NCBI GenBank assembly: GCA_021300195.1
Contig: JAJTIE010000049.1
Span: forward strand, 1-46,831
DNA: 46,831 nucleotides
Direction: 5' to 3'
Source of the DNA: Bacteroidota bacterium
Lineage (GTDB): Bacteria > Bacteroidota > Bacteroidia > J057 > JAJTIE01
The notes beneath the pieces are model-generated. The model was not told the DNA's origin. It saw nothing but the letters and a program-made list of their open reading frames with translations, and did no database searches. Positions within the stretch are counted from its first letter, which is position 1, and every line of letters starts with the position of its first letter. A program made the translations under genes and the position numbers. This document shows positions 1 to 46,831 of the stretch, one piece after another.

Positions 1-66
1 ACCTGCCCGGGTGGCCTGGATGTGTGCGACGCGAGCGGAAATGGCAACCATGGCGTGAAACAATAA
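1..66 (+). CDS. LamG-array protein, 3' end only (array member 1)
   Basis: Only the last 21 codons are in the window, read in frame 1 and ending at a TAA at 64-66. They encode the family's C-terminal signature with two cysteines (CPGGLDVCD) followed by DASGNGNHGVKQ. This matches the ends of the ten downstream paralogues, so the array continues to the left of the window. It is odd in ending in Gln, where all complete members end in Phe or Tyr, and in having L for Q within the Cys motif. No function can be assigned beyond family membership. Confidence 0.85.
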   Translation, partial: TCPGGLDVCDASGNGNHGVKQ

Positions 67-91
67 TGATGGAACCAATCTTTAAAAAAGT

Positions 92-805
92 ATGATACCA
101 ATTCTGATTGTAATTTCAGCTTGCCTCGCCGGTTCCTGTTATGGACAAGGTTCTTCGGGTGCACTGGCGTTTTCCGGGAGTTCCTACTTATCTATTGGAA
201 ATTCGGTTAGCGTTAGGCCCAGCACTGCACTTACGCTGGAAGCATGGGTGTATGTAACCAATCACCTAGGCACTGACAGGCGCATGCTGATAAGTAAAGA
301 TGATGACTGGAATCCCGCCACCTCGGGCTACCATATGTGGATAGAAGGGGGAAGTGGTACACCTGTCTTTGGCGTGGGGAACAATGTGGTCAATGGAACT
401 TATGTTGCTGGTGCAGACCCTTTTCCCCTGAATGGGTGGCATCATCTGGCAGGTACTTTTGTAGCGGGTACCTTGCAGCTTTATCTGGATGGAGTGCTTA
501 TTGCAAGCAGTAATTCTGCGCCGGCCACCATCGGCTATAGCACAGATGAGCTAAGAATTGGCAGGTTAAGCGCCGCGTTTTCCACTTACAATTATTTCTT
601 TGATGGTAGAGTAGATGAGATTCGCATCTGGAACCGCGCCCTAACGGAGGCCGAAATTCGCCATAAGATGACCGAGCGGCTGACGGGCACAGAGCCAGGC
701 CTAGCAGCCTACTGGCGTATGGACGAGGGCACAGACAACACCTGCCCTGGCGGCCAGGACGTATGCGATGCGAGTGGAAATGGCAATCACGGAACTAAAT
801 TTTAA
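92..805 (+). CDS. Secreted single-domain LamG/concanavalin-like protein (array member 2)
   Basis: This 237-residue protein has a signal peptide (residues 1-18, cleaved near CYG|QG) followed by one LamG_3-type beta-sandwich. First comes the opening strand GALAFSGSSYLSI, then LEAWVYV, a HHLAGTF strand, the LYLDGVLIAS hairpin, and the family closing block VDEIRIWNRALTEAEIRHKM. It ends in the constant block EPGLAAYWRMDEG, the cysteine pair CPGGQDVC and GNHGTKF. An in-frame TAA at 83-85 limits the start to ATG 92. LamG folds usually bind carbohydrate or protein, but no ligand is visible. There is no T9SS domain, so Sec export to the periplasm or surface is likely. The next gene begins 4 bp downstream. 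Confidence 0.85.
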   Translation: MIPILIVISACLAGSCYGQGSSGALAFSGSSYLSIGNSVSVRPSTALTLEAWVYVTNHLGTDRRMLISKDDDWNPATSGYHMWIEGGSGTPVFGVGNNVVNGTYVAGADPFPLNGWHHLAGTFVAGTLQLYLDGVLIASSNSAPATIGYSTDELRIGRLSAAFSTYNYFFDGRVDEIRIWNRALTEAEIRHKMTERLTGTEPGLAAYWRMDEGTDNTCPGGQDVCDASGNGNHGTKF

Positions 806-809
806 GAAA

Positions 810-1526
810 ATGAAGAAACGGTTGTTTAGTACTTTTGTTGTGAGTATTTGCCTTGCTAGCTTGGCGGTTGCCCAGGGAGCAGGTAGCTCACTGGCGTTTG
901 ATGGCGGCAGCAGTCATGTACAAATAGGCAGCGGCTCGAGCCTCAATCTAGAGGGTAGTGCCATCACCATTGAAGCCTGGATTTTTGTATCAGGCTATCC
1001 CGTGGTGTATCCCACTATCATTGCCAAGGGTAATTCCTTAAATAGTTATGAGTTTGATGTTCACAACAGCGGCGCGCTAACATGGTCACTTGGCCTCTCA
1101 TCCGGTCAGAAAACGTTGACGAGTCTTGCCGGCACAGTTGCCAGTAATACCTGGGTGCATGTAGCTGGAACTTATGATGGGTCACGAATGCGTTCTTATA
1201 TAAATGGGATTGAGGTGGCTAGTGTGAATGCCAGTGGAGCGATAGTGGGCAATGCACTGCCACCCCGTATTGGGATACGTACCAATTGTTGCTCCCCCAC
1301 TTCCTCTATTGGGTCGCCATTTCAGGGAGAAATCGATGAAGTGCGCATCTGGAACCGAGCACTTACACAGGACGAAATCCGCCACAGGATGACCGAGCAC
1401 CTGGCAGGTACCGAGCCCGGCCTGGTAGCCTACTACCGTATGGATGAGGGCACAGACAATACCTGCCCCGGCGGCCAGGATGTATGTGATGCCAGCGGGA
1501 ATAATAATCATGGAATTAGATACTAA
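810..1526 (+). CDS. Secreted single-domain LamG protein (array member 3)
   Basis: This 238-residue paralogue starts at ATG 810, four bases after the preceding stop. An in-frame ATG at 768 would lie inside the preceding gene and would put a non-signal leader in front of MKKRLFSTF. The signal peptide ends AVA|QG. The domain shows ALTIEAW-type strands (TIEAWIFVSG), VHVAGTYDG, RSYINGIEVA, then DEVRIWNRALTQDEIRHRM, EPGLVAYYRMDEG and the CPGGQDVC pair, with C-terminus GIRY. It contains an extra CC pair (RTNCCSPTSS) in the variable region before the closing helix, which is unusual in the array. Its spacing to both neighbours implies one polycistronic unit. Confidence 0.84.
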   Translation: MKKRLFSTFVVSICLASLAVAQGAGSSLAFDGGSSHVQIGSGSSLNLEGSAITIEAWIFVSGYPVVYPTIIAKGNSLNSYEFDVHNSGALTWSLGLSSGQKTLTSLAGTVASNTWVHVAGTYDGSRMRSYINGIEVASVNASGAIVGNALPPRIGIRTNCCSPTSSIGSPFQGEIDEVRIWNRALTQDEIRHRMTEHLAGTEPGLVAYYRMDEGTDNTCPGGQDVCDASGNNNHGIRY

Positions 1527-1531
1527 AGAAT

Positions 1532-2269
1532 ATGAAAATCTTATCAACTTTCTCCCTGGTACTGCTCTTTTCTGTTTCTGGCTTTGCTGAGGCCCAGCCG
1601 GGCCGCGCAATAGACATAGATGGCATAGGCTATGTACAGGTCCCCAATTTCAGCAGCCTGGATGGTGCCAACGACATTACCCTGGAAGCTTGGGTATACC
1701 TGAAGAGCGACGCAGCCGAATGGGACCGCATCCTTGATGCTGACTCAGGTGTAAGTGGGGCGAATCAGCAGCCCCGGTTTATGATGGGTTTTGGCATGAA
1801 CAACCGTATTCGCTTCCGCATTAATGATTATGGCCAGTATCAATACCTATTTGGTATGGAGAGCATTTCCGCAGTACCTACCAGCCAATGGGCGCACATT
1901 GCATGTGTACGTTCATCGGGCAACATGCGCATCTATATCAATGGTGTTCAAGATGCGAATGTCGGATACTTTACTAATCCGATTCAGACATTTGCCAATA
2001 ACCCGGATCTCAGCATTGGGTCAATAACAGGATATTTGGGATGCGGTGGGCCATGTTCCTACCTGCCAGGTATGGTAGACGAAGTGCGCATCTGGAGCCG
2101 CGCGCTGAGTGAGGCGGAAATTCGCCATAAGATGACCGAGCGGCTGGCGGGTGCTGTGCCCGGCCTGGTGGCTTACTACCGCATGGATGAGGGCACAGAC
2201 AACACCTGCCCGGGCGGCCAGGACGTATGCGATGCGAGTGGAAATGGCAATCATGGGGTTAAGTTTTAG
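1532..2269 (+). CDS. Secreted single-domain LamG protein (array member 4)
   Basis: The product has 245 residues, with signal peptide MKILSTFSLVLLFSVSGF...AEA|QP. Its opening strand (AIDIDGIGYVQVPNF) is less like the QGxxxALxF consensus than that of the other members. Then come LEAWVYLKSD, AHIACVRSSG, RIYINGVQ, DEVRIWSRALSEAEIRHKM and the constant tail ending GVKF. A variable-region CGGPC motif adds two cysteines. The stop codon TAG at 2267-2269 shares its AG with the first unit of the heptamer repeat that follows. Start ATG 1532 is 5 bp after the previous stop. Confidence 0.84.
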   Translation: MKILSTFSLVLLFSVSGFAEAQPGRAIDIDGIGYVQVPNFSSLDGANDITLEAWVYLKSDAAEWDRILDADSGVSGANQQPRFMMGFGMNNRIRFRINDYGQYQYLFGMESISAVPTSQWAHIACVRSSGNMRIYINGVQDANVGYFTNPIQTFANNPDLSIGSITGYLGCGGPCSYLPGMVDEVRIWSRALSEAEIRHKMTERLAGAVPGLVAYYRMDEGTDNTCPGGQDVCDASGNGNHGVKF

Positions 2270-2344
2270 CAACCAGCAACCAGCAACCAGCAACCAGCAA
2301 CCAGCAACCAGCAACCAGCAACCAGCAACCAGCAACCAGCAACC
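2268..2344. repeat. Heptamer tandem repeat, 11 perfect copies of AGCAACC
   Basis: Eleven exact, uninterrupted copies of a 7-bp unit fill most of the 106-bp gap between array members 4 and 5. The repeat begins inside the stop codon of member 4 and ends 31 bp before the ATG of member 5. Perfect short repeats of this kind slip easily during replication, so the copy number probably varies between strains. Because 7 is not a multiple of 3, each slip also changes reading frame for anything that reads through. An effect on expression of member 5 through spacing is inference. Confidence 0.95.
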
Positions 2345-2375
2345 TCCTAGTAGTTAACTAAAAGGAAATAATCCC

Positions 2376-3095
2376 ATGAAGCGTCTGATTTTATTTACTA
2401 TTTGTTATTCGCTGTTCGCTAGTTACGGGCAGGGGAGTGTAAGTGCCTTAAGTTTTTCCGGCGACGGATACATTAGCCTCCCTAGTACAATTGCCTTTGA
2501 CAATCGCGATTTTACCGTATCTATGTGGGCAAAGATTGACCCCGTGCAGCCCATTTATTTCACGAACCTGTGGGGAAGTGGATACACTCAAATAGGCTCG
2601 GGGTATACACGCGACATTGAGTTTTATCTGGAAACGAGTGGAACCCCGGCAAGGACAACCCCAGGAATTCATGTGCGAGATGGCAGTTCTGCCTTGGGTG
2701 TTGCTACCAGCTTTCAGGTAAACGATGGTGCCTGGCATCATCTGGTTTTTATGCGAACAGGTTCCGTTTTTTCTATACACATCGATGGTATTTTGGCCGG
2801 TGCTAGTTCGGGTGCATTGGGCGATTTAGATGATACGGGTGCCCCAGTACGGCTCGGCAGCCTTTTCTTTTCTATGCAGGACCGGCGAATGAGAGGTGTG
2901 CTCGACGAAGTAAGCATCTGGAACCGCGCGCTTACAGAGGATGAGATTCGCCACAAAATGACCGAGCGGCTGGCTGGCACCGAGCCTGGCCTGGTAGCTT
3001 ACTACCGCCTGGATGAGGGTGCAGACAATACCTGCCCGGGTGGCCAGGATGTGTGTGATGCCAGCGGGAATAATAATCATGGGGTGAAGTTTTAG
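2376..3095 (+). CDS. Secreted single-domain LamG protein (array member 5)
   Basis: The product has 239 residues, with signal peptide MKRLILFTICYSLFASYG|QG. The LamG core has ALSFSGDGYISLP, VSMWAKIDPV, HHLVFMRTG, FSIHIDGILAG, DEVSIWNRALTEDEIRHKM and the constant tail EPGLVAYYRLDEG with CPGGQDVC and GVKF. It is the first gene after the heptamer repeat, and the 106-bp gap is by far the longest in the array. It is therefore the best candidate for having a separate promoter or repeat-dependent control, though I see no clear -33/-7 pair there. Sugar or protein binding is only a family-level expectation. Confidence 0.84.
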   Translation: MKRLILFTICYSLFASYGQGSVSALSFSGDGYISLPSTIAFDNRDFTVSMWAKIDPVQPIYFTNLWGSGYTQIGSGYTRDIEFYLETSGTPARTTPGIHVRDGSSALGVATSFQVNDGAWHHLVFMRTGSVFSIHIDGILAGASSGALGDLDDTGAPVRLGSLFFSMQDRRMRGVLDEVSIWNRALTEDEIRHKMTERLAGTEPGLVAYYRLDEGADNTCPGGQDVCDASGNNNHGVKF

Positions 3096-3119
3096 TAAGA
3101 AAAAGTTTATTAAGAACGC

Positions 3120-3851
3120 ATGAAAAAGATTCTGCTATTTATTGCCTGCTGCCTCTTTGCTATCGCCTATGGCCAGGGCAGCGTTCGGGCCCTGGGCTTT
3201 ACGGGCGATCGAGTGCCGATGCCGGGTGGGGGTATACCCACTGAGGCTAATCCGCCAGCAGGTGTTAGCATCAGTCATTCGTTTCTTAATAACAGGGCCG
3301 AATACACCTGGGAGGCCTGGGTCTTTAATCAATCTAACGAGGAGAGTTGGGTATACGGGGAAGGGAATCCGCAGCTCACTTTTGCCGTTGGACTCGGCCC
3401 GGGTGTGTTCTATGTTGCTGCCCACAATGAGGGGGTTTCTCCCCCATGGCAGCTTGTTAGTATCCCCACCGGAGCGGCTGTACCCACCAATGAATGGGCC
3501 CATTTTGCGGTTACGCGAAGAAACAATGGAACCACTACCTTGTACATAAATGGCGTACAGGTTGCTACTGGGGCGCTACATGTGCAGAGCCACTCGGCTA
3601 CGAGCCAGGCCGCAATTGGTATAAACCCTGGCTTCACCTCTCAGATTGATCTGCCCTTTAGGGGGATAGTGGACGAAGTCCGCATCTGGAACCGCGCCCT
3701 AACGGAGGACGAGATCCGCCACAAAATGACCGAGCGACTGACGGGTAGCGAACCCGGCTTTGCTGCTTATTACCGCATGGATCAGGATGCTTGCCCAGGG
3801 GCAGATGTGTGTGATGCAAGCGGACAAAACAATCATGGCGTGCGGTTCTAG
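3120..3851 (+). CDS. Secreted single-domain LamG protein with shortened tail (array member 6)
   Basis: The product has 243 residues, with signal peptide MKKILLFIACCLFAIAYG|QG. The domain carries ALGFTGD, YTWEAWVFNQ, AHFAVTRRNN, TLYINGVQ and DEVRIWNRALTEDEIRHKM. The C-terminal block is shortened: EPGFAAYYRMDQDACPGADVCD lacks the usual EGxDNT and one of the Gly residues, yet keeps both cysteines and ends GVRF. A long proline- and glycine-rich insertion after the first strand (around residues 35-55) is unique in the array. ATG 3120 follows the previous stop by 24 bp. Confidence 0.83.
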   Translation: MKKILLFIACCLFAIAYGQGSVRALGFTGDRVPMPGGGIPTEANPPAGVSISHSFLNNRAEYTWEAWVFNQSNEESWVYGEGNPQLTFAVGLGPGVFYVAAHNEGVSPPWQLVSIPTGAAVPTNEWAHFAVTRRNNGTTTLYINGVQVATGALHVQSHSATSQAAIGINPGFTSQIDLPFRGIVDEVRIWNRALTEDEIRHKMTERLTGSEPGFAAYYRMDQDACPGADVCDASGQNNHGVRF

Positions 3852-3888
3852 GGAGTGGAAGATTTTTTTACCGTATGAATACTTAAAA

Positions 3889-4611
3889 ATGAAGAACATG
3901 AGAGGGATATTACTAATCGCATTTTTCAGCCTATTTGCTATGGCCCATGGCCAGGGGGCAGGTAGTGCGTTAGATTTTAATGGGGTAGCCGGAGGCATTC
4001 GTGTGGGCAATAGCGCGACCCTTAACTTTGGTCTTGGTGATTTTTCCCTAGAGCTATGGGTAAGGGTACCGTCCACCCTTACCCTGGAGGAACTAGTTGT
4101 GGTTGGGAAGCGCCCTGTCTGCGGAAATTCAAACTTTTGGAATATCCGAACAAGCCCCACTGATGGTATATACCTGGAGGTTTCGAATAGTGCTCTAGGT
4201 GAGGATGACCGTTGTGGTGCGGGTCTCATTTATGATGGCGAATGGCATCATGTTGCCTTCGTCCGCCGTGGCCGGGAGATTCGTAGTTACCGCGACGGAA
4301 GCCTTTTCGCTACAACCACTCTACGTTTCGATTACAATGTAGATAACTCGGTTGACATGTTTATCGGCGATGGTGTCTGTGCCGGGATTGGCCGTAATGG
4401 GCGAATGCAAGGCAATGTAGATGAGCTCCGCATTTGGAGCCGTGCCCTAACAGAAGAGCAGATCCGCCACAAAATGACCGAACGCCTGCGGAACGCTGAG
4501 CCCGGCCTGGTGGCCTACTACCGCCTAGATGAGGGTGCAGACAATACCTGCCCAGGCGGCCAGGATGTATGCGATGCCAGCGGGAATGCGAATCACGGGG
4601 TAAAATTCTAG
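3889..4611 (+). CDS. Secreted single-domain LamG protein (array member 7)
   Basis: The frame is open from 3760 inside member 6, but the signal peptide begins at ATG 3889 (MKNMRGILLIAFFSLFAMA, cleaved at HG|QG); ATG 3898 is an alternative. The protein from 3889 has 240 residues: ALDFNGVAGGIRVG, LELWVRVPST, HHVAFVRRG, RSYRDGSLFA, DELRIWSRALTEEQIRHKM and tail EPGLVAYYRLDEG, CPGGQDVC, GVKF. Two extra Cys pairs lie in the variable region (VCGNSN and DDRCGAG). Its 3' end and the 17 bp after it are almost identical to those of member 8, which marks the left edge of a recent duplication. Confidence 0.83.
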   Translation: MKNMRGILLIAFFSLFAMAHGQGAGSALDFNGVAGGIRVGNSATLNFGLGDFSLELWVRVPSTLTLEELVVVGKRPVCGNSNFWNIRTSPTDGIYLEVSNSALGEDDRCGAGLIYDGEWHHVAFVRRGREIRSYRDGSLFATTTLRFDYNVDNSVDMFIGDGVCAGIGRNGRMQGNVDELRIWSRALTEEQIRHKMTERLRNAEPGLVAYYRLDEGADNTCPGGQDVCDASGNANHGVKF

Positions 4612-4628
4612 CTTAACCTAATAGGATA

Positions 4629-5384
4629 ATGAAAAAGAGGTTCATTTATTTCGTTTCGATCCTCTGCCTGCTCACGGTAGGCCAGCGGTCGGTATGGGCA
4701 CAGGGCAGTGTTCGTGCACTTAGCTTTGATGGAAATGACTGGATACGCCTGCCCCTGCTGAGTAGCCTGAACGGCCAGCAGCAGGTAACCTTCAGCTGCT
4801 GGGTGCGCTATGGCGACCCTAACGTAAATCAAACACTTTTCGCACATTGGGGAAATAGCGTAAACCCTGTTGGCACCAATGTGGGTTTCTATATCACGCT
4901 ATTGAATCACAGACTGACGGCCAACACAAGTGCTGGCTGGTGGATGCAAACAGCAGCTGAGCCACTAGTGCCGGGCAATTGGTATCATGTGGCGGTGGTA
5001 TTTGACGGCACGCTGGCCACCGATGCGGAACGCATGCGGATGTATGTGAACGGAGAACAACAGCTTGTAGACTTCACGAATCAACCGGTTCCAGTGCCTA
5101 CAGCCATTGGAGATCGTGCAGTGATTACCCAGATCGGTGCCCGTAGGGATAACGGTAACGTACTGATAGACCACGTACGCGGTGGCGTTTTGGATGAAAT
5201 GGCACTATGGTACCGGGCTCTTAGTCCTACCGAAATTCGCCACAAGATGACCGAGCGGCTGGCGGGTAACGAGCCCGGCCTGGTGGCCTACTACCGGATG
5301 GACGAGGGCGCTGACGGAACCTGCCCAGGCGGCCAGGATGTGTGCGATGCCAGCGGGAATGCGAATCACGGGGTAAAATTCTAG
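4629..5384 (+). CDS. Secreted single-domain LamG protein, recent duplicate A (array member 8)
   Basis: The product has 251 residues, with a long signal peptide MKKRFIYFVSILCLLTVGQ...VWA|QG. The core has ALSFDGNDWIRLP, VTFSCWVRYGDP, YHVAVVFDGTLATDAERM, MYVNGEQQ, DEMALWYRALSPTEIRHKM and tail EPGLVAYYRMDEG, CPGGQDVC, GVKF. The closing block is DEMALWYRALSPTE instead of DEVRIWNRALTEDE, defining a subfamily shared only with member 9. The first ~63 residues are identical to member 9 except W23/L. The YHVAVVFDG hairpin is longer than in other members because of the TLATDAERM insertion. Confidence 0.84.
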   Translation: MKKRFIYFVSILCLLTVGQRSVWAQGSVRALSFDGNDWIRLPLLSSLNGQQQVTFSCWVRYGDPNVNQTLFAHWGNSVNPVGTNVGFYITLLNHRLTANTSAGWWMQTAAEPLVPGNWYHVAVVFDGTLATDAERMRMYVNGEQQLVDFTNQPVPVPTAIGDRAVITQIGARRDNGNVLIDHVRGGVLDEMALWYRALSPTEIRHKMTERLAGNEPGLVAYYRMDEGADGTCPGGQDVCDASGNANHGVKF

Positions 5385-5401
5385 CTTAACCTAATGGGAT
5401 A

Positions 5402-6157
5402 ATGAAAAAGAGGTTCATTTATTTCGTTTCGATCCTCTGCCTGCTCACGGTAGGCCAGCGGTCGGTATTGGCACAGGGCAGTGTTCGTGCACTTAGCTTT
5501 GATGGGAATGACTGGATACGCCTGCCCCTGCTGAGTAGCCTGAACGGCCAGCAGCAGGTAACCTTCAGCTGCTGGGTGCGCTATGGCGACCCTAGCGTCA
5601 ATCAGACGCTGTTCACCCACTGGGTGAACAGCGTGCAGCCCGTTGGGGCCAATACGGGTTTTTATGTCACACTATTTAACAATAGACTGGTGGCCAACAC
5701 GAATGCTGGGCTGGGTATGCAAACAGCAGCTGAGCCATTAGTGCCGGGCAATTGGTATCATGTGGCGGTGGTGTTTGACGGCACGCTGGCCACCGATGCG
5801 GAACGCATGCGTATGTATGTGAACGGAGAGCAGCAGCTTGTAGACTTCACCTTTCAAACGGTTCCGGTTCCCACAGCCATTGGAAACCGTGCCGTGATTA
5901 CCCAGATCGGAGCCCGACGCGGTAACAGTAATGACCTGATAGACTACGTACGCGGTGGAGTTCTGGATGAGATGGCCCTTTGGTATAGGGCCCTTAGCCC
6001 CACCGAGATACGCCATAAGATGTGCGAGCGGCTGACGGGTACAGAGCCAGGCCTAGCAGCCTACTGGCGTATGGACGAGGGTGCTGATGGAACCTGCGCC
6101 GGCGGCCAGGATGTGTGTGATGCCAGCGGAAACAACAATCATGGAGTTAAATTTTGA
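5402..6157 (+). CDS. Secreted single-domain LamG protein, recent duplicate B (array member 9)
   Basis: The product has 251 residues, starting exactly 773 bp downstream of member 8 with the same upstream sequence apart from one base. It matches member 8 through the signal peptide and the first half of the domain. It diverges around residues 64-105 (NQTLFTHWVNSVQPVGA) and again at the C-terminal block. That block (KMCERLTGTEPGLAAYWRMDEG) resembles member 2 instead: 55 of 56 bases match between 6026-6081 and 674-729. So the copy is mosaic. It has KMCE where members 2-8 have KMTE (KMRE/RMTE-like variants aside), adding a cysteine. Confidence 0.84.
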   Translation: MKKRFIYFVSILCLLTVGQRSVLAQGSVRALSFDGNDWIRLPLLSSLNGQQQVTFSCWVRYGDPSVNQTLFTHWVNSVQPVGANTGFYVTLFNNRLVANTNAGLGMQTAAEPLVPGNWYHVAVVFDGTLATDAERMRMYVNGEQQLVDFTFQTVPVPTAIGNRAVITQIGARRGNSNDLIDYVRGGVLDEMALWYRALSPTEIRHKMCERLTGTEPGLAAYWRMDEGADGTCAGGQDVCDASGNNNHGVKF

Positions 6158-6162
6158 GAAAT

Positions 6163-6897
6163 ATGAAAACTAAAGGTGCGCGATTATTCATGTATATAAT
6201 TACGGGTATGGTAGTTGCACCATATCTCGTAATCGCCCAGGGGCCTGGAGGGGCGCTGAATTTTGAAGGTACATCACGGGTGGCAGTTGCCTATAACCTG
6301 GCAGGTCATTCCCATTACACGATAAGCGCTTGGACAAAGGCGAGTATCGTGCCGAGTGGTACGAGTCATTATGACCAACGGCATGTGTTGAACCTACAAG
6401 GTACAGCCATGATTTATGGAGATATAAATGGGCAGTGGCGCATGGGATTTATGGGAAGTGACGAAATCTGGCATGGTGCCTATATAGGATCCATAGAGCC
6501 GGGCGTATGGGAGCATCTATCGCTTGTGTTTGATCGTACCGCAGGTTTCGCATTTATGTATCGGAATGGCAATCTTATCTCGAGCCTCCAACTACCTGCT
6601 GGTATTTTGCCAGTTGTTCCACCATGGCAGTCTGCTACGCTTGCCAATCATTCCGGCATAGGTGCCGGCGAAGACTTAAATACCAAACTATTTAGGGGCG
6701 ACATTGATGAGGTACGTATCTGGAGCCGCGCCCTTACCCAGGACGAAATTCGCCACAAGATGTGCGAGAAACTGACGGGCACCGAGCCTGGCCTGGTGGC
6801 CTATTACCGCATGGACGAGGGCGCAGACAACACCTGCCCCGGCGGCCAGGATGTATGCGATGCCAGTGGGAATGGGAATCATGGGATTAAGTTTTGA
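6163..6897 (+). CDS. Secreted single-domain LamG protein (array member 10)
   Basis: I choose ATG 6163 (244 residues). A TTG at 6154 overlapping the previous stop would add only three residues. The signal peptide is MKTKGARLFMYIITGMVVAP...VIA|QG. The domain has ALNFEGTSRVAVA, YTISAWTKASI, EHLSLVFDRT, AFMYRNGNLIS, DEVRIWSRALTQDEIRHKM, C at KMCEKL, and tail EPGLVAYYRMDEG, CPGGQDVC, GIKF. The gap to member 9 is 5 bp. Its N-terminal half is among the most AT-rich in the array. Confidence 0.83.
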   Translation: MKTKGARLFMYIITGMVVAPYLVIAQGPGGALNFEGTSRVAVAYNLAGHSHYTISAWTKASIVPSGTSHYDQRHVLNLQGTAMIYGDINGQWRMGFMGSDEIWHGAYIGSIEPGVWEHLSLVFDRTAGFAFMYRNGNLISSLQLPAGILPVVPPWQSATLANHSGIGAGEDLNTKLFRGDIDEVRIWSRALTQDEIRHKMCEKLTGTEPGLVAYYRMDEGADNTCPGGQDVCDASGNGNHGIKF

Positions 6898-6928
6898 GCT
6901 TTTTTTCTAGACATAAAGTTTTTGCTGT

Positions 6929-7681
6929 ATGAAGAATTTATTGTACCTGCTTTCTCTTGCTTTGTTTGCTACAGCCAGCGGGCAGGGTAGTGGGCGGGCT
7001 TTGTCCTTCCAAAATGAGGTTCATTATGTAGAGGTAGCTCCGGCAAATAGTCTAGGGGCAATGCAGGAAGGCACTGTTACAGCCTGGGTAAAGCCGAGTT
7101 CATCTGAGAACTACGGCGTGCTGATCTCTACCCGCCAGGTGGGGAGTGTTAATAACCGACAGTTTCCTATTCATGCTGTGTATGATGCAGCTACCGGTGG
7201 TATTCGGTTTGGTGTAGTGATGGTAAGCCGGACGGGCGATCTTGTTTATGTAGGAAATACCACGGTCAGTTTCACCCCGGATCAGTGGTATCACTTGGCC
7301 TATGTATCGCAGGAGGGATCCGGTACTTTTTCCCTTTATGTAAATGGGGAAATACAAGGTATGCAGACAGTTGCCGGCGGCCCTTCAGACTTTTTCTTTT
7401 CTGACGCAATGCAGGACGGAGATTTCATTCAGTTGGCTGCCAAAAGCGATTATGCAGGGATTCACCGGGGTCATTTGAGCGGTGTCCTCGATGAGATATC
7501 TATCTGGGATTACCCCCTTTCTGCTACAGATATCCGCCACAAGATGTGCGAGCAGCTGGCCGGCACGGAACCGGGCCTGGTAGCCTACTGGCGTTTCGAT
7601 GAGGGGGTGGACAATAGCTGTACTTCCGGGGCCGACCTGTGCGACCAAAGCGGCCACGGGCTAGATGGCACACTGTTCTAG
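6929..7681 (+). CDS. Secreted single-domain LamG protein, divergent last member (array member 11)
   Basis: The product has 250 residues, with signal peptide MKNLLYLLSLALFATASG|QG. The core has ALSFQNEVHYVEV, VTAWVKPSSS, YHLAYVSQEG, FSLYVNGEIQ and DEISIWDYPLSATDIRHKM with KMCEQL. The tail is the most diverged: YWRFDEGVDNSCTSGADLC replaces CPGGQDVC while keeping both cysteines, and the C-terminus is GTLF. It ends the array, and the next gene is convergent, 42 bp away. No hairpin with a T-run is visible in that gap. Edge genes of tandem arrays often diverge more because they take part in fewer exchanges, which fits here. Confidence 0.84.
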   Translation: MKNLLYLLSLALFATASGQGSGRALSFQNEVHYVEVAPANSLGAMQEGTVTAWVKPSSSENYGVLISTRQVGSVNNRQFPIHAVYDAATGGIRFGVVMVSRTGDLVYVGNTTVSFTPDQWYHLAYVSQEGSGTFSLYVNGEIQGMQTVAGGPSDFFFSDAMQDGDFIQLAAKSDYAGIHRGHLSGVLDEISIWDYPLSATDIRHKMCEQLAGTEPGLVAYWRFDEGVDNSCTSGADLCDQSGHGLDGTLF

Positions 7682-7723
7682 CCTTTTGTCCATCTTTCTT
7701 GGCCGCCCCCCTTGCCTGTTTGG

Positions 7724-8599
7724 CTAGTTCAGGTTGAATACTAGCTGTATGTGTGGATGGGCCAGCAGGCTGGCCAGTAGCTGCTCCCGCGCTCGTTGGT
7801 CATAGGCTCCTGCTTGAAACAGGCCCCTATAGGGTCCTTCCATGGCCTCTTCCAGCTGTTTCTGGCGAGCTTCCAGGCTTTGCAGTATGCTCTGTTGGTG
7901 CGGCAGGTTAAACTTCATCTGCCCGGGGTCTACCCATCCCGCCTGTATAAAGCCCTTGGTTTTGCGCTGGCAGCGGCAGGGGTTATCGGGGTTCACCAGG
8001 CCGCACTTCTGGTTCATAAACGCCCGTAGGTCGCGGCGCGCCCGGCTTAGTATCTGCCGGTAGTTGTCTTCACTCAGCTCGGTTAGCTCGGCCCCCTCTC
8101 GGGTGCTGAGTTCAAAAATTTCGCCCAGTACATACACCAGCCTCTGGCGCCTATCCAGGCACAGCAGCATGCCGGCCAGGCAGCCCAGCTTGGCCTCTTG
8201 TATCAGCTCCTGTTGGCTAAGCTGCTCTTCGGTGCTCAGGTCTTCATTTGGCACCGCATCCAGCTCGGCCCCGAAGGCCTCAAAGCTGCCAATGGCCTGC
8301 TCCATGGGTCGCCGCTTCATCTCCAGGAAGTGATTCATGGCGATGCGGTACAGCCAGGTGCGAAAGCTGCTGCGTCCCTGAAACTGATCCAGGCGGGTCA
8401 AGGCCTTGATCAGTACCTCCTGGGTCAGGTCCTCGGCATCCGCCGGGCTGAGTACCAGCCGCCAGGCCACGTTGTAGATAAACGGGCGGTGGCGGGCCAG
8501 TAGCAGTTCTAGCGCTGTGCGAGACCCCTCCCTGGCGGCAACCAGCAGTGCCTCATCGCTTGCTTTGGGGTCAGGCTGTGGCTTATCGGGTTGCTGCAT
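7724..8599 (-). CDS. ECF-like RNA polymerase sigma factor with C-terminal Cys-containing extension
   Basis: This 291-residue protein has sigma-70 region 2 at about residues 20-95 (NVAWRLVLSPADAEDLTQEV, then SSFRTWLYRIAMNHFLEM) and region 4 at about 140-195 (LDRRQRLVYVLGEIFELS...REGAELTELSEDNYRQILSRARRDL). A ~95-residue tail follows with three cysteines (C199, C208, C210; PCRC), then KTKGFIQAGWVDP and a helical end. Classic ECF factors stop after region 4; the tail may bind metal or contact a regulator (inference). The start ATG at 8599 lies 17 bp inside the end of the upstream ABM-domain gene, so the two are translationally linked. No anti-sigma factor gene is adjacent. Confidence 0.88.
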   Translation of the reverse strand: MQQPDKPQPDPKASDEALLVAAREGSRTALELLLARHRPFIYNVAWRLVLSPADAEDLTQEVLIKALTRLDQFQGRSSFRTWLYRIAMNHFLEMKRRPMEQAIGSFEAFGAELDAVPNEDLSTEEQLSQQELIQEAKLGCLAGMLLCLDRRQRLVYVLGEIFELSTREGAELTELSEDNYRQILSRARRDLRAFMNQKCGLVNPDNPCRCQRKTKGFIQAGWVDPGQMKFNLPHQQSILQSLEARQKQLEEAMEGPYRGLFQAGAYDQRAREQLLASLLAHPHIQLVFNLN

Positions 8600-8954
8600 C
8601 CTTAAAGTGTTTGAAATAGATAATTTCTTCGATCATGCTCAAAAAAGTAGCCACTTTCGGGCTGGGATTCTGCATCACCTGCTCTGCCGCAGCCTGGGCC
8701 TGCTCCAGGCTCTGCCACTGCACGTAGTCTACCAATACCTGGGTGTCGTCTGTGCTCACCTCTACCCGGCGGTTGATGAACCCTGGGAATTTCGCCAATT
8801 CCTCGTCTACTGTATGGAGAATAAAGGTGCGATCGGCATCGGCTTTTATCCTGTACACTACCAGTTCGGTTACTTGTTGCGCTACTGCTATCGTACTCAT
8901 GTTAATGAAAATCAGGGTGATTAAAAATGCTTTTACACCCTTTGGACGCAGCAA
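8583..8954 (-). CDS. Small ABM-fold (dimeric alpha/beta barrel) protein, probably exported
   Basis: The product has 123 residues. From residue ~27 it reads QVTELVVYRIKADADRTF, FPGFINRRVEVS, VLVDYVQWQSLEQAQAA and PKVATFLSMIEE, the pattern of the antibiotic-biosynthesis-monooxygenase/heme-degrading-like ferredoxin fold family. Such proteins range from monooxygenases to structural or ligand-binding forms, so no reaction is claimed. With the start at 8954 the first 26 residues form a signal peptide ending AVA|QQ, matching the Gln rule seen elsewhere in the window. An internal ATG at 8900 would give a cytoplasmic protein instead. It overlaps the sigma factor gene by 17 bp and starts 29 bp after the CHASE2 gene, suggesting one operon. 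Confidence 0.72.
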   Translation of the reverse strand: MLRPKGVKAFLITLIFINMSTIAVAQQVTELVVYRIKADADRTFILHTVDEELAKFPGFINRRVEVSTDDTQVLVDYVQWQSLEQAQAAAEQVMQNPSPKVATFLSMIEEIIYFKHFKDAATR

Positions 8955-8983
8955 TATGGGGGCTGTGACAATGGCTGGTGCGA

Positions 8984-10237
8984 TCAGTTTTTGTTTCGAT
9001 ACCTGCGGGAGAGTTTGGCCATTCGCTCCAAGCGACGCATGCGCCGGCTGCCTATGCGCACTACTAGCTCCAGGCTCGATAAATAGAGCGCGAATAGCAG
9101 GACATTCAGGTGGATATTGAACAGAAAATAGGAGAGTACAGAGGCGAGGCCCAGGAAGAAGAAATATCCAAAGAAGTCGCCCATCAGCTTTCCGGCCTCT
9201 CCCATTTCCATCGCATCCCGCCGCCTGGCTTTTGGCCTTAGCTGGTGCAGGGTAAATACATCCAGCGACATAAAGAAATAGGTAATGAACAGAAAGAGCA
9301 GAAACCAGCTATTGATTACCATATCGCCTTCTTCCAGTGCCAGCAGGGCATTCACCAGGATGAGGGGGCCAGGCATATTGCCTAGCATGGTTTCGTGTAT
9401 GTCTCGGTCTTCAAAGTCGCCTACCACTACAATCTTTCCCCCCAGGGCCTTGCGCAGCTCTTCGGGGCTGTACCACTGCAGGTCCTGTATGTTGTAGTAT
9501 TCATAGCCACCTTTTCGGGTGGTACTCAGGTGGTAGGGCCGTATGCGAAAATCCAGGATAAAGGTATTCAGAATGGGCTGCCCGTTTCGCCAGCTCAGCA
9601 GCCAGTTGCCCGATATCTTGGTGCCCGGGTGCAGGGCTTCGTACAGCTGTACGGGCACTGTTTTCAGGCTATCGTATAGCAGGGTAAACTTGTAGAAACT
9701 CCCAAAGTCGTCGGTATAATCCGCCAGCCCGATGGGGATATCAAACACAGGCCGGATGGGTTTGCCGGTGTTGGGGTCTCGGTGATAACTGGCCACCATG
9801 CGCGGGGTGTGGGTAATGGTGGCCCGCAGCAGGCTATCCTGCTCCGTGGCCAGGTCGAAGTTGATGTCTACTAGCAGGTAGCGGTGTGCATCGGCGGTAT
9901 TTACCTGCCGGAAAAACTGCCCCAGCACCTGGCGGTCGGTAATGGGCTGGTTGCCTATGGGCAGTCCCTCTGCATCTGTTTTGGGGATCAGGCTCTTGGC
10001 CCAGCTCACGTTTACGAACACAAAACGCCCCTGGGGGGGGTGGTCATCCAGGCCCAGCACCAGCCGCCTAAGGATGGTGGTGTACTTGGTCAGCAGGGCC
10101 TCGTCGGCATAGCTGATGGGCTGGTTCAGCCAGATGTAGCTGAGCACCAGTAGCCAGATGCTGTGCAGTGTGCAGATAGCCAACAATATCCACCGGCTGC
10201 GAAAGGCCGAGATAACATGCATTTTCATCCCCATCAA
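8984..10237 (-). CDS. Stand-alone CHASE2-domain membrane protein
   Basis: The product has 417 residues. An N-terminal membrane helix (about 13-38) is followed by a ~265-residue extracytoplasmic domain. It ends with the CHASE2 hallmark LGGKIVVVGDFEDRDIHETM, then MPGPLILVNALLALEEGD. Three further helices follow: FLLFLFITYFFMSLDVF, FFGYFFFLGLASVLSYFLF and LNVLLFALYLSSLELVV, with a basic tail RRMRRLERMAKLSRRYRNKN. CHASE2 is normally the sensor half of adenylate cyclases, kinases or CHAT proteins; here no output domain is attached. Several ATGs (10237, 10234, 10228, 10222) could start it. A C8 run in the coding strand lies at about 10033-10040. It is the first gene of the run that ends in the sigma factor. 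Confidence 0.75.
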   Translation of the reverse strand: MMGMKMHVISAFRSRWILLAICTLHSIWLLVLSYIWLNQPISYADEALLTKYTTILRRLVLGLDDHPPQGRFVFVNVSWAKSLIPKTDAEGLPIGNQPITDRQVLGQFFRQVNTADAHRYLLVDINFDLATEQDSLLRATITHTPRMVASYHRDPNTGKPIRPVFDIPIGLADYTDDFGSFYKFTLLYDSLKTVPVQLYEALHPGTKISGNWLLSWRNGQPILNTFILDFRIRPYHLSTTRKGGYEYYNIQDLQWYSPEELRKALGGKIVVVGDFEDRDIHETMLGNMPGPLILVNALLALEEGDMVINSWFLLFLFITYFFMSLDVFTLHQLRPKARRRDAMEMGEAGKLMGDFFGYFFFLGLASVLSYFLFNIHLNVLLFALYLSSLELVVRIGSRRMRRLERMAKLSRRYRNKN

Positions 10238-10317
10238 GATGCATATTTTTTTCGAGCGTACCCCACTGCACCCGCGCGGGGCCGTATCTTTATTCCCATT
10301 ACAGGTCCGCCCCGCTC

Positions 10318-10620
10318 ATGTCTGGCGAAAAGAAATACCGCAATGCGTTTAGCCTGGCAGAGGCACTGCAGCAGTGGCTGGCCGATAGCGGGCTGGCACG
10401 CGAGCATGCCGTGCACCGCATACACCGGGAGTGGACGCAGATAGTGGGGCCAGCCCTGGCCCGGCAGACGAGGCAGCTGCGCTATGAGCAGGGGGTGCTT
10501 ACGGTGGAGGTAGAGTCTGCCGCATGGCGGCACGAGCTGACGCTGGCCCGCGAGCGGCTGCGCGATACGATCAATACCTACCTGGACATACCCCTGGTGC
10601 AGGAGATAAAGGTTCGCTGA
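10318..10620 (+). CDS. DUF721/DciA-like protein
   Basis: This 100-residue protein is typical of the short Bacteroidetes DUF721 form: LAEALQQWLADSGLAREHAV, REWTQIVGPALARQTRQLRY, then the beta-rich GVLTVEVESAAWRHELTLA and RERLRDTINTYL. The core motif W-x-x-IVGP-x-(L/I)A...T and LxVxVxSxAWxxEL is clear. DciA-family proteins of the longer type help load the replicative helicase DnaB in bacteria without DnaC; whether this short form does so is not established. It is transcribed divergently from the CHASE2 gene and converges on the omega-amidase gene 22 bp away. A TATCTTTA box at 10285-10292 could be its -7 element. Confidence 0.82.
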   Translation: MSGEKKYRNAFSLAEALQQWLADSGLAREHAVHRIHREWTQIVGPALARQTRQLRYEQGVLTVEVESAAWRHELTLARERLRDTINTYLDIPLVQEIKVR

Positions 10621-10642
10621 CCCGAAAGCCCCTGCTACGCTG

Positions 10643-11434
10643 CTAGTGCAGGCTGAAGGTGTCTTGATCCATCCAGGCAGGGAAGCGGTCTCGATACTGG
10701 CTGAGCGAGGTGAGGCTTAGGGTACAGGTGGCTACCCCTACCTGGTGGGGGCTTAGGCCGCACAGCACCTCGCCCTGGTAGTCGTACAACGCGCTGTGGC
10801 CGGCATATACATGGTCCAGGCCATCTTTCCCCACCCGGTTTACGCCTGCCACATAGGCCTGATTTTCGATAGCGCGGGCGGCCAGTAATTTCTGCCAGTG
10901 GGCGCTGCGCCGCTCGGGCCAGTTGGCCACATACAGGGCCAGGTCATAGGCCAGCTCTGTATGGTCTATGTGGTTTCGGCTCCATACCGGGAAGCGCAGG
11001 TCATAGCACACCAGGGGCAGGATGCGCCAGCCCCGCCAGTGCAGGATGGGGCGTTGGTCCCCAGCCTCATACACCTCCTGCTCGCCCGCCATGCGGAAGA
11101 GGTGCCGCTTGTCGTAGGCGGTGTAGCTGCCATCGGGCTGTACGCCCAGCATGCGGTTGTAGTAGCGGCCCCCCTCGGTGGCTATGAAGGAGCCGCACAC
11201 CAGCGCATCCTTCCGGGCGGCCAGGTGGCGCATCCAGGCCAGGGTGGGCCCATCTGTGGGCTCGGCTAGCCGCGCAGCCTGCATGCTGAAGCCGGTGGTA
11301 AACATCTCGGGCAGCAGGATCAGGTCGCTGCCGGTGGTGGTGGCCAGCAGCTCGTCCAGCATACTGCGGTTTTGTTCGGGCTGCTCCCAGGCCAGGTCTG
11401 CCTGCACCAGGGTTATATGGAAAGACTCGGACAT
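10643..11434 (-). CDS. yafV: Omega-amidase, YafV-type carbon-nitrogen hydrolase
   Basis: This 263-residue nitrilase-superfamily enzyme has the catalytic triad in place: E43 (LLPEMFTTGFSM), K109 (YDKRHLF) and C143 (LVCYDLRFPVW). These motifs match the YafV/NIT2 branch, which hydrolyses alpha-ketoglutaramate and alpha-ketosuccinamate to the free keto acid and ammonia. No signal peptide is present, so it is cytosolic. The neighbour 98 bp upstream on the same strand is a glutamine/methionine-type transaminase, the enzyme class that produces the keto-amide substrate. The context therefore supports the omega-amidase call over other nitrilase activities. Confidence 0.88.
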   Translation of the reverse strand: MSESFHITLVQADLAWEQPEQNRSMLDELLATTTGSDLILLPEMFTTGFSMQAARLAEPTDGPTLAWMRHLAARKDALVCGSFIATEGGRYYNRMLGVQPDGSYTAYDKRHLFRMAGEQEVYEAGDQRPILHWRGWRILPLVCYDLRFPVWSRNHIDHTELAYDLALYVANWPERRSAHWQKLLAARAIENQAYVAGVNRVGKDGLDHVYAGHSALYDYQGEVLCGLSPHQVGVATCTLSLTSLSQYRDRFPAWMDQDTFSLH

Positions 11435-11532
11435 GGCTACAAGATACAGCCGGATTCGCTACCGGCCTCACTCCGGGCGGCTGGGTTCGGCAGCTTGCAC
11501 AGGGGCCTACTCTGCCCGCACCACAGGTTTGG

Positions 11533-12714
11533 CTATACCGCACACAGGCGTTCTGCGGCGGCATCCAGCACGGCATCTTCCTTGGCAAAGCAGAGGCGAA
11601 TCACCTTCTGATCTTCCTGGTCTCGGTAAAACACTGAGATGGGAATGGCAGCCACACCATGCTGGCTAATCAGCTGTCGGCAGAATTCTACGTCCGATAG
11701 CGCCGACAGCCCCTCCAGCTCCCGGAAGCTGTAGAGATGAAAATAGCTGCCCTGGCTCGGTATGGGCTTCAGCCTGCTGCCCTTCATCAGCCGGTTGAAG
11801 CGGTCCCGCTTCTGGCCAAACAGGGTTTTCAGGTCTTGTGCCAGTGTGGGCTGGCTAGCCAGGTAGGCAGCAGTACCCACCTGCATGGGGGTGCTTACGG
11901 CAAATACAATCTGCTGATGAAAGCGCCGCAGCTCCTGTGTAAGGGCAGCCGGTGCCATGCAGTATCCAATCTTCCAGCCGGTGGTATGCAGGGTTTTGCC
12001 CAGGCTGCCAATCACAAAGCTGCGAGCAGCCAGGTCGTCATACTGCGCCATGCTTAGGTGTGGCTGTCCGTTGAAGACGATGTGCTCATACACCTCATCG
12101 CTTATAATCAGCATATCGCTATCTCGGGTGATGGAGCGCAGTGCCTCTATGTCTGCCGCATCCAGCAGCTGGCCACTGGGGTTGTGCGGATTGTTCAGGA
12201 TGATGGCGCGGGTTTTGCTGGTTATCAGCCGCTTCACCTTGTTCCAGTCTATGCGGTAGTCTGGATAACTGAGTGGGATGTGCACTGGCTGGCCGCCATT
12301 GGCCCGTATGGCCGGCACGTAGCTCTCGTATGCGGGGTCGAATACGATGACCTCATCCTCGGGCCACACTACGGCCGATATAACGGCATACAGGGCCTCT
12401 GTGGCCCCGCTGGTGATGGTAATTTCGGTTTCGGGCTCGTAGCGGCGGCCATTTTTGCGCTCGCACAGGCGGCTCAATTCTTCGCGCAGGGCCGGCACGC
12501 CTGCCATGGGGGCATACTGGTTGTGGCCATCCAGCATGGCCTGGTGCACGGCCTGTACCAGCCTGGCATCTGGCTGAAAACCCGGAAACCCCTGCCCCAG
12601 GTTGATAGCCTGGTGCTGCTGGGCCAGCCGGGTCATCTCATAAAAGATACTGGAACCCACATCCGGCAGCTTGCTGGATAGTTTCAGTACAGGCAGTTCT
12701 GTAGAAGAGGACAT
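11533..12714 (-). CDS. ybdL: PLP aminotransferase, YbdL/kynurenine-glutamine transaminase type
   Basis: This 393-residue fold-type I aminotransferase starts at ATG 12714 (MSSSTELPVLKLSSKLPDVG); an upstream ATG at 12741 adds nine poorly conserved residues. The PLP lysine is K240 in SLGKTLHTTGWKIGYCMAP. NNPHNPSG (174-181) and SDEVYEH are the usual PLP-binding segments, and INLGQGFPGF is the substrate-side motif. Together these match E. coli YbdL (methionine aminotransferase) and glutamine transaminase K relatives. It probably transaminates methionine, glutamine or aromatic amino acids with 2-oxo acids such as 4-methylthio-2-oxobutanoate. It lies just upstream of the omega-amidase gene, so the two likely form a keto-amide-draining pair. 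The final aminotransferase helix (VIRLCFAKEDAVLDAAAERL) is complete. Confidence 0.88.
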   Translation of the reverse strand: MSSSTELPVLKLSSKLPDVGSSIFYEMTRLAQQHQAINLGQGFPGFQPDARLVQAVHQAMLDGHNQYAPMAGVPALREELSRLCERKNGRRYEPETEITITSGATEALYAVISAVVWPEDEVIVFDPAYESYVPAIRANGGQPVHIPLSYPDYRIDWNKVKRLITSKTRAIILNNPHNPSGQLLDAADIEALRSITRDSDMLIISDEVYEHIVFNGQPHLSMAQYDDLAARSFVIGSLGKTLHTTGWKIGYCMAPAALTQELRRFHQQIVFAVSTPMQVGTAAYLASQPTLAQDLKTLFGQKRDRFNRLMKGSRLKPIPSQGSYFHLYSFRELEGLSALSDVEFCRQLISQHGVAAIPISVFYRDQEDQKVIRLCFAKEDAVLDAAAERLCAV

Positions 12715-12806
12715 GACGAAGCGGGAAGAATAGTAGACCAATGTGCACGCTTATTCGTTGGATTGCAAGTATTTTTTTTGACACAGAATTTATCTAAAAT
12801 GCGCCT

Positions 12807-13628
12807 ATGAAGCCATGGATCTTGAGGGGTGTACTGTGCCTGGCTGCCTGTATGGCTGTGCCCGCTGCTCGTGCACAGAGCACGGGGCAGCTGCGCGTGC
12901 AGGCAGACTCTGGCGACGTGCGGGCAGCCATTTGGCTGGGCGAGCGCTATGGGATGGGTACCTGGGACACCCGGCCCCAGCTGGACAGTGCCCAGCACTA
13001 TCTGCAGCTGGCCAGCCAGCGGGGCAGTGCCGATGCGGCCTACCTGCTCGGCATTACCTACCTGCACGGGCTGGGGGTGCAGCGTAATGAAAAGACGGCT
13101 GCCGAATGGATGCAGGCAGCTGCCGACCGCGGAAACACCCAGGCACTACTGGCCATGATGCGCGTATACGCCCACGAGAGCAGCATGTTTGAGGCTAGCC
13201 ACCTACAGCTGGGCCGCGATGATGCCAAGGCACTGGCCTATGCCCTGCGTGCAGCACGGGCCCGTGCGCCCGAGGCCCTGCACTACTGCGGCATAGCCTA
13301 CCACGCGGGGCGGGGCACAGCCCGCAATGACAGCCTGGCACTGGCATACATGCAGCAGGCAGCGGTGCAGCTGGGCTACCCACCGGCACAGCAGGAACTG
13401 GCCTGGTGGTACTACCGCGGGCTGACGGAGGCGGGTACGGACCTGGAGCTGGCCCAGCACTACTACCAGCTGCTGGCAGACAACCCCACTAGCGACCTGA
13501 ACCAGACAAGTGCAGGCCGCGTGGGCGCACACAGCTGTGCGCAGTGGCTGCGCATAACCGCAAACCTGCACTGGAGCCTATTGCTGCCCGACCCCCTGAT
13601 GGCCCCCCAGCTGTATGTGCGGCCCTAG
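12807..13628 (+). CDS. Secreted Sel1-repeat protein
   Basis: The product has 273 residues, with signal peptide MKPWILRGVLCLAACMAVPA...ARA|QS. Sel1-like helical repeats follow: ADSGDVRAAIWLGERYGMGT, ASQRGSADAAYLLGITYLHG with GLGVQRNEKTAAEWMQAAAD, RGNTQALLAMMRVYA, ARAPEALHYCGIAYHAGRGT with DSLALAYMQQAA, and a last PPAQQELAWWYYRGLTE. Sel1 repeats are TPR-like scaffolds for protein-protein contacts, and this one would act in the periplasm. The C-terminal ~50 residues do not form a recognisable domain. The divergent transaminase gene starts 92 bp upstream. Confidence 0.85.
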   Translation: MKPWILRGVLCLAACMAVPAARAQSTGQLRVQADSGDVRAAIWLGERYGMGTWDTRPQLDSAQHYLQLASQRGSADAAYLLGITYLHGLGVQRNEKTAAEWMQAAADRGNTQALLAMMRVYAHESSMFEASHLQLGRDDAKALAYALRAARARAPEALHYCGIAYHAGRGTARNDSLALAYMQQAAVQLGYPPAQQELAWWYYRGLTEAGTDLELAQHYYQLLADNPTSDLNQTSAGRVGAHSCAQWLRITANLHWSLLLPDPLMAPQLYVRP

Positions 13629-13672
13629 GGATGGGTTATTTCAGTTAGGGCACATTTCCGATCTTTGTAACT

Positions 13673-13966
13673 ATGAAAATCAAGTGGAAAGGTGCCGCAG
13701 AGCGCTACCTGATTGTGGTTTGGTTTGCTCGCTTCGAGCGATTTGGCAGCACGGGCTTTCAGGCGGTGGCCTTTCTTACCCTCTTTGTCAGCATGCTTAC
13801 CGCAGCCCCATTTGTGTACTATGTACAGCAGGGCCGCTATACCCTGCTGGATAACGCGCTCACCTGGGTGCTCTTTCTGCTGGGCTACTTCCTGGCCATC
13901 TTTGTTGTGCAGAACCTGATCTGGCTGCTGATTCGGGCAGTTCTGTACCTGCTGGAGGAACTTTAG
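13673..13966 (+). CDS. Small two-helix membrane protein, function unknown
   Basis: This 97-residue protein has an amphipathic, basic N-terminus (MKIKWKGAAERYLIVVWFAR) followed by two membrane helices: FQAVAFLTLFVSMLTAAPFV and NALTWVLFLLGYFLAIFVVQ, the latter continuing into LIWLLIRAVLYLLEEL. The coding potential is convincing (no rare-codon run, GC3 like its neighbours), but I recognise no family. GATCTTTG at 13660-13667 lies 5 bp before the ATG and resembles a -7 box. It is a candidate small membrane subunit with no visible partner nearby. Confidence 0.7.
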   Translation: MKIKWKGAAERYLIVVWFARFERFGSTGFQAVAFLTLFVSMLTAAPFVYYVQQGRYTLLDNALTWVLFLLGYFLAIFVVQNLIWLLIRAVLYLLEEL

Positions 13967-14065
13967 CCCTGGCTCTGGCCCCTGGCTAGTGGGTGCTTTG
14001 CTTGCCGTTCATCCCTGTCAGCTACCGTTTCGGTATTTCATGGGCGCATTTGTGTCGCTTCTTTC

Positions 14066-14073
14066 TATATTCG
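14066..14073 (+). promoter_or_regulatory. Putative -7 box TATATTCG upstream of the S46 peptidase
   Basis: The octamer TATATTCG is one base from the Bacteroidetes -7 consensus TAnnTTTG and lies 40 bp before the ATG at 14114. The same octamer precedes priA and the repeat-rich T9SS gene. A TTTG lies upstream, but only 13 bp away, which is shorter than the usual -33/-7 spacing. The call rests mainly on recurrence. Confidence 0.35.
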
Positions 14074-14113
14074 CCCCTTTAGTAGTGTAGTTATCCATCC
14101 ATTCTTAAACCTT

Positions 14114-16309
14114 ATGAAAAAACTGAAAGCAACCTGGGTAGCCCTGGTGCTAAACCTGTGCATTGGGCTGCGTGTGCTGGCCGGGCCACCCACACCGCCG
14201 CCAGATGAGGGGATGTGGCTGCCCCTATTGATTAGCCAGAACATAGAGGAAATGCGTGCCCTGGGCTTTAAGCTGACAGCCGAAGACATCTACAGCGTGA
14301 ACAAAAGCTCGCTGAAGGACGCCATCCCACAGTTTGCCGGGGGCTGTACCTCCGAGCTGATAAGCCCCGATGGCCTGATCCTGACCAACCACCACTGTGG
14401 CTACGATGCCATTGCGGCCCGCAGCACCACCGATCACAACTACCTGCGCGATGGTTTTTGGGCTATGACGCGTGCCGAGGAAATCCCGAATCCGGACCTG
14501 GAGGTGAAATTCCTGGTGCGTATGGAGGATGTAACCAGCCGCTTGCTGGCCCAGGTGGCCGCCGGGGCTACCGAGGATGAGCGCGAGCGCCTGGTGCAAG
14601 AGGCCATTACAGCACTGGAAGAGGCTGCCATAGAGGGCACACACTACACGGCCGAGGTGAAAGACTTTTTTAACGGCAGCGAGTACTACCTGTTTGTGTA
14701 CGAAGTGTTTACCGATGTACGCCTGGTGGGCACCCCCCCCGAGAGCGTGGGAAAATTTGGCGGCGACACCGACAACTGGATGTGGCCCCGCCATACAGGC
14801 GACTTCAGCATGTTTCGCATCTATGCAGGCCCGGACAACAAGCCCGCCGCCTACAGCACCAGCAATGTGCCCTACAAGCCCCGCCACTTCCTGAAAATAA
14901 ATGTGGGCGGCGTGAAGAAAGGCGACCCTGCCATGGTAATGGGCTGGCCCGGTAATACCGACCGCTACCTTACGGGCCACGAAATGGAAGTGCAGGCGGA
15001 GAAAATAAACCCCCTGTACATCAAGCTGTTTGGCAAAAAGCTGGAGGTGATAAAAACCTACATGGATGCCGATCCCGCAGTCAAAATACAGTACGCCAGC
15101 GAATATGCTCGCACAGCAAATGCCTGGAAGTATTTTATTGGTCAAACAGAAGGCCTGGCCAAACTGGATGTAATCGAAGAGAAAAAGCAGCAGGAAAAAG
15201 CCTTCAACGCCTGGGTAGCCCAGAGTAACAAGAGCGAGTACGAGGGTGTTATCCGCACCATCAATGACAACGTGGATGCATCGGTAGAAGGCCTACAGGT
15301 GTTCCTGCACATGAATGTATCCCTCTTCGCGCCCAAGCTGGTCCTTACTACCTTCCAGAAAGGCTTTGGCCTATACAGCGTAATGGACCCCGGCACCGGC
15401 AAGAACAAGCGAAAAGTGGATGCCGCAGAGGTGCGCGCCACCGCAGATGCCCTGGCCACCCAGCTGGACGAAATCTACGGGCACTACCACATGCCTGTAG
15501 ACCGCGAAACGATGGCCACTATGTTTGCCCTGTATGCCAAGGACATAGCGGCAGACAAGCATCCCGAGATTTTCAAACTGGTGCAGAAGAAGTTCAAGGG
15601 CGACTATGCCGCCTACGCCGCTTTTGTTTATGCCAACAGCGTTTTTGCCACAAAAGAGAAACTGGCCGCCTTCTTAAAGGCCCCTAAGTGGAGCGTGCTA
15701 CAAAACGACCCCGCCATACAGCTTGCACAGGGTCTGGTGTCGGCTGTAAGGGCCGAGTACGGCGCTTACCAGCAGCACCAGCATGCTAATGACGTGCCCT
15801 ACCGGCAGTATGTAGCCGGCCTGCGCGAAATGCAGCCCGACAAGAAGTTCTACCCCAACGCAAACTCCACCATGCGCGTTACCTACGGCACCGTGCAGGA
15901 CTATAGCCCCGCCGATGCGGTGCACTATGATTACTACACCACCGCCAGGGGAATCCTGCAAAAAGAAGACCCCAAGGACGAGGAGTTTGTGGTGCCCGAC
16001 AAGCTGGTACAGCTGCTGAAAAACAAAGACTACGGCCGCTGGGTAGCCGAGGATGGCCAGCTGCATGTGTGTGTGCTGACCAACAATGACATAACGGGCG
16101 GAAACAGCGGAAGCCCCCTGCTGGACGGCCATGGCCACCTGATCGGCCTTGCCTTCGACGGAAACTGGGAAGCCATGACCGGAGACCTGGTGTACGACAC
16201 CGCACTGAAGCGTACCATCAATGTAGACATACGCTACGTACTCTTCCTCATCGACAAGCTAGCCGGTGCCAGCCACCTGATAGACGAAATGGAGCTGGTG
16301 AAGGACTAG
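14114..16309 (+). CDS. S46-family dipeptidyl-peptidase (DPP7/DPP11 type)
   Basis: This 731-residue periplasmic or surface peptidase has a signal peptide (about 1-23, LRVLA|GPPTPPPDEGMW) and the chymotrypsin-fold motifs of family S46. The His motif TNHHCGYDAI (H94) and GGDTDNWMWPRHTGDFSMFR (216-235), which carries the catalytic Asp region, are both present. The Ser motif is GGNSGSPLL with S665. S46 enzymes remove dipeptides from the N-terminus of oligopeptides and feed amino-acid-fermenting or scavenging Bacteroidetes. After the Ser motif the sequence is GLAFDGNWEAMTGD. A Gly at the position before N is what I recall for DPP7 (hydrophobic P1), where DPP11 has Arg (acidic P1), so DPP7-type is favoured but not certain. 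It appears monocistronic, ending before a strong terminator. Confidence 0.92.
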   Translation: MKKLKATWVALVLNLCIGLRVLAGPPTPPPDEGMWLPLLISQNIEEMRALGFKLTAEDIYSVNKSSLKDAIPQFAGGCTSELISPDGLILTNHHCGYDAIAARSTTDHNYLRDGFWAMTRAEEIPNPDLEVKFLVRMEDVTSRLLAQVAAGATEDERERLVQEAITALEEAAIEGTHYTAEVKDFFNGSEYYLFVYEVFTDVRLVGTPPESVGKFGGDTDNWMWPRHTGDFSMFRIYAGPDNKPAAYSTSNVPYKPRHFLKINVGGVKKGDPAMVMGWPGNTDRYLTGHEMEVQAEKINPLYIKLFGKKLEVIKTYMDADPAVKIQYASEYARTANAWKYFIGQTEGLAKLDVIEEKKQQEKAFNAWVAQSNKSEYEGVIRTINDNVDASVEGLQVFLHMNVSLFAPKLVLTTFQKGFGLYSVMDPGTGKNKRKVDAAEVRATADALATQLDEIYGHYHMPVDRETMATMFALYAKDIAADKHPEIFKLVQKKFKGDYAAYAAFVYANSVFATKEKLAAFLKAPKWSVLQNDPAIQLAQGLVSAVRAEYGAYQQHQHANDVPYRQYVAGLREMQPDKKFYPNANSTMRVTYGTVQDYSPADAVHYDYYTTARGILQKEDPKDEEFVVPDKLVQLLKNKDYGRWVAEDGQLHVCVLTNNDITGGNSGSPLLDGHGHLIGLAFDGNWEAMTGDLVYDTALKRTINVDIRYVLFLIDKLAGASHLIDEMELVKD

Positions 16310-16383
16310 CCGTTGTTGCAACATACACTCTTTCTGGGGGGCACGAAGCGCCATCCTGCGTGGCCTACCCCCCCCCATTACAC

Positions 16384-16418
16384 AAAAAAGCCTGTACTAC
16401 TCGGTACAGGCTTTTTTT
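16384..16418. terminator. Bidirectional intrinsic terminator
   Basis: The perfect stem GCCTGTAC/GTACAGGC (16390-16397 with 16404-16411) has a 6-nt loop and is flanked by A6 on the left and T7 on the right. It can therefore work in both directions. It sits between the S46 peptidase gene (plus strand) and the convergent SDR gene (minus strand). The rest of the 185-bp gap holds nothing else recognisable apart from a C9 run at about 16368-16376. Confidence 0.9.
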
Positions 16419-16494
16419 GTTACCGCCCGTTTCGTAACCGCCCCCCACCGTTGCGGAAAATCGGCTACGCCTTTGTGTCAACTGTAGGTTAATG

Positions 16495-17226
16495 CTACAC
16501 CATGGGGTTGGTGGCAAAGACGGTGGCCTCGGTAATAAAGGCCCGATCGTCCAGCTGCAGCATGCCCAGTATGGTGTGGGCTATCTCCTCGGCCCGCAGC
16601 TTGGTATCCTGCTCGGCCTGGGTGTAGGTACGTGCCCGGGTGCCGCCGGGTGTCTGTACCGATCGGGCAAAGTCTGTCATCACCTCACTGGGGTTCACCA
16701 GCATCACCCGGATGTTGTGCTGGCGCAGCTCTTGCCGCCAGCATTCTGTCATGCCCCGCAAGGCAAACTTGGTAGCCACATAGGGCGAGGCATTTGGGCT
16801 ACCCTTGGTGCTCGCCGTGCTGGCTATGTTCAGGATATGCCCCTTCTTTTGTGCGATAAAGTGCCGCGCCGCCTCGCGGGCGCACAGGGTGGCACCCAGC
16901 ACGTTGGTGCGCCACACCTGCTCAAAGGCTGCCGCTTCTACCTCCACCAGGGGTGCTGCATAGCCATAGTCCGCGTTGTTAATCAGCACATCCAGCCCCT
17001 CCAGCTGTTTAGTGGCCTCGGCCACCAGGTTCACTACCTGCGCCTCCTGGCTTACATCTGCCGCTACCCAGGTGCAGCCCAGGGCTTCGGCAGCCTCTTT
17101 CAGCCGGGCTTCATTTCGCCCGGATATACACACACGCGCACCGTGGGCCATCAGCAGCCGGGCAGTAGCCAGGCCTATGCCGGCACTCCCCCCGGTAACG
17201 AGAATCCTTGCGTTCTTTAGCTCCAT
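16495..17226 (-). CDS. Short-chain dehydrogenase/reductase (SDR)
   Basis: This 243-residue classical SDR has the nucleotide-binding motif TGGSAGIG (11-18), an AADVS acidic segment (55-59), NNAD (83-86, replacing the usual NNAG), catalytic S136 region (NIASTAS) and Y149-x-x-x-K153 (YVATK). R36-N region (ISGRNEAR) suggests a preference for NADP(H). The substrate is not predictable; the closest general look is the 3-ketoacyl reductase/sorbose-type group. Minus-strand ATCCTTTG at 17234-17241, 7 bp before the ATG, may be its -7 box. It is divergent from the aldo/keto reductase. Confidence 0.9.
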   Translation of the reverse strand: MELKNARILVTGGSAGIGLATARLLMAHGARVCISGRNEARLKEAAEALGCTWVAADVSQEAQVVNLVAEATKQLEGLDVLINNADYGYAAPLVEVEAAAFEQVWRTNVLGATLCAREAARHFIAQKKGHILNIASTASTKGSPNASPYVATKFALRGMTECWRQELRQHNIRVMLVNPSEVMTDFARSVQTPGGTRARTYTQAEQDTKLRAEEIAHTILGMLQLDDRAFITEATVFATNPMV

Positions 17227-17321
17227 GGCAAGTCAAAGGATTTTAGGCCCGGTATGGTTCACTCGGTATACAAAAACCCCCAGGCTGCCTGTGCCTGCGC
17301 CCTACACCGGGTGGGAATGCG

Positions 17322-17329
17322 TAGCTTTG
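17322..17329 (+). promoter_or_regulatory. Putative -7 box TAGCTTTG upstream of the aldo/keto reductase
   Basis: TAGCTTTG is a full match to TAnnTTTG and lies 26 bp before ATG 17356. No TTTG-type -33 element is visible about 20 bp upstream, so this is a half-supported promoter. Confidence 0.4.
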
Positions 17330-17355
17330 TGCCGTCTCATATACACCTGCTAGCA

Positions 17356-18411
17356 ATGAAATACACTACCCTGGGAACGAGTGGCCTACGTGTGAGCGAG
17401 CTGTGCCTGGGCACCATGACCTTTGGCACCGAATGGGGCTGGGGTGCCGATGCGGAGGAGTGTGCTCGCATTTTTGAGGCCTATGTGGCGGCTGGCGGAA
17501 ACTTTATCGATACCGCCAACTACTATACTGCCGGTAGCAGCGAGCGCATACTGGCCCCGCTGATAAAGGCGCGGCGCGAGGAACTGGTGGTGGCCACCAA
17601 GTTTAGCCTGAACATGGACCGCCGGGGCCTGAACACCGGCGGAAACCACCGCAAGAACATCCGACAGGCAGCTGAGGCCAGCCTGAAGCGCCTGGACACG
17701 GACTACATAGACCTGTACTGGCTGCATGCCTGGGACTTTACCACCGGCCTGGAGGAAGCGCTGCGCACCCTGGATGACCTGGTGAGCAGCGGCAAGGTGC
17801 TGTACGTTGGCTTCAGCGACACACCGGCCTGGATAGTGGCGCGGGCCCAGCTGCTAGCCCAGCTACGTGGCTGGGAACCCCTGTGTGCCATACAGGCAGA
17901 GTACAGCCTGATACAGCGTAGCACCGAGCGCGAGCTGCTGCCCATGGCACAGGCCCTAGGCCTGGCAGTGCTGGCCTGGAGCCCCCTGGGCAGTGGCCTG
18001 CTGACAGGTAAATACGCAGACCCCCAGGCCTTTTCGGGTACCAACAGGCTGAAGGAGGACAGTAAGCGGGTAAGCGCCCGAAACCTGGCCATAGCCGAAA
18101 CCCTGGGCCGCCTGGCCCGCGAACTGGGCTTTACCTCGGCCCAGCTGGCCCTGGCCTGGGTAAACAGCCGTGGCCGGCAGGTGTTTCCCATTATTGGCGC
18201 ACGTACCAGTGCCCAGCTGCTGGCCAACCTGCACTGCCTGAGTGTGCAGCTGCCGGAGGCTGCACTGAACGAGCTGGATGCCTGCTCGGCCATCGAGCTG
18301 GGATTTCCGCACGACTTTATCCACTCAGACAATGTGCGTACCATCCTGCTGGGCGACCAAAAAGAAGCCTTCTTCCCGGGCCAGGCTAAGCCTGGGCCAG
18401 GCGGTGCATAA
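17356..18411 (+). CDS. Aldo/keto reductase
   Basis: This 351-residue protein has the AKR (beta/alpha)8 layout and catalytic tetrad D52 (FIDTANYY), Y57, K82 (VVATKFS) and H124 (DLYWLHAWD). The C-terminal NADPH-binding part is also present (VLAWSPLGSGLLTGKY, then FPIIGARTSAQLLANL). The start is set at ATG 17356, where MKYTTLGTSGLRVSELCLGT begins the canonical AKR hairpin. The frame is open back to 17254, but those 34 codons look non-coding. It belongs to the YajO/Tas-like general AKR group; the natural substrate is unknown. It sits beside the SDR but divergently. Confidence 0.92.
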   Translation: MKYTTLGTSGLRVSELCLGTMTFGTEWGWGADAEECARIFEAYVAAGGNFIDTANYYTAGSSERILAPLIKARREELVVATKFSLNMDRRGLNTGGNHRKNIRQAAEASLKRLDTDYIDLYWLHAWDFTTGLEEALRTLDDLVSSGKVLYVGFSDTPAWIVARAQLLAQLRGWEPLCAIQAEYSLIQRSTERELLPMAQALGLAVLAWSPLGSGLLTGKYADPQAFSGTNRLKEDSKRVSARNLAIAETLGRLARELGFTSAQLALAWVNSRGRQVFPIIGARTSAQLLANLHCLSVQLPEAALNELDACSAIELGFPHDFIHSDNVRTILLGDQKEAFFPGQAKPGPGGA

Positions 18412-18436
18412 ATCGCAGTACGGTGTTGGGTAACTG

Positions 18437-18467
18437 TTGCGCTTGTCGTATTATTGCGGTACTTTTG
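18437..18467 (+). promoter_or_regulatory. Putative promoter of the cytochrome oxidase operon
   Basis: TACTTTTG at 18460-18467 fully matches the Bacteroidetes -7 consensus TAnnTTTG. TTG at 18437-18439 lies 20 bp upstream, the expected -33 spacing. The first gene of the oxidase run starts at 18512, giving a leader of about 40 nt. No operator or redox-regulator site can be recognised. Confidence 0.5.
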
Positions 18468-18511
18468 GTGGGTTTGGGTGTGTTACTCCCAGCCTTTTTC
18501 CCAGAATAACG

Positions 18512-18895
18512 ATGCGCAAGAGAAGCCTTCTGTTTGCATGCCTGTGTGGTGCCCTGCTGCTTATTCCGCAGGGTTCTGCTTCTGCGTCGTCTGCCGCTGC
18601 CTGGCCCGCTGGGCTGGCCGCTCGTATTTTTTCTTCCGCCCACTTGGATGTAGATGCCTTGGGGGATGCCGTTCAGGCTTCTGCTGCGGACACCTATCAT
18701 TCGCTGGGCCTTTTTCTGTGGCTGGCAGCCGCACCCGCCCCGTCCGGTTCGGCAGCCTCGATGCCACCCGCCCATATTCAAGACGGCGTATTCAGCCTGG
18801 GTATCCTGCTTTCACTTGTCATTCTGTTCCTCATTATTGGGGTTCTCATTTTATTATTTGGTATCTACAAGGGTAATATTCGCCTGAAATCCTGA
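18512..18895 (+). CDS. Small exported membrane-anchored protein heading the cox operon, function unknown
   Basis: The protein has 127 residues from ATG 18512 (MRKRSLLFACLCGALLLIPQ). The N-terminal signal peptide ends near SASA. A low-complexity Ala/Ser/Pro-rich middle follows (with APAPSGSAASMPPAHIQDGV), then one strong C-terminal membrane helix LGILLSLVILFLIIGVLILL and a short basic end GIYKGNIRLKS. I do not recognise a family. It begins the operon 7 bp before coxB, so a structural or assembly role in the oxidase is a reasonable inference. The frame is open from 18437, but the earlier part lacks signal-peptide character. Confidence 0.65.
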   Translation: MRKRSLLFACLCGALLLIPQGSASASSAAAWPAGLAARIFSSAHLDVDALGDAVQASAADTYHSLGLFLWLAAAPAPSGSAASMPPAHIQDGVFSLGILLSLVILFLIIGVLILLFGIYKGNIRLKS

Positions 18896-18902
18896 TTTGG
18901 CT

Positions 18903-20156
18903 ATGAAGCAAGTATCCTCTCTCCGGAAAGCTGTGAGCTGCCGTCCCTGCCTGGCGGGCATGCTGCTGTTGTTTATCCTGGCTTTGGCAAGCAGTGCCTA
19001 TGGTGCCATAGGCGAGGAGGCCGCTCGGCGTGCTGCCGATGCAGGCCCGATTGTGGACCCCAATTCCAAGCGCGAGCTGCTTTTTGGTCTGTTCGACCTG
19101 GTAAAGGTTCTTGGCCTGGTGCTGCTGCTCCTCGTGGTCTTCCTGTCTTCGCGCATTGCCCGCCTGGTAGACTTCGATCCCTTTAAGAACTGGGATGCCA
19201 ACCGCATCAATGGAGGCTTATTTGCCCTCTTTGGCTTGGCACTGGGCTTTTTCGTTTGGTACCAGGTGGTGGAGTATGGCCCCTATACACTAGGCGAAAC
19301 CACCACCGTACACGGCCAGGGGGTGGATACGCTTTTCAACATTACCCTGTCTGCCACGGGGGTGGCTTTTGTGCTGGTTCAGTTCTTTATCTTCCTGTAC
19401 GCCGCCCGCTATGTGCGAAAGGCGGGCCGCAAAGCCCTCTACTACCCCGACAACCACAAGCTGGAGCTGATCTGGACACTCGTTCCTGCCTTTGGCCTGG
19501 CCCTGGTGGTGCTCTATGGCGTGAGTGTGTGGAACAAAATACATTACCCGGACCTGGCTGGCAAGGAGCCCATCCACATAGAGATGGTAGCCGAGCAGTT
19601 TAAGTGGACCGTGCGCTATGCCGGCACCGACAACAAACTGGGCCACGCAGACTATAAGCTGATAGAGGGAGCCAATGTGCTGGGCCTGGATAGCACCGAT
19701 ACACAAAACGACGACGACCAGCTGGTGTATACCAAGGAGCTGCACGTGCCCGTAAACCAGCCCATTACCCTGCATGCCCGCAGCAAGGATGTGCTGCATG
19801 GCATGTACATCCCCCACTTTGCCGTGAATGTGTATGCGGTGCCGGGCATGCCCACCCAGTTTACCTTCACCCCGACCAAGACGACCGACCAGATGCGCCA
19901 GGATACCCGTAATCCTGAGTTTAACTACGAGCTGGCCTGTGGACAGCTGTGTGGCAGCGGCCACTGGAATATGCGCGTGGTAGTGGTGGTAGAGGAAGAG
20001 CAAGCCTATAAGGCCTGGCTGGCCGCACAGCCCAAGTGGAAGCAACCCCAGGTGGCAAAGGCCGCAGAAGCCGCCACCGATAGCACTGCTGCCGCACAGC
20101 CCGCCAAGCCAGCAGGCGCGGCAGGCCCCACAGCCATGAATAACCGGGCTAACTAA
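18903..20156 (+). CDS. coxB: Cytochrome c oxidase subunit II
   Basis: This 417-residue subunit accepts electrons from cytochrome c at its CuA centre. It has a signal peptide, three further hydrophobic segments in the first ~215 residues, then the periplasmic cupredoxin domain. CuA ligands are present: H299 (DVLHGMYIPHF), C346 and C350 (CGQLCGSGHWNM), H354 and M357. The residue usually Glu between the cysteines is Gln; it contributes only a backbone ligand, so function should be kept. The N-terminal membrane part is longer than in classical two-helix subunits, and an Ala/Pro-rich tail of about 45 residues follows the domain. There is no fused cytochrome c domain. ATG 18903 is chosen; a TTG at 18897 adds two residues. 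Confidence 0.95.
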   Translation: MKQVSSLRKAVSCRPCLAGMLLLFILALASSAYGAIGEEAARRAADAGPIVDPNSKRELLFGLFDLVKVLGLVLLLLVVFLSSRIARLVDFDPFKNWDANRINGGLFALFGLALGFFVWYQVVEYGPYTLGETTTVHGQGVDTLFNITLSATGVAFVLVQFFIFLYAARYVRKAGRKALYYPDNHKLELIWTLVPAFGLALVVLYGVSVWNKIHYPDLAGKEPIHIEMVAEQFKWTVRYAGTDNKLGHADYKLIEGANVLGLDSTDTQNDDDQLVYTKELHVPVNQPITLHARSKDVLHGMYIPHFAVNVYAVPGMPTQFTFTPTKTTDQMRQDTRNPEFNYELACGQLCGSGHWNMRVVVVVEEEQAYKAWLAAQPKWKQPQVAKAAEAATDSTAAAQPAKPAGAAGPTAMNNRAN

Positions 20157-20202
20157 GCGATACTTTGTCAACAGGATTTGAGTCTTTAAAACGATAGCGG
20201 TC

Positions 20203-22155
20203 ATGGAAACCAACGTACACACCCTGAGCCATACGCACACTGCCCACCACGACCATGGGCATGGCCACGGGCATCACCACAAGGAGTCCTTCATTACCAA
20301 ATACATCTTCAGCCAGGATCACAAGATGATTGCCCGCCAGTTCCTCATCACGGGCATCATTATGGGCTTTGTGGGCGGACTGATGTCGGTAATCTTCCGG
20401 CTGCAACTGGCGTTTCCGGATCAGTCTCTGCCTATCCTGCAGAGCATGGTGGGCAAATGGGCACCCAATGGCGTGCTAGACCCCAACTTCTACATGGCCC
20501 TGGTTACCCTGCACGGCACCATCATGGTGTTCTTTGTGCTTACGGCCGGCCTTAGCGGAACCTTCAGCAACCTGCTCATCCCCTATCAGATCGGCGCACG
20601 GGATATGGCCTCTCCCCTTATCAACATGCTGTCGTACTGGTTCTTCTTCCTGTCTTCGGTCGTTATGATCTTCTCGATCTTTATCGAGCTGGGCCCCGCT
20701 GCCGCCGGCTGGACCATCTATCCGCCCCTATCGGCCCTGCCCGAGGCGATGCCCGGGAGTGGCCTGGGGATGACGCTCTGGCTGGTGAGTATGTCGCTCT
20801 TCGTCATTTCCTCGCTCATGGGCTCGCTCAACTACATTGCCACCATACTGAACATGCGTACCAAGGGCATGAGCATGACCCGCCTGCCCCTTACCATCTG
20901 GTCATTCTTCCTTACTGCCATTCTGGGTGTGCTCTCGTTCCCGGTGCTGCTTAGCGCTGTGGTGCTGCTCATCTTCGACCGCACCATGGGTACCAGCTTC
21001 TACCTGAGCGATATCTACATTGCTGGCGAGGCCCTTGCCCACCAGGGGGGCAGTCCCATCCTCTTTCAGCACCTCTTCTGGTTCCTGGGCCATCCCGAGG
21101 TGTACATCATCCTGATGCCGGCACTGGGCATTACCTCAGAGGTAATTGCCACCAATGCCCGCAAGCCTATCTTCGGCTATCGTGCCATGATCGGCTCACT
21201 CATGGGTATCAGCTTCCTCTCCTTTGTGGTATGGGGGCACCACATGTTTGTAACAGGGATGAACCCCTTCCTGGGTACGGTCTTCATCATTGCAACCCTG
21301 GTTATAGCCGTACCTTCGGCGGTGAAGACCTTTAACTACCTGGCCACCCTCTGGCAGGGAAACATCCGCTATACCCCCGCCATGCTGTTTGCCGTGGGCT
21401 TGGTTAGCCTGTTTGTATCCGGCGGCCTCACCGGCCTCTGGCTGGGCAATGCACCCCTGGATGTGCCCCTGCACAACACCTACTTTGTGGTAGCACACTT
21501 CCATATTGTAATGGGTTCCTCGGCCATGTTCGGCATGTTCAGCGGTGTTTACCACTGGTTCCCCAAGATGTTTGGCCGTATGATGAACAAGCGCCTAGGC
21601 TACATTCACTTCTGGCTCACCTTTGCCAGTGCCTACATGGTGTTTTTCCCCATGCACTTCATTGGCTTGGCCGGCGTACCCCGTCGCTACTATGCCTTTA
21701 CCGAGTTTGATATTGCCAATGTGTTTGTAGACGTGAACGTGTTTATCACCTACGCGGCCATACTGGGCGTAGGCGCACAGTTTATCTTCCTCTACAATTT
21801 TGCCGTAAGCGCCATCTGGGGCCGCAGGGCCACACAGAACCCCTGGCAGGGCACTACCCTGGAGTGGACCACACCGGTGGAGCACATCCATGGCAACTGG
21901 CCGGGCGAGATACCAGAGGTTCACCGCTGGCCCTACGACTTCAGCAAGCCCGGTGCGCCGCAAGACTTTATCCTCCAGACCATTAGCGAGCAAGACCTGC
22001 GAGATGGCAAAAACTACTGGGATGGAGACGGTGGTGGCGAGTTTGTTGCCCCCCCTGCTGGTGGAGGTAGCAGCCCTGCTGCCCAGCCCACACCCGTGGC
22101 ACCCGCAGCTGTGCACTACAAGGAGGACGTGAATCCCGCTGAAGGCCAGGCCTAG
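20203..22155 (+). CDS. coxA: Cytochrome c oxidase subunit I
   Basis: This 650-residue catalytic subunit reduces O2 to water and pumps protons. All metal ligands are seen: H104 (LHGTIMVFF, low-spin heme a), H297 with E299 and Y301 (GHPEVY, CuB and the Tyr cross-link), H346 and H347 (WGHHMFVTGM, CuB), and H432 (heme a3) and H434 (heme a) in VAHFHIVMG. The Glu of GHPEVY marks it as an A1-type oxidase with both proton channels. About twelve membrane helices fit the length. The first 25 residues are strikingly His-rich (HTLSHTHTAHHDHGHGHGHH), and the last ~45 form a Gly/Pro/Ala tail. It follows coxB by 46 bp and precedes ctaA by 8 bp. Confidence 0.97.
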   Translation: METNVHTLSHTHTAHHDHGHGHGHHHKESFITKYIFSQDHKMIARQFLITGIIMGFVGGLMSVIFRLQLAFPDQSLPILQSMVGKWAPNGVLDPNFYMALVTLHGTIMVFFVLTAGLSGTFSNLLIPYQIGARDMASPLINMLSYWFFFLSSVVMIFSIFIELGPAAAGWTIYPPLSALPEAMPGSGLGMTLWLVSMSLFVISSLMGSLNYIATILNMRTKGMSMTRLPLTIWSFFLTAILGVLSFPVLLSAVVLLIFDRTMGTSFYLSDIYIAGEALAHQGGSPILFQHLFWFLGHPEVYIILMPALGITSEVIATNARKPIFGYRAMIGSLMGISFLSFVVWGHHMFVTGMNPFLGTVFIIATLVIAVPSAVKTFNYLATLWQGNIRYTPAMLFAVGLVSLFVSGGLTGLWLGNAPLDVPLHNTYFVVAHFHIVMGSSAMFGMFSGVYHWFPKMFGRMMNKRLGYIHFWLTFASAYMVFFPMHFIGLAGVPRRYYAFTEFDIANVFVDVNVFITYAAILGVGAQFIFLYNFAVSAIWGRRATQNPWQGTTLEWTTPVEHIHGNWPGEIPEVHRWPYDFSKPGAPQDFILQTISEQDLRDGKNYWDGDGGGEFVAPPAGGGSSPAAQPTPVAPAAVHYKEDVNPAEGQA

Positions 22156-22163
22156 GTACGCAG

Positions 22164-23132
22164 ATGGAAGACCGCGCCATTGGCCGTTTTTATCAGGCCG
22201 CCAGGATTGCGCTTTTTTCCGTCTATCTGGTTATTCTGGCAGGCGCGGTGGTGCGCACCACGGGTAGTGGCATGGGCTGCCCCGACTGGCCCCGCTGTTT
22301 TGGCCAGCTGATCCCCCCCACACGGGTAGAGCAGCTGCCCCCCGACTGGAAAGTCCGCTATAACCCCCATGGCCACGAGCTGGAGGACTTTAATGCCGCC
22401 AAGACCTGGACGGAGTTTATCAACCGCGACATTGGTGTCCTGTCCGGCCTGGCTACCCTCTGGATGCTCGTTTGTGCCTGGCGGCTACCCTCTGCGCGGC
22501 GAGGCCCCCTGCTGCTTAGCCTGCTGGTGCTGGTGCTGCTAGCCTTTCAGGCCTGGCTGGGCAAAAAGGTGGTGGATACCAACCTGCGCGAGAATATGAT
22601 TACCCTCCACATGGTGATGGCGGCGGTTATTGTGTTTGTCTTATTGTTCATCCTGCGCCCCTACTGGACCGTGCACCAGCCTGCGGCGGGCATGCCCCGC
22701 TGGCTGGCTAGCCTGCAGCTTGGGCTGGTGTTTCTTGGGCTGGTTCAGCTGGCACTGGGCACCCAGGTGCGCGAGCAGGTAGATGCGCTGCTCAGCCAGC
22801 TGGATGATCGCACGGCTGTTACCGCAGCCCTGGGCCCCATGGTCTATATACACCGCAGTTTTTCGCTGCTTGTACTGGCGGGCACGGTATGGATTTTCCT
22901 GCGCCTTGGGCGCATGCGCCATCTCCAGCCGGGCCTGTATGCCTGGGGGCTGGGTGTGCTCCTCCTGCTTGTCGCCATGATTGTCAGTGGCATGGTTTTG
23001 TACTACCTGGCCCTGCCTGTTGCCGTTCAGCCGGTGCATCTGCTGCTTAGCATGCTGCTGCTCAGTGCTATGTTTATACTCTACCTGCGGCTGCATGCTG
23101 CCGCCCGGCCCTCAATTGCCTCCCGCCTGTGA
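22164..23132 (+). CDS. ctaA: Heme A synthase (COX15/CtaA)
   Basis: This 322-residue integral membrane protein converts heme O to heme A by oxidising a methyl group. The N-terminal helix leads into the family signature VVRTTGSGMGCPDWPRCFGQ. Then come EFINRDIGVLSGLATLW, LRENMITLHMVMA and VYIHRSFSLLVLAG, giving the conserved heme-ligand histidines or their neighbours. About eight helices are visible. In the first block INRD replaces the more common H-R ligand context seen in some classes. The gene overlaps ctaB by 4 bp (GTGA). Confidence 0.93.
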   Translation: MEDRAIGRFYQAARIALFSVYLVILAGAVVRTTGSGMGCPDWPRCFGQLIPPTRVEQLPPDWKVRYNPHGHELEDFNAAKTWTEFINRDIGVLSGLATLWMLVCAWRLPSARRGPLLLSLLVLVLLAFQAWLGKKVVDTNLRENMITLHMVMAAVIVFVLLFILRPYWTVHQPAAGMPRWLASLQLGLVFLGLVQLALGTQVREQVDALLSQLDDRTAVTAALGPMVYIHRSFSLLVLAGTVWIFLRLGRMRHLQPGLYAWGLGVLLLLVAMIVSGMVLYYLALPVAVQPVHLLLSMLLLSAMFILYLRLHAAARPSIASRL

Positions 23133-24025
23133 TCGAACAAAACCTCCTGAAGAAACCGGCCTTTAGCCTGGCGCAGAAGCTGAGCGACTACAAGCAGCTG
23201 GGCAAGCTGCGTCTTTCGCTGGTGGTGGTGCTCTCTGCCGCCATGGTTTTCCTCATTGCGGCCCCGCTGCCCCTGGCCTGGCCTGCCTTTGTGTGGCTGG
23301 TTTGCGGTGGCCTGCTGATTACCCTGGGTGCCAACAGCATCAATGAGATTCTGGAAATCCGCTACGACCTGTACATGGCGCGCACGGCCAGCCGCCCCCT
23401 GCCGGGGCAGCGCATGCGGGTGGCCGAGGCCTGGGGCTTTGCGCTGCTCACTACGGCCCTGGGCACCGGTCTTTTGTGGGTGGCCCTGGGCATGCTGCCT
23501 GCCCTGCTGGGCCTTGCCAGTGTACTGCTCTATGCCTTTGTGTACACCCCTGCCAAGCGAATGGGGCCGGTAGCCGTTTTTGTGGGTGCCATCCCCGGTG
23601 CCCTGCCTGCTCTGATTGGTTGGGTGGCGGCTACGGGGGGCCTGGGCGCAGGTGGCTGGGTGCTGTTTGCCATCCAGGTGGTGTGGCAGCTCCCCCACTT
23701 CTGGAGCATTGCCTGGCTAGCCCATGAAGACTACAGCCGGGCTGGCTTTCGCCTGATGCTGTATGGGGCACCCGGACGAAAGGCTGCCATGAATGTGCTC
23801 CTCCTCACAGCCCTCCTGGTGCCCATGAGCCTACTCCCCCTGGTGTATGGCATGGCAGGCCTGGGGGCTACCGTGCTCATCTCTGGGTTTAGTGCCCTGT
23901 ACACCCTGCAGGCACTCAACCTGCTACTGCGCCAGAGCCGGGCTGCGGCGCTGGGCCTCATGTTCGGATCTTTTTTCTACCTTCCCCTGGTACATCTGGT
24001 GTTACTGGTCGATAAATTCATCTAA
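23129..24025 (+). CDS. ctaB: Heme O synthase, protoheme IX farnesyltransferase (CtaB)
   Basis: This 298-residue UbiA-superfamily prenyltransferase makes heme O from heme B and farnesyl diphosphate. The start is a GTG at 23129 whose last bases form the ctaA stop (GTGA), so translation is coupled. The first Asp-rich region is ANSINEILEIRYDLYMARTA followed by SRPLPGQ, with Glu at a position often Asp. The second region, FWSIAWLAHEDYSRAGFRLM, is present. About nine helices fit the family. Together with ctaA it gives the complete heme A route for CoxA. Confidence 0.93.
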   Translation: MIEQNLLKKPAFSLAQKLSDYKQLGKLRLSLVVVLSAAMVFLIAAPLPLAWPAFVWLVCGGLLITLGANSINEILEIRYDLYMARTASRPLPGQRMRVAEAWGFALLTTALGTGLLWVALGMLPALLGLASVLLYAFVYTPAKRMGPVAVFVGAIPGALPALIGWVAATGGLGAGGWVLFAIQVVWQLPHFWSIAWLAHEDYSRAGFRLMLYGAPGRKAAMNVLLLTALLVPMSLLPLVYGMAGLGATVLISGFSALYTLQALNLLLRQSRAAALGLMFGSFFYLPLVHLVLLVDKFI

Positions 24026-24027
24026 CC

Positions 24028-24651
24028 ATGTCCGAGTCTCGCGATATCACCTCCTTCCGGCGCATGCATCCACAGAAGTTTCTGCTCTGGGTGTATATCA
24101 TCAGTACCACCATGATCTTTGCGGCACTTAGCAGCGCGGTGCTGGTGAGCATGGCCGATGCGGTGCAGAATGGCACCTGGCGTTTCTTCAGCCTGCCCGA
24201 TAGTTTTACCGTGTCTACCCTGGTTGTTCTGCTTAGCTCGGCCAGTATGCAGTATGCCTACAACAAGGCACGGCAGGATGCGCAGAGGCCCATGCGCCTG
24301 GCTCTGCTCATCACCATGGGCCTGGGTGCCATTTTCCTGGCTATTCAGTTTCTGGGCTTCACTACCTTGTTCGAGCTGGGCATCGCCCTGGTGGACAACA
24401 ATTTTGTAAATCCTGCCGGCGAGCTGGTAAAGAGCAATAGCGGTGGCTTTCTCTACATCATCGTGGGGATGCATGGCCTGCACCTGCTGGGTGCACTCGC
24501 TGTACTGCTGGTTATGGGCATCCTGGCCTTTATGAACCGACTGCATCCCGGACGACTACTTGGCCTGGAGCTGGCCACTATTTTCTGGCATGCCCTGGGT
24601 TTCCTGTGGTTGTATTTATTTATATTTTTGTCCGTCATCTATTCATCCTAA
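24028..24651 (+). CDS. coxC: Cytochrome c oxidase subunit III-type protein, first copy
   Basis: This 207-residue heme-copper oxidase subunit III-family protein has five membrane helices. Conserved elements are FLLWVYIISTTMIFAALSSA, STLVVLLSSASMQYA, GFTTLFELG, IIVGMHGLHLLGALAV and the end block IFWHALGFLWLYLFIFLSVI. It lacks the first two helices of the mitochondrial form, as bacterial five-helix subunits do. It starts 2 bp after ctaB and is followed 6 bp later by a second, longer paralogue. Having two adjacent subunit III genes is common in Bacteroidetes oxidase clusters. Confidence 0.92.
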   Translation: MSESRDITSFRRMHPQKFLLWVYIISTTMIFAALSSAVLVSMADAVQNGTWRFFSLPDSFTVSTLVVLLSSASMQYAYNKARQDAQRPMRLALLITMGLGAIFLAIQFLGFTTLFELGIALVDNNFVNPAGELVKSNSGGFLYIIVGMHGLHLLGALAVLLVMGILAFMNRLHPGRLLGLELATIFWHALGFLWLYLFIFLSVIYSS

Positions 24652-24657
24652 TACACT

Positions 24658-25380
24658 ATGGCCACTCCTGTTATTGCCAGTAGCGCACCCGAGCAGCCCC
24701 AGGCTACAAGCAGCCTGTGGGGCGGCGGTAGAAACCCAATGGGTGCCCAGTACGGAAAACTCATGATGTGGTTCTTCCTGCTGTCAGATGCCTTTACTTT
24801 CAGCGGCTTGCTCATTGCCTACGGCGTGCTGCGCATGAGCCACGACTGGTGGCCCGATCCCGAGCAGGTATTTCAGTCTGTACCCTTTGTGGCAGACCAC
24901 GGCATGCCCCTCATTTTTGTGGGTATTATGACCTTTATACTCATTATGAGCTCCGTAACCATGGTGATGGCGGTAGATGCCGGCCACAAGCGCAACCAGA
25001 AGATGGTAGTTTTTTGGCTCGTTCTCACCATCATCGGCGGCAGCATGTTCCTAGCCTGCCAGGCCCTAGAGTGGGAGCACTTGATCCACCAGGGTGCCAG
25101 CATGAGCGGTAACCCCTTTGGCCCCAAATATGATGCTGTGGCGGGCGTGAGTGACTTCAACTCGCCCCAAAACTTTGCCCAGCTCTTCTTCACCATCACC
25201 GGCTTCCACGGTGCCCACGTTACCAGTGGGGTCATTATCCTCATCATCCTGCTCATCAACGTAGTGCGTGGTATCTATCAAAAAACCGGCAATTACGAGA
25301 TGGTGGAAAAAATTGGCCTCTATTGGCACTTTGTCGATCTTGTTTGGGTCTTCGTCTTTACCTTCTTCTACCTGATTTAA
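24658..25380 (+). CDS. Cytochrome c oxidase subunit III-type protein, second copy
   Basis: This 240-residue paralogue of the preceding subunit III has a longer loop between helices 3 and 4. Signature segments are KLMMWFFLLSDAFTFSGLLI, FVGIMTFILIMSSVTMVMAV, FLACQALEWEHLI, FTITGFHGAHVTSGVIIL and GLYWHFVDLVWVFVFTFFYL. The GFHGAHV and WHFVDLVWVFVF blocks are diagnostic for subunit III. Compared with the first copy, it keeps the classic Glu (LEWEHL) that the shorter one lacks. It is likely the structural partner of CoxA, with the other copy accessory or also assembled (inference). Confidence 0.93.
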   Translation: MATPVIASSAPEQPQATSSLWGGGRNPMGAQYGKLMMWFFLLSDAFTFSGLLIAYGVLRMSHDWWPDPEQVFQSVPFVADHGMPLIFVGIMTFILIMSSVTMVMAVDAGHKRNQKMVVFWLVLTIIGGSMFLACQALEWEHLIHQGASMSGNPFGPKYDAVAGVSDFNSPQNFAQLFFTITGFHGAHVTSGVIILIILLINVVRGIYQKTGNYEMVEKIGLYWHFVDLVWVFVFTFFYLI

Positions 25381-25388
25381 CCCTACCT

Positions 25389-25724
25389 ATGGCGCATCAT
25401 CCCACCACGCATCAGGCGCACGAAGATCACGGCTCTGTGTTCAGCCGGATCATTGCGCCCTTTCTCTGGCTGTTTTTCATCACAGCCCTGGAGTTTATCA
25501 TTGCCCTCTACATCAAGACGGAGGAGACCAAGGTAATCTGGAGTACCGTATTTGTACTCATGACACTCGTCAAGGCCTTCTTTATCGTAGCCTATTTCAT
25601 GCACCTCAAGTTTGAGAAGATTGGCCTCAAGTGGTCTATCGTGGCACCCATGCTCTTTGTGCTTTATCTCATCCTGCTCCTGGTGCTCGAGGGCCGATAC
25701 ATGTACCAAAGCCTGTGGAACTAG
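25389..25724 (+). CDS. Cytochrome c oxidase subunit IV (prokaryotic COX4 type)
   Basis: This 111-residue protein starts at ATG 25389, 8 bp after the subunit III gene. A His-rich N-terminus (MAHHPTTHQAHEDHG) precedes three membrane helices: FLWLFFITALEFIIALYI, VFVLMTLVKAFFIVAYFMHL and WSIVAPMLFVLYLILLLVLE. The EFIIAL, KAFFIVAYFMHLKFE and GRYMY motifs match the small subunit IV family of caa3/aa3 oxidases, thought to stabilise CuB and complex assembly. The 155-bp gap to SCO that follows is GC-rich and holds no clear signal. Confidence 0.9.
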   Translation: MAHHPTTHQAHEDHGSVFSRIIAPFLWLFFITALEFIIALYIKTEETKVIWSTVFVLMTLVKAFFIVAYFMHLKFEKIGLKWSIVAPMLFVLYLILLLVLEGRYMYQSLWN

Positions 25725-25879
25725 GCATCCCGGGCGTTCTGCCTAGCCCGAACTGCGCCGGCCACTTCTGGGGTCCGCCCCTATCGGGCCCGCGCCCATC
25801 TGGCTGGCGTACCAAGCTGTCTGGAGCATGAAGAGTCCGGTCCGGTAACTTGAGCAGAGCCGCAAAGAGAAAACACCCA

Positions 25880-26545
25880 ATGTCGAGCACACAGCCCAAT
25901 CCACACCGAGGAAAGCTAAGAGCCATCCTGGTTGCCAGCATCATCCTCCTGCCTGTGCTTATCTGGATTGTATTTATCTCCTGGGGCGAGACCCGCTGCA
26001 AGCCCCTGCCAGTGTATAAATACACAAATGCTACCGGAGATTCGGTTCCTCGCCTAATCGACTACCCCCAGGGCCTGATTTCGCAGGCCGGTGTCTCTTT
26101 CGGTGTCGAGAGCCTGGCAGGCAAGCACCACGTAGCTGGTTTTATTTTCACCACCTGCCCTACTACTTGCCCGCTAGTAACCCGTGCCATGAAGGAGGTG
26201 AAGGAAGGCCAAGAGGGAACCCAGGATGTCGCGTTTGTAAGCTACACCGTAGACCCCGCCACAGACAGTGCCGCTACACTAGCAGCCTATGCCCAGGCCC
26301 AGCAGGCCGACTGGACCTTTGTAACCGGCGACAGCAGCGCCCTGAAGCAGCTGATACGCCACAGCTACCTGCAGCCCTACCAGGACGCACCCGGGCAGCG
26401 TGAAAAAATAACGCATAGCAGCATGCTGGTACTGGTAGACAAGGACCAGCGCATACGTGGTTTCTACAACACCCTGCGGCCCGAGGAAATGAAGAAGCTA
26501 CAGCAAGAGCTGAATGTGCTACGCTGTGAGTATAAAAGCCAGTAA
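25880..26545 (+). CDS. SCO1/SenC-type copper chaperone
   Basis: This 221-residue membrane-anchored thioredoxin-fold protein delivers copper to the CuA site of CoxB. ATG 25880 gives MSSTQPNPHRGKLRAILVAS and one N-terminal helix (about 13-33). Copper ligands are present: C93 and C97 in CPTTCP and H179 in THSSMLVLVD. The conserved TVDPATDS segment is also seen. A TTG at 25850 could extend the frame by ten residues but looks unneeded. A cysteine pair outside the motif (C46 region WGETRCKP and the C-terminal LRCEYKSQ) is unusual and might form a disulphide. Confidence 0.92.
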   Translation: MSSTQPNPHRGKLRAILVASIILLPVLIWIVFISWGETRCKPLPVYKYTNATGDSVPRLIDYPQGLISQAGVSFGVESLAGKHHVAGFIFTTCPTTCPLVTRAMKEVKEGQEGTQDVAFVSYTVDPATDSAATLAAYAQAQQADWTFVTGDSSALKQLIRHSYLQPYQDAPGQREKITHSSMLVLVDKDQRIRGFYNTLRPEEMKKLQQELNVLRCEYKSQ

Positions 26546-26550
26546 CCGCT

Positions 26551-27081
26551 ATGAAACTGAAGGAAAGCATTGCCATCCCCCTGATTATCGTTCTGAGTGT
26601 GCTGATACCGGCTGTAGTGGCCCTGCTGCTGTTTGGCCTCGAGAACCTCAGTATTGTAGATGGGCTGCAAAAGGGCACCCTGCCCGAGCTGAACGCCATC
26701 ATCAATAGCACCGTTACGGCCGTGCTCCTACTGGGTTTTGCCTTTATTCTGCGCCGGCAGATAACCGCGCACCGTGCCTGCATGCTTACGGCACTTGCGC
26801 TTAGCGTGCTCTTCCTGCTGAGCTATGTAGTGCAGCACGCCCAGTTTGAAAGCACACCCTATCCCAAATCGCTTCCTACCTATAGCCTGTATTTATTTAT
26901 TCTGTTCAGCCACATTGTATTGGCTGTGGCCGTAGTGCCACTTGCCCTGCTGAGCATCTACCGGGGTGCTACGCAGCAGTACGCCAGCCACCGCCGCATA
27001 GCCCGCTGGACGCTGCCCATCTGGCTCTACGTGTCCATCACGGGTGTAGTGGTATACCTCATGATTTCTCCGTATTATTGA
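26551..27081 (+). CDS. DUF420 membrane protein (CtaM/YozB-like oxidase assembly factor)
   Basis: This 176-residue protein has five membrane helices. The family pattern is LPELNAIINSTVTAVLLLGF, RRQITAHRACMLTALALSVL, SYVVQHAQFE, LFILFSHIVLAVAVVPLALL, then ASHRRIARWTLPIWLYVSIT with GVVVYLMI. The conserved histidines (AHRACM, VQHAQ, FSHIV, SHRRIARW) suggest metal or heme contact. DUF420 proteins travel with cytochrome oxidase genes, and the firmicute CtaM is needed for a mature aa3-type oxidase. The location here, 5 bp after SCO, supports the same job. Confidence 0.88.
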   Translation: MKLKESIAIPLIIVLSVLIPAVVALLLFGLENLSIVDGLQKGTLPELNAIINSTVTAVLLLGFAFILRRQITAHRACMLTALALSVLFLLSYVVQHAQFESTPYPKSLPTYSLYLFILFSHIVLAVAVVPLALLSIYRGATQQYASHRRIARWTLPIWLYVSITGVVVYLMISPYY

Positions 27082-27083
27082 GC

Positions 27084-27338
27084 ATGCGGCACCGGATACT
27101 GACTTATAGCCTGCTATTTGCCTTGGCTTCGGTGTGTGCTGGCCCCGGCCCTGTGCTGGCCCAGTGCCCTATGTGCAAGAGCAATGTGGAGAGCGCCCAG
27201 CGAGAAGAGCAGAAAGCCGTGGGCAAGGGCCTGAATGTGGGTATTCTCTTCCTGATGACCACCCCCTACCTGCTGGTGGGTACCCTGGCTTTTGTCTGGA
27301 TGCGCCGCCGCAGAAGCAAGCCGGTTGCACATGACTAA
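27084..27338 (+). CDS. Small CxxC membrane protein of the oxidase cluster
   Basis: The product has 84 residues from ATG 27084; a TTG at 27078 overlaps the DUF420 stop but adds only two residues. The signal peptide ends PVLA|QC, so the mature protein would begin QCPMCKSNVESAQREE. It has a C-terminal membrane helix NVGILFLMTTPYLLVGTLAF and a basic end RRRRSKP. The CPMC pair right after the cleavage site looks like a metal or redox site. Similar short proteins are a regular companion of Bacteroidetes cox clusters, but their function is unknown. The end overlaps the DUF983 gene by 8 bp. Confidence 0.75.
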   Translation: MRHRILTYSLLFALASVCAGPGPVLAQCPMCKSNVESAQREEQKAVGKGLNVGILFLMTTPYLLVGTLAFVWMRRRRSKPVAHD

Positions 27339-27774
27339 GCCCCCCTCCTTCTTTGCCGCGCTGCTGGGCACCCGCTGCCCCAAGTGCCGCAGGGGTTTCA
27401 TGTTTCTGCATCGGCCCTATGCATTCCGGCACTTTCTGCGCATGCCCACCTACTGCCCCCATTGTGCATTTCGCTTCGAGGTAGAGCCTGGCTTCTGGTG
27501 GGGGGCCATGTACATCACCTATGCCCAGAATACCGCGCTCTTTTTGCTCGGTCTTACGGCCTACTTTATCTGGCATCCCCCTATTTGGCTCATCATAACC
27601 CTGCTTTTTCTGGCCTCTCTGGTGTTCTTACCGGTCATGGTGCGCACCAGCCGGGTGCTCATGCTGTACCTTTTTGCCCAGGTGCGTTTCGATCCACAGC
27701 GTTACCTGCAGTCGGCAGCCGAGAACTACGCCCAGTATCCACCCCCCCAGGAGGAGGGGCCCGCTACCCACTAG
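27331..27774 (+). CDS. DUF983 zinc-ribbon membrane protein
   Basis: The product has 147 residues, starting at ATG 27331 inside the end of the preceding gene. It carries two CxxC knuckles, TRCPKCRRGFMF and TYCPHCAFRFEVEPGFWWGA, which together form a zinc ribbon. Two membrane helices (ALFLLGLTAYFIWH and PPIWLIITLLFLASLVFLP) and a C-terminal cytoplasmic part with VRFDPQRY follow. The CPHC...FE.EPGFWWGAMY block is diagnostic of DUF983. The family is widely found next to cytochrome oxidase genes, and an assembly role is suspected but unproven. The 80-bp gap that follows contains only a weak hairpin. Confidence 0.88.
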   Translation: MTKPPSFFAALLGTRCPKCRRGFMFLHRPYAFRHFLRMPTYCPHCAFRFEVEPGFWWGAMYITYAQNTALFLLGLTAYFIWHPPIWLIITLLFLASLVFLPVMVRTSRVLMLYLFAQVRFDPQRYLQSAAENYAQYPPPQEEGPATH

Positions 27775-27854
27775 CCTGCACCACCGCAGGCCGGGCACCA
27801 GGCATCGGGGCAGCCGGTTCGAATCGCTAAACCCCCTTTTTTCCTACCCGCATC

Positions 27855-28322
27855 ATGGAGAGAATACTCTTAGGCACCCTGCTGCTTATTGCCACAGCAG
27901 TAGGTATGGAGGCGCTGGCCTGGCTGATACACCGCTACCTGCTGCACGGTCCGCTCTGGTTTGTGCACCGTACGCACCACCGCCCGCAGCGTGGCTTTTG
28001 GGAGTGGAACGACCTGGTGGCTCTCTTCTATGCCGCCTTATCAGCCGGCCTGGTGGTTCTGGGCCTCCCCACTTTGGGTCTCCCCTTCTGGGTTGGGCTA
28101 GGCATTGCGCTATACGGGCTGCTGTATTTCTGGTTGCACGACCTCATCATTCATCAGCGCATCCGGGTTCGCTATCGCACCCGCTGGCGTTATCTGCAGC
28201 GGCTTATCCGGGCACACAAAATCCACCACAAGCAGCTGAATGCGCGGCCTGCAGAGGCCTATGGCTTCCTGTATGCACCGCGCCGGTACCAGCCCAGCGG
28301 CCCAGGTGCAGCCAAACATTAG
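27855..28322 (+). CDS. crtZ: Beta-carotene hydroxylase
   Basis: This 155-residue membrane di-iron hydroxylase adds the 3-OH groups of zeaxanthin-type carotenoids. All four histidine boxes are present: H26RYLLH31, H38RTHH42, H95DLIIH100 and H121KIHH125, followed by EAYGFLYAPRRY. Membrane helices fill the intervening segments. It is the only carotenoid gene here and follows the oxidase assembly genes on the same strand, 80 bp downstream, perhaps as part of the same long transcript. Sterol-desaturase relatives share the His-box layout, but the EAYGFL end is typical of CrtZ. Confidence 0.93.
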   Translation: MERILLGTLLLIATAVGMEALAWLIHRYLLHGPLWFVHRTHHRPQRGFWEWNDLVALFYAALSAGLVVLGLPTLGLPFWVGLGIALYGLLYFWLHDLIIHQRIRVRYRTRWRYLQRLIRAHKIHHKQLNARPAEAYGFLYAPRRYQPSGPGAAKH

Positions 28323-28357
28323 GCAGATCCTCAGATTGTTTGCATTTTTACGGCACG

Positions 28358-30781
28358 ATGGCAAAACATTTGTTGATAGTAGAATCCCCTGCCAAGGCCA
28401 AAACCATAGAAAAGTACCTGGGCGACGACTACCAGGTGGAGGCCTCCATGGGGCATATACGCGACCTGCCCAAAGGGAATGGAGCCATAGATACCGAGCA
28501 CGACTTTGAACCCAAATATGAGGTAAGCAGCGACAAGCGAGAGGTAGTAAACAAGCTGAAGCGCCTGGCCAAGACCGCCCAAAAGGTGTGGCTGGCTACG
28601 GACGAGGACCGCGAGGGAGAGGCCATCAGCTGGCACCTGCTGCAGGAACTGGGCTTGGACCTGCACAATACACCCCGGATTGTTTTTCACGAGATTACCA
28701 AGCCTGCCATCCAGCAGGCCATCTCGAACCCCCGCAGCCTGGATATGAACCTGGTGCATGCCCAGCAGGCCCGCCGCGTGCTGGATAGGCTCGTGGGTTT
28801 TGAGCTATCGCCCATCCTGTGGCAAAAGCTGAAGCCAGGCCTAAGCGCGGGCCGTGTGCAGAGTGTGGCCGTGCGCCTGATTGTGGAGCGCGAGCGGGAA
28901 ATCATGGACTTTCAGTCGCGCGGATTCTTTCGGGTGGTAGGCACCTTTGAGGTAGCGGGCAAAAAGCTGCAGGCCGAGCTGAAGGAGCGATTCGACACCG
29001 AGGCCGAGGCGCGGGCCTTCCTGGAGGCCTGCCGCACAGCCAGCTTTGTGGTGGCCGATGTGCAAAAGAAACCCGCCAAGCGGACTCCCGCTGCCCCCTT
29101 CACCACCAGCACCCTGCAGCAGGAGGCCGCACGCAAGCTGGGCTACAGTGTGGCCCAGACCATGAGCCTTGCTCAGGCGCTGTACGAAAATGGCCATATT
29201 ACCTATATGCGTACCGACTCGCTAAACCTGAGCGAGACGGCCCTGGCAGCCAGCCAGCAGGCTATTGTGCAGGAGTATGGCGAACGCTACCACAAGCGCC
29301 GCACCTACAAGACCAAAACTGCAGGTGCCCAGGAAGCCCACGAGGCCATCCGCCCTACCGACCTGGCCCGCAGGGCCCTGCCAGACATGGGGCGTAATGA
29401 GAACCGCCTCTACGAACTGATCTGGAAACGCGCCGTAGCTAGCCAGATGGCAGATGCCGAGCTGGAAAAAACAACCATCACCGTAGATATACAGGGGGCT
29501 GGTAGCCAGCCACAGCTACAGGCCACAGGCGAGGTCATCACCTTCGACGGCTTCATGAAGCTGTACCTGGAGCACAAGGACGAGGAGGAGGAAAGCGAGA
29601 CACAAGGCCTGCTGCCCCCCCTTCAGGTTGGCCAGGTGCTGCAGCTGGAACAGCTGACGGCTACCGAACGATTCACCCGCGCCAGTGCCCGCTACAATGA
29701 GGCCAGCCTGGTGAAAAAGCTGGAGGAACTGGGCATAGGCCGTCCCTCTACCTACGCGCCCACCATCTCCACCATACAGAAGCGGGAGTATGTGGTAAAG
29801 GAAAACCGCGAAGGAACTGTACGCAGCTACCAGGAGCTTACCCTGGCTCAGGGCCAGGTAAAGCAGCAGCAGAAAACAGAAAATACCGGTGCCGAGAAGA
29901 TGAAACTCTTCCCTACCGACCTGGGCATGCTGGTAACCGACTTCCTGGTGGAGTATTTTCCCGATGTGTTTGATTACAGCTTCACAGCTAAGGTGGAGCA
30001 GGACTTTGACCACATTGCCACCGGTGGCGTGCAGTGGAACGAGATGATCCGCAGGTTTTACGGGCCGTTTCACGAACGGGTGAATGTAACCAAAGCCAGT
30101 GCCAACCGTGCCACTGGCGAGCGCGAGCTGGGTGTAGACCCACAGACTGGTAAGCCCCTGCTGGTGCGCATGGGCAAGTATGGGCCCCTGGTACAGATAG
30201 GTGAGGGGGATGACCCCGAGAAGCGATTTGCCAGCCTGCAGAAAAACCAGCGCCTGGAGACCATTACCTTTGCCGAAGCGCTAGACCTCTTCCGCCTGCC
30301 CCGCACCGTAGGCACCTATGAGGGGAAGGACGTGGTGGCCGCCATTGGCCGCTTTGGCCCCTACATTCGCCACAACAGCAAGTTTGTGAGCATCCCCAAA
30401 GACCTCTCCCCGCTGGAGATAACACCCGAGCAGGCCATTGCACTGATAGATGCCAAGCGCCAGGCCGATTCTGAGCGCCTGGTAAAGGATTTCTCGGAGC
30501 AGAATGGGGTACAGGTACTAAAAGGACGCTACGGCATCTACCTGGCATACAGTGGCAAGAACTACAAGATACCCAAGGATGAGCAGATAGAGGCCATCAC
30601 CCCCGAGCGCGCCATGGAGATCATACAAAGCCAGCCCGAACCCCGTGGCCGTGGCCGGGCCGCTGCCAAGGCCGACAAAAAGGCACCTGAAGCCACCAAG
30701 TCCTCAAAGAAACCCGCCAAGGCACCTGCAAAGGCTGCGCGCAAAAAGACGGCCCAAAGCCCAAGGAGCAAAAAGAAATAA
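28358..30781 (+). CDS. topA: DNA topoisomerase I
   Basis: This 807-residue type IA topoisomerase relaxes negative supercoils. ATG 28358 starts MAKHLLIVESPAKAKTIEKY, the TOPRIM domain with E10 and DEDREGEAISWHL. The catalytic tyrosine is Y283 in GHITYMRTDSLNLSE. SAGRVQSVAVRLIV and GIGRPSTYAPTISTIQKREY are further signatures. No Cys4 zinc fingers occur; instead the C-terminus has glycine-rich topo-C repeats (GKPLLVRMGKYGPLVQIGEG, VVAAIGRFGPYIRHNSKFVS, LKGRYGIYLAYSGKNYKIP) and a Lys/Ala-rich tail, as usual for Bacteroidetes. The frame is open upstream to 27674 through crtZ, but that stretch is not coding. Confidence 0.97.
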   Translation: MAKHLLIVESPAKAKTIEKYLGDDYQVEASMGHIRDLPKGNGAIDTEHDFEPKYEVSSDKREVVNKLKRLAKTAQKVWLATDEDREGEAISWHLLQELGLDLHNTPRIVFHEITKPAIQQAISNPRSLDMNLVHAQQARRVLDRLVGFELSPILWQKLKPGLSAGRVQSVAVRLIVEREREIMDFQSRGFFRVVGTFEVAGKKLQAELKERFDTEAEARAFLEACRTASFVVADVQKKPAKRTPAAPFTTSTLQQEAARKLGYSVAQTMSLAQALYENGHITYMRTDSLNLSETALAASQQAIVQEYGERYHKRRTYKTKTAGAQEAHEAIRPTDLARRALPDMGRNENRLYELIWKRAVASQMADAELEKTTITVDIQGAGSQPQLQATGEVITFDGFMKLYLEHKDEEEESETQGLLPPLQVGQVLQLEQLTATERFTRASARYNEASLVKKLEELGIGRPSTYAPTISTIQKREYVVKENREGTVRSYQELTLAQGQVKQQQKTENTGAEKMKLFPTDLGMLVTDFLVEYFPDVFDYSFTAKVEQDFDHIATGGVQWNEMIRRFYGPFHERVNVTKASANRATGERELGVDPQTGKPLLVRMGKYGPLVQIGEGDDPEKRFASLQKNQRLETITFAEALDLFRLPRTVGTYEGKDVVAAIGRFGPYIRHNSKFVSIPKDLSPLEITPEQAIALIDAKRQADSERLVKDFSEQNGVQVLKGRYGIYLAYSGKNYKIPKDEQIEAITPERAMEIIQSQPEPRGRGRAAAKADKKAPEATKSSKKPAKAPAKAARKKTAQSPRSKKK

Positions 30782-30932
30782 TCTTTTTTCTCCCTTATTT
30801 TCAACCGGTTACAGGGTTTTCTGGCTTTTTTTAGGGTCAGGCAGGTTACCTATAGCCACTTTCTGCCATTAAGTATTTAGATGGACGGAATACACTGAGT
30901 AAGATTCTGGTTCGCACTCAGCCCTTATAAAC

Positions 30933-30953
30933 TTTTGCCTGGTTTTTTGATTT
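30933..30953 (+). repeat. 21-bp direct repeat, copy 1 (U-rich leader of hairpin 1)
   Basis: The sequence beginning TTTTGCCTGG and ending TTTTGATTT is repeated exactly at 31117-31137, 184 bp downstream. Both copies stand immediately before a terminator-like hairpin. Confidence 0.9.
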
Positions 30954-30955
30954 TT

Positions 30956-30988
30956 CAGCCGCCCCCTCAAAAGGGCGGCTGATTTTTA
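30956..30988 (+). terminator. Intrinsic terminator, hairpin 1
   Basis: The nine-bp stem CAGCCGCCC/GGGCGGCTG (30956-30964 with 30973-30981) has an 8-nt loop and is followed by GATTTTTAT. It lies 175 bp downstream of topA and could end topA transcription or a short RNA starting in the gap. Confidence 0.75.
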
Positions 30989-31116
30989 TAGAATCACTTC
31001 CGGGCATAAGGCCGCTCTACAATAAGCTCACTGTCTTCGCGTTCTTACCAAACAGGAAGTAACAGATATAGAAAGCACTTCGCTTCCCATCGGCTAGCCT
31101 TAGCCGAATCATGATT

Positions 31117-31137
31117 TTTTGCCTGGTTTTTTGATTT
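31117..31137 (+). repeat. 21-bp direct repeat, copy 2 (U-rich leader of hairpin 2)
   Basis: This is an exact copy of the element at 30933-30953. It is followed after one base by the second hairpin. Confidence 0.9.
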
Positions 31138-31138
31138 C

Positions 31139-31174
31139 ATCGGCTGCGCCTTTAGGGGGGTAGCCGATTTTTTT
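31139..31174 (+). terminator. Intrinsic terminator, hairpin 2
   Basis: The stem ATCGGCT/AGCCGAT (31139-31145 with 31162-31168), with an additional inner GCC/GGG stack, is followed by a T7 run. It ends about 32 bp before priA, so the priA promoter must lie after it, or the hairpin acts as an attenuator for read-through. Confidence 0.7.
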
Positions 31175-31191
31175 GCCCTTTTTTTTCCTCC

Positions 31192-31199
31192 TATATTCG
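31192..31199 (+). promoter_or_regulatory. Putative -7 box TATATTCG just before priA
   Basis: The same octamer as at 14066 and 33810 stands only 7 bp before the priA ATG (31207), which would give a leaderless or nearly leaderless mRNA. A TTTG at 31172-31175 is 16 bp upstream, slightly short for a -33 element. Confidence 0.4.
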
Positions 31200-31206
31200 G
31201 ACGGAC

Positions 31207-33681
31207 ATGGAACAGGGTATAGATCGGGTATGGGTGGCAGATGTGCTGCTGCCACTAGCGGTAGCTGGCCACTTTACCTACCTGCTCCCCAGTTCCTGCC
31301 AGGGGCAGCAGCTCAGCGGGCACCGGGTGCTGGTGCCCTTTGGCCGCAGGCAGCAGTATGCTGGCATAGTGGTAGGCTGCCGCTACCTGTACAGCCAGGC
31401 CGAGGCCAAGGGGCTGAAGCCTGTGCTGGAGGTGCTAGACCCGCAGCCCGTGATGCAAGACTGGCAGCTACCCTTCATCCAGTGGCTGGCGCAGTACTAC
31501 CTGTGCACCGAGGGCGAAGTGCTACGGGCGGCCCTACCCACTGGGCTGAAGGTGGATAGCCAGCAGGTGCTGAGCCCTACCGAAACGGCCGACCTGGAGG
31601 ACCCCCAGCTGAGCGATAAAGCCTACCTCCTACTACAGGCACTCCTGCTGGCGCAGCAGCTGAGCCTCGAGGAGGCTGCCGAGGCCCTGGGCCTCAAGCG
31701 TGCGCAGCGCTACATAGCCGAGCTGCAGGCCGCAGGCTATGTGCACCAGCAGGCCGAGGCCCTGCACCGCTATACCGAGAAGACCCTGCCCGTACTGAAG
31801 CTCACACCAGCCTACCAAGCCGAGGAAAAGCTGAACGAGGCCTTCGAAAGCCTAGGCCGCGCGCCCAAACAGGAGAAAATACTACTGGTGGTGGCGGAGG
31901 CACACCTGAGGGGCCAGCTACCCGCCAGGCACTGGGTGCTGGCGCAGGCCGGAGCCAGCGCGGCCAGCCTGGCCCCCCTGGTGGCAAAGGGCATCGTAAC
32001 CGTAGAGGCCCTGCCCGTAAGCCGCCTGCGCGAGGTGGCACACACGGCCTACCGCACCCCATCGGCCCCCACCCAGGCCCAGGCCCGCGCCCTACACCAG
32101 ATACAGCACAGCTGGGCACAGGCGCCCACCAAACCCATCCTGCTGCATGGCGCCACCGGCAGCGGCAAAACCTACCTGTACACCCGCCTGGCAGAGGACG
32201 TGGTGGCCCAGGGACGGCAGGTGCTGCTGATGCTGCCCGAAATTGCCCTTACCAAGCAGGTGGTGGAGCGCCTCCGCGCTTCCTTTGGCGAGCTGCTGGG
32301 GGTGTACCACAGCCGATATAGCCCAGCCGAGCGGGTAGAGATCTGGAACAAGGTGTGGCAGGGAGAATACCGCGTGGTGGTGGGCGTGCGTTCCTCCCTC
32401 TGGCTGCCTTTTCCCAACCTGGGGATGATCCTGATAGACGAGGCGCATGATACCAGCCTGAAGCAGCAGGACAGCCTGCCCTACTTCCACGCTGGCGATG
32501 CGGCCCTGTACCTGGCTCAGCAGCTACAGATCCCCATTCTGCTGGGCAGTGCCACCCCCAGCCTGGAGCACTACCGGCAGGCCCTGGCGGGCCGCTACCA
32601 GCTGGTGGAGCTGCCCGAGCCTGTGCGCACGGCCCCACCCCCCCAGCTGCGCTGCATAGACATGCGCCACGAGGTGGGCCACCACCTGAGCGAGGGCCGC
32701 CTGAGCAGCCATGCCCTGCACGCCCTGCAGCAGTGCCTGCAGCGCCAGGAGCAGAGCGTCGTATTTGTACACCGGCGCGGCTATGCCCCCTACCTGGTGT
32801 GCACCAGCTGCGGCACCGTGCCCCAGTGCCCCCGCTGCGACATCAGCCTCAGCTACCACAAGCGCACCCAAGACCTGCGCTGCCACTACTGCGGCTTTAC
32901 CGAAAGCCAGACCCGCGTGTGCGGCACCTGCGGACAGCCCGAACTGCGCGTGCAGGACTATGGAACCGAGCGGGTGGCCGAGCAGCTGGCCCAGCTACTG
33001 CCCGGCGCACGCATAGCCCGCATGGACGCAGATACCACCCGTGGGAAAAATGCCCTGCAAGAGCTGCTAGACCGCTACGAACAGCACGAGCTGGACATCC
33101 TGGTGGGCACCCAGATGCTGACCAAGGGGCTGGACTTTCCGCGCCTGACCCTGGCCGTGGTGCTGAATGCCGATGCCCTGCTGAGCTACCCCGACTTCCG
33201 CGCCGAGGAGCGCGCCTACCAGCTCCTCCGCCAGTTTGCCGGCCGCAGTGGGCGCCACCACCTGCCCGGCCAGGTGCTGATACAGACCTACCAGCCCGAT
33301 CATCCCATCTTCGGCCTGCTCACCCAGCCCTACACCGCCTTCTACACCCGCGAGCTGGAAGCCCGCCGCACCTTTGCCTACCCCCCATACACCCGCCTGC
33401 TGGTGGTAGAGCTGCAGCACAGCCAGCCCCCCTACCTGCAGCAGGAGGCCCAGCGCCTGCACCAGCTGCTACGGCCCACCCTGGGCCCCCACCTATCCGG
33501 CCCCGCCACGCCCGCCGTAGAGCGCCTGCGCAGCCGCTACCGCCGCCAGTTTATGCTACGCCTGCCGCGCACCGGCCAGGCCGCTGCCCTAAAGGATGCC
33601 CTGCGCCAGGCCATACAGGCCTACTACGCCGCCGCCCCCGACAAAACCCTGCGCATCCTGCTGGACGTAGACCCACAGTGA
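31207..33681 (+). CDS. priA: Primosomal protein N' (replication restart helicase PriA)
   Basis: The 824-residue product is a 3'-to-5' DNA helicase that reloads the replisome at stalled forks. The N-terminal DNA-binding domain (VWVADVLLPLAVAGHFTYLL, then GHRVLVPFGRRQQYAGIVVG) is followed by Walker A GATGSGKT (315-322), the DEAH box D411-H414 and helicase motif GSATPSLEHY. Next come the paired zinc knuckles (CTSCGTVPQCPRCDISLSYH and RCHYCGFTESQTRVCGTCGQ) and motifs LVGTQMLTKGLDFP and QFAGRSGRH. The end reads DKTLRILLDVDPQ. A near-copy of its last 14 codons is found 3.38 kb downstream. Codon use is very GC-rich, unlike the next gene. Confidence 0.97.
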   Translation: MEQGIDRVWVADVLLPLAVAGHFTYLLPSSCQGQQLSGHRVLVPFGRRQQYAGIVVGCRYLYSQAEAKGLKPVLEVLDPQPVMQDWQLPFIQWLAQYYLCTEGEVLRAALPTGLKVDSQQVLSPTETADLEDPQLSDKAYLLLQALLLAQQLSLEEAAEALGLKRAQRYIAELQAAGYVHQQAEALHRYTEKTLPVLKLTPAYQAEEKLNEAFESLGRAPKQEKILLVVAEAHLRGQLPARHWVLAQAGASAASLAPLVAKGIVTVEALPVSRLREVAHTAYRTPSAPTQAQARALHQIQHSWAQAPTKPILLHGATGSGKTYLYTRLAEDVVAQGRQVLLMLPEIALTKQVVERLRASFGELLGVYHSRYSPAERVEIWNKVWQGEYRVVVGVRSSLWLPFPNLGMILIDEAHDTSLKQQDSLPYFHAGDAALYLAQQLQIPILLGSATPSLEHYRQALAGRYQLVELPEPVRTAPPPQLRCIDMRHEVGHHLSEGRLSSHALHALQQCLQRQEQSVVFVHRRGYAPYLVCTSCGTVPQCPRCDISLSYHKRTQDLRCHYCGFTESQTRVCGTCGQPELRVQDYGTERVAEQLAQLLPGARIARMDADTTRGKNALQELLDRYEQHELDILVGTQMLTKGLDFPRLTLAVVLNADALLSYPDFRAEERAYQLLRQFAGRSGRHHLPGQVLIQTYQPDHPIFGLLTQPYTAFYTRELEARRTFAYPPYTRLLVVELQHSQPPYLQQEAQRLHQLLRPTLGPHLSGPATPAVERLRSRYRRQFMLRLPRTGQAAALKDALRQAIQAYYAAAPDKTLRILLDVDPQ
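33632..33673 (+). repeat. Direct repeat at the priA 3' end, copy 1 (inside priA)
   Basis: This 42-bp stretch of the priA 3' end matches 37011-37052 at 38 positions. The last 32 bp match at 31. It encodes the end of PriA (KTLRILLDVDP). The paired copy lies exactly 3379 bp downstream. Confidence 0.85.
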
Positions 33682-33809
33682 GCCGCCGGGAACACCAATA
33701 GCAGTGGATGCATGCATGAAACAGATATGCGCTACGAGCACAGGGAACATAGCCTGCGGCCTTAGGTATGGGTAATAAGCGAGTTCAGGCTACTTTATGG
33801 ATAAAAGTG

Positions 33810-33817
33810 TATATTCG
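33810..33817 (+). promoter_or_regulatory. Putative -7 box TATATTCG upstream of the repeat-rich T9SS gene
   Basis: This is the third occurrence of the octamer, 38 bp before ATG 33856 and 129 bp after the priA stop. No clear -33 partner is seen. The rest of the 174-bp gap shows only a short palindrome ATGCATGCAT. Confidence 0.35.
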
Positions 33818-33855
33818 AGCCCAGACGCTAACCTTTGCCTCCAATTCCCCTGTGT

Positions 33856-36800
33856 ATGCGATCTTTTTCTACTCTCTTTACGTCCGCTGCTTTGTTGCTC
33901 ACCCTCTTGCTCGGCACGTCTGTCCAGGCACAGTTTCATAACATCCGGACGGAAGAACCGACCACGTACACCCCGGGTGTACCCTTTGAGGTTAATGTCT
34001 ACGCCGATTTCAGAGATGAGGTATTCGAGGATAGCGAGAGTATCCCGGGGGGACAATGTGGTTTCTACGATTACAGACCCATACTGGGGCTTAAAAACCT
34101 GCCAACCGGGTGGGAGGTAAACTCCGTTGTGTTTCGCACAAATACAGGCCAGGTGTTTTCGATGGCCCAGGAAGGAGATAACATAAGGACCATCCTGGTA
34201 GTCCCGATTTCCATTCTTGGAGGCCAACCCATTTGCCAAAATTCACTTTCGGATTATGTTTTATACTACGAGAACGATAAGTTGTTCTGCAAGAATGTAA
34301 AGACGGTTCAATTAACCGCAACGATCACACCCGGCAGCACACGCGCCTTCCCTGCATTTGGTATTAGCCTTGATGCATTTGGCGGCTTCGACATTACCCC
34401 TGTTTCCGCTGATTGTCCCTATAACCATGACATTTCTCTCGAAAGAAGAAACCTGCTAGTAGCCGGCCAGGTAGGTGCTGCGCAAACACTTTGCCAGGGC
34501 GCTGATCCAGCTCCTTTTGCCAGCGTGCAGCCGGCGGCCGGCGGCACACTTCCTTACGCCTACCAGTGGGAGGTAGCCCCGAGTGCAACGGGCACGTATG
34601 TGGAGATTGCTGCTGCTACGGGCGAAACCTATGACCTACCTGTACAGAATACAGCCGGTACCGCCCATTACCGAAGGAGGGTAACGGATGCAGCCAGTAG
34701 AACGGCCTATAGCAACACGCTTTCGGTAACCACAAAGCCTGCACCTGAGGTACCGTCCATCGAGCCCTACCCGGATAACCTGGTACCCAATAACTCCTCA
34801 CCCTGTAGCGAGACTGTATATTTTATTGGTTTCTTTGGGCAGTGGAGCCTTATCAGCCAGCCTGCCGGTGCCTCGGCTACTATTTCAAGCGGGTCTATTC
34901 CCGGTCCCGTGCCGCTACCCAGCGGCGTATTACAGGGTGCTAGCCTGCCTGGCACCTACCTTATTGAATTCACGACAACACCAACAGACTGCGGCAGCAG
35001 GAGTGCCCAGTACAGTTTTGTGCGTGAAGAATTGGGGGTAGACGCAGGCCCCGATGCAAGCACTTGCACAGATAGCTACACGCTGTCTCCCAGTCCGGTG
35101 GGGGGTGTATGGTCGGTGGTGAATCAACCCATCGGGGCTGCTGCTTCCTTTGAGCAGAACACGGTTCAGGGGCTTACCGAGCCAGGCATCTACACCCTCC
35201 GCTACGTCTCATCCGGGGGTGCCTGTGCCGCCTTCAGCAGCGAAGTGCAGATTTCTCGCCATGCGCCGATCGCTATTTCGGCCGGTGCGGACGTGGTGAG
35301 CTGCGAAGACAGCTATGACCTGAGCCCACCCGTGGGCGGTGGTAGCTGGAGTGTGGTGAGCCAGCCTGCGGGTGCCTCGGCCTACTTTCTTGGTGGTACC
35401 GTGCTCGGCGTAGGTGTGCCAGGCGATTACGTATTTAGCTACACGGCGAGCAATGCCTGCGGGGCGTTTTCGGATGAGCTCACTTTCACGCGATTGGCGC
35501 CCAGTGCCGTATCCGCAGGCGTGGATGCCGCTACCTGCGAGGCTACCTATGAGCTGGCACCCAGCCCTGCCGGGGGCACTTGGACTATCCTTAGCCAGCC
35601 GGCCGGGGCTAGTGCGCTGCTAAGCCAGCATAGCCTAACGAATCTGCTGGTACCCGGCAGCTACGTGCTGCAGTACAGCATGGCTACAAACTGTGGTATG
35701 GCCACCGATGCTGTAGTGGTTACGCGCCTGGCACCCGAAACGGTTTCGGCCGGTGCGGATGCCACTACCTGCGAGGCCAGCTATACCCTTAGCCCGTCCG
35801 CTGGCGGTGGCAGCTGGAGTGTGGTAAGCCAGCCTGCGGGTGCCTCGGCCCAGTTTGCCAGCACTACCGTGAGTGGACTGACTGTGCCGGGCGATTATGT
35901 ATTTCGCTACACGGTTTCGGGTGGCCTATGCGCCTCCGGAGCGGATGAATTTACGCTTACCCGCCTGGAGCCTCCCATGGTTTCGGCCGGACCGGATGCG
36001 GCCACTTGCGACACCGAATACACCCTCAGCCCCAGTCCCGCCGGCGGTACCTGGACAGTGCTTAGCCAGCCTGCCGGTGTTCCGCCTATCTCCATCTCGG
36101 GCAACCAGGTACTTGGCCTACTGGCAGGGGAGTATGTGCTACGCTACACACTACCTGCCCAGCTTTGTGCACAGGTAAGTGATGACCTTACGCTCTTCTC
36201 TGTGGCAGACACACGGGCTAGTGCAGGCAATGATGTTTCCACCTGTGCAACAAGCCTGACATTAGCAGGCACACCTGCTGGAGGTAGCTGGACACTGATA
36301 AACCAACCGGCAGACTCTCCACCGGTCTCTATCGTGGGCAATGTAGCTTCGGGGATGGAGGCAGCCGGTGCCTACACCTTTGCTTACACCAGCAGCAGCG
36401 AGTTTTGCGGGATCACCACCGACCAGATGACCCTTAGCCGCACATCAGAGAGCCCAAGCATAGTAGAACAGCCCCGGCAGCTCATTTTGGAAGCAGGGTA
36501 TGCGGGCCAGTTTGTGGTAAATGCACAAGGCCAGGGCCTGACCTACCAATGGAGAAAGGATGGGGTAGATATCCCTGGTGCTACAGCTGCCAGCTACCTG
36601 GTAAGCAATGCAAGCCTGCAAGCCTCCGGGGCCTATTATTCCGTGTTAATCACCCCGGAATGCGGTGCGCCTGTTTTAAGTGAGGCGGCAGAGCTCAGGG
36701 TTATTGAACCCGTGGTGCCCAGTTTTCCCGGGGGCGTTGAAATCATCCATGCCTATCCAAACCCAGTACATGGTAGCCTGTCGGTTTCTATGAAAAAGGT

Positions 36801-36972
36801 GGGTACCTATGAGCTGTACCTGGCCCGTATGGATGGACAGACCGTGTACCAGGCCAGCTTTACGGGCGATTCTCATACAATTCCCGATACCACGGTCTTT
36901 GGGCAGGGTATGTTTTTTCTATACACCACCAGTCCTGAAGGCAGTGGTGTACAGCTTGTCATACTACAGTAA
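33856..36972 (+). CDS. Giant T9SS-secreted surface protein with six ~78-residue repeats
   Basis: The product has 1038 residues. The signal peptide ends SVQA|QF (26). Residues ~30-200 form a unique head, and an Ig-like module spans ~205-295. A degenerate first repeat at ~316-392 is followed by six clear repeats starting near 396, 475, 553, 631, 710 and 789 (consensus SAGxDaxTCe..Y.LsPs..GGsWsvvsQPAGas, then vPGdYvfrYt...CG...DeltltRl). An Ig-like domain at ~866-950 (TYQWRKDGVDIPGATAASY) and a type A T9SS sorting domain from ~962 (AYPNPVHGSLSVSMK, ending GVQLVILQ) complete it. Each repeat carries two cysteines, likely a disulphide. It is probably a surface or biofilm protein; no enzyme domain is seen. 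GC is lower than in priA, especially in the first 600 bp. ATG 33856 is preferred over TTG 33835. Confidence 0.9.
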   Translation: MRSFSTLFTSAALLLTLLLGTSVQAQFHNIRTEEPTTYTPGVPFEVNVYADFRDEVFEDSESIPGGQCGFYDYRPILGLKNLPTGWEVNSVVFRTNTGQVFSMAQEGDNIRTILVVPISILGGQPICQNSLSDYVLYYENDKLFCKNVKTVQLTATITPGSTRAFPAFGISLDAFGGFDITPVSADCPYNHDISLERRNLLVAGQVGAAQTLCQGADPAPFASVQPAAGGTLPYAYQWEVAPSATGTYVEIAAATGETYDLPVQNTAGTAHYRRRVTDAASRTAYSNTLSVTTKPAPEVPSIEPYPDNLVPNNSSPCSETVYFIGFFGQWSLISQPAGASATISSGSIPGPVPLPSGVLQGASLPGTYLIEFTTTPTDCGSRSAQYSFVREELGVDAGPDASTCTDSYTLSPSPVGGVWSVVNQPIGAAASFEQNTVQGLTEPGIYTLRYVSSGGACAAFSSEVQISRHAPIAISAGADVVSCEDSYDLSPPVGGGSWSVVSQPAGASAYFLGGTVLGVGVPGDYVFSYTASNACGAFSDELTFTRLAPSAVSAGVDAATCEATYELAPSPAGGTWTILSQPAGASALLSQHSLTNLLVPGSYVLQYSMATNCGMATDAVVVTRLAPETVSAGADATTCEASYTLSPSAGGGSWSVVSQPAGASAQFASTTVSGLTVPGDYVFRYTVSGGLCASGADEFTLTRLEPPMVSAGPDAATCDTEYTLSPSPAGGTWTVLSQPAGVPPISISGNQVLGLLAGEYVLRYTLPAQLCAQVSDDLTLFSVADTRASAGNDVSTCATSLTLAGTPAGGSWTLINQPADSPPVSIVGNVASGMEAAGAYTFAYTSSSEFCGITTDQMTLSRTSESPSIVEQPRQLILEAGYAGQFVVNAQGQGLTYQWRKDGVDIPGATAASYLVSNASLQASGAYYSVLITPECGAPVLSEAAELRVIEPVVPSFPGGVEIIHAYPNPVHGSLSVSMKKVGTYELYLARMDGQTVYQASFTGDSHTIPDTTVFGQGMFFLYTTSPEGSGVQLVILQ

Positions 36973-37010
36973 GGGGGAGTTTTTCTGTTAAACTCAAGAT
37001 TAAGATCCCC

Positions 37011-37055
37011 CTGCTCCCGGCAAAACCCTGCGCTTCCTGCTGGACGTAGACCTCT
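37011..37055 (+). pseudogene. Relic of a priA 3' end (direct repeat copy 2)
   Basis: Read in the priA frame this gives PGKTLRFLLDVDL followed by TAG, against PDKTLRILLDVDPQ at the real priA end. 38 of 42 bases match 33632-33673. It has no upstream priA sequence and sits 38 bp after the T9SS gene and 11 bp before the stop of the convergent methyltransferase gene. It is best explained as a leftover of an earlier priA end or of an imported one. Confidence 0.8.
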
Positions 37056-37066
37056 AGCGCGTGAGG

Positions 37067-37825
37067 CTACCCCACCCACAGGCGGAAGTGCTGACGGGCC
37101 TGGTCTCGCTTTACCAATACCCCCAGGCGGAAGAGATCGATGCTGAGGGGGAAGGCGGGGTGGTGCTGCAGGGCCCGCCAGGCGCGGGTCATTTCGCGGC
37201 TCCAGTACAGGTCGTCCAGCACGAGCACGGCCTCGGTGTCCAGCAGGGGTAGCAGCGCCTCCACGTAGTCCAGGGTGGGCTGGTAGCGGTGGTCGCCATC
37301 CAGATACACCAGCTGCAGTGGGGGCATGGGGTGCTGCTGTAGCTGGGCAAAGCGCTGCAGAAAGCTGCCCTGCTGCACCTGGGCCGTGTAGCCCAGCAGC
37401 TGCAGGTGCTGGCGGGCCAGGCCTGCCAGTTGGGCCTCGCCCTCCCAGCTGTATAGGGTGGCGCTGGGGGCGGCACTGGCCAGGTAGGCTGTGCCCAGGC
37501 CCAGGTTGGTGCCCAGCTCCAGCATGGCCTGTGGCTGCACATGGCGCACCAGCTGGTGCAGCAGCCGCCCCTTGCGCGGGCCGGTGGCCGAGCGGCGGGC
37601 TAGCTGCCCGATGGTTACGGTGCGGCTAGCTGCCTGTGCGCCGTAGCCCTGTAGCCAGAGGGTGTCGTTGCGCTGCCGCAGCTGCCGGTGCAGCTGGCGA
37701 ATAGGCCGTAGGTCTGCCGCAGGCTTACGGAGCAAAAAGCCCGTAAGCAACCGGTACACATAGGGGCTGTGGATGCGGTGCCGGTTGTGTAGCCGTAGTA
37801 GCTGCCAGATGAGTGCGCCAGACAC
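37067..37825 (-). CDS. Class I SAM-dependent methyltransferase
   Basis: This 252-residue protein has the Rossmann SAM-binding motif MLELGTNLGLGTAYLA (about 100-115), an acidic motif II (LYSWEGEAQLAGLARQHL), then PPLQLVYLDGDHRYQPTLDY and AVLVLDDLYWSREMTRAW. The DGDHRY and DDLYWS pair is typical of the O-methyltransferase-like Methyltransf_24 group. The N-terminus (LIWQLLRLHNRHRIHSPYVY) is a conserved helix of the Bacteroidetes version. The acceptor is unknown. It is the last gene of the minus-strand run, 26 bp after nadK. Confidence 0.87.
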   Translation of the reverse strand: MSGALIWQLLRLHNRHRIHSPYVYRLLTGFLLRKPAADLRPIRQLHRQLRQRNDTLWLQGYGAQAASRTVTIGQLARRSATGPRKGRLLHQLVRHVQPQAMLELGTNLGLGTAYLASAAPSATLYSWEGEAQLAGLARQHLQLLGYTAQVQQGSFLQRFAQLQQHPMPPLQLVYLDGDHRYQPTLDYVEALLPLLDTEAVLVLDDLYWSREMTRAWRALQHHPAFPLSIDLFRLGVLVKRDQARQHFRLWVG

Positions 37826-37851
37826 GATGAGCGGGTTAGGGGGGAGTAGAG

Positions 37852-38736
37852 CTAGTTTCGCGTATCCAGGCCCCAGTTCAGGCGGTTTCGCAGGGTGGTG
37901 TAGTAGCTGGCGGGATTGATTTGCACCAGCCGGATGGGCCTGCTTGCCCGCCGGATGGCCAGCTCCACCTGGTTGTCTATCAGGTAGGTGCGGTGGTCCA
38001 TGGCCACCAGGCTCTGCCCACTCCGGCTCTCTACCAGGATAGAGATTACGTCGTTGCTGGGCAGCAGGATGGGCCGCACCGTAAGGCTGTGGGGTGCAAT
38101 GGGGGTAATTACATTGCCCTGCACAGTGGGGCTAATGATGGGGCCCCCGCAGGCCAGGTTGTAGGCCGTGCTGCCCGTGGGGGTGGAGATTACCAGCCCG
38201 TCTGCCCAGTAGGTGTTCAAAAACTCGCCGTTTACATACACCTGCACGGTTATCATCTCGTTGCTCGTGCTCTTGTGGATGGTTACTTCATTCAGTGCCA
38301 GGTCTACGTCGCCAAATAGCTGGGGCCGGTTGCTCACCACCTGCAGGGCGTGCCGCTCCTCCAGGTGGTAGCGGTTGTGCATCAGCTCGCGGGTTACCAG
38401 GATCAGGTCCTCCTGCGGAATGGCGGTAAGGAAGCCCAGGCGGCCCATGTTTACCCCCACAATGGGCAGGTCGTGCGGGTAGGCCAGGGTGGCTGCATCC
38501 AGCAGGGTGCCGTCGCCGCCCAGGCTGTACAGGTAGTCGCAGTCTTGCAGGTCTTGTATGCTGTCAAAACGCGGCTCCAGCTCTGCTACCAGGTCCGTAA
38601 AGTGCTCGCTCAGCTCTTGGGCATAGGGGGCATACAGCCGGTAGGGTATCCGGTGGCCATACAGAAACTCCAGTAAGCCACGCACACAGTCCAGCCGGGT
38701 GTTTCGTGTAAGGGTGCCATACAGCGCGAGGTTCAT
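37852..38736 (-). CDS. nadK: NAD kinase
   Basis: This 294-residue cytosolic enzyme phosphorylates NAD to NADP. The diagnostic motif GGDGTLLDAATL is present (about 73-84), with NMGRLGFLTAI, LALNEVTIHKS and the substrate-site block DGLVISTPTGSTAYNLACGG. All are intact. It starts with ATG overlapping the stop of the Omp85-like gene as ATGA, so translation is coupled. Linkage of nadK to CBS-domain and BamA-type genes is common in Bacteroidetes; here the usual undecaprenyl diphosphate synthase gene is absent from the group. Confidence 0.95.
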   Translation of the reverse strand: MNLALYGTLTRNTRLDCVRGLLEFLYGHRIPYRLYAPYAQELSEHFTDLVAELEPRFDSIQDLQDCDYLYSLGGDGTLLDAATLAYPHDLPIVGVNMGRLGFLTAIPQEDLILVTRELMHNRYHLEERHALQVVSNRPQLFGDVDLALNEVTIHKSTSNEMITVQVYVNGEFLNTYWADGLVISTPTGSTAYNLACGGPIISPTVQGNVITPIAPHSLTVRPILLPSNDVISILVESRSGQSLVAMDHRTYLIDNQVELAIRRASRPIRLVQINPASYYTTLRNRLNWGLDTRN

Positions 38737-40151
38737 CTCAGGGCATGTACGAAGTTGAACTGAAACCTTGCCTGGCCCTGTACGTTTAGTCCGTACTCCA
38801 GCCGCAGCAGGTTGTCGTAAATATAAGGCACATACAGGCCTATTCCCACGGTGCCCAGCAATTTGTTCAGGTAGGTGCCGTCATCGCCATTCTGGCTACG
38901 GTCTTCCATATAGCCGGTGTCTGCATACACATAGGGGTATAGCCCTAGTGCCGCGTGGCGGAATGGCCGGGGTAGCCAGCTCACCTCCCTTATGCGCCAG
39001 GGTATAAGGGCATACTTCAGCTCGGTTTTGGCATCTAGCAGGGTGGTGCCACTTACAAAAAAGCTCTCATAGCCCCTTGCACCCACATCCGGGTCTACGA
39101 AGGCTTTTTCGTAAAAAGGTAGGTTCTGATAGAAGATGTGTTGTGCATCCAGGCCATAGGCCAGGTTCCAGCGGCTGAGGCCCAGGGGGATGAAGCGCCG
39201 GAAGTGCCCCTGTAGTTTCCAGAACTGGCTGGTACCCACGCCCAGCCCATACTGCGCTAGGCTGATGCCCCATTTGTAGCCCGCCAGCGGGAAGGCGCGT
39301 ACCCGCCTGCTGTCGTGCACATAGCCCAGGGCCAGGTAGGGATAGGCCTCCAGGGTACGTTGGCCCGGCAGGTAGCTGGGGTTCAGCACCGTCAGAGAGT
39401 CTTGCACCGCTACGGTACGGTAGCCCGGGCTTAGCTGCAGCCAGTCGGTTTGGCTCAGGCGCTTACTTAGGGCAATGCTACCCTCGTACAGGGTACGAAC
39501 GGGTCTATTGGGCTGGCGCAAGCGGAGTACCTCGCCCGACCGGGCACCATAGTTTACCTCGTCGTTCTGAAAATAATTGAAGTAGAAGTAAGCATCTATC
39601 TTGGGTTTTACGAATAGGAAGGGCCGGTTGTAGGAGAGGGTGAAGCCCCGTTTGTATCCATCCCGGAATACCAGCTGCAGCTTGTCTTGCCGGCCCGTCA
39701 GGTTGTTTCGGTAGAAGCCCAGGGCATAGGTAACCCGGTAGAACACCGGGTTACGCACCCAGTCGCTTAGCGTAACGTCTTCCACCCGGAAGCGCAAGTA
39801 GGGCCATAGGTACCAGCGTTCTTCCACCGCTATGTGCCAGTGTCCGGGCCGGGCCCCCTGCTGGATGGTTACTTGGTTGAAGAGGTCGGTGTTGTAGAGC
39901 AGCAGTGCATTCCACGCGCGGCTCAGGCTGTCTGCCCGGATGGTGTCACCTATCTGGGCTTCCAGCAGGCGGAGTATGGTTTGGGTGCGTGTTACGCGGT
40001 TGCCTGTTATGCCAATGCTGTCCAGCACGTAGTATCCCGCCACCGGTGGCTGCTGGGCACTAGCGGTAGGGGGCCAGCAGGTGCAGCAGCTCAGCAGCAA
40101 CAGCGGCAGGGTCTGCAGCCAGGCAGAAGGCCGCCAGCACCGCCACGCCAT
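38733..40151 (-). CDS. Omp85/BamA-like outer-membrane beta-barrel protein with one POTRA domain
   Basis: This 472-residue protein starts at ATG 40151, giving a signal peptide MAWRCWRPSAWLQTLPLLLL...ASA|QQ. One POTRA domain follows (VLDSIGITGNRVTRTQTILR, then NALLLYNTDLFNQVTIQQ), then a long beta-barrel of alternating aromatic strands (for example YALGFYRNNLTGRQDKLQLV). It ends in YGLNVQGQARFQFNFVHAL, with VDPDVGARGYESFF near the L6-type loop. A single POTRA makes it smaller than BamA (five), closer to the shorter Bacteroidetes surface-antigen proteins. It may insert or export outer-membrane proteins or lipids. The signal peptide is encoded almost wholly within the 3' end of thiE. Confidence 0.85.
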   Translation of the reverse strand: MAWRCWRPSAWLQTLPLLLLSCCTCWPPTASAQQPPVAGYYVLDSIGITGNRVTRTQTILRLLEAQIGDTIRADSLSRAWNALLLYNTDLFNQVTIQQGARPGHWHIAVEERWYLWPYLRFRVEDVTLSDWVRNPVFYRVTYALGFYRNNLTGRQDKLQLVFRDGYKRGFTLSYNRPFLFVKPKIDAYFYFNYFQNDEVNYGARSGEVLRLRQPNRPVRTLYEGSIALSKRLSQTDWLQLSPGYRTVAVQDSLTVLNPSYLPGQRTLEAYPYLALGYVHDSRRVRAFPLAGYKWGISLAQYGLGVGTSQFWKLQGHFRRFIPLGLSRWNLAYGLDAQHIFYQNLPFYEKAFVDPDVGARGYESFFVSGTTLLDAKTELKYALIPWRIREVSWLPRPFRHAALGLYPYVYADTGYMEDRSQNGDDGTYLNKLLGTVGIGLYVPYIYDNLLRLEYGLNVQGQARFQFNFVHALR

Positions 40152-40707
40152 AGGTGCCGGTGTCCAGTACGGGCCGGAGGGTGTGCGGGGTGATGCTGCC
40201 AATAGCTACAACAGGTATGGAGGACAAGTTACAGATTTCGCGTAGGCCGCTAAGCCCCAGTGGGGGTAGGCCGGTGTTTTTGCTGGTGGTGCCAAACACA
40301 GGCCCTACGCCTATGTAGTCTACCGTGCCGGCGGGCATTTGCGCTATGGCCTCCAGCTCGGCCAGGCTATGCACGGTGGCCCCCAGTAGCCTGCCTGGCC
40401 CCAGCGTCTTGCGGGCCTGCTGCGGTGGGCTGTCCTCCAGGCCTACGTGCGCCCCCGCGCCAGGCAGGGCAGCTGCCCAGTCGGGTCGGTCATTTACAAT
40501 CAGCTGGGTACTGCTCCCCTGTAGCAGGGCATGCAGCTGCTGCAGGGTGTGCACCTGTTGTGTGGTGCTTTGCTGTTTCTCTCGGTACTGCACGGCATCG
40601 GCCCCGGCCGATCGGGCAAACTGTGCCAGCTCCAGGGCCGTATAGCGCTGCTGGAGGTGTGTGTCGGTCAGTAGCTGTAGGCGTGGTACGGCCATGCGCG
40701 GGTTCAT
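40060..40707 (-). CDS. thiE: Thiamine-phosphate synthase family protein (ThiE/TenI)
   Basis: This 215-residue TIM-barrel protein would join HMP-PP and thiazole phosphate to give thiamine phosphate. Motifs are QLLTDTHL, DAVQYREKQ, LIVNDRPDWA, AHVGLEDSP, LLGATVHSL, VDYIGVGPVFGTTSKN and VVAIGSITPHTL. GPVFGTTSKN and YREK are the substrate-phosphate and Mg-site segments. GLED replaces the common GxxD/GQED context, and the GxSxH motif reads GATVHS, so a TenI-like role cannot be excluded. No other thiamine genes are in the window. ATG 40707 is used; ATG 40695 is possible. Confidence 0.87.
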   Translation of the reverse strand: MNPRMAVPRLQLLTDTHLQQRYTALELAQFARSAGADAVQYREKQQSTTQQVHTLQQLHALLQGSSTQLIVNDRPDWAAALPGAGAHVGLEDSPPQQARKTLGPGRLLGATVHSLAELEAIAQMPAGTVDYIGVGPVFGTTSKNTGLPPLGLSGLREICNLSSIPVVAIGSITPHTLRPVLDTGTYGVAVLAAFCLAADPAAVAAELLHLLAPYR

Positions 40708-40759
40708 GGAGCGGTGCCCCGGGAACCATTCCGAGGTGGCAGCCTACCCCCCAAAGGGG

Positions 40760-41428
40760 CTATATGTTCAGAAATCGCATGAGGGCATCATAGCGTTCCC
40801 GGGTGTCCTGTGCCTCCTGCGCACTGCTGAATACGTAGGCCACCTCGTAGCTATAGCGCTGGAAGCTGAGCACGACCGGCCCGCTGGCCTCCCCGCTTAT
40901 CTTCAGGTTTACATATACTGCGCGGGGGTCTTCGCCGGGGCTCATATACAGGCTCAGTATGCGTGCGTGGTTGCTCTCTACTATGCTGGCTATCTCGGTG
41001 AGGCTGTAGTCCTGCTTTTTCAGGTTTAGTACAATGATATAACCAGGCTCCTCTGCTGCGGTTATCTGGTTGAGCGCGCGGATAACCTCCGCCTGGCTTA
41101 CCGCTCCCAGGTAGTGCTGGTCAGCATCCAGCACCGGCACCAGGCTGAGCATGTGCTGGTTCATCAGCTCGATGATATCGAAGAAGTGCTGCTTTCCGTT
41201 TACACTCAGCTGTAGTATGGGTAGCTCGTCCAGATGGGCAGCCAGTAGGTCTTCCGGTGCGTTCAGCTGCTCCAGGTGCATGCGGGCTATCAAGCCCCTG
41301 CAGTGCTTACCCTCCACAACCGGCAGGTGCAGCACATTGAAGCGCTGCATCTGCCCCAGCAGCTGGGCTATAGACTGATCCGGCTGTGCAGCGGGCAGGT
41401 GGGGCGATATGAGGGTTTCAGCTAGCAT
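40760..41428 (-). CDS. CBS-domain pair protein with ACT-like C-terminus
   Basis: The 222-residue product has two CBS motifs at about 1-135: MLAETLISPHLPAAQPDQSI with FNVLHLPVVEGKHCRGLIAR, then DELPILQLSVNGKQHFFDII with LSLVPVLDADQHYLGAVSQA. A ~80-residue ACT-like end follows (GYIIVLNLKKQDYSLTEIAS, then ILSLYMSPGEDPRAVYVNLK). CBS pairs bind adenosine nucleotides such as AMP, ATP or c-di-AMP, so a sensor or regulatory role is likely. The start lies 11 bp inside the end of the alpha/beta hydrolase gene. CBS-ACT proteins next to nadK recur in Bacteroidetes. Confidence 0.85.
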   Translation of the reverse strand: MLAETLISPHLPAAQPDQSIAQLLGQMQRFNVLHLPVVEGKHCRGLIARMHLEQLNAPEDLLAAHLDELPILQLSVNGKQHFFDIIELMNQHMLSLVPVLDADQHYLGAVSQAEVIRALNQITAAEEPGYIIVLNLKKQDYSLTEIASIVESNHARILSLYMSPGEDPRAVYVNLKISGEASGPVVLSFQRYSYEVAYVFSSAQEAQDTRERYDALMRFLNI

Positions 41429-42200
41429 GCGCTAAGGTGGGCGTGGTATTACGCTCCAAAAAGTCGGATAAAATCTGGTTAAAAGCTTCGGGCTGCTCCA
41501 TCATGGCTGCATGCCCGCAGTGGTCTATAAAGTGTAGTTCGCTATTGGGAATCAGTTTGTTGAACTCGTGGGCTACATAGGTGGGGGTTATGTTGTCGTT
41601 CAGGCCCCAGATAAGGCAGGTGGGCTGCCGGAGGTGCTGGATGTCTGTCCGCAGATTCTGCCGCTGGGCAGCACGGGCTATTTTTACAATACGAATGGCA
41701 CGGCTGGCATCATTTACAATTTCGAATACTTCGTCCACCAGCTCTCGGGTGGCGGTCTCGGGGCTGTAGAAGGTGAAGGCCACCCGCTCTTTGATAAACT
41801 CGTAATTGCCCCGGCTGATGTAGCCCTGACCCATGCCACTCTCGAATAGGCCGCTGCTGCCAGTCAGCGTTAGCGTACGCACCTTCTCCGGCTCCTTTAG
41901 GGCAAACACCTGTGCAATGTGCCCTCCCAGGCTGTTGCCCACCACATGCAGGTCTTGCAGGTTCTGAAAATGAACAAAGTCTGACACAAAAGCTGCCAGC
42001 CCCTCTACCGAGGGATTGTGCACGCTGCTCTTGTAGATCGGCATAAGCGGTATAATGACCCGATAGCGATCGGTAAAGCCCTTCAATACGTCGTTCCAGT
42101 TGCTAAGGGCACCAAACAGCCCATGCAGCAGCAGGAGCGTAGGGCCTTTGCCGTGCTGGATGTACTCGTATCCGCCTTCCTTGATGAGATTAAACTGCAT
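41418..42200 (-). CDS. Alpha/beta hydrolase
   Basis: This 260-residue protein has the alpha/beta-hydrolase fold: oxyanion-hole motif LLLLHGLFGALSNW (22-35), nucleophile S90 in VVGNSLGGHIAQ, acid Asp in CLIWGLNDNITP and His in FIDHCGHAAMMEQPEAF. The catalytic triad is complete. It lacks a signal peptide and is cytosolic. The substrate is unknown; the general look is an esterase or C-C hydrolase. Minus-strand TATTTTTG at 42205-42212 stands 4 bp before the ATG and may be its -7 box, giving a leaderless message. It opens a six-gene minus-strand run. Confidence 0.9.
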   Translation of the reverse strand: MQFNLIKEGGYEYIQHGKGPTLLLLHGLFGALSNWNDVLKGFTDRYRVIIPLMPIYKSSVHNPSVEGLAAFVSDFVHFQNLQDLHVVGNSLGGHIAQVFALKEPEKVRTLTLTGSSGLFESGMGQGYISRGNYEFIKERVAFTFYSPETATRELVDEVFEIVNDASRAIRIVKIARAAQRQNLRTDIQHLRQPTCLIWGLNDNITPTYVAHEFNKLIPNSELHFIDHCGHAAMMEQPEAFNQILSDFLERNTTPTLAHAS

Positions 42201-42204
42201 GGCT

Positions 42205-42212
42205 CAAAAATA
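42205..42212 (-). promoter_or_regulatory. Putative -7 box TATTTTTG for the hydrolase-to-methyltransferase operon
   Basis: On the minus strand this is a full match to TAnnTTTG, ending 4 bp before the ATG at 42200. No -33 TTTG is visible at the normal distance. The rest of the 161-bp gap up to 42361 shows nothing else. Confidence 0.4.
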
Positions 42213-42361
42213 GACAAAAAGCAGGGCGCGGCAGGTCGAAGTGGACATAAGGGCCATTACTCCCGGTATTCTATCCTCGGCTGCTGATAACCCTAATACG
42301 CGCAGGGGCCGGTATACGTTCGGCTTCGTTGCTGAACGGTACAAACCCGTGCCTGAATGGT

Positions 42362-42814
42362 CTAAAGCAGCTGCTTTACTGCGGCAGAAATTGCCTTTCC
42401 GTCTGCCCTTCCCTTCAGGCTGCTACTTGCTGCCTTCATCACCAGGCCAAAGTCCTGTGGGCCACTGGCGCCCACCTCAGCAATGATTTGCCTCAGTGCC
42501 TCATTTAGGTCTTCTCCCTCCAGCTGGCTGGGCAAATAGCGCTGTAGGATGCCTATCTCGGCTTCTTCAGCCTCGGCCAGGTCGGGCCTGCCGTGGGTCT
42601 GATACTGCTCCATGCTATCCTTTCTCTGCTTTAGCTGCCGGGTTAGCAGCTCTATCTCTTCCGCCTCGGTGAGTGCGGTGCCTGCCTGGCGCCCCTCAGC
42701 AGTTTCGGCCAGCAGGATGGCACTCTTGATTGCGCGGAGGGTACGCAGGGCTACCTGGTCCTTGGCCTTCATGGCCGTCTTCAGGTCTTCGTTCAGCGTG
42801 TCTTTCAGGCTCAT
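42362..42814 (-). CDS. YqeY-like (GatB/YqeY domain) protein
   Basis: This 150-residue cytosolic protein has the full YqeY pattern: SLKDTLNEDLKTAMKAKDQV, ALRTLRAIKSAILLAE, EIELLTRQLKQRKDSMEQYQ, AEEAEIGILQRYLPSQLEGE, then DFGLVMKAASSSLKGRADGK and AVKQLL. The domain resembles the tRNA-binding tail of GatB amidotransferase subunits, but the role of the free-standing protein is not settled. It follows the thioredoxin-like gene by 16 bp and is probably co-transcribed with it. Confidence 0.93.
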   Translation of the reverse strand: MSLKDTLNEDLKTAMKAKDQVALRTLRAIKSAILLAETAEGRQAGTALTEAEEIELLTRQLKQRKDSMEQYQTHGRPDLAEAEEAEIGILQRYLPSQLEGEDLNEALRQIIAEVGASGPQDFGLVMKAASSSLKGRADGKAISAAVKQLL

Positions 42815-42830
42815 ATGGGGGCAAAGATAG

Positions 42831-43331
42831 CTATTGAATCAGCCTGGCCAGGGTTTGGGCCTCCACTTCTTCAAACTCGCCTTCTTTGGGTACAAAACTG
42901 GCAATGCGGTCTCCAGCTGGGTTGTACACATAGATGCTGGGAACCTGGCTTTCGCCAAAGTAGCTGTCGAACCGCCAGTCGTTATCTTTTCCAAAATAAA
43001 AATTGGGCTGCCCGGCGAAGTACTTCTGCTGAAAAGCCCGTATGTCTGCCACCTCATGAAAGGCATTTACCCACACTAGTGTGGCCTGCCTGAAAAGCGG
43101 GAGTTCGGCCTGTATGAGCTGGGCCTGCCGGTTGCAGTGGTCGCAGTCTGGGCTGAAAAACAGCACAAAAACGGTGCGCCCCTTAGGCAGGTCTTGCTGT
43201 CGGAGCAACCCTCCGTTCACATGCTCAAACTCAAAGGGAGGCAGATGTTCCTGGGCTTTGACCAGGCCGGTTAGGCCGAATGCGCCGAGCAGGATAAGCA
43301 GGCTGATGCGTATGTGGGTGCGTGTATTCAT
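42831..43331 (-). CDS. TlpA-like periplasmic thioredoxin-fold protein
   Basis: The product has 166 residues, with signal peptide MNTRTHIRISLLILLGAFGL...VKA|QE. The redox motif is C63-D-H-C66 in FFSPDCDHCNRQAQLI, and the cis-proline segment is SQVPSIYVYNPAG. This fits a periplasmic disulphide reductase or redoxin of the TlpA/AhpC-TSA type. CDHC is a less common active-site pair. Conserved segments such as LPPFEFEHVNG suggest a peroxiredoxin-like substrate channel at the front. Partner proteins are not evident, although the next gene upstream encodes a large cysteine-containing surface protein. Confidence 0.87.
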   Translation of the reverse strand: MNTRTHIRISLLILLGAFGLTGLVKAQEHLPPFEFEHVNGGLLRQQDLPKGRTVFVLFFSPDCDHCNRQAQLIQAELPLFRQATLVWVNAFHEVADIRAFQQKYFAGQPNFYFGKDNDWRFDSYFGESQVPSIYVYNPAGDRIASFVPKEGEFEEVEAQTLARLIQ

Positions 43332-43382
43332 AGCAGTACAGAAACAAAGCCCATGCCAATAGAGTTTCTGTGCGCATGGCTT

Positions 43383-46300
43383 CTAGTTTGCTACCAATAT
43401 TCTTTGTTTGTAGTCTGCTTTGCCCTGCTGCACACGCAGGGTATACAGCCCGTCCTGTATGCCCGAGAGGGGGATGCGGATCCGCTGGAAGCCTGCGCCC
43501 AGGGGTCGGCTACTTGTGCGGTAGCTTGTTCTGCCCATTTGGTCTATTAGTTCAATCTCCAGCAGGCGGGTGCTACTACTAGCCAGCTCCACCCAAAGCT
43601 CGCGCGTGGCGGGGATGGGATACACACGGTGTACGCTCAGGTCTGATCCGAAGAACTCGCATTTTCGGTTGTTTTCGGTCACCAGGTCTGTAGCACCATT
43701 TATTCGGGCTACCTCGGCGCATATAAACTCGTAGGGGTTTGTAGGGCTAAAAAACCAGAGCTGGCTCAGGCTGGTATCCAGGCTGGCACCGGGTACCAAG
43801 CGCACACTGAAATCCTGGAAGGCAGGCAGGTTATCCGCCGGAAAGCTGCCAAGCCGGAAATTTTCGATAACCTGATTGCCGGTGTTCGTGAGCTGCAGGC
43901 GCGTGCGCACTACGGTACCTTCTACCGTAGCCTGCATGCCCACTATGCTCAGGTCTGCAATCGGGTCGGGGGCTGGTATGACGACCAGGCTCTGCCGGGT
44001 GGTGTCGGCGCATCCGTTCGGGTTGAGGGCTATTAGCTGGATCGTGTAGGTTCCGGGGTCCTGAAAGGCGTAGCTAAATGTAGCCGCAGTGCGCTGTTCG
44101 CCCAGGGGCTGTATCTCCCAGCTCAGGCCGGCTCCCTGCGTGCTCTGGCTGGTAAAGGTCAGGGTAGAGTCTGTATAGTACTGCCCGTTTAGATTTGCCC
44201 CTGTTACGCTAAAAAGCGCCTGCGGGACTGCCTGCACCGACACTACCTGGCTGCTGCTCAGGCTGCACCCGTTTTCATCCACCGCTGTTACAGAGATGGT
44301 GCGGACACCCGTAGTAGCGAAAATAAAGCTGGGTGCAGCTAGGGTGGAGAAGAGGGTGCCCGAGCCTGTCTCCACGGTCCAGTTGTAAGTCTGGAAGGTT
44401 TGGGTGGTGCTTAGCTGAACGGGCTGGCTCTGGCATGCCAGGGCCGGGGCCTGAATGCTCAGTGTTTTGGGTGTGGAGATGGTAATTGCCCGGCTGGTGG
44501 CAGCCTGGCAGCCCGTGCTGCTGGTAATGGTGAGCGAAACCGTATAGGTGCCCGCCGTAGCATAGTTGTGTGTGGGATTTCGCAGGTTGCTCGTATTCGC
44601 ACTCCCTGAGGCGAGATCGCCAAAGTTCCAGGCCCAGCTCACGATGCTCTGGTTTCCCCCCAGGGTGCTGGTATCTGTAAAACTCGTGTTCAGGTTTACG
44701 CAGGGCTGTGCCACGGTAAAGTTGGCAGTGGGTATTTGGCCGACGGTTACATTCTTGGTTACCGTGTCTCGGCAGCCATTGTCGTAGGTCAGGATCAGGC
44801 TCACCTCATAGGTACCCTCGAAGCCGAAGGTATAGCTGGCAGGGTTGCCAAGTATTTCCGTGCCATCTACTGCCCACTTCAAGCCACTCAACGCGGCTCC
44901 GCCCGGGGCCGTGTAGGTGGCTGTCAGGCTGGTGGGCTGGCCCACACAGCTCTGCCCCACGGCAAAGTCCGCACCCGGATACACAAGGGTCTTTGTAATA
45001 CTGTCCCGGCACCCGTTGTCCGTCGTTACGCGCAGTTTTATGTCATAAGAGCCCGGCAACAGATACTTATACTTGAAGGCACCCTGCACGTTGAGCGGGG
45101 GGTTTACAAGTGTTTGCCCGTTGCCCATTACCCACTCTCGTGTTACAATCGTCCCCTCGCTCAGCGTAGATGTCCCGGTGAAGGAAATGCTATCCCCGGG
45201 GCAGGGGTTTGTGTGGGTGAAGGAGGCAACAGGCTTTGGACGAACAGCAAGTGTTTGCGTATAGTTGTCGCTACAGCCCCTGTTGGTCGCTACATCCAGT
45301 GTTACCGTATAGTTTCCCGCACCGGGGTATGTGTAAGTAGGGTTTTGTATGCTACTGGTAGCCCCGTTGCCAAAGTTCCAGGCATAGCTGAGGGGCGCAT
45401 CCAGCGGATCTGTGGTTATCGTACTGGTAAAGGCATTGGTTTCTCCCAGGCAGCTAGGGGTGGTGGAGAAGGAGGCGGTGGGTGCCTGCAGGGCCGTTAC
45501 GGATATAACTGTATCCCTGCATCGGAATCCGTCGTTGCAAGCCTGATACTGGATAAGCCGAGGCCCGGTTCCGGTGAGACTAACCTGCGACGGGGCCGCC
45601 TGATTGGCCTGGCTGCTGCTGCCACAGTTAGCCGAGAAGGAGATGCGCACCAAATGATTGTTTACGCTGCCTTCGGATGCGGTGTAAAGTCGTAGGCCAT
45701 TATTGATATTGATAGCACTGCTAATAGCAAAGCGCTGGGGTGTTACAACAGAAGTTGAGATGGTTTGGACGGCATCATCAGAGGTATTAGCAAGGTCTAC
45801 TCCTAGTGATACCTTGTACAGATCGTTAGCTCCTCGTGTTGCGATCAGGTAATATTTGTTCCCTTCCTCTACCAAGGTGTTAAATTGAGGTGCGGTCAAG
45901 GTTGCGCTGCTAATATTTTGGGTAGAACTAGGTGCATCTGACACAGCCGTACCTAGACGAATAATGGTGTAACCGCTTCGCACATCACTCGTGCCGATTA
46001 AATAAAAAATATCTCCCTGCTTTGTTAAATGATAACTGTTTCGGGCTGCAGTAGTTGAGATTGTTATTGTTTGAACCAGTGTGAGGGCAGATGTGAGATT
46101 GTTGGCAAATGAGAAAATATGAACTTGGGTCCCATTTGTTCCTACAACCATGTAATATCGATTGTCTATATAACTGATTTCTACAGCCCACGCGGTTGTG
46201 GTCAGGTTTCCTCCCAAATTTCCAATACTTACTATTGTTGGTATGTTTTCAAAGGAGGAACCAAAGTCTAGTCGACCAATACCAACTAAGTTTAGAGAGG

Positions 46301-46808
46301 CAACGAATAAGTGCCGATTACCTGTTGTCTGATCAATGAGGGCATCACAGCCCACAAGATTACTCCCGAGTACTGTATTTGCATTATATGAAGTTCCGCC
46401 GCTGGGTGTATTACCATCACCCCCCATATTGTAACGGAAGATATTATTCGACCCTGAAAGAGATGTTACAAATACGTATGTGTTCCCAGTGCTGGGTTCG
46501 ATAATTGCATCCGAACCAGCTCCGCGTGTGTTAATATTGCTTTGCGCGTTATTGTCCGTAAAGTTGGCCTCCATGTCCTGTAGGCAGAAGTCCCACTGAT
46601 GTGAGCCAGCTACGGTGTTGTTGGTCACCTCAAGGCTGGAGCCACAGACGTACTCATTTACGTCCAGGTTTAGCACAGGTGCTTGCGCGCGCGTGTACAA
46701 GGGGGCAAGGCAATACAGGACACCAAGGAGTACTGTTAGTCGAGCAAGGGCAGATGCAAAGGGCGGGCAATACCTGGGATTGAGACGGGAGTTCAGCGTC
46801 GCATTCAT
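43383..46808 (-). CDS. Giant PKD-repeat T9SS-secreted protein
   Basis: The product has 1141 residues, with the ATG at 46808, 23 bp from the window edge. The signal peptide ends LYTRA|QAP (about 42). An N-terminal stretch with VAGSHQWDFCLQDM leads into a ~300-residue region of short beta repeats (NTYVFVTSLSGSNNIFRYNM, LYTASEGSVNNHLVRISFSA), propeller-like. Five or six PKD domains follow (SYAWNFGNGATSSIQNPTYT, SWAWNFGDLASGSANTSNLR, and others), each with conserved Cys. Then comes a CARDB-like domain (ADLSIVGMQATVEGTVVRTR) and a type A T9SS sorting domain (VYPIPATRELWVEL, ending DYKQRILVAN). It is likely an adhesin or surface protein. The propeller half is clearly lower in GC than the PKD half. 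Confidence 0.9.
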   Translation of the reverse strand: MNATLNSRLNPRYCPPFASALARLTVLLGVLYCLAPLYTRAQAPVLNLDVNEYVCGSSLEVTNNTVAGSHQWDFCLQDMEANFTDNNAQSNINTRGAGSDAIIEPSTGNTYVFVTSLSGSNNIFRYNMGGDGNTPSGGTSYNANTVLGSNLVGCDALIDQTTGNRHLFVASLNLVGIGRLDFGSSFENIPTIVSIGNLGGNLTTTAWAVEISYIDNRYYMVVGTNGTQVHIFSFANNLTSALTLVQTITISTTAARNSYHLTKQGDIFYLIGTSDVRSGYTIIRLGTAVSDAPSSTQNISSATLTAPQFNTLVEEGNKYYLIATRGANDLYKVSLGVDLANTSDDAVQTISTSVVTPQRFAISSAININNGLRLYTASEGSVNNHLVRISFSANCGSSSQANQAAPSQVSLTGTGPRLIQYQACNDGFRCRDTVISVTALQAPTASFSTTPSCLGETNAFTSTITTDPLDAPLSYAWNFGNGATSSIQNPTYTYPGAGNYTVTLDVATNRGCSDNYTQTLAVRPKPVASFTHTNPCPGDSISFTGTSTLSEGTIVTREWVMGNGQTLVNPPLNVQGAFKYKYLLPGSYDIKLRVTTDNGCRDSITKTLVYPGADFAVGQSCVGQPTSLTATYTAPGGAALSGLKWAVDGTEILGNPASYTFGFEGTYEVSLILTYDNGCRDTVTKNVTVGQIPTANFTVAQPCVNLNTSFTDTSTLGGNQSIVSWAWNFGDLASGSANTSNLRNPTHNYATAGTYTVSLTITSSTGCQAATSRAITISTPKTLSIQAPALACQSQPVQLSTTQTFQTYNWTVETGSGTLFSTLAAPSFIFATTGVRTISVTAVDENGCSLSSSQVVSVQAVPQALFSVTGANLNGQYYTDSTLTFTSQSTQGAGLSWEIQPLGEQRTAATFSYAFQDPGTYTIQLIALNPNGCADTTRQSLVVIPAPDPIADLSIVGMQATVEGTVVRTRLQLTNTGNQVIENFRLGSFPADNLPAFQDFSVRLVPGASLDTSLSQLWFFSPTNPYEFICAEVARINGATDLVTENNRKCEFFGSDLSVHRVYPIPATRELWVELASSSTRLLEIELIDQMGRTSYRTSSRPLGAGFQRIRIPLSGIQDGLYTLRVQQGKADYKQRILVAN

Positions 46809-46831
46809 TTCGGTCCGGAGTAGGGGGTGCT

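Follow-up and report, generated by a model that had tools for sequence, protein, structure and literature searches.

In polysaccharide utilisation loci, SusE/F-like proteins bind sugars (PMC11216935), and substrates of the T9SS are described as bearing a C-terminal sorting domain (PMC12618676). The T9SS translocon is a very large barrel of 36 strands (PMC10202324). LamG domains are known in both settings. A literature search returned no description of a LamG array such as the one reported here, in which 20 consecutive genes of one Bacteroidota genome encode single-LamG proteins.

The window, i.e., the whole stretch of 46,831 nucleotides that was analysed, opens with an incomplete LamG gene followed by ten complete ones (Table 1). 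According to the ORF calls, all of them lie head to tail on the plus strand, as the earlier note had described, and the gaps between them are 25, 4, 5, 106, 24, 46, 17, 17, 5, and 31 nt. When contig C12 of the same genome (locus L009) is reversed, its end matches the start of the window exactly and adds ten members. The 141-nt overlap is presumably a residue of a k-mer assembler at a graph junction. The count of 20 members is independent of the join, because m10 is complete on C12 alone. The array therefore extends past the left edge of the window, as the earlier note had stated, and its count of eleven becomes 20. In a profile search, each of the 20 members matched PF13385 (Laminin_G_3) above the curated cut-off, and a genome-wide search found this family only in the array.

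Table 1. Coordinates of the array members, the spacer repeat, and the leader gene (window positions unless locus L009 is named).
Feature	Position	Strand	Description	Evidence
Leader	L009:7834-8877	minus	347 residues; LEAD and T9SS tail; just upstream of m01	
m01-m10	L009:7712-76	minus	on contig C12	ORFs
m10, 3' end	1-66	+	141-nt overlap with reversed C12; complete m10 at L009:76-837, minus	
m11	92-805	+	237 aa; signal peptide (by eye), LamG, tail	ORF, PF13385, AlphaFold2 model
m12	810-1526	+	238 aa	ORF, PF13385
m13	1532-2269	+	245 aa	ORF, PF13385
AGCAACC x 11	2268-2344	+	perfect repeat between m13 and m14	
m14	2376-3095	+	239 aa	ORF, PF13385
m15	3120-3851	+	243 aa; tail loop shortened	ORF, PF13385
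m16	3898-4611	+	237 aa	ORF, PF13385
m17	4629-5384	+	251 aa; core 88% identical to m18	ORF, PF13385, identity matrix
m18	5402-6157	+	251 aa; m17-like core, tail nearest m11	ORF, PF13385, identity comparison
m19	6163-6897	+	244 aa	ORF, PF13385
m20	6929-7681	+	250 aa; final array gene, most divergent tail	ORF, PF13385

The N-termini of the members are hydrophobic and end, as judged by eye, in AQG/GQG-like sites, which makes them candidate signal peptides. Open reading frames are intact in 19 of the 20 genes. The exception is m09, in which an in-frame TAG follows shortly after the signal peptide (L009 ~1450–1570, minus strand) and the rest of the frame is intact. The absence of T9SS tails noted earlier was borne out: no match to the sorting domain (PF18962, TIGR04183) is listed among the 20 members, although the genome has 44 such tails. 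Likewise, no DUF1735 match is listed in any member at E values up to 10. The TafC family fimbrial protein (NF052521) was rejected as an identity for these genes, since m01 scored 49.4 bits against an equivalog cut-off of 410 bits and covered only positions 189–360 of the 373 in the model. At the other end of the window, a large minus-strand protein with a T9SS sorting tail (43383–46829) runs off the right edge.

The constant ends of these proteins had been taken for a bare 3' module, and the predicted structure gives a different picture. The earlier note had suggested structure prediction, and the AlphaFold2 model of m11 is a LamG jelly roll (mean pLDDT 87.8, pTM 0.89), in which the tail forms a helix (168–174), a strand (186–191), and the last strand (216–218). 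The constant tail is thus modelled with high confidence as part of the LamG fold, and in relatives it leads into a second domain. The closest solved structure is 4DQA (Z 23.1, 192 aligned residues, rmsd 2.3), followed by PAPP-A (Z ~22) and PTX3 (Z ~20). A donor-strand or polymer arrangement, in which the tail would be donated as a free strand to the following subunit, is not favoured, as the tail folds into its own LamG domain in the AlphaFold2 model. The tail could conceivably be a new sorting signal, but fused proteins have a tail of this kind in their interior.

The layout of the array is explained by a gene that the earlier note missed and that sits on another contig. This leader gene encodes a protein that ends in a type A sorting tail of the T9SS (PF18962 and TIGR04183, both over their cut-offs), and a T9SS is present in the genome, as indicated by the sorting-tail matches and PorV. 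Together with the named relatives, these features point to a class within Bacteroidota. Its un-named N-terminal domain of ~150 residues, which we call LEAD, matched no Pfam or NCBIfam family, and its sequence gave only chance-level matches in the PDB. The AlphaFold2 model of LEAD, built on an alignment of three sequences, was poor (pLDDT 55) and could not be used. Directly after its signal peptide, the leader starts with 'QPTWVDSGAPIGDTS', which matches the LamG/LEAD junction of fused proteins. In those proteins, the LamG tail is followed by a stretch ending in 'SGAPIGD' or near it, often preceded by 'PTW'. In the genome studied here, LEAD is encoded apart from LamG and not in one chain.

A profile built from three leaders detected LEAD in 41 of the 395 genomes of the class. 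The copies were counted in the fetched loci after overlaps had been removed by hand. About 59 of them are fused directly behind a LamG domain, four are unfused, with the next gene encoding LamG, one is at a contig edge, and one, in the genome under study, is solo. The common form in the class is a single chain that consists of a signal peptide, LamG, the LamG tail, LEAD, further domains, and usually a T9SS sorting tail. Unfused LEAD usually has LamG genes beside it, their number being 1 (in two genomes), at least 5, 8, or 20. One leader is paired with one LamG gene in G193 and L040, and fused, 1:1 split, and 1:20 split forms make up a series. Where the two are split, LamG follows the leader, which is the reverse of the fused chain; a stop codon between the domains is consequently not enough to account for the split. 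At one further locus (L145), a LamG domain is inserted within a LEAD-like domain.

Because LEAD is almost always fused behind LamG, and unfused LEAD usually adjoins LamG, we read the array as the amplified LamG half of a split LamG-LEAD-T9SS surface protein, with one anchor displaying many heads (probability roughly 0.55). Some observations weigh against this reading. The array proteins lack the sorting tail described for T9SS cargo and may stay in the periplasm. In addition, the solo LEAD protein of this genome (G000:C2, L176:1648-3844) has no LamG beside it. This second protein carries Ig-like repeats and a gliding-type (type B-like) C-terminus, as judged by eye, and its frame is apparently broken near 3002–3135.

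The unlike middles and near-constant ends that had been noticed in the window characterize the whole array. The mean pairwise protein identity is about 24% (24.5%) in the core and 83–85% in the tail. Among the window members, the tail of m20 departs furthest, being 59% identical to a consensus-like query. In the alignment, the tail motif EIRxxM..L.G.E.GL..Y(Y/W)R.DE..D.S.N.N.G is present in array members as it is before LEAD in fused proteins. At codons for the same residue, synonymous identity in the tail is.617, compared with.385 expected from codon use; in the core, the values are.365 and.346, respectively. The boundary of the tail is sharp, as the synonymous excess starts at DEVRIW/EIRHKM and stops before NHGVKF, the last six residues. 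Since this excess is confined to the tail, we conclude that tails have been exchanged or homogenised among members. Long exact tail runs link members with unlike cores (e.g., 51 nt in m03/m08), and m17 and m18 have the signal peptide and core in common but not the tail. The tail is therefore both constrained, with few amino-acid changes where synonymous sites have diverged, and partly homogenised between members.

Cysteines in the tails also vary. Fused LamG-LEAD proteins typically have the form KMC, with an extra cysteine, where others have KMT, and so do all members of the G001 array; the regions concerned are the tails of m18–m20 (window 5956–7681) and L025:4856-10657. Most array members of the studied genome are without this cysteine and have the cysteine pair of CPGGQDVC.

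Part of this evidence would fit with LamG proteins that act alone, either as soluble periplasmic or as released matrix proteins. The leader would then be no more than a neighbour in the operon, and gene conversion would keep the tail constant as a structural part of the fold. The tail is predicted to fold into the LamG sandwich, its synonymous sites bear the mark of homogenisation, and the members are without sorting tails. Moreover, the contrast between core and tail recurs in a fused repeat protein. The giant protein of G076 (L180, a frame of 5377 residues) contains at least seven LamG-LEAD units, and identity over six of them is.31 in the core,.81 in the tail, and.65 in LEAD. For this reason, a variable core with a fixed tail is to be regarded as general to repeated LamG-LEAD units, whether joined or split, and tail constancy alone is no proof of docking in trans. 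Nevertheless, independent action leaves unexplained why LamG and LEAD are near-obligate partners, fused or adjacent, across many families, and why the leader has been kept beside the array in two families. It also does not account for the fused relatives, each with its own LEAD, whose tails are only 41% alike. We consider it rather unlikely.

The earlier note had also proposed a diversifying repertoire, and one half of this proposal stands: the array does hold a repertoire of single-LamG proteins, and their cores are unlike. Ongoing diversifying selection, as in antigenic variants or recognition receptors, would suit the low core identity of the 20 members, the copy numbers that vary and the lack of orthologues between genomes, the exchange of tails, and the slippage-prone repeat in one spacer. 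This AGCAACC repeat starts at the stop codon of m13, within the 106-nt gap. However, in the two pairs whose core divergence is clearly unsaturated, omega comes to 0.19 and 0.25; synonymous sites are saturated in almost every other pair of cores, so the estimate refers to these two datable pairs. Their cores are under purifying selection. The evidence points to age as the source of the unlike cores, and recent change has not been favoured in the datable pairs. The only other assembly of this part of the array, a contig of 3145 bases from a Flammeovirgaceae MAG bin (L024), is 99.97% identical to window 2231–5375, differing at 1 of 3145 bases, and carries the identical 11 repeat copies. It represents either the same organism or a mis-binned contig, and is uninformative on copy number. 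Active diversification is thus improbable.

At the opposite extreme, the array could be the product of plain tandem duplication and drift, that is, the old birth and death of a dispensable secreted gene whose copies have no common function. The in-frame stop in m09 and the recent duplicates m17 and m18 are what such a history would leave behind. Against it stand the 19 open frames and the purifying selection on the recent pairs, as well as the recurrence of leader-plus-array loci in other genomes, and we regard it as very improbable.

This recurrence is seen in two relatives. In G001, a genome of the same family, the same leader precedes an array of eight LamG genes (contig JAHBTG010000016.1). 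In G339, of another family, the leader precedes a LamG array; one contig holds five LamG genes plus a kelch-like gene, and a second contig a further two LamG genes (at least 5 plus 2). Because the downstream neighbours of the array differ between the studied genome and G001, the conserved unit is the leader together with the array. A fixed copy number with one-to-one orthologues, named in the earlier note as evidence against a diversifying repertoire, was not what these genomes revealed: the copies number 20, 8, at least 5 (with 2 on another contig), and 1. The family relative has no one-to-one orthologues of the members, with a best core match of 33%. Tail identity within the three arrays is.85,.67, and.77, and falls to 50–65% between arrays and to.41 among fused proteins of other genomes; cores are at ~.24 in all comparisons. 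The nearest tail is in the same genome for 34 of 35 array members, while the nearest core is for only 18 of 35, close to the shuffle mean of 14. Proteins starting with 'NVGIGT..PHPKA' were observed within the LamG arrays of G339 and G001 or next to them (L143:7066-8256; L022:5423-7977), and by eye they have kelch or fibrinogen-like C-termini.

The split-anchor reading builds on what is directly observed, namely, the gene layout, the pairing of LamG and LEAD, the position of the split, the differing copy numbers, the unlike cores with near-constant tails, and the synonymous excess in the tail only. The ancestral state may have been a LamG-LEAD fusion. The LEAD part would have become a gene of its own, and the LamG part a separate secreted gene ending at the tail, which was then duplicated to 20. 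Each LamG domain might still bind LEAD, now non-covalently, via a conserved face of the tail. The anchor would be exported and fixed at the surface by the T9SS and would carry or capture its LamG partners, and the cores could bind different, probably glycan, ligands; the sugar-binding relatives are related by fold alone. One anchor could thereby display many alternative, swappable binding heads. More specifically, an anchor with LEAD and a CTD may take any of the 20 LamG heads, none of which has a CTD, through the outer membrane or else capture them outside, which would give one cell a combinatorial binding surface; we put this forward tentatively, at somewhat less than even odds. The transport of a tail-less partner by the T9SS is our own suggestion and does not come from PMC12618676 or PMC10202324. 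The origin of the array is well explained, and the proposed mechanism is testable.

The locus separates the head from the anchor and multiplies the head alone. It thus offers a natural experiment on two questions: whether a protein that lacks a T9SS sorting tail is able to get to the surface with the help of a partner, and how a single anchor could offer many binding specificities. The locus also brings to light the un-named domain LEAD, whose near-constant company, LamG, is a concrete partner to test.

With regard to known systems, the likeness to pentraxins and to the LamG domains of PAPP-A is one of fold only, as these have the same jelly roll but are eukaryotic and differ in architecture. 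BACOVA_03559 (PDB 4DQA, DUF1735 and LamG3), a SusE/F-like protein (PMC11216935), is the best structural match, and its LamG domain has an equivalent tail. However, it is encoded by a single gene in a PUL and has an N-terminal lipoprotein DUF1735 anchor, and none of these features was seen here. The giant LamG-LEAD repeat protein of G076 likewise combines several LamG units whose cores are unlike and whose tails are near-constant; these units are linked covalently and each has a LEAD of its own, whereas here many LamG genes accompany one adjacent leader. Among the closest relatives are the single-chain LamG_3 (PF13385) T9SS proteins of Bacteroidota (LamG-LEAD-...-CTD), which keep both head and anchor in one chain. 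They have the same LamG fold and the same tail motif running into LEAD, but in the present locus LamG and LEAD-CTD are separate genes, and LamG, lacking a sorting tail, occurs in 20 copies. The array is a variant of the LamG T9SS surface proteins and not a new kind of system.
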